Assembly (NCBI GenBank): GCA_964036195.1
Contig: OZ038456.1
Span: forward strand, 2,232,001-2,296,000
From: Sphaerolaimus hirsutus
Taxonomy: Eukaryota > Nematoda > Chromadorea > Monhysterida > Sphaerolaimidae
DNA: 64,000 bases
Direction of reading: 5' to 3'
Shown here one piece after another: positions 1 to 64,000 of the stretch (position 1 is the stretch's first letter; each line of letters begins with the position of its first letter). A program made the translations under genes and the position numbers. The notes beneath the pieces are model-generated. The model was given only the letters and a program-made list of their open reading frames with translations, was not told the DNA's origin and did not search any database.

Positions 1-39
1 ACAAACTGTGGTATTTGTCATGTACGTTCATGTTACACT

Positions 40-167
40 CAGTTTTAGGGGGGGGTATTTCGAGGGGGGGGGTTTATTTTTTCCTCAGCCGAAATTTAGG
101 GGGGGGTATTTCGAGGGGGGGGGGTTAATTCAAGGGGGGGGGGGTTAATTCGAGGTAATACGGTATA
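40..167. repeat. TACCGTATTTC-type palindromic MITE with poly-G interior, partial
   Basis: G-runs alternate with TATTTCGAGG and the block ends TTCGAGGTAATACGGTA, the right end of a family seen about fifteen times in the window. The left terminus is not recognisable here, so this copy looks truncated or rearranged. Bases 168-283 hold nothing I can name. Confidence 0.5.
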
Positions 168-283
168 TGCTTATCACGCATGCCACACACTCGCCAGTCA
201 AGTAGAACATGCTCATGCAGGCCGGTGCGAAGCACGCACTAGCTGCCGTTGCTAGTGGAGTGATTAAGAGCTGCACTGAAGCA

Positions 284-1616
284 GGAATTACAGCTCAGCG
301 GCGTTTGACGTGAAATGATGACGTCGTAAAATTGATTACATCAAAATAGACATAGGTACAGCGTTGAAATTTCAGAATTTGATCGTTCTAGTAATTGTGT
401 GTGATGTCCCAAAAAAATTTTACCAAATAATCATTATTTAAGTAGTTATTTATTAAACGTCAAAATTTTTTGGTGATGTGAAATGTTGATGTAGAATGTG
501 TTAATTTTGACGTAAAATTAATAACTTATTAAATAATAATTATTTTCTTAATTTTTTAGGACTAGTGATGGAATGGCGCCATGGCGCTGGCGCCAATTGA
601 GGGCGCCAAAGGGCGCCGCGCCATGGCGCCATTGGCGCTTGGCGCCCTTTTTCTGTGGCGCCCTTGGCGCCTGGCGCCCACATTCTGAAAGGCGCCATGG
701 CGCCCTTGGCGCTTGGCGCCCTTTTTCCGCGGCGCCCTTGGCGCCTGGCGCCCTGCTTTCAAAGGGCGCCAAAAAGGCGCCATCAGGGTTTCAAGGTGAG
801 TGCTGTGTAAATGAAAAAAAAGATGAAAAACTCATCTGTGGATGATCTAAATTCGCCAGAAAAATGGACGAAGTGGTGTGAGCGAGTGAAAATCTTTTGT
901 GCAACGGTTCATCAGATGTGTCTGACAGATCAGAAGACGGGAATGATGAACCGTTGGACTTGCAAAATCAAAAATCAACAGATTCAAATCGTTGCAATTC
1001 CATTTTTTGTCCAATTCAAGGAAACATTGGTTGGGAAAGTCTATTTGAAGTGAATGGATTGTTGTCAAATGACAATATCCATTGTGTTTGAATTCGTCAT
1101 GCGGATTTTATTTTAATTTTTTTCTTCTAGTGTTGTTTTTGTTCATTACATCCTGAAGAACGCGAATTAAGTAGTGAATGTGTGTACTAGGGTACTGTAG
1201 AAACTGTTTTAGCACACGCAGGGCGTTCTATGCACTTATTTATCCTGGCGCCCTTGGCGCCTGGCACCCTATTTTTCAAATGGCGCCATGGCGCCCTTGG
1301 CGCTTGGCGCCCTCTTTCCGTGGCGCCCTTGGCGCCTGGCGCCCGCTTTCCGAATGGCGCCATGGCGCCCTTGGCGCCTGGCGCCCTTTTTCTGTGGCGC
1401 CCTTGGCGCTTGGCGCCCACTTTCTGAATGGCGCCATGGCGCCCTTGGCGCCTGGCGCCCTTTTTTCTGGCGCTTTTCCATCACTATTTAGGACATTACA
1501 TACAATTACTAGAACTATCAAATTCTGAAATTTCAACGCTGTACCTATGTCTATTTTGATGTAATCAATTTTACGACGTCATCATTTCACGTCAAACGCC
1601 GCTGAGCTGTAATTCC
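284..1616. mobile_element. 1.3-kb element with ~125-bp terminal inverted repeats
   Basis: Bases 284-408 (GGAATTACAGCTCAGCGGCG...) are repeated almost exactly in reverse complement at 1491-1616. Inside are a second inverted repeat (about 405-558, AT-rich, probably a later insertion), two GGCGCC arrays (562-790 and 1231-1488) and about 430 bases of ordinary-looking sequence between them (790-1225). The central part has only ORFs of up to 80 codons, without a recognised domain. No clear target duplication is seen. It lies upstream of the globin start codon. The class is unknown; long terminal repeats and no transposase suggest a non-autonomous DNA element. Confidence 0.75.
562..790. repeat. GGCGCC/GCCATGGC self-complementary array
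   Basis: It starts TAGTGATGGAATGGCGCC, the terminal repeat of a TAGTGATG family seen complete at 17174-17363. The body is repeated GGCGCC, GCCATGGC and CTTGGCGC words. All frames stay open because the words are stop-free, so the long ORFs here are not genes. A sister array at 1231-1488 lies in the other half of the host element. Confidence 0.7.
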
Positions 1617-1852
1617 GACGTGAGTGAGAAAATGGGGGGTCATGTTAATTTTCTAGAAGCATGTGAATGTGTTTGCACCATAAAGCCACTGTTTAAAAAT
1701 CTTAACTCATAATCATGTCAAGTCAAAGCATGACGTACGTTAATTAGCAGCACATAATGAGCTGAGCACATTAACGCTGTTTTCTAACACATATTTTAAC
1801 ATCGCTTCACCGGCTACATATTTATTTAGATCTCTCTCGCAGTTAGTGAAAC

Positions 1853-4800
1853 ATGTTAGGATCCAAAAATATGGATGTAATGCCAAAAGATGCGACTATG
1901 TGGGTCCCAAATGAGAACGAAATCCATGCGCTGAGGGCCACCTGGTGCCAGTCCCAGACCCTGTAAAATGTCAAATGTCATGTAAGGTGTCCAAAAATCG
2001 TGTTAAGTGCCTTGAATAAAGGTAAACGTGTCATTTTAATGGCATTTTCCATGACTTTTGACACTTTGCATGACATTTGACATTTTACAGGGTCTGGGAC
2101 TGCCGCCAGGCCAGCAGATGACCGCAAAGCCCAATTACAGTTCGGAAGTGAAGTTTTTGCAGTCGTTTTCAGCCTGAAGCCGGAAACAAAAGCAATTTTC
2201 CCCAGTTTTAAAGGAAAACCGGCTGATCAGCTACAATCTGATGAACAATTCAAGATTCTAATCTTTCGTGTGACACAGGTGGGTTGGGTGTGCAAAAACA
2301 TGGATGTTGGGTCAGGGACGTAAAAAAAATAGCCAGGATTTTTGAGCGGGGTAGGGGGGGGGGGGCGGATTGTATACGGAGCTCGGCGAAAGGGGGGGGC
2401 GGCGCCCCCCCCCCCCCCCTAAATTTGACCTCTGTGGTAAAGGAATGGCGCCTTGGCGCCAGCGCCATTCGTAGGCGCGACGCCATGGCGCCATTGGCGT
2501 TGGCATTGGCGCCAAATAGTGCTGTACTTGTATGTATTTTACATACATATACAGCGACAGGGGCGAATTTTCAGTGCTTTTTTGGTCCTAAAAACCAAAA
2601 ACGGCCGCCCCCCCCCCCCCCCCGCCCCCCCCCCTGGCTACGTCCTTTGTGTTGAGTGAATTGAGAAATGGCCACATGAAGTTTGACAATATGCACAGGT
2701 GATAAGTACATGCGTCAAGCGACTGGACAAGCCGGAAACACTGAAAGCGCTGCTGCTCGGGGTGGGCGGCGATCATGTTACCCACCAAACATGCACTGTG
2801 GTACATTGTTTTTTGTAGACTTTGTGAATGCAGAGAATTGCGGTCACTTTCAGACATTTAAAAAAAGTGTGTTTTGAATGCCACAGACAGTCATTTTGAT
2901 TGATGAAACAATCCGAGTTGTTTCAGCATTTTAAGGTTTAAAGATGTCAGTGGAAAACTAGCGTTCAAACAAGATCCTGAATCCCGATATTTTCACCATT
3001 TTGCGGTCCCCCCGATTTGAGGCACAATTTCTCAAAAATCGCTCAAGATAGCTGGCCGATCCGTAGGGGTCAGTAACCAAAAAAATTTACATCCGTGCTA
3101 TATAGCTGAGAACCTCCGGGATAGATAGCTGGTAACCCCTAACTAGGGTTGGGAATTTCAAAATTTTCGGGTTCGGTATCGGGTCCTAAAAATTTCGGGT
3201 CGGGTATCAGGCATCGGTTCCAAAAAATTTGCGGGTTTTGGGTTCGGGTATTGAGGTCGGGTATCGGGTCGGGTTTTCAGGTCAAAATGTTGGGTATTGG
3301 GTAATAGAATTGTCGGGTATCGGGTAATAGAATATCAGGTAATAAAATCATCTGGTATTGGATTGAACAACAAAAATACAGCAGTGTAGTGTAAATATCT
3401 ATCACAAAATGTACAAACTAAGTGCAAATACACATGGAGAAAGCAGTTTAAAAAAATTATTTTGCTCAAGAAAAAGCATGATAAATGAATTGTGATGGCT
3501 CCACCTGTTGGGGCATATTGTCTTGCCATGGCTGCTGAGGCCTCAAGAATGATGTAACATAGTTTTTTCAGGTTTCATTATTGCCCCCTGTTTTGACATC
3601 AGTATGTTTGGGTAAAAACCAGTGATATCTATATATAAATACTAAAAGCACCACAAAATTTCAACAGTGCTCGAAACATCTTAGTTAATGGGGGCAGTAT
3701 TCCAGTGGCCTTCACAGGATGCCAATAAAGTGGAAATGTTGGCACACTCAGGATATGGATACTCATTGCCTGATTACAAAACAGTTGCACTGAACCAGTG
3801 CAACCGAATAGACTTTCAGGAGAAAACTGGAATCAAGTGCACCCAGATTACACAGCCATTTTGGCCAAGGGAAATGCAGCTATCTGGATTGTCTCCAATT
3901 GAATAAACTATTTCAAATATGAATAAAAAAATGCAGTGCATAATAAAATCAGATCTGAAATAATTGAAACAATCCAATTAGAAGTGTCTAAATTGCAACT
4001 GTACAAAACAACTGGGCTTTGTTTTCACAATGCTTCCAAATTTCTTGAAAGATTGAACTTTGGGAAATTTTTGTGTGTATTTTCGGGTATTGAGTGTGGG
4101 TTCGGGTATTGAGGTCGGGTATCGGGTTCGGGTAGTAGAGTCGGGTTCGGGTATCAGATCGGGTTCCGTTCCAAAAAGTGTGAGGGTATCGGGTTCAGGT
4201 CGGGTCGGGTCGGGTTCACAACCCTACCCCCGACCACTACATTCGAGACCCCTGGTTGCCTATAAAATAAAACCATTGATTTACTAAAATTCCACAATTT
4301 TTTGACAATCAATAACTTTATTTGTCATGAACTCAAGCATGCATAAAGTTCGCAATCAACTGAGCAAGCTGCAATGCATGGATTTTGGTGAAGCATGCAG
4401 TGCGCGGATTTAAAGCGGAGTTCTGGACGGTGTTTCGATCCGCCATGAAAACGGCTGTGGTAAAGTATTTGCTGGTTGGGGCGGCGCCAGAAAAAAGGTA
4501 AGCACATGAAAACCTCCAGAATCTACTACAGACCGCTACCAGTCCCAAGCCCTGTAAACTTTAAGTCAAGTGTCAAACGTCATGACAAATGTCACACAAA
4601 TTTGTCAACTGTCATGCAAAGTTCAGTCATAAAATCTAGTGTTTTATTTGATAACATCTTTTCGTTTTGGTTGACATGACATCCTTGATCTGGATCGGGG
4701 CAGCCCCCCCCCCCGGGATCAATTCCGCAAGTGAAGTAAACAATCATTGTATTTATCGTATTTCCTCGAAATACCCCCCCCCCCTCAAAATGTGCACTAT

Positions 4801-5466
4801 GAATTTGTGGTCCGGGAAATGCATAACAGACGTTCAAAACACTGTGCTACGTTAGAACATCGTTAGAACCATCTTATATAAGGCTGTAAAAACTTATAAA
4901 TTGTGGTTATTGTTGCAGTTTTCACGTTTTTCTCTCAAAATTTACACTCTGAAAAAATTAACCCCCCGGGGGTAATTCGAGGAAATACGGTACAAGTGAA
5001 ACGCGTGAACCTAATAAAACGAAAGGAAATTTAGTTGAAATTTAGAAATAAAACACACCAAATAAAAAAATGTTAAATTGGAATTTTTACCGCACTGTGG
5101 AACGTTTTAAACACCACTAAAATCACCTCTCACTTCTACAACTGTTGAATTCACGCAGAACTAAATTCAAATTATTTATGAACATTAACCCGGATAAAAA
5201 ACTTTAAAAAACTGGCAATTTCGCCCCGCAGGCAGCTGACACAAGAAAGCTGGGGCACGCTAACAAACTACATTGTTTTGCAACTGGAAACCGGCTTCAA
5301 GCAGGCAGTGGCAGCCAACCCAATGCCCATAGAAAGCTCCAATAGGCACTCACTGTCAAAAAGCACTTCTACCCCGAAATTGGGATCTCTAGTCAGAAGG
5401 AACACACAGCCGAGGGGATTTGGCCCTACGAAGGGGCTAAAACATCACGATTCGTTTAAAAAGTGA
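1853..5466 (+). CDS. globin, five exons, C-terminal basic tail
   Basis: Haem protein of the globin fold, probably cytosolic; role (oxygen binding, redox or sensing) unknown. Exons 1853-1944, 2110-2278, 2699-2776, 4394-4497 and 5232-5466 join in phase to 225 codons. A-helix Trp31 lies in HALRATW. Phe61 in IFPSF fits position CD1. FKILIFRVT (78-86) aligns without gaps to neuroglobin FLDHIRKVM, so the distal His (E7) is Leu81. VGGDH (109-113) supplies the proximal His F8. GFKAEFWTV and QLTQESWGTLTNYIV match the G and H helices. Residues from about 172 form a Ser/Lys/Pro-rich tail of about 54 residues absent from standard globins. Intron 1 is exactly one introner-like element. The exon 3 donor is the least certain junction (a downstream GT at 2790 is possible). 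The alternative, a distant globin pseudogene, is unlikely because all phases agree. Confidence 0.85.
1945..2109 (+). mobile_element. introner-like element forming globin intron 1
   Basis: This 165-base element has inverted repeats of at least 34 bases (CAGTCCCAGACCCTGTAAAA and onward, mirrored before the right end). The left end reads CTG|GTGCCAG and the right end GCCGCCAG|G, so GT and AG are the element's own terminal bases. Splicing it out gives ACC TG|G CCA, coding for Thr-Trp-Pro in the globin A helix. Read through, it would stop the frame at once. A possible 7-base flank match (GGCCACC/GGCCAGC) is weak evidence for target duplication. Confidence 0.85.
2313..2649. mobile_element. hAT-like MITE (CAGGGACGTA family) in globin intron 2
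   Basis: Ends CAGGGACGTA and CTACGTCCTTTG are inverted. Flanks TGTTGGGT and TGTTGAGT form an 8-bp target duplication with one mismatch, as expected for hAT transposons. The interior has poly-G/poly-C blocks and a GGCGCCATGG-type core with TATGTATTTTACATACATATA. Confidence 0.85.
2960..3142. repeat. fragment of the GATAGATAGCTG/CTCCGGGA repeat
   Basis: Shares GATAGCTGGCCGATCCGTAG and CCTCCGGGATAGATAGCTGG with longer copies near 8.37, 33.1 and 38.9 kb. It is directly followed by the 3144-4226 element. Confidence 0.5.
3144..4226. mobile_element. hAT-like element, TCGGGTA/TTCGGGT body
   Basis: Terminal TAGGGTTGGGAATTTC and the right-end ...TTCACAACCCTA are inverted. Flanks CCCCTAAC and CCCCCGAC match at 6 of 8. 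Both ends are filled with GGGTTCGGGTAT-like words and the middle is more complex. A 72-codon ORF (3688-3906, +) lies in the middle; it matches nothing I recognise and I do not call it a gene. The element sits in globin intron 3. Confidence 0.7.
4537..4682 (+). mobile_element. partial introner-like element
   Basis: Starts CTACCAGTCCCAAGCCCTGT and keeps the internal CATGCAAAGTTCAGT...GGTTGACA stretch also present at 47376-47556 and 54552-54739, but lacks the right terminal repeat. It lies in globin intron 4, about 40 bases after the donor. Confidence 0.7.
4757..4993. mobile_element. TACCGTATTTC palindromic MITE
   Basis: Left arm CGTATTTCCTCGAAATACCC and right arm GGTAATTCGAGGAAATACGGTA are inverted, with poly-C next to each. 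The interior is close to the copy at 40093-40341. Confidence 0.75.
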
Positions 5467-5520
5467 CTTTTTGAATTAGTTTGTGATAGTGCTAGTAGAT
5501 GTGCGAGTAGTACTGATCAT

Positions 5521-5866
5521 AGTTGTTAAAACGTATTTACGTTTACTCGAAAAATACGTTTAGTCGAGTAAATACGTTGACATTGTTCCTGAAAAAATAC
5601 CGGTACTTATCTTTACGCATACTTTTAGAAAATACGCGAGTATACAAAACGTATTTTAAGGCGCATTTCAGGCATTTCCCTTAATACCCCCTGCTAGGAA
5701 ATAATTATCAAGAGAAAAGAAACACATCCCTGACATATTCCGCGGAAAATAACCACTTTTACGTTTTCTGTGAGAAAAAGTACTAGCTTTCACATTTTCA
5801 CCGAATGAATGATAAGTAATTTGTTCACTGTAGGTTTGAAAAAACAGCTCAACTTTTAACAACTCT
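5521..5866. mobile_element. hAT-like MITE with AGTTGTTAAAACG ends
   Basis: AGTTGTTAAAACGTATTTAC at the left is mirrored by TTTTAACAACT at the right. Flanks CTGATCAT and CTGATACT match at 6 of 8 bases. The body repeats TACGTTTACTCGA and AAAATACG words. It lies just past the globin stop codon; a related element occurs at about 27015-27525. Confidence 0.65.
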
Positions 5867-5873
5867 GATACTA

Positions 5874-5879
5874 AATAAA
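5874..5879 (+). terminator. possible globin polyadenylation signal AATAAA
   Basis: First AATAAA downstream of the globin stop, about 410 bases on, after an inserted MITE. No cleavage-site evidence beyond the hexamer. Confidence 0.3.
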
Positions 5880-6081
5880 AACATCATGCTGAAGATATTG
5901 GGAGCTGTTAGTGTTATAGGTTAGACTTCAATGTACCACTTACCATTTTTTACATTCATTCCATTCATAACGTTCAAGTTCATCGAAATGAACAAAAAAA
6001 AGTACAAATGAACAATGAAAGTAACCACCGAAAAAGACAAGTAAAATCATCAAAAAACGGCTGAAAATGGCACCAAAAACA

Positions 6082-9000
6082 TCACAATCCCTTGACTTTC
6101 TCAACTGCACCATCAAATATTCTATCGATTTCCTCTGTCTGGTCCGGACGCAATCGGGAAGCCCGTTCTAAGGCTTGGGCACAAATAACCGTGGTGCGTA
6201 CTGAGCCGGCTGTGTACATTGATAACAATTGGTATAGTCTACTGACAGCTAGGGTTCAAACGTGTTCCCGATCCCGGATCCCGTGAAATTCCAGGATTTA
6301 GCAGTCCCGATCCCGAAATCCAAAAATACCAACCCCGATCCCGATCTTGAGAATCTCCCTAGTCCGGGATCCCGATCCCGGAAAAAATGGTGAAAATTAT
6401 AAAAAGTGAAAAAATGACATTTTTGCATGCAAAAATGTGAACGCAAACCCACAGCGTCCATTTTATGTCACTTTTCTGGCATCCAACAGTGTTTTGAGAC
6501 CTTTATGAACAACTGTGAATGCCAGAACAGTGACGAAAATCTCTATCCCTACACCCCAATCCCGATCCCGAAACCCCAATCCCGATCCCGAAACCCCAAT
6601 CCCGAAATCTCAAAGTGAATCCCGATCCCGAAAAGTCAATCCCGTTTGAACCCTATTGACAGCACACCTTACAATGAAATCTACCATTTCCCATCTGAAT
6701 AAACGAACAGACATTAAATTTTGCTCATCACTTCGCATTGCTCCCACTTCTGGTTAATTTGGTGCACAATTTTCAACGTGACCTTATTTGTCAAAATATG
6801 GTATCATTCATTGTATAGCGTTATGTCCGTCCAGTATATGATTGTGGCTGGATAGAAAGCTAGCAGATAACTAAGAAACATGCAAAGTGTCATGGTACTA
6901 AGTATCCAGAATTTTTGGACGGGGGCCAATTATATTCGGGAGATTTGCCGGCGTGCGAGAGTTTAGCAAGTTTTTCTCATTTTTCTCCCCTTTAAACCTT
7001 GATAATGCTTGAACTCCCGCAAACCTACAACACAAAAACAGTGACATCGACCTACACCCTTGATAGCTTTTTACTATTTATCTTAGCCTTCGCGAGAGCG
7101 CGATCTAAAAAACTCACGGCACCATGTGCTAAAGGCGGCCCACACACTAGTTGACACATGTGTCAACTAGTCTGTGTCAACTAAGATTTCGGCTTCACCT
7201 GTCGCACAGAGATCGTCCAATGACCTTGCTGTATTATTGAATTCTCAACATTGCCGAAGTGCATTTAGAGATCGCTGTGCGACAGGCGAAGCCGAAATCT
7301 GTGTGTCAACTAGTGTGCGAGCCGTCAAAGCGTTCATCTTCGAATAGAAAATACGTGGGAGTCAAAATCGGATTAATAAAATGCACCTTTCAACCATATC
7401 CTTCCATTCATGCCCACGGCTGTTTCGAACTTGACATGCGCCCCCAAGCGCTTCAGAGGCTGGGTTTTAGCTGCAAAGATAATCAGTGAGGGTGATTTAA
7501 ATTTAGAATGGGCCAAAGAATGCGATTTTTCACCTTTGAGCATGGAGCGACAAAAATACTGGGGCACATTGAACATAAACCCGCCGGCTGGCACGGCGCC
7601 AAGTCCTCGAGACTTCCCGTTCGAGTCGATGCAAGCCACCTGCGGGGATATTGTAAGAGATGGAAACATTTTTCTGAAAAATACAGGTCAGCTACTAGCG
7701 AAAATCGGGGAGCAAACCCAACAAAATCAATTTTGACCCTGGATAGCTTGGATAGATAGCAAATCGGTCCGCCGACGGGATAGAAAAAAAACTGAAAATT
7801 TTTTAGGGGCTTGGGGCACGCAACCCCCCCCCCCTCCCCCCGAATTTTTTCAGATATGTACCCCCCCGGAGGAGCCATTCGCTATCTAGCCAACCCCCGG
7901 GTAGGGTGTCAGCAATTTTTTTACGTAAAACGGAAACGGAAATTTTTTTGAATTGCCGGAAAACGAAAAAAAATTTGACTGCGGAAAGTACAAATGGGAA
8001 ATGGAAAACGGGAAATGGAAAGTTGACACCCTACCCCCGGGAGGGCCAAAATAAACCCTTGATCTGGTGACCCTTGATCTGAACCCACGCGAGATTCCAA
8101 ATCTACAAAACCCATGAAACTGGCAGTGTGCCAAACCACCCAAATTACCTCAGGCTCCATGTGTCTGACAGCGGTGATGACTTGGCAAAAGATGACATCG
8201 CCCACTTTCAAATTAGGCCGAGATCTGCGCGTGGCACCCTCGAACGCCATGTATGAAACTGTAGCTGGCTCGCTCGATTTAATGTCCACCTGAAAATCGG
8301 GTAAATTGATATTTTTTGTAGAAAAATGTGATCAAACGACCGCACAACATAGAAAAAGTAGGGCAGGGGTTTTCAAGATTTTGGCCCTCGCGGGGGGGGG
8401 CTAGATAGACAGCAAATAGCTCATCTGGAGAGATATATAGTTAAAAAAATTTCTGAAAAAAATCGATGAAAATAGGTTAAAAGTGGCTAAAAACAGGTAT
8501 ACAGGTAACCATGTATATAGCCGAAAACCGCGATTTTGAGGCGAGAAATATAAAAAGGTATGAAAATCAGAGATTTTGAGCGAAAATTAGGGCTAAATTT
8601 CGCAAAAATCGATCCAGATAGGTAGAGGGGGGGGGCTCAGGGGATAGTAGCCAAAAAAATTGAATTGGGATAGACAGATATCTGAGCGGCCTCCGGGATA
8701 GATAGATGGCCGGCTGGATACCCCCCCCCCTTTGGATACCCCCGAACAAGGCTGAATAAACCGACTTTCCACGCATCGCCGAGTTTTGCGCAAATGACGC
8801 CGATCACCCTATCGCCCATCACAGGGGTGTATCTGCCGGCGCGCGCGCACTCCAGCCACAAACTTGTGCACCCTTCACCTGGAAATATCGGCATAGGGAC
8901 GTCTAATTCTTAAAAAAAAACAGAAAAAAAACTATAGGGTTGGAAAAAATCTAAGGGCTGTGACGCCAAGCCAAATGAGAAAAGCAGACATCGGGGATGG

Positions 9001-10028
9001 ATTCAATGGCGCACCGCACACTGAAATTTTGAGTTCAGCGTACGAACGTTTTTGCACGCTGAACTACAAACGCTGAAATCAAAATCTAAAGGACACAAGG
9101 TTTTTGAAGCGTAAAAATTCGGAATTTGTAATTCTTCGCGTAATTTACATTCGAGCCGAAATTTTTACGGTTCAAAAACGCTGTGTTCTTTAGATTTTGA
9201 TTTCAGCGTTTGTAGTTCAGCGTGCGAAAACGTTCGAACGCTCAACGCAAAATTTCAGTGTGTGGTGCGCCATTTGATGCGCATGATTTATCGGTGGTGA
9301 TCAAAGGTGCAAAAGAATCACCCATTTTAGAGCGTCCTCTTGCCAGAGCTAGTAATTATTTCCCCAATTATCAATTCCGCAAACCCCTAAATTGCAAATG
9401 TAAACGGGCCGGAAACGGTGCTGACTTAACTCCGCCCACTGACAACACACCGTGCGAATGGCCCACCGCACACTGCAAAGTGGCACGGGCGGTTCGGACG
9501 TGGTTTTTGCATGGTCGGAATTCAAAGGCGGAATCAAAAAGAGGGTTGGAATTAAAAATCGTTCGAACCGACCCAAATTTCGGTAGGTTTTTAGATTTGT
9601 CGTAAATAAAATCGTCCGAACCGACTTTACAATTCCGCCCATGCGGAAATAAAACGTCCGAACCGCCCATTTCACTTTGCAGTGTGCGGTGCGCCAGCCC
9701 AACGTGAATCACTATTACTTCACTCATTTAAATGACCCGGAAACACAAAAACACAGTCAAACCTTTCTTGGTGATCAGGCGCCCTGTCTGAGTAGCGAAT
9801 AAATTATCGTCGCCGCCGCGGGAAACTCCAGGACCTTAAAAACGCAGTTTTAATTTGATGCAACCACTTGGCACAGCGCCAAAAATTTCCACACGCACCC
9901 AGAATGAGCTTGGCACTCTGGAAACCACACTCGTTGCCGGCGAAAGACGAAATAGGCGGAAGTATATCACCGGGTAGGTAAACTTCTTGCGACTGCGAAG
10001 CAACAGGGCCATCGCTGCAATGCTCCAT
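6082..10028 (-). CDS. EXOSC3: exosome complex component RRP40 (EXOSC3)
   Basis: S1/KH cap subunit of the RNA exosome, which guides RNA into the 3'-5' degradation core in nucleus and cytoplasm. Exons on - : 10028-9899, 9834-9763, 8878-8766, 8289-8149, 7639-7534, 7470-7387 and 6209-6082, joining in phase to 257 codons (human 275). EVYLPGDILPPI and KLILGPG match the N-terminal segment. RYTPVMGDRVIGVICAKLGD begins the S1 domain, followed by SSEPATVSYMAFEGATRRSR. The KH part contains ACIDSNGKSRGLGAV and the family-typical GMNGRIWLKA. The last exon encodes the C-terminal helix and stops at 6082. Intron 1 is only 64 bases. It converges with the globin gene. The start Met at 10028 is the only one that fits the homologous N-terminus. 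Confidence 0.93.
6250..6655. mobile_element. hAT-like element, GATCCC body
   Basis: TAGGGTTCAAACGTGTTCCC at the left mirrors ATCCCGTTTGAACCCTA at the right. Flanks CTGACAGC and TTGACAGC are an 8-bp duplication with one mismatch. The body is mostly CCCGATCCCGAAA words. It lies in intron 6 of EXOSC3. Confidence 0.8.
7133..7326. mobile_element. MITE with CCCACACACTAGTTGACA ends
   Basis: GGCCCACACACTAGTTGACAC and TGTGTGTCAACTAGTGTGCG are inverted. Same family as about a dozen other copies in the window. It lies just beyond exon 6 of EXOSC3, in intron 6. Confidence 0.7.
7900..8034. mobile_element. short MITE, GGTAGGGTGTCA ends
   Basis: GGGTAGGGTGTCAGCAATTT and GAAAGTTGACACCCTACCCC are inverted and the interior is CGGAAA/GGAAAACG words. 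Small relative of the 13158-13971 element. In EXOSC3 intron 4. Confidence 0.65.
8366..8745. repeat. GATAGATAGCTG / CCTCCGGGAT composite repeat
   Basis: Contains GGGGTTTTCAAGATTTTGGC, poly-G, and AGATAGGTAGAGG and GATAGATGGC words. Longer relatives occur at 33088-34008 and 38862-39262. It occupies most of EXOSC3 intron 3. Confidence 0.55.
9003..9275. mobile_element. palindromic MITE, GGCGCACCGCACACTG ends
   Basis: Nearly perfect inverted arms: TGGCGCACCGCACACTGAAA against TTTCAGTGTGTGGTGCGCCA. The arms are over 100 bases long and meet near 9135. EXOSC3 intron 2. Confidence 0.75.
9452..9700. mobile_element. second palindromic MITE, GCCCACCGCACACTGCA ends
   Basis: GAATGGCCCACCGCACACTGC mirrors GCAGTGTGCGGTGCGCCAG. 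The ends resemble the 9003-9275 element but the interior differs (GGTTCGGACG, CGTCCGAACC). EXOSC3 intron 2. Confidence 0.7.
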
Positions 10029-10099
10029 TTTTGATAAAATCTTTTTCGAAATTTCTTATTTTGGTACACCAGACTCGGATCGGCACAGTATAACAAGTT

Positions 10100-10330
10100 G
10101 ACGCACGTCCAAGTTACGTATTGTATGCGTATTGCGTATTGTATTTTCAGCGATTATTTCCAACTTTTGCTCAAAATCGCTCAAATCTGCTATATTTTGT
10201 CAATTCTCACACCCATAATCGCTATTTTTGTTTATATAGATGCATGGTCATATATTTACCTATTTTTAACCTATTTTATTTCTATATACAGCGATTCCTA
10301 AATTCTTGGCTGGCTTCCAACTTCGCATAA
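10100..10330. repeat. dispersed ~230-bp repeat 5' of EXOSC3
   Basis: Begins GCACGTCCAAGTTACGTATTG and shares the order TATTGTATTTTCAGC, AAAATCGC, CTATTTTTGTTTATA and CTGGCTTCCAACTT with 50113-50330. It starts about 75 bases upstream of the EXOSC3 ATG in the antisense direction. Unclassified. Confidence 0.55.
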
Positions 10331-10879
10331 GGAGTATCTGTGCCACACTTGCACTTTTTTACAGAAATTCGGAGACTGTAAAACCATACAATATCTGGGA
10401 AAGGGACAGCACACTCACGCCAATGCAAAACGACCCACAAAGATCTACAGAAAACACACTGCACCACCGTTATATGGTTAGGTAGCTTTTTAATCGATAT
10501 TTGATGATGCCATGCAGCTGAAACCAACGCAATCTATAATATCACAAACAAGTTTATCGCAGTATCATACACCAGAATGAATAGAAGCTAATTACAAGAA
10601 AACATGGATATACTCGTCACATATTTACCTATTTTAAGTACCTCTCTCTGCTACACGGGCTAGAGCTAGATAAAGTTCACTTTTCGATAAAATAGCCCTT
10701 AACGATTGTTCACTGGAAGAGTTAAAACATAACCCTAAGTCCCTAACTTACATTTCACAACCGCATGTTACAACACACTTGACTAAGGTTCAAACGATAT
10801 CACTTTTAGATATCAATATTTTTCAAAATTTTCGGTATCGATATTCGATAAAAAGAAATAGTCTATATATTGTTTGAAC

Positions 10880-11582
10880 CGGCGAATAACCGCATGGCAA
10901 CAAAGACCACATGGCAACAGCGCTCAGTGGGCAACTGCGTGCGGGCAGTGGGTCGCAATCACCGCATGGCAACCGCGGCACACGCACGCGCATGCCGCTG
11001 CCGCAGGGAGCCGCCAAGCTGGCGCCAATGGTGCTGCGCGTGTCTGCATTCTACTGAGTGCAGCGACTAGCGTTCCGAAAGTGACTTCAGAAAATATAAT
11101 TCAATGTAATCTCAGGAAATCGCTCTAAGAAAAAAAAAAATTAAGTAAATAATTAATAATCAAAAATTAATTAAATCTCAGAAAAAAACTAACGAAAATA
11201 AGCATAAAAATAAATAAGATTTTTTATGTTCTTTTCATAACATAATATATTTATATATCTCCGGTAAAACCTGGAGTAAATACAAATAAATAAAAGATTT
11301 TTTATATTATTTATTGTTTATGTGATATTCAAACATAGCTATATTAAAAAATAAATCAAAATAAACTCCAGAGATATTTGGAACGCTAGTAGCACGCGTC
11401 CGCACAAAAGCGGCGGCTGCCCGCTCAACTGGCGCCAGTCGCCCGGACGGCAGCCGCTCATGCATTGGCGTGCGCGCGCATGTGCCGCGGTTGCCATGCG
11501 GTGATTGCGGCCCAGTGCGCGCACGCAGTTGCCCACTGAGCGCTGTTGCCATGCGGTCTTTGTTGCCCACAGCTGCTGGGTC
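10880..11582. mobile_element. hAT-like element, GGCAACAAAGACCGC ends
   Basis: Both ends carry CCGCATGGCAACAAAGACC or its complement over about 100 bases. Flanks GTTTGAAC (10872-10879 and 11583-11590) are a perfect 8-bp duplication. The middle is AT-rich. It lies between EXOSC3 and the SDR stop codon. Bases 10331-10871 hold no recognisable gene. Confidence 0.8.
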
Positions 11583-11608
11583 GTTTGAACCAAACAGGTG
11601 ACCAGTGG

Positions 11609-14600
11609 TCAGCCCAAAACCTTCTTACACATCATCTCACTCCAATCCCATAACTCCTGTTGACCACTTTCATCCCTGGTGCCACTCCCAGACCCTGTAA
11701 AATGGCATGTGAAATATCAAATGTCATGCAGTCAAAAGTCATGTAAAATGCCCTAAAAATAGCAAACGGTTTGCCATTTTCCAGGACATTTTACATGACA
11801 TTTGACACTTTGCATGTCGATTGACATTTTACATGGCAATTTACAGTGTCCGAAACTGGCACCTGGCCCACTTGCACGGCTGCTGTGGCTCGCAGCGCAC
11901 GTTGATGTAAAGTCCGGATTTGTTGCGCAATTGCGGCGACACGCTGCAGTGGTGCAGCACTTTGGACCCATTAGGCACCGGCGACCCGGAAAAACCGCCC
12001 GCGCTGTAGGAATGGTTGACGATTAGTGATAGTGGTGATGAATTGTCATGAAGCGTCAAATGAAGGTGAATGGTGAAATGAAAATCCTAATTTCAATGTA
12101 CCTACCGTATATCCTCGAATAAGACTCACCTTTGTGGTAGTTGATTGGACCTAGCAGCGGTAAACAACAAACACCGCATGGCAACAGTGCTCATAGCGCA
12201 ACTGCGTGTGCTCAGTAGGCCACAATCACCGCATGGCAACCGCGGCACACACACAATGACCGTAGGCGCCCGCCGCCAGCGCATGAGCGGCCGACGTGTT
12301 CGCGTCCGGCTGGCGCCATTCCTGTCACGCGGCCGAGTCCACTCACACCCTTTTTTTTGTAAAAGGCACGCGGATGCCTATCTTCGCGGCAGCCGCGCAG
12401 TCATGTGTTTCAGCTGCATAACCGCCACTCACATTATCAAATGTGCAGCAGCGTCTTCATATCAATGATATGAAAAGTAACGTAATCATGCCTGGTATCG
12501 TAATGCATGCGCTGGCAAATTTGTATGCGTGTTGCGATAATCTGATATCCACTACATAAGTGCGGTGCAATGACTTTCGCAGCATTTTTGCACCCGCAGA
12601 GAGTGCCACACTGAGAGTGCTACACAAAACATGCAAGCGCATGAAATATTTTGCATCATTACACACGCACACATGCCCATGAAACACTTTGTATCATTAC
12701 ACACGCCCATGCGCCCATGAAACACGCCAGTTTGCCCATGAAACACACACGCGCGCGGTGTCATAGCAATGTATGTGTGCGCGTTGCATTTACTTATTTA
12801 TTTTGTAAGTATAATCAACTGTTTTCAGCGCTGTATATTACCTATTTACATGCGTGCCAAATTGCGTTTGATGCCTTTGATAGTTAAACATGCAGAGTAA
12901 ACATTGTTAGATGTGTTAATTGTGTCAGAATAAACAATTAATTCATTGGAGAGACTCAATCAATTGTAGCACAGCAAATATCCAACCAAAAATATTAACA
13001 ATAAATAATCTGTATAAAAAATGTTTAGACATTGTTTGACCAATTAGTAATATTAAAATTATTCATTATGTTACCACAAATAACTTCCCGCTTTTGATAA
13101 TTACCATTGAAAAGCACAAAAAACTTGATAATTATATCGAAAAAATTACTCCCAGGTAGGGTGTCAAATTTCCATTTCCGTTTTCCGTTTCTGCCTTTCC
13201 GCAGGAAAATTTTTTACCTTTCCGTTTTCTGTTTTCCGGCAGCTGAAAATTTTTACGTTTCCGTTTCCGTTTTTCCGGCCCATGTATCCGTTTTCCGGCT
13301 GAAAATTTTTTTATCTTTCCGTTTCCATTCCCCAGGCCATTTTTCCATTTTCTGGCTTGATTTTCAGTTTTCTGGCATTTTTCCATTGTTTTTCCAATCT
13401 GTATTTATCTTTATCCACTATTGTGTTTTTCACTACCAGGTTCTTCTGTCATTCATAATTTTTATCTGAATCCAAATCTGTAAAAAACACAAAGTAATGT
13501 TAGACACATACTTTGCAGTCTGCTGAGTATACTGTTTACTGTTCAGTTACATCAAAGTTCACGTTTGCTCAATTCTTATTGTTGTTGTAGTGTATTTTTG
13601 CTACCTTTTGATGATTTTTTGTTGGTTCAGTTAAGCTTGAACTACAAGTGAAGTTACTGGTATGATACATAGTTGCAGAATGTACAGCTACCACAATCAA
13701 AGCCAAACAGGCAAACCTGCATGCAGGTTGGCCTTCTGCAAATTTGTCTATTACTGTGCAAATTTCACTTTATTTTTTTCCGTTTCCATGAAAATTTCGC
13801 TTTCCGTTTTCCGGCATTTCATGTTTCCGTTTTCCAGCTGACAATTTTTTTTACCTTTCCGTTTTCCGTTTTCCGATGAGTGAAATTTTTTTACCTTTCC
13901 GTTTTCCGACAGAAATTTTTTTTTCACCTTTCTGTTTTCCATTTTCCATAAAAAAATTTTTTGACACCCTACTCCCAGGGTGTTTATTATGCTAACAAAG
14001 TACCATATTTGCTTGGCAATTCCTGTAGAAATTCCCCTCGTAAGTAATTCACCACCTCAAAAAGTTCCCCCCTCAAACAGTCTGACGAAATGATAATTCA
14101 CAGGGGAATTTTTCAAGCAAATACAGTAGGAAATATAGTTAATATGTTAATCAAAATATCTATGATGTTAGTACACTATAAACCTCATCACTGTTGAAAA
14201 TCTAAGACAAAATACAATGTTGAATAATGATTAATTTTGGTTTGCTATGACACCGTGCGCGTGTGTGTTTCATGGGCAAACCAGGGTGTTTCATGGCGCA
14301 TGGGCGTGTATAATGATACAAAGTGTTTCATGGGCACGTGTGCGTGTGTAATGATACAAAATGTTTCATGGGCACGTTGTAACTCACTGGGCAGCGCTAA
14401 GAGGCAGGCTCACCCAATGTGTTATCCAGCTGCGAGCCTCCAAAGAGCTTGCCAACACTGGCAAGATGAGAAGTGAGAAAGTAGAACGTTTGGGGTGCGA
14501 TGTGATATTTATTTATTCACCGTCGCCTTGTGACACGTCCACTTGTTTTCATATCACTTCATTTTCTTGGTTTAACATGGCCCGAGGCCAACAAATAAAT

Positions 14601-17600
14601 ACACCCAAAGTCTGGGCAAAAGAACTGAACTGATTCAACACAAAAAATAGCCCCTTATAAAGATTTGGTTGAAACATGAAGTTTAGGGGTTCAGAAAATC
14701 ACCCCAAAACCTACTTAGAAGAGAATATATAATGAATAGAATAGAACAGGGTGTAAGATAGAAGTGTGGAATAGCGTGCACTGTAGTGTGACTACAACAA
14801 CGTGTGCATGTGTAATGATACAAAATGTTTCATGTGCTTGCATGTTTCATTGGATCCCCCCGTACTGCCCCCCCCCCTGTGCCGCAGTACGGCTGGCTTC
14901 TATTTGTCTACCGCAACTTTGGGTGGCGGCGCGGCAGAATGTAGACAGGCGCTGCGCCACTGAGCGGGCGCCCCGCGGCAGCGGCATGCATGCGCGCGTG
15001 TCGCGGTTGCCATGCGGTGATTGTTGCCCATTGAGCACACGCAGTTGCGCTATGAGCGCTGTTGCCATGTGGTGTTTGTTGCCTAGCGGTTATCCGCCGT
15101 TGATTGAACTTTGTACAAGTTTTGTAAAAGTTCAATCAACTACTACACCTTGAATAACTCCCCCCTGTTGGCCGAGTGAGGGAAAAATACCGTCCCCTTG
15201 AAAAACTCCCCCTTCTGTGATAGGCGGAAAGGATGTTGGGTCAACCAAAAAACAATCAATGAAATCAGACACATCAAATAAAGCAAATGCGGTGCAGTGT
15301 GTGAAACGAAAAATACAAAAGAATATTAGACTACGGCAACGACAACAGATATATAATGTAATTCTGAGGAAAAAATACCCCCTCCCTTGAATAGCACCTA
15401 AAAACTCTGACGAAAAAATAACTCCCCTGGGGTCTTATTCGAGGATATACGGAAATTGTAGATTTTAATGTGCAATTGATGGATATTTTCTGTATTGCCC
15501 TGACTTGTACCAGTATTCCATAATTTCCTTAAAGGGGGCATTAATCAAGTGGAGGAATTATTCTACTAAACACGGTATTGCCATTGCACACAAACGCCCC
15601 AAAAATCGAGCACACTAACGCCAGCAACTTAGTGTTGACCACGCCCGGTTCCAGTGCGTTTACCGTAACACCGGAACCGGAAAGCTGGCGCGACAGCATC
15701 AGCGCGTGCATCACGTTCATGAGTTTCGTGCGCGAGTACTGCACGTACTTTTCGTAGTTCTGCGACATTTCCATGTCCTTCCAGTCGAGTTGGTGCCTGT
15801 TGTGAAGAGACATATTTATAGTCGGCTGACCGCAAAGTATGCGCCCATAGTTACTTAAGTCTAAGTTGATGACGCGCGGTAGATACTTATGTACGCATTT
15901 TTACAACAAAAAATATTTAAAAGGGCGGAGACATGTATTTACACACGTGATGAATGTTTTTTTCCTGATGCGTTTCTTCTTTTTAAGTATTTTGATTTTA
16001 GTAATGATGACGTCATTATAGTGTTTCCTTCAGAAAAATACATAGCATCCGCGGTCCGCCGAGTACCGTATTTCTTCGAATAAAAGAGCGCCGTTCTTAT
16101 TTATTCGTCGACTTTTTTACCTGCCGTTCTATTGTTTTCGTGAGTGCAAAAACGTGCCAAAAACTGCCGTTCTATGGGAAGTGCCGTTCTATTGGAGGTA
16201 AATATGCCGCTCCATTAGAAGAAATAAGGTACCCACGCTGCAATTTTGTACATTAAAGACAACGACAAACGGACCAATCATGACAAATGCTGCTAACAAA
16301 AACGATTCTGGACGGGGCATTCGCTTTAAGCACGTCAACGAGTCGGTTGCACAGCAAGAAGTGAGCCAAGTGGTTGACCTTTGAGCGTTGGCGGAATTTT
16401 TTTGTCATTTTTAGTTCGTTAGGATCAGCAGATATTTTATTTGCATCGTTATTCTATGCACTTTTTAATCTAGGTACTTAAATTACCGTATTACCTCGAA
16501 ATACCCCCATGGTGGTTTATTATTTCGCCTGCAAAATTTGAGGGGGATTAATTCGAGGCGGGTGTCTTATTCGAGGGGGAGAGTATAATGGGCCAGGCCT
16601 CCTACGCACAAATGCCTGGTACGCACAAACGCCCGGCACGCACAAAATTGTGCTCGCCACGCACATCTGCCCGGTACTTACATGGCTGATGATCTTTGCG
16701 TACCGGACAGATGGTCACTAATGTTATTGCACAGCTTTTTTCACTTAACTTATATCTGAAAATCACTTGAAAAAGTGTCAAGTGAAAAAAACGGTCAAAA
16801 ATAGCCATTATCCATCGTTGTTTTCACTTGACACTTTTTCAAGTGATGTTCAAATATGTGTGAAGTGACAAAAAGTTAACTAATGTCATTGCGCCACTTT
16901 TTCTCACTTTAATCACAAGTGTGAAGTGAAAAACACGGTCAAAATGTAATATAATGTCATTTCGTACCGGGCAGTTGTGCGTGGCGAGCACAATTTTGTG
17001 CGTACCGGGCGTTTGTGCGTACCAGGCATTTGTGCGTACAAGTGCACCGCCAGTATAATTTCGCCAGAAATTTTCGTGAAATTCATAGTAATGAATACAC
17101 GCCCAAAACGGTAAATACATGCCCAAAACGGTAAATAATGTGACTACCGTATTTCCTCGAAATAACCCCTCGGTAGTGATGGAATGGCGCCGTGGCGCTG
17201 GCGTCATTTGAGGGCGCCGTGCCATGGCACCGTTTTTGTGTGGCGCTCTTTCCGTGGCGCCATTGGCGCCTGGCGCTCACTTTCCGAATGGCGCCATGGC
17301 GCCCTTTTTTCTGTGGCGCAATTGGCGCCTGGCGCCCCTTTTTCTGGCGCTTTTCCATCACTACCCCAGGGTGTTTATTTTTTCAGAGTGAGAATTTTGA
17401 GGGGGTAATTCGAGGGGGAGTTAATTATTTCGCCAGAAAGTTATTGAACACAGTCTCGGACCCTGTGCCTGTACAGTGTAACGCAAAGTGTGAAATGTTA
17501 TGTAAAATGTAATACAAATTTTTAAAATGCCATGCTAAACGTCAAAGTCAAGCAAAAAGGTATTTTCTTTCTTTTCGTTTTAATTGACATTTTACATAAC

Positions 17601-20600
17601 ACTTCACTCTCAACTCTACACTTCACAATGTGCGACACCACCAGCATCCAGCACACCCACCTGCAATGCGATTTCAATGCCATCGTCGCTGAGCTGGCGC
17701 GTTGGCTGCAGCACGCCCGCGTTGCACAGCAGCACGTTGATGGTGGCGTGCTTTGACCGGATTTCACTGGCCATGTGCTCAACCTGGGTGGGACGTACAA
17801 TAGATTAAGGTGGGTTGGTGCGTGGTTACACTGAAGAGTGACTGTTTTGGCTGTGGTATAATAAACACCTTCCCGATCAAGTCCGGCCCCCTATTTTTAT
17901 TTTCACTTCGCACGCCCTATCTCTGGTTGTGGGCGGGGTGGAAAGCTTATACTTGTGGGGTATATAGGTGCAACCCCCCACTACCCCTCATGAATAAATG
18001 GGGCAGCGGCGACTAACTATAGAGGGGGTCACCGTATATGTGAAAATTTTTTGCGGCGTTTTCACTGTCCCGCACAGGTCTGGCCCCCAGTTTATTTCTC
18101 ACGCTATGGCTTGAAAAAGGGGCGTCAGGCACCAATAACGCCACAGGAAATAGGTGCCATGGCGTGGCACCACTTGGCTACCTCAAATGGCGCCAGTGCC
18201 ATGGCCCTAAGCCACAAACATTCCACAAACACCCACCCCCTGAGCAGCGGAAAAATTCACTTTTTGCTTTTATTTTTTACACACTTCACATGCTGGTTGT
18301 GGATGTTTTTAAGAGTGGGGTATAAGGTTCCAAGCTGCGTAAAAAACTTTACCTCTAAAATGCCTCAATTATAAAATTTACTTGGGGTGAACTTTATGAT
18401 GTCAAAATTACACCATTACGGGAACCAAAATTGTCAAAATTTTCTATTTTGAATTTAGTAAATTTTCTAATGGAGGCATTTTTGGGGTATAGTTCTTTAC
18501 GCAACTTGGAACCTTACACCTTCCTCTATAAAACAACCTAAACCAGCGGGTCAAGTTTGTCACAAAATAAAAGCGAAAAAAGCCTTTTAAAAGTCAAGGT
18601 TTGGGATTGGGAAAAAATATCGAGGCATCGGGATTAGTGATATAATGGCGCCATGGCACTGGCGCCATTTGAGAAGGTCATTAGCACTTAGCACCATTTT
18701 CCTGTGGCGTTATTGGCGTCTGACGCCCCTTTTTCAAGCCGTAGCGTAAGAAATAAACTGGGGGCCGGACCTGTGCGGGACAGTGAAAACGCCGCAAATT
18801 TTTTTCCACATATACAGCGACTCCCTCTATAATGAGTCGCCGCTGCCCCATTTATTCATGAGGGGTAGTGGGGGTTGCACTTATATACCCCACAAGTATT
18901 AGCTTTACACCCCTCACACAACCGGAGATAGGGCATGTGAAGTGAAAATAAAAATAGGGGGCCTGACTTGATCGGGAAGGTGTTTATTATGTTATAATGG
19001 TGTGATACTGCGCTGCGGGATTTGCATGTGCAAATACATATACTCGGAGGACTTAATGCTGTACATTTTTCCCGAGGAAACACTCCATCGGTGCGAAACG
19101 TCATGAATTTTAACCGCTCTCCAACTCGTTCCAGTGTGAAATACAGAGATACGTTCTGGTGAATGCGGAGATTCGGAACGAAATATTTCCTGATTCTAAA
19201 GGCCACTTTCTAAATGTTTTGCAGAACGGCGTGATAGCCTGTTATAAGTTCTGCCGAGGATATTTTAAGATTTCTGGCACCCGGAAACGCGAAATACTTA
19301 TTTGAAATACTAGGGTCGGCCGGCATACAGACAAATCTTTTCTTTTTGTAAAAGGTCGGTCCTAAAAGTTTTCAGTTTGACGTAGATATTTGATTTTTTA
19401 TAAAAATGGTACATAAATATTAGCAATTGGTAGAGTATCGTGTCTGCCGAGTATACTAGTATTTATTCATTTCCAATTTGCTTCGGTAACTCTATAGTCA
19501 TCTTATGGATTCACTGCTTGCGTGGAAAATGATTTTATTTTCCCGATTTTGCCGTGAAATTACTGAGAGAACACCACCACAACCATACAAAATTGCACAC
19601 AAAACTCAATGCGTTTACCCTTTTCAAACAATCCTTATCTCTCGCTTGCAAATTTTTCCATATTTACCTAGTTTATATTTACACTTTCAGGGCATTAAAT
19701 TGTGTCAATAACGCTACAAAATTTTTAGCCAAAATTCAATCATCCGCATTGTGTCATATGGTTACTTTTATCCCACAGAGTATTCGCATAAATGTTTTTA
19801 TGAATTGACGGCGCCGGTTGAAAAAAATCAATATCTGGGAGTGGCTGGTAGACAAACATTTTCAAATAGTAAAACTAGCCATTCAACTCAAAATTTAAAC
19901 AAAAAATAATAATAACTACATTTTCACTTTAAAAAATGGAGATGGAAGGCTTCCACAGCAGCAGTGACAGCGGCAGTCTGTTTGTGCGACTTTTAAACTT
20001 TTTCATTCTCTAAACAAGCAGATCTTTCATTTTCACAAAAATAACACATCACTTTCACAATTTTTGCAGGCAACAGCGGCGGCTCAGTGCACGTGCACCA
20101 TCACCATCACCACGATTCCCCATTTCACCACCACCACAATTCCCCATTTCACAACCACCACAATTCCCCATTTCACCACCGCAGGTGAGACTTTTATCAC
20201 TTTTGATCACACTGTAAAGTGTGTACTTACATCTTGGCACAGTGCCAAAAAGAATGAATCTTCAGGCATAGGCGCCACTATCAGCACAGACCGGCGCCCC
20301 CCGTGCCCATAGTTCACACTGAACATGTTTGTCCACACTGCGATGAACCAGTGCCTGTTAGTTGACGAATGTCCCCACACAAGCTAGTTGACATCGACAC
20401 CAAATGTCAACTGGTTCCGTTCCCAATTCAAAGCTTGCGTTTGAACGTCATTCATCGGCTCATCAGCAAGCTTTAAATCGGGATCGGGACCAGTTGACAT
20501 TTGGTGGGGGTGGGTCCATGTGCGCAGAGGTTGGAAGGATCATGTTTTGCGGCTACTATGGGCCACACACTAGTTGACATCGCAAATAAATGTCAACTGA

Positions 20601-23600
20601 AATAACACGAAAACTTTTTATAGCCCTCTTTTCACTTAACAGAAACGAAGAAAATTAAGTGTCACAATATAAAATTAACTATGCTTTATCACATAGGAAA
20701 GTAGAGATCACATAGTCAAACAGTTGAATTTAGTTTGATTTCACAACACACTAATTCACACAAAATTTGGTGTCAACTAGCGTGTGTAGGCTCTGCTCTA
20801 CCTCCCGTTCTTCCAGCAATTTAGATAAATACATAACCCGACCCGGACGAAATTTTGCACATAAACGTTTTTGTATTCAATAGAAATGGATGAAATGCAA
20901 TACGATGCAATGGGCCCGCACACACTAGTTGACATCGAAAATTTGCGTCAACTCAGTGTCAATTGAATAAAACAAGAAGTTTGTAAAAAGCATCACACTT
21001 AACAGGAACAATGAAAATGAAGTGTCATGATGTAAAATTAACTATGCTCTATCAGATAGATAAGTTGAAATCACAGTATCACTTTAATACAGTTGACATT
21101 TAGTTGACACGAATTCAGTTGACATCCAGTGTGTGGGGCCCCATTATGATACGATTGACAAAAAAATTTAAAAAGTTTTACTCCTTAAAGTACTTCAGTA
21201 GCTGAATAGCTACTTGTTGTTAACTGCAATTTTTTATGAAAATGTCCACTCTGTACCTCATCTAGCCAGTCAGGGCTGAAAATAAACGAATTCAACCTCT
21301 ATACATTTCTAATTTTCATTTGTTTTTATTTGCAAAATTAACATTCAAATATCGTTTTCAGTCAAGCGTTGCTCCCGGCATTTACAAGTGCACAAAATGC
21401 GAAGAAAAAATGTCAGTGCATTATGGGGCGAGAAGAAGGGGTCTTTACTGGATTCTGGCCGGTTTTGCAGTGTTGGTACCGTTTTTTCTCTATCTACTGA
21501 TATCTGGGATTCCCAAACTTATGGTTGGTTGATTTTTAGTGGAGGAATTAGTTTGACAAACAGATGTAGTTAACCCAGGGGCAGTCCCAGACCCTGTAAT
21601 GTAAAGTGTCAAATGTCATGTAAAATGTTACTTTACTTTACATTTGTCATGACATGACACTTTGTATGACATTTTAGATTACATTTGACACTTTACTTTA
21701 CACTTTAAAGGGTCTGGGATTGGCACCAGGAACAACCATCGTATTCTACACAAATATAATAACCAACTACCAGGATTATACCACATGGGAGCCATGGATG
21801 TCTCGTGAAAGACCCAGTCTAGAGTCTGTCATCTTACCATTTGCAGCTCCCCTTATTGGCATTCTGCCAGCTGCACCACTGATTTTGTGGGGTATCAGAA
21901 TCAGAGCACTGCCCAATGCTAGGCCTGTGAATGTCCAGTCGCCTACACAAATTCCGGTGAGCAATATTATTTGACATACTGGGCAACAATTCAGGAAGGC
22001 ATTTGTGAAAAGAGGGAGGTTTATGGGCCAAGTATACTTCAATGGCCGAACTGTAACTGTAAACGAAATCGTGAAATCAAAGGGTAGCAATGGCGCTGCG
22101 AACACTAGTACACCACCGAAATTTGGGAAACGCATACATATGTTTTGCACACATTTGAGTTTACTACAATGAGGAATCTGTCAACTACTGTTGATGGCGA
22201 TCAAAAATTGTTCATTCTGGTCAACTTAAATGTGTTCAAAACAGATCGAAATACGAGTTTGCCAACATTCGGTGTACTAGTGTGCGTAGCCCCAATATAC
22301 AAATTCGAACTGTATTACATCAATGGTTAATTTTTCGGTAACTGCCATGGAATGCCCCACAGCGCGCATGCAGTTGTCAACGCGGTTGTCCACTGAGCAC
22401 AGTTGTCCACAGAGCTCAGAGGTTATTTTCTCATACGTTTAAGTATTTACTCATCGCTTAAAGAGTACATGGGGAGTTCCATTCTAAAAGTTCACAAGCG
22501 CCAAATCCAGAAAAATTGAGTTAAGCGTGGATTTGACCTCCACGTATAGTTTTTCACATTTTAGAAAAAAAATCAGCGTTATAGTCCATTTCGTTCCCGA
22601 GATACAGTGGTACCGTTTTTGAGAAAAATCACAATTTTCACATCGAAAGTGCACATATCCATCTCAGATCCCCTATGAAAAACAGGACTTTCATTTCGTA
22701 AGTGCACATATCCATCTCGGACCACCGGAGTTTCATGTCATAAGTGCACATATCCAAAAAATAGTTTGATTTCCAAAAATGCACGCGTGCTTCGGCGCGG
22801 CCGCGTAGAGCTGCCCGGAATTCCCATACAAAAAAAAGTTTCATTTCCAAAAATGCATTTACTACCGCAGTGAAAAGACCATTATCACCACTCAGACAGT
22901 GACAACGTCAATAGCGCCGCCATCTATTCCAGCCCAACAAACAGTGCTGCCTCCCCCGGGACATGTTCAACAGGCACCGTACGCACCAGCTATGGCGGGG
23001 CAGGATTACCGTAATAGTGAACCACCGCCACCGGATTATGCGGATGCGGTACGGTAGATGTTGGGTTGAGTGATTTCGTGAATAACTTGAGGTGGTTTGT
23101 GGTGATGTGATTGTATTTGTGAGTGTGAGGTGCATTTGAGGAGTTTGATTCCGAAACCCGTTATCTGCACGTTTTTGGGATTTTTGAAAATCGCACTTAA
23201 AATTTTGACATTGGCCCGAGCCAGCATGGTTTGAGTGACAACGCTCGCTCAAAACTTTCGAAAAGGCCATGAATTTATCTACATTTACCATATTTACAAC
23301 CCTCTGGCTGGCAAATATGGTTAAAGTTATGGCCACTTGATTGACATCACATCAACATACGTACATGGAGATTTGTTCCTTAACGGGTTTCGAGTGCAAA
23401 CTCCATTTTTGTATGATTTTGACACCTCTTGGTCAAATCCTTAATGGGTTTCAGATGCAAACTTGTTTATCTGCAGATAACGGGTTTCGAGTGCAAACTC
23501 ACCTATTTTGGGTTGTAGATAACGGGTTTCGGGTTTCGCATAACGGGTTTCGCATTTTTTTCAAAAATCGGTATCTCTGTATGGCAGTGCACTATTCCGC

Positions 23601-26600
23601 ATCTAAACCCATCCCGCATGTTGACCCGGAACACATTTAATTTTACATGGCATGTTGAAAATAAGTAATAAAACACATGACCTAGTTATTTTGAAGGTAA
23701 AAATCTATAAGAAGTAGGAAAATTGGGGAATTTTGGTGAAAATTAGGGTAAAATTGCTCAAAAGCGCTCCAGATAGCTAGATAGCTAGGCTATTTGCGGG
23801 TGTGGGGGTGTTCAAGGGAATGTAGCCAAAAAATTTGCGCCAGGGATAGATAGATAGCTGAGCGGTTTGGGGTTGTGTTACCCACCCCCCTTTCTTACCC
23901 CTGCAGGCATAATGTGTCTATAATGGGTCTACATGCGGAATGGGCTTTGATGCGGAATGGGCCCTAGCCTCTCTGTATCTCGGGAACGGTATGAGATATT
24001 GAGGTAATTTTTTTATATCATGACTAAAAATGAAAATATATATCAGATCCGCACTTAACTCATTTTTTTCACTTTTGCACTTAACGGGTTACGGAACCAA
24101 ACGCCTCATTTATGTATGCAATGCTGTTTGATTTGTTTGATATGGAAATGTAAAAAATATTGTTGTTTTTTCTCTGTTGATTTGTAAATATATTAATACA
24201 CTTATAAAATAAAGACAGTATTTTGAGTTCAGTTTAATTTAGGATGATGTTTAATCAGATAAAAATCATCTCAAAATTTATAGCAAAGCAGTAACGACGA
24301 CACGATGTAAACGATAAACGCAAACTTTCAGTTTCCAAAAAAAACACAAACTTTGAACTGACCCCGCAGCCCAATAGTCGCATTTCATAACAGCAACACG
24401 ACCAACTGTAACTGACAATCAGGGGCACTCCAAGACCCTGTAAAATGTCAAATGTCATGCAGTGTCTGAAGTCATGTAAAACGCAAATGTGTCAGTCCCG
24501 TATGTTTGCCATTTCCCAGGGCATTTTACATGACTTTTGGTATTTGCATGACATTTGACATTTTACAGGCTCACCTGTTTGAGCGAGCCAAAATCGGCGA
24601 CAACGGTGCCAATGCGCTGCTTTACCTCCTCGCCCAGCTGCTCGACCAGGTAAGCGACTGCCTCGTTGCAACGCTGCTGCGAGCGGCCGTGTATCAGCAC
24701 GCGATGTCCTGAATGGGCAAGTGTGGATTGTGTCGGAGACAACTGCACTGCACCATTCCGCATGTAAACCCATCCCGCATGTTGACCCGGAACACATTTA
24801 ATTATACCTGGCATGTTGAAAATGGGTAATAAAACAGATGACCTAGTTATTTTGAAGGTGAAAATCTATAAGAAGTATGAAAATTAGCGAGTTTTGGTGA
24901 AAATTAGGGTAAAATTGCTCAAAAGCGCTCCAGATAGCTAGATAGGACCCAGCAGCTGTAGACAACAAACACCGCATGGCAACAGCGCTCATAGCGCAAC
25001 TGCGTGCGCTCAGTAGGCCACAATCACCGCATGGCAACTGCGGCACACAAGCAGTGACCGCAGGCGCCAGCCAAGATGGCGCCATGGCGCCGCCAGCGCA
25101 TGAGCGGCCGACGCGCTTGCGTCTGTCTGGCGCCATTCCTGCCGCGCAGCTGAGTCCACTCACACGCTAATTTTTGTAAAAGGCATGCCGCCGCGTTCAC
25201 GCCTATCTTCACCGCAGCCGCACAGTCATGTGTTTCAGCCGCATAACCGCCCCTCACATTATCAAACATGCAGCCGCGTCTTCATATCAATGGTATGAAA
25301 AGTAACGTAATTATGCCTGGTATTGTTGTGGCAGAACAATGCATGCGCGGGCAAATTTGTAAGTGTGTCGCGATAATCCGATATCCACTGCATATGTGCA
25401 GCGCAATTTATTCCGCGGCATTTTTGCACCCGCAAAACACACGTGGCGCGCTGATATACTGCCCCCCGCGCCGCAGTACGGCTGGCTTCTATTTGTCTTC
25501 TGCAACTTTGGGCGGCGGCGCGGCAGAATGTAGACACGCGCTGCGCCATTGGCGCCGGCTGGGCAGGCGCCCCGTGGCAGCGGTATGCATGCGCGCGTGT
25601 CGCGGTTGCCATGCGGTGATTGTTGCCCAATGAGCACACGCAGTTGCGCTATGAGCGCTGTTGCCATGCGGTGTTTGTTGCCTAGCGGTTATCCGCCTTA
25701 GATAGCTAGGCAATTTGCGGGTGGGGGAGTGTTCAGGGGAATGTAGCCAAAAAAATTTGCGCCAGGGATAGATAGATAGCTGGGCGGTTTGGGGTGGGGT
25801 TACCCGCTCCCTTTCTTACCCCTGCAGGCATAATGTGTCTATAATGGGTCTACATGCGGAATGGGCTTTGATGCAGAATGGGCCCTAGCCGGAGACAACT
25901 GGCTTGTGGTTTAGTGTGCAAGAGTGTCGGATTTTTCTTATCCGCTGCGGCACATTAAATAAGAGTTTTTTTGTTTTATTTTCATTAAATAAATGATCAA
26001 ATCTCTCGGGAAAAGATATAAATAAATAATAAAGATATATAATAAGATTTTTTATATTTAAAAAAATATAGATTTCCCGAGATTGTTTGAACGCTTATCG
26101 CAATATCGACGAAGTTTTGATGATTTTGTAAATATTTCCTGAACGGCCTTGCTATCAGTGAATGTGGGCCGATCCTGGCGAAGCGCACTGCCCTACAAAT
26201 CCGCCAGACTACCGAATTTACCCGTTGGTGGACACGTCACAAAACCACACCAAACTAGGGTGTCAACTTTCAGTTTTCCGTTTCCGCAGGCATAATTTTT
26301 TCAGTTTCCGTTTTCCGGCAAAAACAAAAAATTAAAATTTTGTTGGCACCCTACTCCAAACCAACAATAGGCCTACACACGCTAGTTGACATCGACACCA
26401 AATGTCAACTGGTGCCGATACCGATTCAAAGCTTGCTGACGAGTGGACGAACCACGTTCAAACGCAATCTTGGAATAAGGAACGGAACCAGTTGACATTT
26501 GGTGTCGACGTCAACTAGCGTGTGGGGCCAATCTCACACCAAAATCAATCCACCAACCATCCTGCAGCAGTCGGCGAGCGGCGTCGCGGCCGATCCCGTC

Positions 26601-26642
26601 CGTGCTGCCCGTGATGCACACGTGCGCCGGGCTCGCCGCCAT
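11609..26642 (-). CDS. short-chain dehydrogenase/reductase (retinol-dehydrogenase type)
   Basis: NAD(P)-dependent oxidoreductase of the classical SDR family; substrate unknown, nearest in pattern to RDH11-14/DHRS/WWOX proteins. Exons on - : 26642-26558, 24708-24575, 17783-17661, 16378-16275, 15796-15614, 12003-11863 and 11675-11609, joining in phase to 278 codons. TGSTDGIG (11-18) is the cofactor-binding TGxxxGIG and CNAGV (93-97) the structural NAG. IVFVSS (139-144) holds the catalytic Ser, and YSRTK (169-173) is the YxxxK pair followed by GVTVNALEPGVVNT. The C-terminal exons give the typical ...SPQL..KSGLY..., then LWDWSE. No N-terminal membrane anchor is evident. The last intron is an introner-like element and intron 2 holds another gene on the opposite strand. 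Confidence 0.92.
11676..11862 (-). mobile_element. introner-like element forming the last SDR intron
   Basis: On the gene's strand it opens G|GTGCCAGTTTCGGACACTG and closes ACAGGGTCTGGGAGTGGCACCAG|G. The two ends are diverged inverted repeats of the same family as 1945-2109. Splicing gives GCC AG|G GAT, continuing the conserved SDR C-terminus (Trp-Ala-Arg-Asp-Glu). All 187 intron bases are the element. Confidence 0.85.
12148..15098. mobile_element. hAT-like element, ~3 kb, GTTGATTG target duplication
   Basis: Terminal arms of roughly 100 bases contain ACACCGCATGGCAACAGTGC at the left and the inverse at the right. Flanks GTTGATTG (12140-12147 and 15099-15106) match perfectly. The interior has CATGAAACAC / TGATACAAAATGTTTCATGG repeats at both shoulders and the 13158-13971 insertion. 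No transposase ORF is visible. Same family as 24947-25697 and 10880-11582. Confidence 0.8.
13158..13971. mobile_element. element with TAGGGTGTCAA ends and TTTTCCG body
   Basis: TAGGGTGTCAAATTTCCATT and TTTTTTGACACCCTA are inverted. Flanks CTCCCAGG at 13150-13157 and 13972-13979 are a perfect 8-bp duplication (hAT-like). Shoulders repeat TTTCCGTTTTCCGG; the middle is unremarkable. It is nested inside 12148-15098. Confidence 0.85.
16064..16236. mobile_element. TACCGTATTTCTTCGAAT MITE
   Basis: GTACCGTATTTCTTCGAATA and AGAAGAAATAAGGTAC are imperfect inverted ends around GCCGTTCTAT repeats. A relative lies at 59939-60322. It lies between SDR exons 4 and 5. Confidence 0.6.
16588..17046. mobile_element. 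palindromic element, CTGGTACGCACAAACGCCC ends
   Basis: CCTGGTACGCACAAACGCCCG is mirrored by CGGGCGTTTGTGCGTACCAGG. The interior has ACTTGACACTTTTTCAAGTG hairpins. Related to 56766-56977. Confidence 0.75.
17146..17428. mobile_element. TACCGTATTTC MITE interrupted by a TAGTGATG/GGCGCC element
   Basis: CTACCGTATTTCCTCGAAAT at the left and GTAATTCGAGGGGGAG at the right enclose a complete insertion (17174-17363) that starts TAGTGATGGAATGGCGCC and ends GGCGCTTTTCCATCACTA. Confidence 0.7.
17446..17640 (-). repeat. degenerate introner-like element at the SDR exon 3 donor
   Basis: Retains CTCGGACCCTGTG at one end and GTTTTAATTGACATTTTACAT inside, with AAAGTGTGAAATGTTATGTAAA. It begins about 20 bases after the exon 3 donor. 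Too diverged to say whether it ever supplied a splice site. Confidence 0.45.
17857..18994. mobile_element. 1.1-kb element with ~180-bp inverted arms
   Basis: ATAATAAACACCTTCCCGATC at the left is mirrored by GATCGGGAAGGTGTTTATTAT at the right. A matching inner pair TTTTCACTGTCCCGCACAGG / CCTGTGCGGGACAGTGAAAA follows. GGCGCC words lie at the inner ends. In SDR intron 2. Confidence 0.75.
18995..19935. other. no gene seen
   Basis: AT-rich sequence with short shared words such as GCCGAGTATACTAG and no phased exon on either strand. It contains the presumed promoter of the + strand gene that starts at 19936. Confidence 0.5.
19936..23057 (+). CDS. unrecognised His-rich two-TM protein with PPxY tail, nested gene
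   Basis: Family not recognised. Proposed exons 19936-19975, 20070-20184, 21367-21527, 21730-21956 and 22878-23057 join in phase to 240 codons. Exon 2 encodes repeats of the type HHHHDSPF / HHHHNSPF / NHHNSPF. Exon 3 has YKCTKCEEK (a CxxC) and a hydrophobic segment WILAGFAVLVPFFLYLLI. Exon 4 has a second segment, VILPFAAPLIGILPAAPLIL, after a charged loop. The last exon is Pro-rich and ends EPPPPDYADAVR, a PPxY motif typical of WW-domain (Nedd4-type) binding. The whole gene lies in intron 2 of the SDR gene, on the other strand. Exons 3-5 are the better supported; exon 1, the exon 3 acceptor (CAG|TCAAG| choice) and the exon 5 acceptor are inferred. The acceptor of exon 4 is the end of an introner-like element. 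Confidence 0.6.
20386..20522. mobile_element. MITE, CTAGTTGACATCGACACC family
   Basis: Has CTAGTTGACATCGACACCAA at the left and CCAGTTGACATTTGGTG at the right, inverted, with AAGCTT hairpins between. The first of three tandem MITEs of this type in intron 2 of the + strand gene. Confidence 0.65.
20570..20796. mobile_element. MITE, ACACACTAGTTGACATCGCA ends
   Basis: GCCACACACTAGTTGACATC and TGTCAACTAGCGTGTGTAGG are inverted. The interior TCACTTAACAGAAACGAAG recurs at 20918-21138 and 42537-42768. Confidence 0.7.
20918..21140. mobile_element. MITE, ACACACTAGTTGACATCGAA ends
   Basis: CGCACACACTAGTTGACATC and GTTGACATCCAGTGTGTGG are inverted. Close relative of the preceding element. Confidence 0.7.
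21577..21729 (+). mobile_element. introner-like element supplying an acceptor
   Basis: Starts CAGGGGCAGTCCCAGACCCTG and ends AAAGGGTCTGGGATTGGCACCAG, with internal GTGTCAAATGTCATG arms. Its last two bases are the acceptor AG of exon 4 of the + strand gene. The donor lies 50 bases before the element, so it is not the whole intron. Confidence 0.75.
22086..22296. mobile_element. MITE with GCTGCGAACACTAGTAC ends
   Basis: GCGAACACTAGTACACCACCG mirrors GGTGTACTAGTGTGCGTAGC. The arms include GAGTTTACTACAATGAG, resembling 39477-39672. Bases 22297-22877 hold only tandem AAGTGCACATATCCATCTC words and no gene. Confidence 0.65.
23100..23600. repeat. TAACGGGTTTCG dispersed/tandem words
   Basis: AACGGGTTTCG(A/C)GTGCAAACT occurs five times within 300 bases, plus its complement CGAAACCCGTTATC. 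No coding signal. Probably the interior of an unresolved element, lying between the + strand gene and SDR exon 2. Confidence 0.4.
23594..23966. mobile_element. ~370-bp repeat, copy 1
   Basis: From GTGCACTATTCCGCATCTAA to GAATGGGCCCTAGCC, collinear with 24746-25890 after removal of that copy's insertion. Confidence 0.65.
24420..24574 (-). mobile_element. introner-like element starting at the SDR exon 2 donor
   Basis: On the gene strand the exon ends CTCAAACAG| and the element starts GTGAGCCTGTAAAATGTCAAA, an internally shortened terminal repeat. It closes CATTTTACAGGGTCTTGGAGTGCCCCTG. The next SDR exon is 6.8 kb further on, so this copy provides the donor only. Confidence 0.7.
24746..25890. 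mobile_element. ~370-bp repeat, copy 2, interrupted
   Basis: Flanked by GGAGACAACTG at 24735-24745 and 25891-25901, which marks target duplication or a retained overlap. Sequence matches 23594-23966 on both sides of the 24947-25697 insertion. It starts 37 bases upstream of the acceptor of SDR exon 2. Confidence 0.7.
24947..25697. mobile_element. hAT-like element, GACCCAGCAGCTGT ... GTTATCCGCC
   Basis: Long inverted arms with ACACCGCATGGCAACAGCGC. Flanks CTAGATAG and TTAGATAG match at 7 of 8. The interior contains GGCGCCATGGCGCC. Same family as 12148-15098. Confidence 0.8.
26256..26352. mobile_element. short TAGGGTGTCAACT MITE
   Basis: CTAGGGTGTCAACTTTCAG and TTTGTTGGCACCCTAC are inverted around TTTTCCGTTTCCG words. 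SDR intron 1. Bases 25900-26255 contain only AT-rich sequence. Confidence 0.6.
26370..26530. mobile_element. MITE, CACACGCTAGTTGACATCGA ends
   Basis: Perfectly mirrored CTAGTTGACATCGACACCAA / GGTGTCGACGTCAACTAGCG. It ends about 28 bases beyond the SDR exon 1 donor. A near twin, 26693-26852, lies just upstream of the SDR start. Confidence 0.75.
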
Positions 26643-26692
26643 GACCGCGTACCTAATCGGATCTCGTTTGAAAACGGGGAATTGTGAGAATA

Positions 26693-26852
26693 GCCCCACA
26701 CACGCTAGTTGACATCGACACCAAATGTCAACTGGTTCCGTTCCAAATTCAAAGATTGCGTTTGAACGTGGTTCGTCCACTCGTCAGCAAGCTTTGAATC
26801 GGGATCGGCACCAGTTGACATTTGGTATCGATGTCAACTAGCGTGTGGGGGC
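26693..26852. mobile_element. MITE upstream of the SDR start codon
   Basis: Same ends as 26370-26530, with the GCAAGCTTTGAATCGGGATC interior. The two copies bracket SDR exon 1. Confidence 0.75.
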
Positions 26853-26867
26853 CCAACGATTAAAAGC

Positions 26868-27655
26868 GGGCACACTGGTTGAATGTAGATTTCACGGATT
26901 TGTGAAATGGCTACTCAAATTCGGTGCGACTTTCGGGCGAGGAAAATTGGTAGCCCAATACTAGAGTGCCAACTGATTTGTGTCAACTCAGATTTCGGGT
27001 TCTCGTGTCGATGTGCCTCAGAGTTGTCAAAAATACTGAACTTTTTTAAAAGTAAACGTAAAGTATTTTTATTTTACTCACCCCTGAGTACAGAAAACGT
27101 TAAGTGTTTTAAAAATACTTTTACACTGCGTAAAACGTGAGTAAAATACTTTTTTCCAGAGAAAACGTAAAGACAAGTTTTCTTGTTGAGAAAACTTAAC
27201 GGGTATTTTTTCTCACAGAAAACGTACAAGTTTGTATTTTCCTCAGAAAAAAGTCAGTATTTATCGAATTTTTACTCTGATATACAAAATGAATGTGTTT
27301 TCCCTCCTGCTTAGTATTTCTTACGAAAATGTCTTGTTTGTCACTTTCTGTTTGGCAAAATGACATTTTCTGTACCCTAAAAATACGTTTTGTGTTCTCG
27401 CGTACTTTCAAAAAGTACGCAAGTGAGTACCGGTATTTTTTTCGCGAGGAAACGTAAACGTAGTTACGCAGTACTCGAGTATCCGTAATTATCGAGTAAA
27501 CGTAAATACATTTTAACAACTATGATGCCAATGCAGTTGCCGTAATAATTATTTTTAAACATCGCCGCATGTGTATTTGGAAACCGCTCTGCGACACGTG
27601 AAGCCGATATCTGAGTTGACAGGAATGTGTTTGTCAACTAGTGCGTGGGCCGCCA
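26868..27655. mobile_element. CACACTGGTTGA ... CAACTAGTGCGTGGGCC element with inner insertion
   Basis: Outer ends GCGGGCACACTGGTTGAAT and GTTTGTCAACTAGTGCGTGG resemble the CTAGTTGACA family. From about 27015 to 27525 it carries an AGTTGT(T/C)AAAA-ended insert like 5521-5866, rich in AAAACGTAAA. Confidence 0.5.
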
Positions 27656-28228
27656 TTAACGACGCATTCTTAAAAAAGAAACTTATTTATTTAGAAACTT
27701 TATTTTACTGAACATTTACAATCTCACTCGTTGAACAATGGCACGGGATATGGGTGTGTGGACAAACAACCTATTTTATAACATGGGCATGCTGTCTAAA
27801 CTCAAAATGTTTAAGTGACAACCTATGGGGATCAAATGTGAGAATGCAATCGAAAACCTTCACCAGGTAGAAAGGGTAAAACTGCAAAAGATGTACATAA
27901 TTGTACGGAAATGTCCAAGGTTGCCTCTACGAGCTAAAGCGATGAGTCTCGAAAATATCATCGCTCAGATGAATATTAATTTTATTGCAATTTTTCTTCA
28001 CTCATTCTCAAGTTACATTAACTCAACAACTAAATCAAACAAGCAACAATTTCAGAATTTAATTTTCATTCATTACAATTTAAATTCTATTATATTTCCA
28101 GAGATAGCCAACCCCGGCCATGCCAGAACAAATCATTACTTTTTCTACTCGCGAAATTTGCACAATTCAATGGCACACCAATCACAACCAACCAAAGAAA
28201 CACAAAAAGTGTCACAAAGACCTATGTA
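27656..28228. other. no gene supported
   Basis: A 134-codon + strand ORF (27825-28229) lies here, but its composition is AT-rich, it has no recognisable domain and no convincing splice sites. Could be non-coding transcript or intergenic sequence. Confidence 0.4.
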
Positions 28229-28628
28229 AATACCGTATTTCCTCGAAATACCCCCCCCTCAAAATGGACACTATGAACTTATAACCCCCCCCCTCGAAAT
28301 ACCCCCCCCCAAATTTAGTGTATAGAGAACGTAAATGACAAAGGCTGCGGTTTGTCATCTGGGTAATGCAAAACACACGTTAAAAACGATGACTCTGTTT
28401 TGTGAGAACAGTGTTTATACGTCTACACACTTATACAAGTCTTTAGATTCTTATAAATGGCGATTTTTGTTGCATTTTCGACGTCTGCGTACGTTTCAGA
28501 CCACAATTTAGTACTTGGTTTAAAAAAAATTTCTGGCGAAATAATAACCCCCCCTCGTTTAACCCCCCCTCAAAATTCTCACTCTGAAAAAATAAACCCC
28601 CCGGAGGTATTTCGAGGAAATACGGTAG
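28229..28628. mobile_element. TACCGTATTTC palindromic MITE, poly-C
   Basis: AATACCGTATTTCCTCGAAA and TTTCGAGGAAATACGGTAG are inverted and TA-flanked. ACCCCCCCC-GAAATAC words occur at both shoulders. Confidence 0.8.
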
Positions 28629-29545
28629 TTAGGAAAGGATCTATAGCGAGAAGGCAACACACACAATTTAGCAAGGCTTAATGTGAATTTGCAAAATACA
28701 ACAAAGTGTAGCTGAAACGGGGTGCAAAACTGTGGATAGCCATTTAGTCATCTATTTAGATCTTTTTTTATAGCGCACGTTTTTCAGATTGTCTAAGAAC
28801 TCATCAGGTAGATAAATACAACCATGAGGCAAAATTAGAAACTCGGAAATGCGGTTTAGCTGAAGGGCAAATGATTTTAATTGTCACAACTGCATACATA
28901 ATACTTATGTCTAGGTACACCTTACTCTGAACTCACACTCAAATACTGATCAACCTAATGTCCTGCCAAAGGCACAAACACTGGCACAAAAATGACTGAA
29001 CATACATTCTAACATCCCTGCAACACAACAGATGCCACAGTGTCAGCACTCAGCACCCTAGAAACTTTACCAGCATGACACCAAAGAAAACTCACAACAA
29101 AACATCAAAACAAACGGGTCAGGCCTTTTGAGCATGTAAACCCGCCATGCATGTAAACCCGGCACGCATGTAGACCATGTGTTTTCATGACATGCATGTG
29201 TTTTCATGACATGCATGTGTTTTCATATCAAAAATAAATGCAAATGCATCCATGTTCACTTCCAAGATAATTAATATTGTTTTCTCAGCAAGAGCATGCA
29301 ATTCCTGTAAACAAAATAAAAAATAATAGACAAAATGTGATTCACACACCAAATATCATAGATAAATTACTTTTAAACATGCAAATTACAGACTTGCAAG
29401 CTTTTCCAAAGGTCTACAGTAATTATATTACCACAGAAAACATAATTGTGGACTGGCTATCAAGTTATATGGTTTTTAATTCACCTACTATGGGGTCTAC
29501 ATGCGTGCCGGGTCTACATGCGTGGCGGGTATAGCCAAAAAATAC
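28629..29545. other. no gene; presumed iRhom 3' flank or UTR
   Basis: Lies downstream of the iRhom stop on the - strand. It has three TGACATGCATGTGTTTTCA repeats near 29185 and CATGCATGTAAACCC words, but no exon. Confidence 0.4.
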
Positions 29546-31568
29546 CTAAATGGGCAAATAATGCTTGAGCGTTAGCCCCTGATTATCGCAAAAGTGCCTA
29601 TCTATAAAGGGCAACCTAATGCAGTTCAGATACACGCACACGGCGCACTCGGACAGGGGGATCACGTAGAACAGCACGAGCAGCACGGCGAGCAGGCCGG
29701 CGCTGAACAACAAGCTGGCCAGCACGATGATCAGACGCTGTCGTCTGTTGTGCCCGTCGAATTGGATGTAGCGGAGGAGGGCTGCGAATCGAAACATAGA
29801 ATTTGGAAATGGATTGAGCAATCAGTAAACTTGACGCAAATGTCGACGCGAGTATATACCTAAATATGTTAAAAATAGTCAGTAGCAACATGTTCAAAAG
29901 GTGTAAAGGCCTCAAACATGCACCCCCCCCCCCCCGATATCAAAGTGTACTTCTTGAATTTGTGCAATTTGAAAAATTTGAAAAAGTGCAATGGCCGGGC
30001 GCTTGCAATATCTGTTACTAGGGGTTGCAATATCTAAATGCAGAACAATATATGTTACTAATTTCACACAATTTCAATGTAACGTATTGTAGATTCACAG
30101 ACAATTTGAAACTCGGTTTTTAGACAGGATTCGGGTAAAATCCGAAAGAAATCGTCAGTCGTGCAGCGGACATATTCAGAACAAAAAAAACTGAACCAAA
30201 AAAACAAACCCAAACTAAGCGCCAATCCTGCAATAAATCCAAAAATCTGCGCCCAATTATCGATCCAGGGCACGAGGCCAACCACGAACAGGATCAGGGC
30301 CACTATACTCAGCTGGACCATAGCCTTCCAGGGCTCTTTAATATATTCCCAGCCATAAATCGCGTCGGCGAACAGGGTGGCCAGTAGGCCGCACTGGGAC
30401 GCGCTGGGGCCCACGCCGGGCATGTAGGGCACGAAATTGGCGCTCGCTAGGTTACCTTTTTGGGAGGGGGTTGGGAGGGGGTAGGTTTTAAGGTTGAAAT
30501 CGATTTTCTGGTGGCGAAGGCTGTGTCAGTTGTGATTAGGGATGGCCGGTGTTTTTTTCGAAGGGTTTTTTAAAAAAACTACGTTTTTAAAAAACGCAGG
30601 CGTCCGAAACGTTTGTTTAAACCTCAGCTTATATTTTGAGGTTTGGGAACTTCTTCTAAAAAAACGGTTTTCTTATAAAAATTTTTTTCTAAAAAACAGT
30701 CTTATTGAAAAAATTGTCGTTTTTTCCATCCCTAGTTGTGATAAAAGTAAATTAAGCGATCCTGACGTCACGAACTTCTGTGCCACTTCACAACCCGCGG
30801 AAACGGTACTATAATGGAGATCTTAAAGTAAAAAGTAAAGTAAAAAAATATTCACACACCACAAACTCCGCTGACAATGTAAATTATGCCGATCCTATGC
30901 CAGCCGATGAGCTTCTCCAAGTCGCGCATGAATATGTACTGGAGCACGCACGTGAACAACAGGTGAATCAGGCTGAAACGACAACCAATTTTTACAACGT
31001 AAATTAATGTAAATACAACTACAAGGGCGAATAGCCCTTGGACATTAAACATCAGTGGACATTAAACACCTCTGGACATCTGCGTGCGCCAGTTTCTACA
31101 AAACACCCCTGGACATCTAACACATGCGTTGCGTTCCCACGGTGTCCGTCAAGCCGGCAGCGGCATGGGGTGGCAGCATTGAAGTAAATAGTCATGGCAA
31201 CAGTTGCATGCATGCCTACAATTCGGAGTTGGCGCCATTCCGGTGCACTGTGTGGACAGGGGCGAACCATAAGTCTGCGTGGCACAGTTGGCACCGCGGC
31301 AATGCAATGCAAGTGCTCGGATGTCTAGCGGAGTTTTATACCATCTACGCCGTGCAGATATCCCGTGGTGTTTCATGCCATCTGCGCGCATGTAGATGTC
31401 CAGGGGTGCTTTCGGCCAACTGCGTGCACGCAGATGTCCACAGCTACCGGGTAAACTACAAGCTCACCCTGCGTGAAGAAAAAGCGACAGGAATGGACGA
31501 TAGAACTGATCGGGTTTGTCGTGGCGCAGAAACGGGATCATGCCGCACACCTCCTCCAAGCAAGACAC
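29546..31568 (-). CDS. iRhom: rhomboid pseudoprotease core exons
   Basis: Exons on - : 31568-31468, 30972-30860, 30455-30192 and 29781-29546 (stop TAG). [19 protein letters not shown], then [63 protein letters not shown] and [14 protein letters not shown] follow human iRhoms almost without gaps. The Gly-Pro-x-x-Ser iRhom signature is present as GPSAS. The usual catalytic His of WxxNxAH is Gln (NWAQ). Residues about 895-1131; the tail ends HYLPI after [13 protein letters not shown]. The donor at 30192 is inferred from phase. Confidence 0.93.
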
Positions 31569-34500
31569 CTGATCCGAATCATATAAATAGTCAGTAGTTG
31601 TGTATTATATGAATTAGAGTTCAAACGGGATCAACTTTTTGGGATCGGTATTATTTTTTAATTTTCGGGATCGGGATTGGGGTCTCGGTATCGGGATCGG
31701 GATTTTGGACAAAATTCTCCTGCCGGTTTTTCCTCCTGCTCTAAAAACAAATTGGACGACAGAGAACTGGCATAAACGGACACTGAATGTCTCCGTTCAC
31801 GTTCCTCAGTGCAAACAAGTTAACAAGTTATGACAAATTTGGCAGATTTTTCCGGGCTCGGAATTAGGCTAATTTTATCGGGATCAGGATTGAGATTTTA
31901 AAATTTACGTGATAAGGATCGGGGGTTCGGGATCGGGACTAGGGTTGGCCGATGTTTTTTTTTAAACGTTTTTTTTTTTTAAAACATGACGTCCGAAATG
32001 TTTTTTTTTTTAAAAACATCGGCCAAAATTTTTAGTACTAAGCACTAGGTATTTTGCAAAATTTTTGCGCGCATGCGCGCAATTTCACACACAAATTGAC
32101 ATTGGTGGTTGTTTTCATTGGTTTTGTTGCATTTTTAGTATCAACATCCATTTCTATGTGCTACCATGGGTGAATAAGCCAACATATGTTGCTGTAATAT
32201 ATAATATTGAGGTAATGTGCTTCCATGTACCTCCACAGTGTGTAACTTCACTCCCAAAGTAACAACCTCCTTTTATAACCTTGTTTGATCACCATTCCGT
32301 GCCAAACTTTACCTGAAGTCACGAACATTCGACTATAAGGCGATATACGAACGATATGTCGACAAAAATGGATATTTTTGACACAAATCACCACTTATAA
32401 TGCTATCCCATGGCTCCACAGCCATTATATGGTCATATTTAACATCACAGAGTATTGCCAGTGTCTGATATACCTATATATGTTGACACTAGGTCATATC
32501 TGGGAGCTTTTTAAAAAAACGTTTTTTTTATTAAAAAACGTTGTTTTTTTAAAAAAACATCGAGTTAAAAAAAACGTTTTTTTTCCAACCCTAATCGGGA
32601 CTGCCAAATCCAGAAAATTATCGGGATTCGGGATCGGGATCCCGTTTCAACCCTCCCAATTACGAACACTCAAAGGCAGCGCGCCCAGCGCTCACCTGAC
32701 TGCACAGGGTGGCCTCCTCGTGGAACTTGCCCTTGACAAAGTCGCAGTACTCTTTGGACGCGATGCGGCACTGGCCGCGGATGCCGATGCAGCACGGCCG
32801 GCCCGTGATCATGCAGCTCATGTGCGGCAGCGTCGAGTTCACCACCGAGTGCGTGCACACCTGCGCCGCGCTCCGACCATATAGCCTACCAGGGAGCGGG
32901 GGCCGCTTGTTTACGGAGGCTGGCGAACGGGGGGGGGAGGCTCAGCCCCCCCCCCTAAAAAGTTTGCCTCAATGGTAACCAAATAGCGCCATGGCGCCAT
33001 TGGCGTTGGCGCTGGCGCCAAAAATAGCTAATATGTATGTAATTACACATACATATAGACATATGTAGTCTATAGTCTATAGTCTATATCAGAGGTCTCG
33101 AATGGGGGGGGGTTGGGGGGGTTACCCCCCCCCCCCAAACCGCCCAGCTATCTATCTATCCCGGAGGCCGCTCAGCTATCTATCTATCCCGGAGGCAAAA
33201 TTTTGGGCTACTACCCCCTAAACCCCCCCCCCCCCCCAAATCGCCCAGCTATCTACCTATCTGGAGCGATTTTTCAGAAACTATACCCTAATTTTCGCTC
33301 AAAATCGCTATTTTTCATACCTATATTTTCACCTCCAAAATCACTAGTTCATGCGTCTAACTGCCTATTTTCAGCTTTTTTAAGTACTACCGTATTTCCT
33401 CGAAATACCCCCCCCCCTCTCGAGACCACTATGAAACAATCACCCCCCCCCCTCGAAATACCCCCCCCCCCAAATTGAGTGTAAAGGGAACGTACATGAC
33501 AATAACTGTAGTTTGTGTTCAGTGTACTGCAGAACACACGTTAAAACAATGTCGGTGTCACGTTAGAACAGTGTACATACCATCTACATACTAATATTAG
33601 TCTACAGAACCTTATAAATGGCGGTTTTCGTTACATTTTTCGACGTCTGCGTACGTTTCAGACGACAATTTCGTACTTGGTTTTCAAAAATTTTCTTGTG
33701 AAACAATAACCCCCCCCCCTCGAAATACCCCCCCCCCTCTCGGGACCACTATGAAACAATCACCCCCCGGGGGGTATTTCGAGGAAATACGGTATATGCT
33801 CTTGTATCCTCATTTTGAACTATTTTACACCTACTTTTAGCGATTTTTCTCCCTTTTCCTCCTTCTATGCCCCGAAAAAGCCTATATATCGAACCACCAC
33901 GACCCCCCCCCCAAGAAAATTTTTCAGCATTCTATCCCTCCGGAGGAGCGATTTGCTATCTATCCAACCACTCGGAGGGTCAAAATTCAAGATACCCCTT
34001 GTCTATATGTAAATACACATAATACATATAGAGCGGAAACCACGCCATTCGTGTATTTTCGAGATTATCGAGGGTACAGGTACCGATTTGACGATAAGAA
34101 CCCTCTATGAAAGGACAATCGCGCTTGCGCGCAAAAGTATTTCAAAATAGCTCGAAAATTGGCACCAAATGTGGCATTTTTACCGAACCGACGGCACACC
34201 TCACAATGAAATCTACCACATTTCATCTGAATAAACAAACTGACATAAAAATTCTCATCACATCACATTGCTCCAACTTTTGGTTAATTTGGTGCACAAT
34301 TTTCTACGTAACCTTATTCATCAAAATATGGTATTATTCATTGTATGGCGTCCAGTCCGCTAAGTATAGCTTGGAATATTTTGAGGTTTGAAGGAGATGT
34401 GTCGAATATCTAGTACGGGGTATCTTGTATTTTGACCCTCCGGGGGTCAAACGTAGCAAATCGCCCCTCCGGAGGAACAGATAGCTTCAAAAAGAGATTT

Positions 34501-37500
34501 TGTGGGGGGAGGGGGGTTGGGGCTACTGGGGTTCAATATATAGGCTTTTTCAAGCTGTAGAAAGAAAAAAGGGTTGAGGGGGTGTTAAGAGGGGGCTACA
34601 CGGTGTTCTACCCAAGCCCCCATCAGGGTTGGGAATTTCAACATTTTCGGTTCCGGTTCTCGGTTCTAAAAAATTTCGGTTCGGTTCTCGGTTTCTCAAA
34701 ATGTTCGGTTCCGGTTCTCGGTTCCGGTTCGGGTATTTTTTTCGGTTACGGTTCTCGGTTCTCGGTTCCAAAAGTGTGCTCGGTCAACGGTTCGGTTCGG
34801 CTCCCCAACCCTAGCCCCCATAGCCCCCCCCCACACTCAGTAAAAGACAACCCACAGGCCACTTGGTCAAATCGTCGGGCCACTCGAAGGGGCTGATGCT
34901 GGCGGGGCGCTCGCACGCGTCCGGGTCCTGGCCGCACACCACGCCCGTGGTGCGCCCGTCCGCGTGCCGATCGAAAGTGGCGTGCGAGGCTATCAGACTG
35001 GGGCACCGGGTCGACTGAGAGGGGGGTGGGGGGTAGTTGGGGGTAGAGTGAATTGTGCGGTCGGTTTGGGTTTGGGGACTGGCATTTCCGATGGGTGGTC
35101 ACCAGGGTGTCGAAAAAATTGTACCGAAAACAGAAAAAATATCAATTGCAAGAAAACCAGAACTCTACGGAGATTTTTTTGCAATCGCCGGAAAAATAAA
35201 AAAACGGCAAAAAATGCCGACTAATTTGCAGAATTTGCACGGAAACGGAAAATAAACTTCACAAATTTCACCAGAAACGGAGTAAAAAAAAACGTGCGAA
35301 ATTTTTGCAGGAAAAACACAAAATATATCACCCACAATCAAAATACCACAACCAACCAAATACACAACCCACCTGGTAGCACCCGCTGCCATCATTGTAG
35401 ATGCAACAGGAGGTCTTATTCTCTCTGCGGCGCTCGTCGCCGATGAGCCGGTAGATGGACGGGTCGGTGCGCATGCACGGCGAGTACTTGGCCCCCAGCA
35501 GCACCAGGTCCGACTGCGGGGGGGGGGGGTGGGGAGTATGGCCCCACACGCACGCTAGTTGACATCGACACCAAATGTCAACTGGTGCCGATCCCGATTC
35601 AAAGATTGCGTTTGAGCGTCGTTCGTCCACTCGTCAGCGAGCTTTGAATCGGGACCGGCACCAGTTGACATTTGGTGCCGATGTCAACTAGCGTGGGCTT
35701 TATAGATGCGTCAACTAGGGCTTTATAGATGCGAGGCTAGTGCGAGCTCCATGTGTTGGGGCCAAAAATAAGGAAAATAGTGTGTGTTTTTTTTGGCTGT
35801 TTGTTTGTTTGTTTGTTTTTCGGCTTGTTGTGTAATTTTCGTTTTAAATAAGTAAAAATGATATTGATAATCAAATACTCATCTTCATGCCATAAAACTA
35901 CGAAAACGACGTCCAATTGCTTTTGCGGGTTTTTTTTAAAGCCAAGTGATTCAGCACCGAAATTTGGAGAGAGAAAGAGAAAAACTGATCTAGTTACCGG
36001 TAAGATATATAAAATAAAAGTTGACATTCTACATGTCATTTTACCGGACTTTTTCCACATTGCATGACATTTGACATTTTACAAGACATTTTACAGAGCC
36101 TGGAAGTGGCCCCATCCATGAAAAAAATTTTTATAAAAAGAACAACACCAATCACCCAAATCTCAACCCACATATCTAGGTCCCAGCCACAAATTATCCT
36201 GTTCATAATACGCAACTCGCAAAGTGTCCCTAGTGTGGTCTTCCACTTGGCCAACGTACTGTGTACGTCCAAAACCCACGGGTCCGATGCCGTATAAAAT
36301 CACTGCCAAAAGTGTCACCACGATTTGCACCGTGGTTACCCAGTAGGTGAAGAACGGCCTGCGGGGGGTAAAAGGGGTTTGGAAACGGTGATTTACCGTA
36401 TTTCATCGAAATGCCCCCGGGGGGTTGTTTATTTCGCCGGCAAATTTTGAGGGGGTGGGGGTTTATTCGAGGGGGGATTTTTCAAGGAGGGTATTATTTT
36501 TGTGACGGATCGTAGTAAAGAACAGGCTTTTGCATGTCCAAAACTGGAAAAAAATTTTACCAATCCGGATAGATTTTGACATATTTATCTACACAAATGT
36601 GTATCTGTGATGCAAATTGGCAGCAATAAATACGTCATGTACATATTTAGCATACATGATTTACATTATTACATACGGGACTATTTCGAGGGGGGGATAT
36701 TCAGTGGGGTATGAAAAACGATAAGAGCGAACTAGCCAGACAAACCTATAATCTTCGTAACTATCCAGCTGCCTCTTGGCCTGTTCTGACAGCTCTGACC
36801 GGCGCTTCAAATCTCGACCGAAAATTTTGCCCATTATTCCGGCGGCCGGCCCCCGTTTTGCATTAGCCGGAGAGCGCAGTGAGAGCTGAAATCGCGTGAA
36901 CATGATTAAATGGCGCAGATTCAAATGTGACACGATTAATTTGAATTTTTTGGAAAATTGCCAATTGTGGTCAAATCCAAGTTTAATTCGACGGCAAAAT
37001 GGAAAAATAGATCAACTATCGCAATTTTCAAAACATTGACATCACAAATAGGGGTCAAACGGGACCAGTTTTTCGGGCCGGGCCCGGGACCAGAAAGTTT
37101 TCGTATCGGGACCGGGACTGGCACATCGTACCGGGACTAGCATTTTTATCGTATCCGGACCGGGACCGGGACTGGGGTGTCGGGACCGGGAACGGGACCG
37201 CCTTAGTCCCGGAATTTTGCCGAACCATCTACCGGGAACGTGGTCCCGTTTGAACCCTAATCACAAACAAAAATATAAAAAACGCTGCACCCACCGTGCT
37301 CCACCACTGCGGCCAGGCACCCTCAGCGGCGGCAATTGGCACCTTGCCAGGAGCCACGGGCGCGGGCAGGCGTCTTTTGTGCTTGAGTCTGCGCACGCGG
37401 GGGCGGCCGGGCGGCGGCAGCGGCTGCACCAGGCGCGCTTGTCTGCGTTGATTTACATGTACATTGGGATTACTGTCACAGCTGGCACTGTAGTGGGGTT

Positions 37501-40500
37501 ATGGCAGGCGTTTTAGGGCCGGGTCGGCGCAAATATATCGTATGAAATGTCCAAAACCAAAAATTTGCTAGACACCCAGGATGAGTCAACGTTGAAGATA
37601 GGGATGGCAGGCAGGGACGTATCCAGGATTTTTGAGCGGGGGGGGCTGCTTGTTTACGGGGGCCGGCGAACGGGGGGGGCTCAGCCCCCCCCCCCTAAAA
37701 TTTTTCCCTATGTAGGGACGGAAAAGCGTTTTGGCGCTAGCGCCATACAAAGGCGCCATTCCATGGCGCTATTGGCGTTGGCGCCAGCGCCAGGAACCGC
37801 TTTATATGTATGTAAAATGCATACATATACAGCGAAAATCGTAAAAATGGGTTTTATTTCCGAGTATATTGGTTTGCAGGGGCCGATCCGCTGAAAATAC
37901 AATGCATTGGGACGAAATCGCGCGCTTGCGCGCAAATTTTTTAAGAAACATCGGAAAGTATATAGGAAAAGTTGCATTTTCGGGGACTTTTTGGGTCTCA
38001 CCCCGGGAAGGGGGGGGGCTGCAGCCCCCCCCCCGCCCCCCCCCTGGATACGTCCTTGATGGCAGGCGTTTTTTCACCCAACGAACATTTAACAAAAGGC
38101 GATATACATGTAACGAGTCGACATGGATATATTTGACAGAAATCACCACTTATAATGCCATCATATGGTTCCACAGACATTCTATGGCTATACTCCGGTT
38201 ACTTTACACCCTGCACGCGTGCTTCCCGCTGGAAGTGTGCCAACGATGGTTAGCGCGTGCGAGTTTCATAAAAAGATGACAAAATTGATTGTTGTTTTAA
38301 TGTTATTCATTTACATATTCACATCGATGAATTTTTTTCATCTTTTTACGGAAATTCGTAATTCGTAATTCGCATGAACAATCATTGGCACGCTTCCAAC
38401 ACGAGACATAAATCAGTGCGACGGCAGAGTATCATGTACGCCGAGTATATATCTAACATCACAAAGTACGGTGACTTGCATGACATACCTGTATACGTTG
38501 ACTCACAACCATATCACGGAACGTTTGCAGAAAAAAACAGTTTCATTTTTTCAAACGTTTTTTTTTAAATGTCGTTGAAAAAACAACGTCCTTCTCCATC
38601 CCCACTGGAAGAATCAAAACTGGCAACGTATTCAAATAGTGCGTAAGTAGCCCAACCTGTACGCGGTGGGCACGGACACGTGCTCGGGGGCGAGCCGCTT
38701 CTGCACGTGCTCCTCGTGTCTGCCGTGCGCGTGCCGCCGGTGCCGGTCGTGGACGGCCTCGCGTCTTTCCCTGCGGCGGCGCGGATTATGTTTGAACACA
38801 CTTGGATAAATAAGGGCTACACAGTGATTACGCTTTGCACGATTTAGGGTTTAGTGCTGCACAGGTGTCTCGAATGGGAATGGGGGTGGGGGGTTGGGGG
38901 TGGGGGTCTCCTAGGGGGGGGGGCTGGGGGAGGGGCTGCCTCCCCCCAAATCGGCCAGCTATCTATCTAACCCGGAGGCCGCTCAGCTATCTATCCCTGG
39001 CTACTACCCCCAAAGACCCCAAATCTATCCCTCCGGAGGCGCGATTTGTTATCTATCCAGCCCCCGCGAGCGCCAAAATCTTGGAGACCCCTGGTTAGGG
39101 GTTACCCACAAATGGTCACAATCTAAATATCCCAGAGGCCGCTCAGCTATCAATCTAACAAAATTTTGGCTACTACCCCCTGAACACCCCCCCCCCAATA
39201 GGCCAGCTATTTATCCAAACCCCCAGGAGGGGGGTCAAAATTCAAGACCCCCCATGTGCTGCAGCAACAAACATACTTTGGCAACTGGTGCGGGCGGGCG
39301 TCGTGATGTGGGGGGACCGGCGGCGCCATGTGGAAGTGCGCCTGTGCTAGAGGTGCGTTGTCCAACGGCCGCAATCCTGCGCCCAGTGAGGATCGCATGA
39401 CTGAAAGCGCGAATATTTGGGGGTACCAGGGGGTAGCCCTATTTTTAAACCTGTTTTTTGGGGGGAATCATTGGCACCGCGCACACTAGTTTTCACACGA
39501 AATTTCGAAAACACATAAATGAGCTTTGAACGTGTTTGAGTTTTCCACAATGAGTCATTTTTAATCTCTGTCAACTGTAGTTGACAGCGACCTCATTGTA
39601 GAAAACTCAAATGCGTTCGAAGCTGATTTGTGAGTTTTCGAAATTTCGTGTGAAAACTAGTGTGCGCAGGCACATTTCGGGAAAAAAACGAACGGACTAT
39701 TTTGCAACCATAGTGGAACCCATCTAGCACGGAAACCCGAATATAAATACCAGCGTGCAATATCATTTCCCAAAAAAAATCACCAAAAACACAACCCAAA
39801 AACCACGCAACTACAATAAATTACAAAAAATCACCTGATCCGACGCACCTGGCGGCATTCTACCTCCATCAGTCAAATCAGCGCTCGCAGGGGCGCCCAC
39901 GCGGTGCGGAGGGGGCGGCGGGGGTCGCGTGTCGAAAAACACGTCGTCCGCTAGGGAAAGTGGCGTTTCACTCGTGTAGGGGGAACGGCCCTGCGAGGGG
40001 AGAAGTTTGAACGAAGTTTTGTCAATTGGGAATGATGGTGCCGCAAACTGGATGTCAACTGGTTTCGGTGTCAGTCAACTTAATTGATTTTACCGTATTT
40101 CCTCGAAATACCCCCCCCCCCCTCAAAATGGGCACTTTGAATTTGTGGTCCGGGAAATGCATAACAGACGTTCAAAACACTTACTGTGTTACGTTAGAAC
40201 ATCGTTTATACCATCTACATCCTTATAAAAGGCTGTAAAAACTTATAAATGGAGTTTATTGTTGCATTTTTCACGTTTTTCTCTCAAAATTTTCACTCTG
40301 AAACAATAAACCCCCGGGGGGTAATTCGAGGAAATACGGTAGTTCAATTTAGGTCGCAGGACAATTTTCAAGTGCGCATGCGGCAATGTCGAAAAGGAAT
40401 CAATATTGTCATGTGAATTTGAACCCATCAACTAAAATCTTAATATCTTAATTAATCTCAATATCTTAATGAAAATCTTAAACCCAGTCGGCTAAGTTGA

Positions 40501-43500
40501 CATAGGGTTTTATCCATATACCTATGCACATGGCAATATTGATTCCTTTTGGACATTGCCGCGTGAGCACTTGAAAATTGTTGAGTGACATGAATTAAAC
40601 TAAAACCGAGTTGACACCGAAACCAGGTGACATCCAGTACGTGTGGTAGGGTTGGGAACCCGATCCCACCCGATACCCGACCCGAAATTTTTAGGACCCG
40701 ATACCCGAACCCGAAAATTTGGAAATTCCCAACACTAGCGTGTGGCGCCAGTGTTGCGAACTGACTTCGATATCAGATCGCGGTGAGGTATCCACATCTT
40801 GTTCGTAAACAAATGCTTCATCGGGATGGGCATCCCTGTCAAAAGGCTCCTCCTCTCTGAGGACATTTTCATCTTGCTCAGGGACGTACGCAGGATTTTT
40901 GAGCGGGGGGGGCGGATTGTATACGGAGCCCGGCGAACGGGGGGGGCGGCGCCCCCCCCCCCTAAATTTTGGCCCTATAGTAAGGAAATGGAGCCATGGC
41001 GCTGGCGCCATTTGTAGGCGCCAACGCCATGGCAGTATTGGCGCTGGCGTTGGCGCCAACGCCTACTTTATAGGTGTCTATTTATACCTATATTTCGTAC
41101 TGGAATCATGTTGGGTACGTTTCTCACGCTGTTAGATCCCGGAAAAAATACATAGTAATCATTGGGCGGGAATTTGCGCGCTCGCGCGCAAAAAATTTTT
41201 AGAAGTGCCTACTAAATCGCCTCAGAAAAGTGCCATTTCAGGCAAATTTTCATGTCCGGCCCGGGAACGGGGGGGGCGGCCGCCCCCCCCGCCCCCCCCC
41301 TGCGTACGTCCTTGATCTTGCCCTTCATCGTGTTCCAACGCGGCGTGCGAACCTGCGACAGAAAAACTTTTCACACCTTTTCAACCACTCCAAGATCGGC
41401 TACCCAACAAAATTTTTTTGGAAAAGTGCCAAATAATCATAAAAGGTTTTGTATGTGAATCGCATGTCAATAAAAGTAAACTGGAATGTCAAGTCAACAT
41501 TTAGTGTAAAAATGTGAACTGAAAATTGACACAACTTCCCGCCGCCAGCCACCCTGTGCGAGCACCTTACCACAAAAACCTCTCAACCTTTGCAAAACGA
41601 TCATCCGCCACAAAAAAAAACTTGGAAAAGTGCCAAAAGTAAATTTCTCGCTCTCACCAAGCCGGCTGAGGTCCTCTTCGCCCTCGGCGATGCGCTCGAG
41701 CGGCAGCTGGGAGTCGACGCCGGTGCGCGCCTGCGACGTGCTGCAAATCTCCGCTGCAATGTGTGAGGGGGGGGGGGGGTTCGTGGTTGCACACTGACAA
41801 ATGCAAATACAGTGGCAGTGTTTGAAGGAAAAATTGCGATGACAAAAACGCGTTTTTGAAAGTATAATATTTCAAGGAAAAAGTTCCATATTTGTGAGAA
41901 ATGATTCAGATAATTTGTGCTTGTCGCTTATTGTCATGTCATGGCGAACGTTATTGTCATTTTAAGAACGTTACTGCTGTCGCAGCTAGGGATGGTCGGT
42001 GTTTTTTCAAAGGTTTAAAAAAACTTGTTTTAAAAATAACAGTTTTTAATAAAAAACGGGTCAGTAAAAACGTTTTTCATTACAGCTGTTTTTCCAAGCT
42101 GCAGCTCCTCAGTCTATAACGCCTATAACTTAGCGACAAACACAGAATTTCGCATAGTTGACAAAATGTTGAAAAAATCTCAACACCGAAACCCACAAGG
42201 CCGATGCTTAGGCACTGGGGGCGGCGGCTCGCCTGACGTCGTCGGACCAAACACAAATTTCTGCTGCCCATAGATACCGTCGTCCCCAGCTATCATCGTC
42301 TCAAAACCTACATAAAACCAGCAGCCGTCCCACGCAAGTTCGGACAAACAAAAATCGACGCAAAAAACACACCGTCCACAATACTAGCGGGCGTGAAACT
42401 CCTCGAGCCAGTGCGGCCGCGTCGCAGCGACGGCACGGCGGGAACGAGATTGGGCGATTTGCTAGGTTGCTTGGATGAGCCGGTCCTGTGATTGAAACAC
42501 CACTAGTTGGAAACAACACTACACCGCCAAATGAGCCAACTCACAGTAGTTGACATCAAAATTCCTGTCAACTAAATTCAACTAAATTTTGGTTAAATTT
42601 GTGATTTCAACTTACCCATGTGAGAGAGCATAAATAGTTAATTTTATATCATGGCGTGACACTTAATTTTCATTGTTTCTGTTAAGTGTGATACTTTAAA
42701 AAAATTTTGTTAAGTTGACATTCAGTTGACACGAATTTACGATGTCAACTAGTATATGTGGGTCCATTCGTTCGCAACGGCCCCACACACACTAGTTGAC
42801 ATCGACACCAAATGTCAACTGGTCCCGGGCCCAATTCCAAAATTGCATTTGAACATCGTTCGTTAGCCCGTCAGCAAGCTTTCAATTGGGATGGGAACCA
42901 GTTGACATTTGGTGTCGATATCAACTAGTATATGTGGGCCCATTAGTTCACAATGCGAACCAAATCGTTCGCAATCAAAACCGACTTCTTCCACAAGGTG
43001 GTCAAACCGTCCCAGGCCATCTTGGCCACGCTGTCGCGCCGCTCCAGCGCCATGTTCGGCGCCAGCGACAGCGCCGTCTGCGAGCCGCTCATCGAACGAC
43101 CCAACGAGCGAGAAATGCCCTGAGATAATAAAAAAGTTAAATGCGGACTGGACACAAATTTTCTTAAATTGTGAGGGATTTGTAGATTCTTAATAGTAAC
43201 TTTCTCCTGCGAAGGGATAGATAGCTGAAAATATTTGGGGGTTGGGGGTAGAGACAGGGCTGTATCCAGGGGGGGGGGCTGCAGCCCCCCCCCTCCCGGG
43301 GCGAGACCAGAAAGTGACCGGAAAATTCGACTTTTTCAACGTCAGCGTAAAAAATTTGGCGCGCAAGCGCGCATTCTTACGGAAATACTGTATTATCATT
43401 CGATTTGCTCCATGTGGAAGCAAATCGTTTAAGTACACTCAATGTTGTGTTTTTGCTGTTTTGTATGTATATTTACATATATATACAGCATTCCATGGCG

Positions 43501-46500
43501 CTGATGCCAACGCCAATGGCGCCATGGCGTGGGGCCTACTAATGGCGCCAGCGCCATGGCGCCATTCCGCCACTATGAAGCTAAAAGGGGAGGGGGTAAG
43601 CAGCCCCCCCGCTCAAAAATCCTGGATACGTCCCTGGGTAGGGATGACCAAAAAATGTTTTTAACGACCCTGTTTAAAAAACGTTTTTCTCATTTACCTA
43701 AAACGTGTTTTTAATAAACAAAACGGTTTTTTAAGAGCTGCCAAATATGGTTGCAAGTTAAAAAATACCCAGTGCATATAGGGTTGGAAAAAAACGTTTT
43801 TTTTAACTCGATGTTTTTAAAAAAAAACAACGTTTTTTTTAATAAAAAACGTTTTAAAAAAAACATCGGCCAACCCTAAGTGCATAAGTAAAAAAAGTTT
43901 GGGTGATGTTTTAAAAAACAGTTTCGATGCTTCTGTTTTTTAAACATTCATTTAAAAGACGATTAAAAAACGCGGGCCATCCCTAGTTGGGGGTTGGGGG
44001 GGGGGTCGCAGGTAGGGTTCAAACGGGATCCCGATCCCGGATCCTGTGAAATTCCGGGATTTAGCAGTCCCGATCCCGATCCCGAAACTTTTCAAATCCC
44101 GATCCCGATCCCTAGAAACTCCAAAGTCCGGGATCCCGATCCCGGAAAAATGAGTGGAAATTATCAAAAGTGAAACAACGATGTTTTTGCATGCAAAAAT
44201 GTGAACGCAAACACCCAGCGTTCATTTTATGCCACGTTTCTGGCATCCAACAGTGTTTTTTGACCTTTATGAACAACTGTGGATGCCAAAACATTGGCCA
44301 AAATTGCTATCCCAAGACCCCAATCCCGATCCCGAAAAAATGCTAATCCCGATCCCGATCCCGTGACCCCAATCCCGGCCAATCCCGATCCCGATCCCGA
44401 AATCTCAAAAAACCAATCCCGATCCCGATCCCGAAAGGTCAATCCCGTTTGAACCCTAGTCGCAGGGTTCAATCACATACGCGATCAGGAACATGAACTA
44501 GCGATTTTGGAGGTGAAAATTCGTAAAAAAAGTTTTTTTTAAATTACCCATTTTGAGCAAAAATTGGGACACGATACAATAGGATCGTCAATTACGATCC
44601 AACGGGATCCAAAAACGGCAAAAACTTTCCCTTCAGTTCAATACCCGAAACCAAAACACCCAACCCACCTCCATTGTCTTAGTGCCGAGCACAGGGGCAG
44701 TTCCAGGCGTCACCGGGCGGCCGTCGGACATAAACGTGGAAAACGCGGCCGGCTGCGAGGACAAAGAAGTCATGGTGCCAGCGGAAGGCGGAGCCATGCG
44801 CATCTGCACCCCGTCGTACTGCAGGCTGTCGCTGTCGTCGTACAGATTGGCGACTGTGGTGTATTGGGGGGGGGGGGTTAGGCGGGAAAATTTCTTTTAA
44901 ACGACTATTTTTATTTTTATTTTAAATTTAATTTTAGACGAAATTTTAATTAAAATTTTAAACAAATTTTTTCGACTGTGTGTATAGAGGTGTGGCAGGC
45001 AGCGTGTCAATTTGTCGTAGGCAAAAATTTTCCACTTCCGTTTCGATTTTTCGGCTGCGTAATTTTTTCTGTTTCGGTTTGTGCTTTCCCGCAATTTTTT
45101 TTTCGCCTAAATTTTCACTTTTTCCGTCTTGTTCCATTTTCCAGCTCAATTTTCTGTTTTCCACCCAGGGCCGTATCCAGGGGGGGGGCGGGGGGGGGGG
45201 GCTGCAAAGCGCGCATTCTTCACCGGACATAAGATATTATCATCAGATTAGCTCCATGTAGGGTTCAAACGGGATCCCGATCCCAGATCCCGTGAAATTC
45301 CGGGATTTACCAGTCCCGATCCCGATCCCGAAACCCCAATCCCGATCCCGATCCCGAAATCTCAAAAATATCAATCCCGATCCCGATCCCGAAAGTTTTC
45401 AAATCCCGATCCCGATCCCGAGAAACTCCCAAGTCCGGGATCCCGATCCCGGAAAAATTAGTGGAAATTATAAAAAGTGAAATAATGACGTTTTTGCATG
45501 CAAAAAAGTGGATGCAAACCCCCAGCGTCAATTTTATGCCACTTTTCTGGCATCCAACAGTGTTTTGAGACCTTTATGAACAACTGTGAATGCCAAAAAA
45601 ATGGCCAAAATATCTATCCTTAGAACCCAATCCCGATCCCGGAAAAATGCCTATCCCAATCCCGATCCCGTGACCCCAATCCCGGCCAATCCCGATCCCG
45701 AAATCTCAAAAAACCAATCCCGATCCCGATCCCAAAACCCCAATCCCGATCCCGATCCCGATCCCGAAATCTCAAAAAGTGAATCCCGATCCCGATTAGG
45801 GTTGGCCGATGTTTTTTTTTAAACGTTTTTTAAAAAAAAAAAACGTTTTTTTTAAACAAAAAAACATGACGTCCGAAATGTTTTTTTTTAAAAAAAAACA
45901 TCGGCCGAAATTTTTAGTACTAAGCACTAGGTATTTTGCAAAATTTTTGCGCGCAAGCGCGCAATTTCACACACAAATTGACATTGGTGGTTGTTTTCAT
46001 TGGTTTTGTTGCATTTTTAGTATCAAAACATCCATTTCTATGTGCTACCATGGGTGAATAAGCCGACATATGTTGCTGTAATATATAATATTGAGGTAAT
46101 GTGCTTCCATGTACCTCCACAGTGTGTAACTTCACTCCCAAAGTAACAACCTCCTTTTATAACCTTGTTTGATCACCATTCCGTGCCAAACTTTACCTGA
46201 AGTCACGAACATTCGACTATAAGGCAATATACGAACGATATGTCGACGAAAAATGGATATTTTTGACACAAATCACCACTTATAATGCTATCCCATGGCT
46301 CCACAGCCATTATATGGTCATATTTAACATCACAGAGTATTGCCAGTGTCTGATATACCTATATATGTTGACACTAGGTCATATCTGGGAGCTTTTAAAA
46401 AAAAACGTTTTTTTTTTAAAAAAACATCGAGTTAAAAAAAAACGTTTTTTTTTCCAACCCTAATCCCGATCCCGAAAAGTCAATCCCGTTTGAACCCTAG

Positions 46501-49500
46501 CTCCATGTGGCCGCAAATCGGTATAAATACACTCAATCTTGTGCTTTTTTGCTGTTTTGTATGTATATTTACATACATATACAGCGTTCCATGGCGCTGG
46601 CGCCAACGCCAATGGCGCCATGGCGTGGCGGCTACTAATGGCGCCAGCGCCATGGCGCCATTCCGCCACTATGTAGCTCAAACTTTAGGGGGGGGGGCTG
46701 AGCCCCTCCCCCCCTCGCCGGGCTCCGTAAACAAGCAGCCAGCTCAAAAATCCTGGATACGTCCCAGTTTCCACCTTTCCCATTTTCCTCTACATCCTCA
46801 TCTTTCCTCTACACATTCAATTTTCTGCTTTTCCGCCTTATTCCCCTTTTCTGGCTCAATTTTTTTGTTTTCTGCAAAACGGTAAACACGCGGGTTCTCA
46901 ATGATGTGCAATTTTCTGTTTCCAGCAAGGGCGTACGCAGGGGGGGGCGGGGGGGCGGCCGCCCCCCCCCCCCCCCCGTTCCCGGGTCGGACAGAAAAGT
47001 TTGCCAGAAATGGCACTTTTCTAAGGCGAACTGGTAGGCGCCAACGCCAACGCCAATACTGCCATGGCGCTGGCGCCTACATATGGCGCCAGCGCCATGG
47101 CTCTATTCCTTTACTATAGGACAACATTTTAGGGGGTGGGGGCGCCGCCCCCCCCCGTTCGCCGGGCTCCGTATACAATCCGCCCCCCCCCCGCTCAAAA
47201 ATCCTGCGTACGTCCCTGGTTTCCAGCAAAACTTCTGCAAATTATCCTATTTCCGGCAAAATTTCTGCAGATTCTTTTCGTTTACAGCAATTTCGTTTTT
47301 CCGTTTTCCACCCTTTCATTTTTCCGTTTCCCATAAAAAAAATCAATTGACACCCTAGTTGGCAGGTGTAATCATGGTGGCAGTCCCAAGCCCTGTAAAG
47401 TGTAAAGTAAACTGTCAAACGTAAAGTCAAATGCAAAGTAAACTATCAATGGACATGCAAAGTTCAGTAATAAAATCTTTTCTTTTTTGTTTTGATTGAC
47501 AGTTTACTTTACATTTGACACTTTACTTTACACTTTACAGGGCTTGGGACTGCCCCATGGACGACCTTGTTTTTGTGTCCTTAAACAAATCAATAGAGCA
47601 AAACACACTATTGAACTGGTGGTCTTCTGGGGGCTGTCTCACTGCACCATAGCGTCGTGAAGCGTGGCGGATACGCCTCCGCTGCCATTTGAACTCCCGC
47701 CGGGCCTCTTCCAGCAGCTGCTCACGAACCGCGTCCACCTGAATTTACGGTAGCGTACATACGGTAGCGGTAGCTACACGGTAGGTATACTCGGCGGACA
47801 TAACACTTAGTATGGAAACCTACCATAACCATCTGAATAGTGAAACAAAAATTATTAAAAAATGATCATTCATAATATTTGGTTTTCACTGTGGAAAAGT
47901 TAATTAGGAATATTATCACAAGATTTGACTCGATAGATTATGGTACGATTCTGCGCATACTTTGCGGTCCGACGAGTAAATATTAATACCCGAATCCTCG
48001 AATCCTAGAATAATTCCCCCGGGGAGTTATTTTTTCGTCAGAAGTTTTTAAAGGGGAGTTATTCGAGGGGGAGTTATTTTTACGTCAGTATTTCCAGTAA
48101 AATGTATGCAACAAAAAGTTTACTGCACAAATGGGGTAAATTTGGTAACATAAATGATTTGTAGGAATACAAAATTCACAATTCAAGCAGTGAAAACAAT
48201 GTTAGTGAACTCTAGCTGCAAGATATCTTTACATATAAAACACATAAAACGTTTTTTGTAAATATGTAATGTTATGAAATATTTCTACCCATCAAAGTGG
48301 GGGGGGTTATTTGAGGGGGGGAGTTGTTTTTTCCTCACACTCAGAAGAGGGGGGACTTAATCGAGAGGAGGAAGTTATTCGACAGGGGGAACTTATTCGA
48401 GGATATACGGTATATAGGTTTGTTGTAGATTTCCATGTGTCGATGTATGCCAGTACGGTGCGGTAAATCTCGAAAATTACGGTAGAAGGCACGCTCAACT
48501 GAACAGTTTTGACGGTAGATTACGGTAAATTAAGCCGCGCCGCCTACATGACATTTCCATGTATTCGACAATAATCAACCTGTTCCCTCTGGGTGGACGA
48601 AGATTCCTGGTCGCCCACTTGTTCGTATTGCACTTGTAGAGTGGCTGGAGTTGGCAGAGTGCCAGAAACTTCACTCTGCCCACAGAGGTGCAAGGGCGTG
48701 GCCGGCGCTAGACCAAAGAAGTTCTCGGCGGCTTCTTTGATGCTGTAAAAGTGAACGAAGATCACGTTGTGATCTTGAGTACAGCTGGAGTACACAATCT
48801 TAAAAACACAACACAATTTTTTTTTGTATTTGTAGAACTAGGTATTTTGAAAATTGTTTGCACGCAATTTCACATAAATACAAATTACCATTGGTGGTTG
48901 TTTTTATTTCTGTGGCCCGTTTACTATAACATCACAAACTACTGCCACTTGTCTGACATAGGTGTATATGTTGACTCTTAACTATTTTTGGTAACTTTCT
49001 AAAAAACGGTTGAAAAACGTTTCAGATTAATAAAAAAACACTTTAAAAACGGGTCGTTGAATTTTTTTCCAGCCCTAACAGAACTCCACTCCTATCATAC
49101 CCACAACACATCCCAACAAACCTCTGCGCTCTAGTAAGTCTCCTCCTAAGGGGCTGTCGGGTAGCGCCCGACAAATTAGAACCCCTAGAAAGGGCAGTGT
49201 GCGCATAGGGCACCCCCGTGCCGGCGGCGGGCATGTGAGGCTCGTGACTCGACTCGTAAGGTTGAGATATACTTTTGGTGAGCCGGTGGCCCCCCGAGCC
49301 AAGGTTGGGCGGTAGTGACCGGGCAGCTGAGGTTGATGTGGACCGCTCGTGGGTGATCGGTTGAGTGAAGGGGTCTGAGAGGGGGTTGAAGGGGGTGATC
49401 ACTTTGGGGTTGTGAGAAATAGAAAGGAATGATCACTTTGGGGTTGTGAGAAATAGAAAGGAATGATCACTTTGGGGTTGTGAGAAATAGAAAGGAATGA

Positions 49501-49914
49501 TCACTTTGGGGTTGTGAGAAATAGAAAGGAATGTCGGCGAATGCAAAAGTTACAAGAAAATGGATACACTAGTTGAAACTTTGTGACACTCCACGGATAG
49601 GTTTAGCATTTAGTCAATGCAATATTCAGCATTTAGTTCAGCAGGAAGAGTAAACAACATTCAGTTGGCACTGTGCCAATATTTGCAAATTACACTTCCC
49701 GCACAAGCCCGCACCACCCTGACTACTCGGAAGGGAGCGAATAATCGTTTGAAACAATTTTTTTTACTGTGAGGCACCGAAAATCAACTATAAAACTGGT
49801 GAAACGTTAAAAAAAAGAACCTGGACCGGTCAGAGATGTCGGCCTGTCAACTTCTGTCCTGGGCGGCGCTGAAAGCCTCGATGTAACAATTTTGGCTCTT
49901 TCCTGTCCCTCCAT
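29546..49914 (-). CDS. iRhom, inactive rhomboid (RHBDF1/2, rhomboid-5 type)
   Basis: Polytopic ER/Golgi pseudoprotease; in other animals iRhoms control trafficking of ADAM17/TACE and EGF-type ligands. About 23 exons give roughly 1131 codons (human 855, fly Rhomboid-5 longer). N-terminal exons on - : 49914-49821, 49326-49122, 48742-48580, 47738-47609, 44853-44669, 43119-42982, 42469-42373, 42307-42197, 41753-41658, 41352-40766 (interrupted), 39990-39849, 39400-39277, 38770-38657, 37442-37295 and 36885-36746. The membrane and lumenal exons are listed separately. Phases agree at all junctions except 42982/42469, where the donor and acceptor are uncertain (42485 is a stronger-looking acceptor but out of phase). 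The conserved [13 protein letters not shown] sits near residue 100 and [16 protein letters not shown] near 170. Start Met 49914 is the first in frame; exon 2 may instead begin at an upstream acceptor near 49372. Confidence 0.9.
30537..30734. mobile_element. hAT-like MITE, TAGGGATGG ends
   Basis: TAGGGATGGCCGG and TTCCATCCCTA are inverted. Flanks GTTGTGAT match perfectly (30529-30536, 30735-30742). The body is AAAAACGTTTTT-like runs. It lies in the iRhom intron between exons 21 and 22. Confidence 0.85.
31615..32655. mobile_element. GATCGGG-body hAT-like element with nested 654-bp element
   Basis: TAGAGTTCAAACGGGATC at the left and ATCCCGTTTCAACCCT at the right are inverted, with GGGATCGGG words next to them. 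It is interrupted by 31940-32593. It lies in the iRhom intron between the 32696 and 31568 exon ends. Confidence 0.7.
31940..32593. mobile_element. hAT-like element, TAGGGTTGGCCGATG ends, copy 1
   Basis: Ends TAGGGTTGGCCGATGTTTT and TTTTCCAACCCTA. Flanks ATCGGGAC on both sides are a perfect 8-bp duplication. The core (about 32040-32520) is nearly identical to 45940-46400. No protein is encoded that I recognise. Confidence 0.88.
32696..36358 (-). CDS. iRhom: first membrane segment and iRhom homology domain exons
   Basis: Exons on - : 36358-36172, 35513-35373, 35014-34856 and 32860-32696, all in phase. The first encodes [20 protein letters not shown] (first membrane segment) and then ...NLWLGPRY. 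The next reads [19 protein letters not shown] and [12 protein letters not shown]. The third has [21 protein letters not shown] and PDDLTKWP. The last has [34 protein letters not shown]. These Cys-rich blocks are the lumenal iRhom homology domain, diagnostic for iRhoms against active rhomboids. Residues about 677-894. Confidence 0.93.
32880..34008. repeat. composite of poly-C repeats in an iRhom intron
   Basis: A CAGGGAGCGGGGG fragment of the CAGGGACGTA family with a GGCGCCATGG core (32880-33085) is followed by a CTATCTATCCCGGAGG block. A TACCGTATTTC MITE (33388-33793) sits inside it, then more CCGGAGGAGCGATTTGC words. Confidence 0.6.
34625..34815. mobile_element. hAT-like element, TTCTCGG body
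   Basis: CAGGGTTGGGAATTTCAACAT and TCCCCAACCCTAG are inverted ends. The body is GGTTCTCGGTTCCGGTTCGG words, a variant of the TCGGGTA body at 3144-4226. Confidence 0.65.
35541..35697. mobile_element. MITE, CGCTAGTTGACATCGACACC ends
   Basis: Mirrored CTAGTTGACATCGACACCAA / GGTGCCGATGTCAACTAGCG, immediately upstream (about 28 bases) of the iRhom exon that starts at 35513. Confidence 0.75.
36000..36115 (-). repeat. degenerate introner-like fragment
   Basis: Contains TGCATGACATTTGACATTTTA, TTTTACAGAGCCTGGAAGTGGC and little else of the family. In the iRhom intron next to exon 36358-36172. Confidence 0.5.
36394..36500. repeat. TACCGTATTTC MITE, left part
   Basis: TTTACCGTATTTCATCGAAAT is followed by poly-G and TTATTCGAGGG; a matching TTTCGAGGGGGGGATAT lies near 36690, so the element may extend to about 36710. 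Confidence 0.5.
37046..37259. mobile_element. hAT-like element, CCGGGACC body
   Basis: TAGGGGTCAAACGGGACCAG mirrors GGTCCCGTTTGAACCCTA, with CCGGGACCGGGAC words between. Same ends as the GATCCC family with a different body word. Confidence 0.75.
37598..38606. mobile_element. TAGGGATGG element holding a CAGGGACGTA element
   Basis: Outer TAGGGATGGCAGG mirrors CTCCATCCCCA. The insertion 37612-38058 has CAGGGACGTATCCAGG / CTGGATACGTCCTTG ends and a perfect ATGGCAGG duplication. The outer body resembles the 31940-32593 core (AAATCACCACTTATAATGCC). Confidence 0.8.
38862..39265. repeat. CTATCTATC / CCGGAGGCC composite repeat
   Basis: CAGGTGTCTCGAATGGGAA opens it and AAATCTTGGAGACCCCTGG closes a first unit; a second partial unit follows to about 39265. 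Poly-G and poly-C blocks. Confidence 0.55.
39477..39674. mobile_element. MITE, GCGCACACTAGTTTTCACACG ends
   Basis: CGCACACTAGTTTTCACACGA mirrors CGTGTGAAAACTAGTGTGCG. The centre is a GAGTTTTCCACAATGAG hairpin. In an iRhom intron. Confidence 0.75.
40092..40343. mobile_element. TACCGTATTTC palindromic MITE
   Basis: TTTACCGTATTTCCTCGAAAT and ATTCGAGGAAATACGGTAG are inverted. The interior is over 80% like 4757-4993 by eye. It lies inside a wider CAACTGGTTTCGGTGTC...ACCGAAACCAGG inverted repeat (40055-40630). Confidence 0.8.
40879..41314. mobile_element. hAT-like MITE inserted in an iRhom coding exon
   Basis: Ends CAGGGACGTACGCAGG and CCTGCGTACGTCCTTG. Flanks ATCTTGCT (40871-40878) and ATCTTGCC (41315-41322) are the target duplication. 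Deleting the element and one flank joins exon halves 41352-41315 and 40870-40766 into 47 in-frame codons with the correct phase at both exon ends. The interior is poly-G/C and a GGCGCC core. Confidence 0.85.
41985..42095. repeat. partial TAGGGATGG/AAAACGTTTT element
   Basis: CTAGGGATGGTCGGTGTTTTTT start, AAAAACGTTTTTCA inside, right end not clear. iRhom intron. Confidence 0.45.
42537..42945. mobile_element. two adjacent CTAGTTGACA-family MITEs
   Basis: 42537-42768 has ACAGTAGTTGACATCAAAA / GATGTCAACTAGTATATGTG ends. 42781-42945 has CACACACTAGTTGACATCGA / TCGATATCAACTAGTATATG. They fill the iRhom intron with the one unresolved junction. Confidence 0.7.
43255..43636. mobile_element. CAGGG..GTATCCAGG hAT-like MITE
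   Basis: CAGGGCTGTATCCAGG and CCTGGATACGTCCCTG. Flanks GGTAGAGA and GGTAGGGA have one mismatch. The core has TATGTATATTTACATATATA and GCCATGGCG. Confidence 0.85.
43639..43985. mobile_element. TAGGGATG element with nested TAGGGTTGG element
   Basis: TAGGGATGACCAAAAAATG and GGGCCATCCCTA are inverted. Inside, 43779-43879 runs from TAGGGTTGGAAAAAAACG to CATCGGCCAACCCTA. Confidence 0.7.
44013..44458. mobile_element. GATCCC-body hAT-like element
   Basis: TAGGGTTCAAACGGGATCCC and AATCCCGTTTGAACCCTA. Flanks GTCGCAGG are identical on both sides. The middle carries TGTGAACGCAAAC and TCTGGCATCCAACAGTG shared with the other GATCCC copies. Confidence 0.9.
45259..46499. mobile_element. GATCCC-body element, third nest level
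   Basis: TAGGGTTCAAACGGGATCCC and AATCCCGTTTGAACCCTA with identical GCTCCATG flanks (45251-45258, 46500-46507). It is split by 45797-46462. Confidence 0.9.
45797..46462. mobile_element. TAGGGTTGGCCGATG element, innermost, copy 2
   Basis: Identical ATCCCGAT flanks. The core is nearly identical to 31940-32593. Confidence 0.9.
46926..47218. mobile_element. CA(A/G)GG..GTACGCAGG hAT-like MITE
   Basis: CAAGGGCGTACGCAGG and CCTGCGTACGTCCCTG with identical GTTTCCAG flanks. Same subfamily as the copy in the iRhom exon. Confidence 0.88.
47376..47556. mobile_element. introner-like element within an iRhom intron
   Basis: GGTGGCAGTCCCAAGCCCTG and CAGGGCTTGGGACTGCCCC are inverted, with GTAAAGT/ACTTTAC words. 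Here the ends are not splice sites of the gene; it lies inside the intron after exon 4. Confidence 0.8.
48000..48413. mobile_element. CCGTATATCCTCGAATAAG-type element
   Basis: AATCCTCGAATCCTAGAATAAT at the left, TTATTCGAGGATATACGGTAT at the right, with GGGGAGTTATT(C/T) words between. iRhom intron 3. Confidence 0.6.
49397..49532. repeat. 34-bp tandem repeat, four copies
   Basis: GATCACTTTGGGGTTGTGAG then AAATAGAAAGGAAT, four perfect head-to-tail units, adjoining the acceptor side of iRhom exon 2. Confidence 0.95.
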
Positions 49915-50112
49915 GTTGGCCTACTGCCAAACTCAGGATTGGAAAAATCGGTGGTTATGTGCGACACGAAAACTACAAGTTCTGGCGCCGCTAAACGCCC
50001 TGCGTTCGCGATTTTATTTTTATTTTTTCGATGAGTCAGGCGTGATAGGAAAATCTCGTCGTGTGTCGCAATAGTCGCCTTGACAATCATGTTCTCATTT
50101 ATAGAAACTTGG

Positions 50113-50330
50113 CCTACGTCCAAGTCACTGGTTGCGTATTGTATTTTTAGCAATTATCCCCCATTTTTGTCAAAATTGCCAAAATATGCGCCATTTTGCC
50201 AATTATCACCTTTATAATGGCTATTTTCGTTTTATACGTGGTTATATACAAATTTTGAGTTATTTTTGCCTATTTTGCATATTTATAGCAATTTCGAAAT
50301 TTTTGGCCGCCTGCCAAGTGGCCTAAAGAC
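50113..50330. repeat. dispersed ~220-bp repeat 5' of iRhom
   Basis: CCTACGTCCAAGTCACTGG, GCGTATTGTATTTTTAGC, CAAAATTGCC and the closing TTGGCCGCCTGCCAAGT parallel 10100-10330. It starts about 200 bases upstream of the iRhom ATG. Confidence 0.55.
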
Positions 50331-50917
50331 AGTTTATCTGTAGAACTTTACTGAAAAAGGTTGTAGAGTTTAAAAAAAAGCAGATACAGAGACATTGATG
50401 GCAAAAAGTGTCTTGCTTAAGCAATAGCAATTGACCTGAGGCTCCTGAATAATTGTAATAAAGTGTGAAATTTTTCTTCTTTCTGTGCGTCGGTCACATT
50501 CTCAAATTACGCTTCAAATTAAAGTTTTGAGGGCATGGAATGTCCATTCCAAAAACACAGAAAGAAACATTTTTATCAGGTTACGGTATAGTCAAAGCAG
50601 TGCAACACATTTGGGAAAGTTTAGCTAGCATTTTCTGAACTTACCGAAATACTTTCTGATATAAACAATTACCTGTACTATTTCTCTTTCTCAAATTCGT
50701 GACACAGGTAAAATAGTGTCACAGAAAACTTGACTTACCCACCAATGTGTTGATTTTAGCCATTTCGCCGTTTTCCAGTGTGCATTTAATCGCACTGCTC
50801 TTCAATAAAGAATTCCATGAATTTTCTAGCAGGTCACATCACACTGCAGTCTATGCCAGTGTTGGAAAGGCACGTGAAATTCCCACACTTGACGTCAAAC
50901 GCAGAATGGCGCCTTTG

Positions 50918-51838
50918 GCGTCGAAATTAAGGTTTTCCGTTTTCCGTTTTCCGAAGGCTAACTTTTACCATTTTTTCAGGTTTTCTGTTGCTATTTTTTT
51001 TCGTTTATATTTCCGTTTTCCAGCACGTTTTCCATTTTGTTTCTGTGTTTTATTTCCGTGTTTTTTGAAAAAACTTGAGATTTTTTGGTAAAAACTCAAG
51101 TTTTTTTGGTAAAAACTCAAGTTTTTTGATAAAAACTCAATTTTTTTAGTAAAAACTCAAGTTTTTTGATAAAAACTCAAGTTTTTTAGTAAAAACTCAA
51201 GTTTTTTGATAAAAACTCAAGTTTTTTTTTGGTAAAAACTCGAGTTGTTTTACAAAAGTTGCATTTTACAGCATTTTACTGTTTAAACAGTGGTTTTCTT
51301 ATCAAATGTTGGTTTTGCATACGTTTTGTTGTGTATTGAAAAGTTCACTGGTGGTAGTTCCAAATGGGCGACCAATACCTTTGACAGCTTGGGAGCTCTC
51401 TCAGCTCTGAGGAGCCCTCCAGCTCAATTGTGTGAGCTAGCAGACCCTGGTGGACACTCCTCAACACTTCGATCACAGTCCATTATATTGTCGAAACCAC
51501 CAAGAGATGCCAACACCATTTTTTTGGATACTTATTTCACCTTAAACTTGGATACTATGTACATATCTACACACTATACATACCTACATGCATACCTTAT
51601 GTATGCACATACACACATTCTTCAGTTCAAATCTTGTGCCTTCGATAGCTTGGATAAAAAAACTCAAAAAACATTTCCGTATTTTCTGTGTTTCCGTGTT
51701 TTCTGTGTTTCCGTGTTTCCGTGTTCTCCAAAAAAGAACTCATTTGAGTTTCCGTGTTTTTCAAAATTGTTGAGTTTCCGTGTTTCTGTGTTAAACAAAA
51801 ACCCGGAAACTCAATGAGTTTCCGTATTTAATATGTGT
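50918..51838. mobile_element. TTTCCGTGTTT-rich element with tandem AAAAACTCAAG block
   Basis: TTTTCCG words at the left, TTTCCGTGTTTCTGTG words at the right. A tandem array of about nine AAAAACTCAAGTTTTTTGAT units spans 51065-51250. The middle (51340-51540) has an open + strand stretch of coding-like composition without a recognised match. Bases 50331-50917 and 51839-52020 show no gene. Confidence 0.5.
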
Positions 51839-52024
51839 GTTTTTGCCATCGTTGGCTATATGGCGCTTCTGAAACACTGTAGACTTTGTCTCCCCACAAT
51901 TCTTTATGTCAGCTGGCCGGTGACAATTGGCTTTTGATTGATCGCACTAGTCAATTCAAACACTTTTGAGACGACCATGTAAGCAAAATGCTTATCAATA
52001 ACTCTGAATATTGTTTTCTCCGCC

Positions 52025-52511
52025 CAGGGGCCAGTTCCGCAAGTGGAAAAGTTAAGAGTTAAACGTTAAGAGTTGAGTAAAATGACAAAGGGCAAGTTAA
52101 GAGTAAAGTTAAATGCTAAATGATGAGTTAGGAGACAAGAGTAAATTTAAGAGTAAAGTTCAATGACAAATCATTAGTTAAGAGATAAAAGTAAAGTTAA
52201 GAGTCAAGCAAGTCTATCCAAATCTAATTTTTTCTTATCCAGATCTTATGTTTTTGTATCCAAAGCTTATTTTGCGACATAAGATTTGGATACAAAAAAA
52301 ATAAGATTTGGATACAAAAAAAAGATTTGGATACACTTGCTTGACTCTTCACTCTACTCTTATTTCTTAACTAATCATTTGTCATTTAACTTTACTCTTG
52401 TCTCTTAACTCATCATTTATCATTTAACATTACTCTTAACTTGCCATTTGTCATTTTACTCAACTCTTATGTTTTAACTCTTAACTTGTCCACTTGCGGA
52501 ACCGGCACCAG
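52025..52511. mobile_element. TTAAGAG-rich palindromic element with introner-like termini
   Basis: GGGGCCAGTTCCGCAAGTGG at the left mirrors CCACTTGCGGAACCGGCACC at the right, each followed inward by AAGTTAAGAGTTAA words. The outer 8 bases equal the introner end (CTGGTGCC). AAGATTTGGATACAAAAAA hairpins sit in the middle. No gene is visible around it. Confidence 0.8.
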
Positions 52512-52799
52512 AAGATTTATTCCGTCTTTTTTCTAAAAAGAAACTGTTCAACATCCGTTGAGATGCACTATTTCGAGTGAGGTCATCTTGAAAGTCCTTG
52601 AATAACCCCCATTGTTTTATTGTTTTTTAGGTCGGTATATACATACTACACCACAATACAACAAATAGGTAACTCCAGAATTACCATAAAAATCATATCA
52701 ACAGAAATATATAATCCGACCCAGTTATCCGAAAATTAACAGTATTCTGTCACTGACAAAAGTGTGTAAAATACCTAGGAACGTCAAAATGTGATATTG

Positions 52800-53050
52800 T
52801 GCCTACACACACTAGTTTTCACCGTGACGTGACTTCGTGTGAAAACTGAAATTTTTTTGCAATGCAAATTAATGATCACGGTTGACTGATATAATTTAAT
52901 TTAAATTTGAACTTAAATTAATGAACGTTAAAGTTTTAAAATTTGAAAACTAAAACACGTATAGCACACAATTAGAGTAGGCTGGATGTCGCCATGTGGC
53001 CATTTCAGTTTTCACACGAGTCACGGTGAAAACTAGTGTGTGTAGGGCTA
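52800..53050. mobile_element. MITE, ACACACTAGTTTTCACCGTG ends
   Basis: CTACACACACTAGTTTTCACC mirrors GGTGAAAACTAGTGTGTGTAG. AT-rich interior. Relative of 39477-39674. Confidence 0.75.
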
Positions 53051-53071
53051 TTGCGTGGCGTTTGCGCTAAC

Positions 53072-53123
53072 CATCTGCGATTTATCAACCTCGCCCCACC
53101 CGTATTGTCGGGCAGACCGATTT
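53072..53123 (-). CDS. candidate short internal exon, unknown gene
   Basis: Between an AG (TATACAAG|) and a GT (AGATG|GTTAGC), one frame reads IGLPDNTGGARLINR with balanced composition unlike the repeats around it. It opens and closes in phases 1 and 2. No homologue recognised and no confirmed neighbour exon, so this is a suggestion only. Confidence 0.25.
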
Positions 53124-53209
53124 CTTGTATAAAAAATGAACAACATCATCCCGCACTTAAAAGATTATCAGACTTTTTCTGGACTGGGCGCGATTTCGCA
53201 AGCTGGGGG

Positions 53210-54551
53210 TAGTGATGTTAAAGGCACCGGGAAAAATGGCACCGCACCGCACCGGCACCCTTGCCAACGCATGAAAAGGGCACCTGGCACCCTGGGGCAC
53301 CGGCCAGAAAATGGCACCGCACCGCACCGGCACCGGTGCCTTTTGGAAAAAAGGGCACCGGCACCGAACGGCACCAGCGGGTTGCCGGTGCTAGCACCGA
53401 AAGGCACCGCACCGGGCTGGAATTTCTGAAGTAAATATTGTGCAGTTTCTCAGTGGTCTCACCTTTGGAAGTGCATATTTCCATGACTTTTCAACCGATT
53501 TTGATGGTTGAGCACTTAAAATGATCAGAATGATGTGGCGATCACTTTTATGAAGCAATTACAATGATTACAAATGATAGATAAAATATTTAAATCACTA
53601 CAATGTCCATAGCCACTATTGTCTACTGATCGGAATCGTTGCTGTACAGAGAATGGAACTATCTCTGTCATAATCTGACAACAAAGTTTGAACAAAAAGT
53701 AAGATAAATATCAAATATAAAAATGATTTAAAATTCAATAAAATTTGAGATTCGCTCATCAGATCACGTATCAGGTATAATGGATTTCACAGTAGGTATA
53801 TTTATTTGATGGGAGGTTTACAAAATAGGCAAAAACGGTTGAGTAAAGCTGCGTTCAGACTGCAATATGTGCCGACAAATAAAAAAATAAAAAAGTTCCA
53901 TAAATCAGGAATCAAGTTCCAAATCTGCAAAAACAAACAGTTAAGTATACTCACTAGTTCAGTGTACACACATGCCAAATTTCAGATAAATCGGGATTTT
54001 CATTCGATAGTTATAAGCATTTGAAAAATTTGACGTTGTCGGTTCGCTTTTTTTGATCAAATTTTTTAAATGCTTCTAACTTTGGAACGAAAAGCCCGAT
54101 TGATCTGAAATTTGGCATGTGTGTACACTGAACTAGTGAGTATACTTCACTGTTTTTTCTTGCAAATATGGAACTTTATTCCGGATTTATGGAACTTTTT
54201 AACTTTTTTATTTGTTGGCACATAAGCAGTCTGAACTGAACGCAGCTTAAATAACCGGTCGCTGTTTTTTTAAATATGAATAAGCACATACTATGGACAA
54301 AATTGCACAGCACATGAAGACTTGGCCGGTGCCTGTCCCGGTGCCTTTACTTTGGCCCTGGTGCTAGCACCTTTGGCACCGGCAAAAAAATGGCACCGCA
54401 CCGCACCGGCACCGGTGCTATTCTTTAAAAAATGGCACCGGCACCGGCATGGCACCCCTGACGATTGCAATGGCACCGCACCAGCACCGGTGCTGGTGCC
54501 CTTCGGTGCCCAGCACCGGGGCACCGGTGCCCCGGTGCCTTTACATCACTA
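53210..54551. mobile_element. TAGTGATG element with GGCACC body, inserted in an introner
   Basis: TAGTGATGTTAAAGGCACCG and CCGGTGCCTTTACATCACTA. Flanks GCTGGGGG are identical. Both shoulders are GGCACCG(CACC) words. The centre holds an inverted-repeat insertion (53846-54250, GCTGCGTTCAGACTGC ends). It splits the first 7 bases of an introner-like element from the rest. Confidence 0.88.
53846..54250. mobile_element. palindromic element, AGCTGCGTTCAGACTG ends
   Basis: TAAAGCTGCGTTCAGACTGC mirrors CAGTCTGAACTGAACGCAGC. Inner arms CAAATTTCAGATAAATCGGG / CCCGATTGATCTGAAATTTG are also inverted. Nested in 53210-54551. Confidence 0.75.
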
Positions 54552-54739
54552 GCTGGGGGCAGTCCCAAGCCCTGTAAAGTGTAAAGGAAAGTGCCAAATG
54601 TCATGCAAAGTGTCAATTGTCATGACAAATGTAAAGTATAGTGCCAACTGTCATGCAAAGTTCAGTAATAATTTTTTTTTGTTTTTATTGACATTTGTCA
54701 CTTTACTTTACACTTTACAGGACTTGGGGCTGCCACCAG
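54552..54739 (-). mobile_element. introner-like element, split copy
   Basis: GCTGGGGGCAGTCCCAAGCCC at the left and CAGGACTTGGGGCTGCCACCAG at the right. On the - strand it would open CTG|GTGGCAG and, before the insertion at 54551, close CCCCCAG|. Neighbouring exons are not convincing. Confidence 0.75.
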
Positions 54740-55064
54740 GAGAAAAAACATACCTACCTAAACAACATAAAATACCTCCACATACCTAGCCAGTTATTCG
54801 AGCATCAGTCTCGCGCGCGTGTATCCAGTTTCAGCGCGGCATAATCAGATCGCGATAAGCCTACATAACGATGGCAAAATGTCTGAAAAAAGTATTCAAA
54901 TTTTTGATAGTTTTTTTTCTAAAATAACTGTTTGAATTTCGGATTTTGTCCAAAATAAGTTCTAGATTTTTTCAATTTAGTTTTCAAATTTTCGAGTTTT
55001 TTGTATTGCTTTTTGTATTTTCTTGCCTTTTTATCACTTTTCAAATTTTTTTGCATCAATTTAC

Positions 55065-56430
55065 CATATTTCCTCAAAATCCCCCCTCAAAATGGGCACT
55101 ATGAATTAATAAATACTCCCCTCGAAATACTCCCCCATCTGGAATGATATACATCATGTATGCAATGTACATTATGTATTTATCGCTGCCAGTTTCCACT
55201 GCAGCTATATATATATTTACTTGTGTGTGTAGCGATGTAAGTTGATATGTACTAACATATCATTTTTGTACACCTTGATTACCGGTTTTAGGTACTTAAA
55301 AGCATATTCTTTACAATGAATTTCAAAAAAATTTCTGATGAAATAATACCCCCCCCCCCCCCCTCAAAATACCCCCTCCCTTGTTTAACCCCCTCATAAT
55401 TCTCACTATGAAAAAAACCCTGGGGATATTTTGAGGAAATACGGTATAGCATTTTCACATTTTTTCTGGTCCATTTTGAATATATCATATTACCTTGAAT
55501 TATCCCCCCTTGAATTAATCCCCCCTTTGAATCAACCCCCCCCCCCCTCCACAATGGGCTGGCGAAATTATAACCCCCCCCCCTCAAAACACCCCCTGTC
55601 CGGAATGATGTACATCATGTATGCAATGTACATGATGTATTTATTACTGCTAATGTGCATTGCAGCTGCACATAAACTAGTTTGTGTAGCTATCTACATT
55701 TTTATGTCCTAATATATCCTGTTTGGACACGTTTATTACCTGTTTTTTTTGGTACACAAATGCCTGCTATTTACTACAGTCCTTACGGAAATTTCTGGCA
55801 AAGTAATAAACCCACTCTTGAATAAGCCCCCCTCGAATTACCCCCCCTCAAATTTTGCTGGTGAAATAATAAACCCCCTTTGGGGTACTCCAAGGTAATA
55901 CAGTACTTTCATGTTTTACAGCCTTCCAAGCTGTTACTGCAGAAAAATACATCTGCACTTTGTTGTTCTGCCGCTATATGCACATACCGTATTACCTCGA
56001 ATTATCCCCCCCCTTGAATTAACCCCCCCCCCCTCGAAATACCCCGCCTAAATTTCGGCTGAGGAAATAATAAACCCCCCCCCCTCGAAATACCCCCCCT
56101 AAAATTGAGTGTATCGTGAACGTACATGACAAATACCGCAGTTTGTGATCTGTACAAGTCAGAACACACGTTCAAACCGATGATTGAGTGATGTTGGGGA
56201 AGGGTTTATGTGTATATAGGTACAGTTATATATGCCTAAAAACACATATACATCTATGCTTGCTAATTGCTTGATTTTTCTACGTCTGAGTATGCGCAAT
56301 TTCTGAAAATTTCTGGCGAAATAATAGACCCCCCCTCGAATAAACCCCCCTCGAATTACCCCCCCCCCTCAAATTTTGCTGGCGAAATAATAAACCCCCT
56401 GGGGGTATTTCGAGGTAATACGGTACCCAT
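55065..56430. repeat. three consecutive poly-C TACCGTATT MITEs
   Basis: Arms at 55069/55444, 55488/55913 and 55987/56427 read (T)ACC(A/G)TATT(T/A)CCTC(G)AAAT-like sequence and its complement. The inner parts share GATGTACATCATGTATGCAA. Bases 54740-55064 show no gene. Confidence 0.65.
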
Positions 56431-56581
56431 GGGAAATCGATGTAATCACCCGATTTTTTCAACAAAAATACAAACAAAAAAGGAAAAACTTTTCGAAGTT
56501 CTGAAGTATAGACTTTTAAGTGTTTTTCTAGTGGTGAAATAAAAATACGAAAACTGTAAAAAAAGTTTTGAAAAAGTTTAC

Positions 56582-56702
56582 CAAATTTAGCTTGCCATCA
56601 TAGCCATACCCCAAGCGGCATTCTTGCGTTCGCATTTGGCGTTCGGTCTCCGTAGAGCCCTCCCGCCAGGGCGGCAAGTAGTTTGATATCCCGTGTTCGT
56701 TC
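56582..56702 (-). CDS. orphan internal exon of an unrecognised gene
   Basis: Flanked by CTGCAG| and |GTAAAC on the - strand. The open frame contains NEHGISNYLPPWREGSTE and CRLGYGYDGKLNL, with GC-rich codons unlike its surroundings. It enters in phase 2 and leaves in phase 0. I do not recognise the family and could not find its neighbours with confidence; it lies about 6.7 kb upstream of the iRhom start on the same strand and is probably a separate gene. Confidence 0.5.
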
Positions 56703-56763
56703 CTGCAGTTAATGCCCCCCCCCCGTTGAAATAGCCTCAAGAAGCTTCTGGGAAGGGAGTGCA

Positions 56764-56979
56764 CTGATACGCACATCTGCCCGTTACGCACATTTGCTCG
56801 TTTTTTTCACTTGACACTTTTTAAGTGATTTTCAGATATGAGTGAAGTGAAAAAAGTTCACTAATGTCATTGCGCAACTTTTTTTCACTTCACTTACATC
56901 TTAAAATCACTTGAAAAAGTGTCAAGTGAAAAAAACGGGCAAATGTGCGTAACGGGCAGATGTGCGTATCAGGCCTGCC
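56764..56979. mobile_element. palindromic element, CTGATACGCACATCTGCCCG ends
   Basis: TGATACGCACATCTGCCCGT mirrors ACGGGCAGATGTGCGTATCA. The arms continue with ACTTGACACTTTTTAAGTGA. Related to 16588-17046. Bases 56980-57825 show no supported gene. Confidence 0.85.
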
Positions 56980-57825
56980 CCTGCGTAATCATATGTTCAC
57001 TGGTGCCCTCTATTTACAGTCCTCATTTATAAGATAACATGAATGAAGTCAACATTTACAAACGTCGACAGAGTGCATTAGGCGCTTGGAACTTTTATAA
57101 CTTTTTATTTGTTATTTATAACAAAATGTAGGTACCTAAAAACATTTTATACATTATTGAAGCATCTAGGTAAATAGGTATACTAGGCGGAAACTTAGTA
57201 TTTATGGAAACTTACCATACCATCTGAATAATGAACCAAAAATTATACAGTTTTTCATCATGATATTTCGTTTTTACTATGCAATAATTAATTACGAAAT
57301 TTTTCACAAGATTTTATTCAGTAAATTGTGGTAGGATTCTGCACATATGTACTTTGCGGTACGCCGAGTATATGTTAACATTGATGTGTTCATGAATTTC
57401 ACCTAAATTTGTTCAATTTTTTCAATGCATTTTGAATCAATTCCAGACCTATTTTTGTTTCCATTTGGAGGCATAAATTTTAAACATCCAAATACATAAA
57501 CCGTCCGCATACTCAAACAATATCGTCATTTTCTTCAGCTGGAACTTGAAAATATTGACCCTCATTACATATGCAACACTTAACTGGAGCCTTTGCATAG
57601 GCACTTTATTTACGCAGCCCCCACCGAAAAGTGTCACTTTATCACCGACCACTGCGGCTATGTTAATGTATTAATTCAGTGAACTAGAGCCGCGGCAGCT
57701 TTTATTCAACTTGAAAATTCAATTTGCTTCAAAATTTCACATCCTAGACAGTCGGAAAGGGTAAAATGTTCGGAAATGAACATTGCAATTTAATTGCGCA
57801 CTGAGATATTTGGTAAAATATTTGC

Positions 57826-58107
57826 ATGCAAAACAAGGTGTCAATCCCAGACCCTGTAAAATGCCCTGTAAAATGTTAAATGTCACGCAAAGTGTCAAAA
57901 GTCACGTAAAATGTCCTGCAAAATGGCAACTCTTTTTTGCAGGGCATTTTACGTGACTTTTGATACTTTGCATGACATTTGACATTTTACAGGGCATTTT
58001 ACAGGGTTTGGGACTGCCCCCAGGACAGTTTTGTGCCCGGAGTTTTGATTAGAAAGGGAAGATGTTGGCCAGGACAGGCGGCCATTGCGGTGGACGCAGG
58101 AATCCAG
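57826..58107 (+). CDS. putative gene start: MQNK exon, introner intron, second exon
   Basis: ATG at 57826 opens a 12-base exon ending AACAAG|. An introner-like element (57838-58023) follows with GT and AG at its ends, then exon 58024-58107, which is open in the required phase 0 only (DSFVPGVLIRKGRCWPGQAA...GIQ) and ends CAG|GTGATT. The other two frames of the second exon stop. Protein not recognised and no downstream exon identified. Confidence 0.35.
57838..58023 (+). mobile_element. introner-like element, complete
   Basis: AAG|GTGTCAATCCCAGACCCTG at the left, CAGGGTTTGGGACTGCCCCCAG|G at the right, with ACATTTGACATTTTACAGGG arms. 186 bases. Confidence 0.85.
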
Positions 58108-58129
58108 GTGATTGATGCTTCGTATTAGT

Positions 58130-58312
58130 GATGTGAAAAGCGCAGAACTTTGGCGCCACGCGCCAAAAGCGCCATGGCACTTTTCCAACCCCCAGCGCCA
58201 AGCGCCAATGGCGCCAGAGAGCAAAATGGTGCCAAGCGCCAGAAGCGCCATGGCGCTTTTTGCTTTGGCGTTAGCATCAGGCGCCAGCGCCATGGCGCTT
58301 TTACATGACTAA
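58130..58312. mobile_element. TAGTGATG element, GGCGCC/AAGCGCCA body
   Basis: TAGTGATGTGAAAAGCGC and GCGCTTTTACATGACTA, with flanks CTTCGTAT / ATTCCTAT (6 of 8). Body of AAGCGCCATGGCGC words. Bases 58313-58860 show no gene. Confidence 0.75.
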
Positions 58313-58865
58313 TTCCTATACTCGGATGACCGCACGCTATGCATTTTTCTGAAGGAAACACTCCATCATGACGTCATCGTTTTTATAAAATACATTGTTA
58401 CAGCAGAAACATTTCAGGAAGAACATTCGGAGCTTGTACGCGACTCCGTCTTTTACTTTTAAAAATATATTTCTTTTTGTAAAAGTACTGAAATAACTAT
58501 CCTACTCAACCAAGACATAACATTTTTTGGGTGCATACTTAGCGGTCCGCTGAGTTTCGATTTATCTATTTAAGCTGTATTTATTTCGATTTTGGCTTTA
58601 AAATGCGGTAGATAGTCCGTGTGATAAGTGTCATGGTTCTATTCCATCACTACTCAGCAGCAAGAGCATTTTGCAAAGAAATTTACATTTTTGCTTTTTT
58701 ACGCTTTCTTTGGTAGTTTAAAAAATTACTTTAAATACAATCTGAACACGGTATTTATGCTAACACTCGCGCTTTCCAAAAAATGCCAGTATGTATTTTA
58801 GCAACTCTTGGGTTATTTCATAACTTGGATAGGGCCAAAAAAGTTCCCTATGTAAACAGGTGATT

Positions 58866-59480
58866 CTATTCAGTCTAGGGTATCATCTCAATCAAAAAAT
58901 TTTATGGAAAAAAAGAGGTAAAAATTTTTCACTATGGAAAACGGGAAACAGAACCATAAAAAAATTTCTGCCAAAGAAACAAAAAGGCAAAAAAAAATTC
59001 ATTTGACAGAAAATAGAAAATGGAAAGGTGAAAAATGATCTGCCAGAAAATGGACAAATGAAATGGTGGGAAATGGAAATTGAAAAGAAAACAAAAAAAT
59101 TGCAGAAAATTAGCTGAAAAAGTGCATGATTTGAAGAAATACCTTGATACATGTTAGCCTGTTTGGATATGATTGTGGTAGCTGTACAGTCTGAAACTAT
59201 TAATTATGCCAGTGTACCACTTGTAGATAAATCTGAACTGAACCAACAAATAAAAATTCATTACAAAATAATCAAAGTGTCAAAAACACTCAGAATTTAG
59301 CAAAATTGAACTTAAATGTAACTAAAATGGGCTGGAAAAACGGAAACAGAAAGGTATTATAAGAAATTCCAGCCACCGGAAAACAGAAAACGGAACGACA
59401 AAATTGTGATGGCTGCCAGAAAACAGAAAGGTAAAAATTTGTCCATCAAAAAACGGAACACAGAAGGTTGACACCCTAAT
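58866..59480. mobile_element. TAGGGT(A/G)TCA element with GGAAAACGG body
   Basis: TCTAGGGTATCATCTCAATC and AGGTTGACACCCTAATTC are inverted. Same family as 13158-13971, in opposite orientation. Confidence 0.7.
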
Positions 59481-59938
59481 TCAGACAGGCGAATGTATCC
59501 ATTTACCGATAAAATTGTCGATTTAAAGACTGCGTTGTTAAAACTTTTAAGTTTAAAAACTGTGTTGTTAACCTACCGCAAATACATGGATATTTTTAGC
59601 CTGCTACCATATTTAGAATTAGGCATTCATGTCCTAACGATCATCCTAAATCTGGTCACACCGATTTCCGCAATAAGGATTAAGGAATCTAACCCAAATC
59701 GTGTCAAATGACAAAGTTCAGACGGGGATTCAAAGTAAACTATTTCCGGTATTTGAAACTTTACATGCCGTAAATATGAAGGGACATTGAACAGTTTTAT
59801 CATCACTTTTTCAAGGATCATCTTCAATCTTGTAAAATATTTGTCTCTAGAATCATTTGACAGTGCGAGCCATTGGTTCCGTTCGTTTTAGTTCCTGTGT
59901 TTATTTTATCTACCTCGAAGCCTCTAAGCCTAGCAGAG

Positions 59939-60323
59939 ATACCGTATTTCTCCTAATAGAAGGGCGCCCTTCTATTTTTTCGTCAACTTTTTTACCTGCT
60001 CTTCCATTTTTTCGACAACTTTTCAGCCAAGCTTTTTCAAGTTCTTCCAAAGTTTTTGAAAGTGTCACGTCACAGGCAATCCATAGAATGATGATACATA
60101 GAGTTCATTCAACATTTGATGTTAAAATAGTTCAAAATCAATGGACAAAAGCCACTAAATCACAGCGTTCACTAATATTTTTTTAATGTTTTATGCTATT
60201 GGCACAATTCCAGAACTTTGTGTACCTTTATTAGAGACCGCCCTTCTATTAATTCGTGGCCCAAATTATGTCAAAAAGTGTACCTTCTATTGGAGACGCC
60301 GTTCTATCAGAAGAAATACGGTA
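59939..60323. mobile_element. TACCGTATTTCTCC MITE
   Basis: ATACCGTATTTCTCCTAATAG and TCAGAAGAAATACGGTAGC enclose CGCCCTTCTATT words. The long ORF here arises from the repeat. Confidence 0.7.
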
Positions 60324-60449
60324 GCAGAGTCATTCAGATGCGTGTATGGTAGTCAGCTATAGTTGAATATCAACACAGTACACACAATTAGTCAGCATCT
60401 ACGGTAGTGCCCACAGTGCGCCGCACCGAACGGAAGGCATTAATCAAGT

Positions 60450-60902
60450 TACCGTATATCCTCGAATAAGTCCCCAGGGGAGTTACTTTTGGGTCAGACT
60501 TTTTGACTGGAGGGGGGGTTTTTTGAGGGGAGACGTTATTTTTTGGTCAGTCTTTTTTGACCGGGGTGGGGGGTTATTCGAGGGGAGACGTTATTTTTTT
60601 GTCAGAGTGTAAAGAAAAATTCATGATCATTATATTGTATGAATGGGGTTACCTAACTTAGTTGCATTAACCTGTAAGTCAGAATAGAAATTTCGCAGTT
60701 CATTCAATGAAAGCAGTGCTAACGGAACTTCAGCTACAAAAACTACATTTTTGGGTGAACACATTAATAAAACGGTACCTTAACATGGACGTCCTTCCCA
60801 TCCATCAAAGAGAGGTGTTTTTTGAGGGGGGACTTATTTTTCCTCAGTTAGCTAACAGAGGGGGGGGGGTTATTCGAGGGGGGCTTTGAGCATATACGGT
60901 AT
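60450..60902. mobile_element. TACCGTATATCCTCGAATAAG element
   Basis: TTACCGTATATCCTCGAATAA and GCATATACGGTATT are inverted, with GGGG and TTATTCGAGG words. Bases 60903-61160 show no gene. Confidence 0.7.
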
Positions 60903-61162
60903 TCAACTAGAAATTGCATGTCCAGGCAAATATAGTGAATTGCAGTTGTTAAATAAGGTTGTCATCATACCAGACTTCAATTTATGGTCACAAGCTGTAA
61001 GGTTTTAAATATTTCAAAAATTCTATAAATTGGCTTTTGGATGAATCTTTCACTCGAATGTCGGTATCTCCACTTATTATTTATTTACGGAATTTATTTA
61101 CCTGTTCATACATTATTTATAACGTGTTAAAATTTATAATTTTTATATCCATCCTCATTTTC

Positions 61163-62010
61163 TACCGTATTACCTCGAATTATCCCCCCCTTTGAATTGA
61201 CCCCCCTCGAATTAACCCCCCTCAAAATGGGCTGGGCAAATAATAAACCCCCCCCCCTCGAAATACCCCCCCCCCTTCGGAATGATGTACGTCATGTACA
61301 TAAATACGTCATGTATGCAATGTACATGATGTATATTACTGTTAATTTGCATTGCAGCTACACATAGACTACCGTATTTCTCCGTTTATAACACCCGGGG
61401 GTTATACAAGATCGGAGCAATTTTCAGCTAACTTTTTTAAAACTTGTATAACACCCGGGTGTTAGGTCAATGGGGTGCTATACATGGACAAACTTCTAAC
61501 AGCAAAAAACAGCAAAATAAGAACATAGAAATTCCGTGTTTTTTCATTTTCTAAATACAAATGTCCCTACATATTTTTTTGATTCCCAGCGCGCAGCTAA
61601 TTCAATGAAAAAATATGCGTGCGCGCCGGAATTTCAATGAGTGGCGCCACACACACAATATTTAAACCATTCAATTTCGAGCCGTTTTTTGAAACTTAGC
61701 ATTGCACCCCAGGGGTGCTATAAAACTATATAACACCCCGGGTGTTATGCACGGGGGGGTGCTATAAACGGAGAAATACGGTAGTTTGTGTAGCTATCTA
61801 CGTTTTTATGTCCAAATATATCCTCTTTGGACACATTTATTACCTGTTTTGGGTATGCAAATGCCTACTATTTACTACGATCCTTACGAAAATTTCTGAC
61901 GAAATAATAAACCCCCCCCCCCCCTCGAATAACCCCCCCTCGAATTAACCACCCTCAAATTTTGCTGGCGAAATAACCCCCATGGGGGTATTTCGAGGTA
62001 ATACGGTATA
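61163..62010. mobile_element. TACCGTATTACC MITE with nested CCGTATTTCTCCG element
   Basis: Outer CTACCGTATTACCTCGAATT mirrors ATTTCGAGGTAATACGGTA. The inner element, about 61371-61785, has ACCGTATTTCTCCGTTTATA / TATAAACGGAGAAATACGGT ends and ACACCCGGG words. Confidence 0.8.
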
Positions 62011-62039
62011 TAATACAAACAATTTGCTGAATATAAATA

Positions 62040-62270
62040 TATAGGGTTGTGAGAAAATGACGCCATTTTTATGGAGCAGCACCATGGTTCATGGACTCCA
62101 AAGTGGTGCCATTTTATGGAGTGGATCCGTGAACACGAAATGACACCATTTTCATGGAATGGTGCCATGGACTGCAAAATGGTGCCATTTTCACATTTAT
62201 GGAGTGGTGTCATGGACTCCAAAATGGTGCCATTTTCATGAATGGTGCCATTGCCTCCAAAATTGTAAAA
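62040..62270. repeat. ATGGTGCCATTTTCATGGA degenerate tandem
   Basis: Repeated AAAATGGTGCCATTTT and CATGGACTCCAAA words in both orientations. No gene. Bases 62271-62770 are AT-rich and featureless. Confidence 0.55.
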
Positions 62271-62770
62271 ATGTTCAGATTTCTTAGTCGTAGTTCAGAT
62301 GATTTCATAGTTTTGTATGGGGATTATGGCACATCACTGGAAATCTTTACTGTAATTCTATCTGTATTTTATAAGTGGAGTGGAGATATATACTGAGTTT
62401 CAATGATGAAATAAATGATGACTTTTTAGAATGACTTACATTCTTGTGGAACAACATCCATTTCAGGGTGGAGATATACCAACATTCGGATGATTTTTCG
62501 CTGTATCTCGGGAATGGTGTTATAGGTACCTAGGTATATAGCAATCATTTTCTCTATCAAGAACAAATATATACGCTTAGGTATATCAGATCTGCGCTTA
62601 ACTTTTTATGTCATTTTGGTCAAACGGAACTAGACTCCTCAAGCGTTCGACAAATTTACATCGTGAACTAGTATCACAACAGTAACTACAAAAATTTAAT
62701 AAATTTAAACTCATAAATCTGCTTTGAACACATTTGAGTTGACTGGAATGAGTCATTTTTAATTTCCATC

Positions 62771-63340
62771 AAATTTCAAAAGTTGAGTTAAATGTTAAGA
62801 GTTGAGTTAAAGGTTAAAAGTTGAGTCAAAAGTTGAGTTAAATGTTAAGAGTTGAGTTAAAGGTTAAAAGGTGAGTTAAAAGTTGATTTAAAAGACAAAT
62901 GGGTCATTCGTTGCAGAACCGCGATACGCTGATCTTCAATCATATTTTGTCCCCGCACGGCCATTTTGAAACAATGTTCCGCGATTTTATTTTTTTAGCG
63001 ATAATTTTTTTGGATATGCTATTTTCAAATGTCGTGCATACAACATTGGCAGCATGCCAGCGAACAGCCGTATCAATACCAATTTCACATTTTTTTTTAC
63101 CATCATTTTCCACTTGTCTCTTAACTCTCAACTCTTAACTCAACTCTTAACTCAACTCTTAACTCTTAACTCAACTTTTAACCTTTAACTCAACTCTTAA
63201 CATTTAACTCAACTTTTAACTCAACTCTTAAATTTTAACTTTTCTCTTAAACTTTAACTTTACTCTTAACTCGCCATTTGTCATTTTACTCAACTCTTAA
63301 CTTTTAACTCTTAACTTGTCCACTTGCGGAACCGGCACCT
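62771..63340. mobile_element. TTAAGAG-family element, inverted pair partner 1
   Basis: GAGTTAAATGTTAAGAGTTG words at the left are mirrored at 63115-63310. The right end is CCACTTGCGGAACCGGCACC. The interior contains GAACAGCCGTATCAATACCA, repeated in reverse complement near 63570. Confidence 0.7.
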
Positions 63341-64000
63341 GGTGCCGGTTCCGCAAGTGGACAAGTTAAGAGTTAAAAGTTAAGAGTTGAGTAAAATGAC
63401 AAATGGCAAGTTAAGAGTAAAGTTAAAGTTTAAGAGAAAAGTTAAAGTTTAAGAGAAAAGTAAAAATTTAAGAGTTGAGTTAAAAGTTGAGTGTAGAGTT
63501 AAGAGTTGAGAGTTAAAAGACAAGTGGAAAATGATGGTAAAAAAATATAAAAAAATAAAAATGTGAAATTGGTATCGATACGGATGTTCGCTGGCATGGT
63601 GCCAATGTTGTATGCACGTCATTTGAAAATAATGTATCCAAAAAGATGATCGCTAAAAAAAGAAAAAATCGCGGAACGTTGTTTCAAATCTAACGCTCTC
63701 AAGATCGAAATTCATTTTTTTAATTTTTTTATTTTTTTAAATTACATTTTTCCCCCATTTGTCTTTTAAATTAACTTTTAACTCACCTTTTAACCTTTAA
63801 CTCAACTCTTAACTCAACTTTTAACCTTTAACTCAACTCTTAACATTTAACTCAACTTTTGACTCAACTTTTAACCTTTAACCCCAGGGGCCAGTTCCGC
63901 AAGTGGAAAAGTTAAGAGTTAAAAGTTAAGAGTTGAGTAAAATGACAAATCACAAGTTAAGAGTAAAGTTAAATGATAAATGATGAGTAAAGTTAAATGA
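63341..64000. mobile_element. TTAAGAG-family element, partner 2, then start of a third
   Basis: TGGTGCCGGTTCCGCAAGTG begins head-to-head with the previous element at 63340/63341. Another GGGGCCAGTTCCGCAAGTGG end starts near 63887 and runs off the window. Confidence 0.7.

Follow-up and report, generated by a model that had tools for sequence, protein, structure and literature searches.

Introduction

Repeat-derived introns that arose from transposable elements occur in the larvacean Fritillaria, where host, targets and splice signals differ from those considered here. The introners of Micromonas and Aureococcus were reportedly recognized as intron-making transposable elements by Huff et al. 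in 2016, again with other hosts, targets and splice signals. In diverse eukaryotes, introners are described as families of introns that are alike up to their splice borders and bear terminal inverted repeats (TIRs) and target-site duplications (TSDs); some of them carry one splice site and take the other from the TSD, and the length of the mRNA stays mostly unchanged (Gozashti et al. 2022, PMC9860276). In the sections of that work on which we draw, introners are proposed as the major source of new introns, and only two animal groups are given as hosts, copepods being named. The introners of the parasitic dinoflagellate Amoebophrya have hairpin-forming inverted repeats, direct repeats across their borders and non-canonical borders, according to the portion of the report used here (PMC7789003).

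A 3-bp CWG TSD, confirmed by empty sites, is ascribed to the NuwaI group of PHIS (PIF/Harbinger-like) transposons, whose TIRs usually start with GGG and which are reported only from animals (Han et al. 2015, PMC4482050). Membership in NuwaI is also judged by mobilization through a DDE transposase, mostly accompanied by a Myb/SANT partner protein. Here, we describe a family of foldback elements with CWG targets in Sphaerolaimus hirsutus, starting from the first intron of a globin gene in a 64-kb stretch of DNA at positions 2,232,001–2,296,000 of contig OZ038456.1, hereafter the window. Judged from the genomic DNA, its copies inside genes look able to leave the message exactly, as new introns, some of them ending in TG.

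Results

A probable introner as intron 1 of a globin gene

The globin gene lies on the plus strand of the window, with exon 1 (MLGSKN...ALRATW) at positions 1853–1944, exon 2 at 2110–2278, exon 3 at 2699–2796 (3' edge approximate), exon 4 at 4386–4498 (edges approximate) and the last exon at 5228–5463 (edges approximate). Intron 1 is a predicted GT-AG intron of 165 nt in phase 2 (1945–2109), with GT at 1945–1946 and AG at 2108–2109. It consists of a foldback MITE of the CWG-target family (1945–2106, plus strand), with the 5' end GTGCCAGTCCC and the 3' end GGGACTGCCGC, plus one target copy, which bears out the preliminary description of a 165-nt element occupying the whole intron. The inverted ends, put there at 34 bases or more, extend to arms of 55 nt (1941–1995 and 2056–2110) that are 91% complementary.

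Joining 1853–1944 to 2110–2278 (92 + 169 nt) yields the open frame ...HALRATW-PADDRKAQ..., which agrees with the earlier proposal that excision restores Thr-Trp-Pro in the A helix; the A-helix Trp falls on Trp in both solved-globin alignments shown. When the frame is read without splicing, a stop is reached 21 nt into the element. The spliced frame matches Pfam Globin at 4.6e-14 over residues 45–167, that is, beyond the junction at residue 31, and 7 of the 10 solved globins with E ≤0.01 align from before the junction (best 1hlb, 8.4e-6). Elsewhere in the genome, a distant paralog of the globin gene (contig C7, E 0.127; Pfam match 1e-4) reads ...ILRSSWAAINKHREAV... uninterrupted at the place of intron 1, its Trp being matched by eye.

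The left target copy, CTG (1942–1944, plus strand), forms the last three exon bases and codes, together with the next G, for the A-helix Trp (TGG), whereas the right copy (2107–2109, plus strand) now reads CAG and would serve as the 3' splice site. Because the conserved Trp codon needs TGG from the left CTG and the following G, the target was most likely CTG originally, and the right copy has presumably since turned into CAG by a T-to-A change, giving a proper AG. The bordering CTG and CAG, previously placed in the terminal repeat, are target copies outside it. The right end had been given as GGCACCAG; the actual reading is ...GACTGCCGCCAG, and the reverse strand starts with GC, not GT.

Just upstream of the gene, dense palindromic repeats of GGCGCC and CCATGGCGCC occupy window positions 552–790 and 1213–1480, the second block containing units of ~74 bp. 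An Rfam search of the 64-kb window at the gathering threshold gave no match.

A large family with two types of ends

The preliminary description had proposed a genome-wide search with the terminal sequence. In the 348 Mb searched (762 contigs), the exact 19-nt terminal core occurs 3,897 + 3,868 = 7,765 times, as compared with 0 for a reversed-pattern control; the window holds 12 occurrences of the terminal 19-mer at ≤3 mismatches versus 0.03 expected. Two types of ends are distinguished. The GT-type end, CWG-GTGCCA, has 1,735 + 1,692 = 3,427 exact occurrences (control 0), and the other type, CWG-G(G/C)GGCA (GGGGCA or GCGGCA), has 1,952 + 1,968 = 3,920 (control 0). The second end of the globin copy is GCGGCA.

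Our set of 97 complete copies comprises those of the window, those of the loci L009–L044, which were picked by similarity to the globin copy, and those obtained from 60 ends on contig C1 (L045–L104; the first 20 CAG and the first 40 CTG ends in listed order), 52 of which gave a complete copy. Most complete copies have one end of each type, and the element therefore has a direction. GT stands at both ends in only 10 of the 97, the globin copy not being among them, and ends of the other type start with GG or GC. This rules against the earlier view of symmetrical ends that would make an insertion spliceable, and harmless, either way round. The accompanying suggestion that the ends carry ready-made splice sites holds for the donor, GT being supplied by one end type, but not for the acceptor, which comes from the target duplication.

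The window contains further copies of the family. On the minus strand are 11676–11862, with CAG on both sides and no Pfam match across the junction; 21582–21722 (core to core), with CTG target copies; and 54553–54736, with CTG left and CAG right. On the plus strand are 47381–47552 (core to core), of the AAGCC subfamily, with ATG on both sides, and 57838–58023, with AAG left and CAG right. The flanks of the copies at 21582–21722, 54553–54736, 47381–47552 and 57838–58023 are not coding-like.

Target duplication and possible transposon affiliation

Under a search pattern that leaned towards CWG, 68 of the 87 one-way complete copies have CWG on both sides, and 19 further copies lack it on a side. 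The middle bases of the two CWG copies agree in 52/68 (P 7e-6). Empty sites were found by 1 of 93 joined-flank queries, that of the L058 copy, which lies inside another repeat; all 20 alignments read a single CTG (20/20), some of them to both strands of one palindromic repeat. The concordance and the single CTG at the empty sites indicate that the element duplicates a 3-bp CWG. A 5-bp CCWGG target, suggested by a few copies, was abandoned, as the wider set and the empty sites fit 3-bp CWG.

The 16 discordant pairs among the 68 are biased, with 14 CTG/CAG (left/right) and 2 CAG/CTG (P 0.036 against class sizes). An excess in this direction is as expected if TG acceptors have been improved to AG. 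We dropped the idea that discordant targets are a mark of selection confined to coding copies, because 10 of the 14 CTG/CAG copies do not score as coding-like.

The CWG duplication is the same as that of NuwaI. By comparison with the NuwaI TIRs, which usually begin with GGG, one end of the present family is GGGGCA or GCGGCA and the other is GTGCCA. The present element is a short foldback MITE, one end of which starts with GT and whose target and termini point to NuwaI; the consulted part of the NuwaI paper mentions no role in introns (PMC4482050). The DDE_Tnp_4 transposase family (PF13359) has at least 163 matches in the genome, none of which is tied to the family termini, so that the proposed affiliation is based on target and termini; within 50 kb of the two listed PF13359 matches on contig C1 below 5.36 Mb, there was no exact core. 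More than 100 of the listed PF13359 matches are near-equal in score and mostly contain 3 to 5 TGA stops within the region matched, which look as if each match held the same short intron (for example, G000:C2:10037349-10037981).

Copies at exact exon junctions in unrelated genes

Flanks were joined at the borders CWG^GT...WG^ (a caret marking the splice border), and 45 peptides for 36 copies, some in two frames or from both strands, were compared with Pfam; a crossing was counted when a domain match above the curated cut-off spanned the junction. Besides globin, a domain crosses the junction in 7 of the 36 copies, representing 5 genes: carbonic anhydrase (L019, 9.6e-16), pyridoxal-dependent decarboxylase (L009, 1.3e-20; junction in GGGVIQ^GSASE), the C-terminal domain (C-RD) of a RIG-I-like protein (L013, 7.8e-6), Oscp1 (L064, 3.4e-19; L074, 5.8e-17, with 40 residues on 40 model positions) and the chondroitin transferase domain CHGN (L083, 5.9e-16; L084, 3.9e-16). 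Domain matches above the cut-off that only adjoin the junction were obtained for the LRR copy, the KH copy and another copy in carbonic anhydrase. No domain crosses the junction in 38/45 peptides (29/36 copies), and most of these copies rest on codon usage alone. A reverse-strand control of three peptides gave no Pfam match.

The donor is GT in the globin copy and in the 7 Pfam-crossed copies, GT having been required in copy picking. AG is present at the acceptor in the globin gene and in the CAG copies, and absent at CTG/CTG borders. In the unspliced frame, 23 of 24 listed copies reach a stop inside the element, and the remaining one (L096) stops 19 nt beyond it.

These junctions bear on the possibility of an insertion into a pre-existing, ordinary globin intron, with later deletions moving the ends of the element to the exon edges. 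A parallel for such a history is offered by the short-chain dehydrogenase-like gene of the window, an intron of which starts in an eroded family copy without coding sequence being resumed at the far end. A fit that is exact at both edges and flanked by CWG on either side, however, recurs in unrelated genes, and the distant globin paralog is intronless at the same place; we accordingly regard this history as very improbable. The dehydrogenase-like gene itself was recognized by eye, from open frames near 26.7, 24.7 and 15.7 kb, and its intron donor is the eroded 5' end, now CAG^GTGAGCCTGTAAAATG, of the copy at 24413–24574 (minus strand, low edge approximate).

A SET/MYND-like gene (assigned by eye; L057 and L068; no Pfam match) contains a CAG/CAG copy and, adjacent to it, a 382-bp CTG/CTG copy after which the coding sequence is not directly resumed. 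The haplotype-like carbonic anhydrase regions L019 and L020 carry insertions of ~340 bp and ~900 bp, respectively, the latter being 95.7% identical to window 563–1486, where GGCGCC-rich sequence precedes the globin gene. In the part of the gaps inspected, the two regions hold the same two paired family copies, with no insertion polymorphism of the family.

Orientation of copies relative to coding sequence

Copies were scored by codon usage, the table being built from 884 codons of supported exons without those of the locus under test; the coding-like cut-off of 8 was chosen after the first listing had been seen. We set aside L020 as the haplotype twin of L019, the 10 copies with GT at both ends (the decarboxylase copy L009 among them) and copies with a flank <60 nt or without a 3' end found. 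Flanks are coding-like on some strand in 25 of the 87 one-way copies, with the GT end upstream in 22 and downstream in 3 (P 8e-5). The other 62 are not coding-like by a score that misses AT-rich exons, those of globin included. One of the 3 reversed copies (L055) is GT-first according to its LRR matches, codon usage pointing to the wrong strand, and the assignment of L102, counted among the 22, is close to a tie. The predominance of the splicing orientation and the presence of target duplications, together with same-family copies at exact exon junctions in several unrelated conserved genes, support the initial identification of the element as an introner, that is, an intron-making transposable element.

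CTG/CTG copies and candidate TG acceptors

As the target itself is the acceptor, a CTG target gives CTG^GT...CTG^, without AG at the border. Exons show no avoidance of this class: in the contig C1 sample, 20 of 46 one-way complete copies are coding-like, and 13 of those 20 are CTG/CTG. These 13 make up the entire coding-like CTG/CTG class of the set and are GT-first in 11 cases and reversed in 2 (P 0.011; the near tie L102 is among the 11). Two CTG/CTG copies lie inside Pfam matches, to OSCP1 and CHGN, and the spliced OSCP1 peptide, ...MDKLYDL^MTMACKYQ..., shows no net gap to the Oscp1 model. Ten of the 12 listed CTG/CTG copies interrupt the reading frame in phase 0, at a CTG Leu codon. If these genes work, exact removal at CTG^...CTG^ with a GT donor implies a TG acceptor. 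PDB searches with two CTG/CTG junction peptides returned nothing.

In the part of the human survey consulted, TG 3' splice sites of U2 introns are found only as alternatives, with an AG within 28 nt, and AG-to-TG mutants activated neighboring AGs (Szafranski et al. 2007, PMC2374985). Like the human sites, the CTG/CTG copies have an AG nearby, 19 nt upstream. In human, the TG site is merely an option beside an AG that is used; in the present copies, use of the nearby AG would shift the frame, so that splicing would have to rely mainly on TG.

The human data lend weight to the reading that CTG/CTG copies are unspliced, disruptive insertions, that is, null alleles, and that only copies with a CAG acceptor are introns. 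The 11-to-2 orientation bias, the share of 13 in 20 coding-like copies and the positions within the OSCP1 and CHGN matches speak against null alleles, which we consider a serious but somewhat less probable account. Alternatively, CTG/CTG copies may be spliced to an AG further downstream at the cost of a few codons. An in-frame AG is indeed found within ~60 nt in 9 of the 12 listed copies; however, there is no such AG in the other three, the offsets have no common pattern, and OSCP1 would lose at least MTMACK, which is at odds with its gapless Pfam match, so that downstream splicing appears unlikely. A more far-reaching interpretation, for which we judge the chances to be even, is large-scale production of GT-TG introns by the family: in-frame insertions in CTG Leu codons would be cut out exactly, TG acting as their main acceptor because the hairpin presents CWG at its base, and some would later become GT-AG by a single T-to-A change.

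Folding and a proposed mechanism

The RNA fold predicted for the globin copy has −99.8 kcal/mol (z −17.8 versus 200 shuffles), and the three copies folded all form a near-perfect hairpin of −100 to −124 kcal/mol. In the globin copy, GUG of the donor is paired and the last three bases are unpaired; in two CTG/CTG copies, both the GTGC start and the last seven bases, ending in CTG, are unpaired. The motif TTTTACAG, 19 nt upstream of the CTG/CTG acceptor, lies inside the stem. We also asked whether the intron actually runs from the inner GTAAAA to TTTTACAG and rejected this, as its removal leaves ~37 nt and shifts the frame (few copies, counted by eye).

Taken together, the feature is very probably an introner. 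On this view, it is a non-autonomous DNA transposon of the foldback type (MITE) that duplicates CWG as NuwaI does and becomes a spliceosomal intron on landing in an exon. In the mechanism that we propose, a transposase would cut at CWG and duplicate it, the 5' end of the element would provide the donor GTGCCA and the downstream CWG copy would provide the acceptor. Splicing would then take out the element and one target copy, making the coding sequence exact again in any frame, provided that the GT end comes first. GTGCCA is a weak donor relative to the splice consensus. The presumed hairpin may bury the inner GTAAAA and TTTTACAG, the use of which would shift the frame, and may keep the terminal CWG free at the foot of the stem, beside the donor. 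A CAG target would give a GT-AG intron and a CTG target a GT-TG intron, in which the inner AG 19 nt upstream perhaps serves for first recognition.

Discussion

The copies described here represent a large animal family of probable introners with a readable mechanism. Since the target duplication is the 3' splice site, a single base shows which acceptor an insertion has. A rough extrapolation puts exonic copies at about a thousand genome-wide; it is based on the first 8 Mb of contig C1, where flanks are coding-like at 18/40 CTG-type ends and at 2/20 CAG-type ends, or 3/20 when L064, which has Pfam support, is counted. These shares were weighted by 49 CAG and 51 CTG among the first 100 ends listed and scaled up to the 3,427 ends. 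Splicing of the CTG class, if it occurs, would offer a natural experiment on the need for AG in 3' splice-site choice. The target choice of a transposon would then supply an animal with non-canonical introns that have an inherent route to becoming canonical.

In the open-licence literature on introners and Harbinger elements, we found no animal family with a CWG target as acceptor. Introners with TSDs and TIRs are already known (PMC9860276), as are hairpins and non-canonical borders in Amoebophrya (PMC7789003), at the level of detail that these sources provide in the parts used. The present family resembles the Amoebophrya introners in its hairpins, border direct repeats and non-canonical borders; by comparison, the Amoebophrya splice motifs, as described in that portion, vary widely, whereas the present family keeps GT at the donor and has CAG or CTG in the acceptor position (PMC7789003). 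With the introners of diverse eukaryotes, as characterized in the sections cited, it shares the likeness of copies up to the splice borders, the TIRs, the TSDs and the combination of one carried and one TSD-derived splice site; it differs from them in that the target itself is the acceptor, so that CTG targets give TG (PMC9860276).
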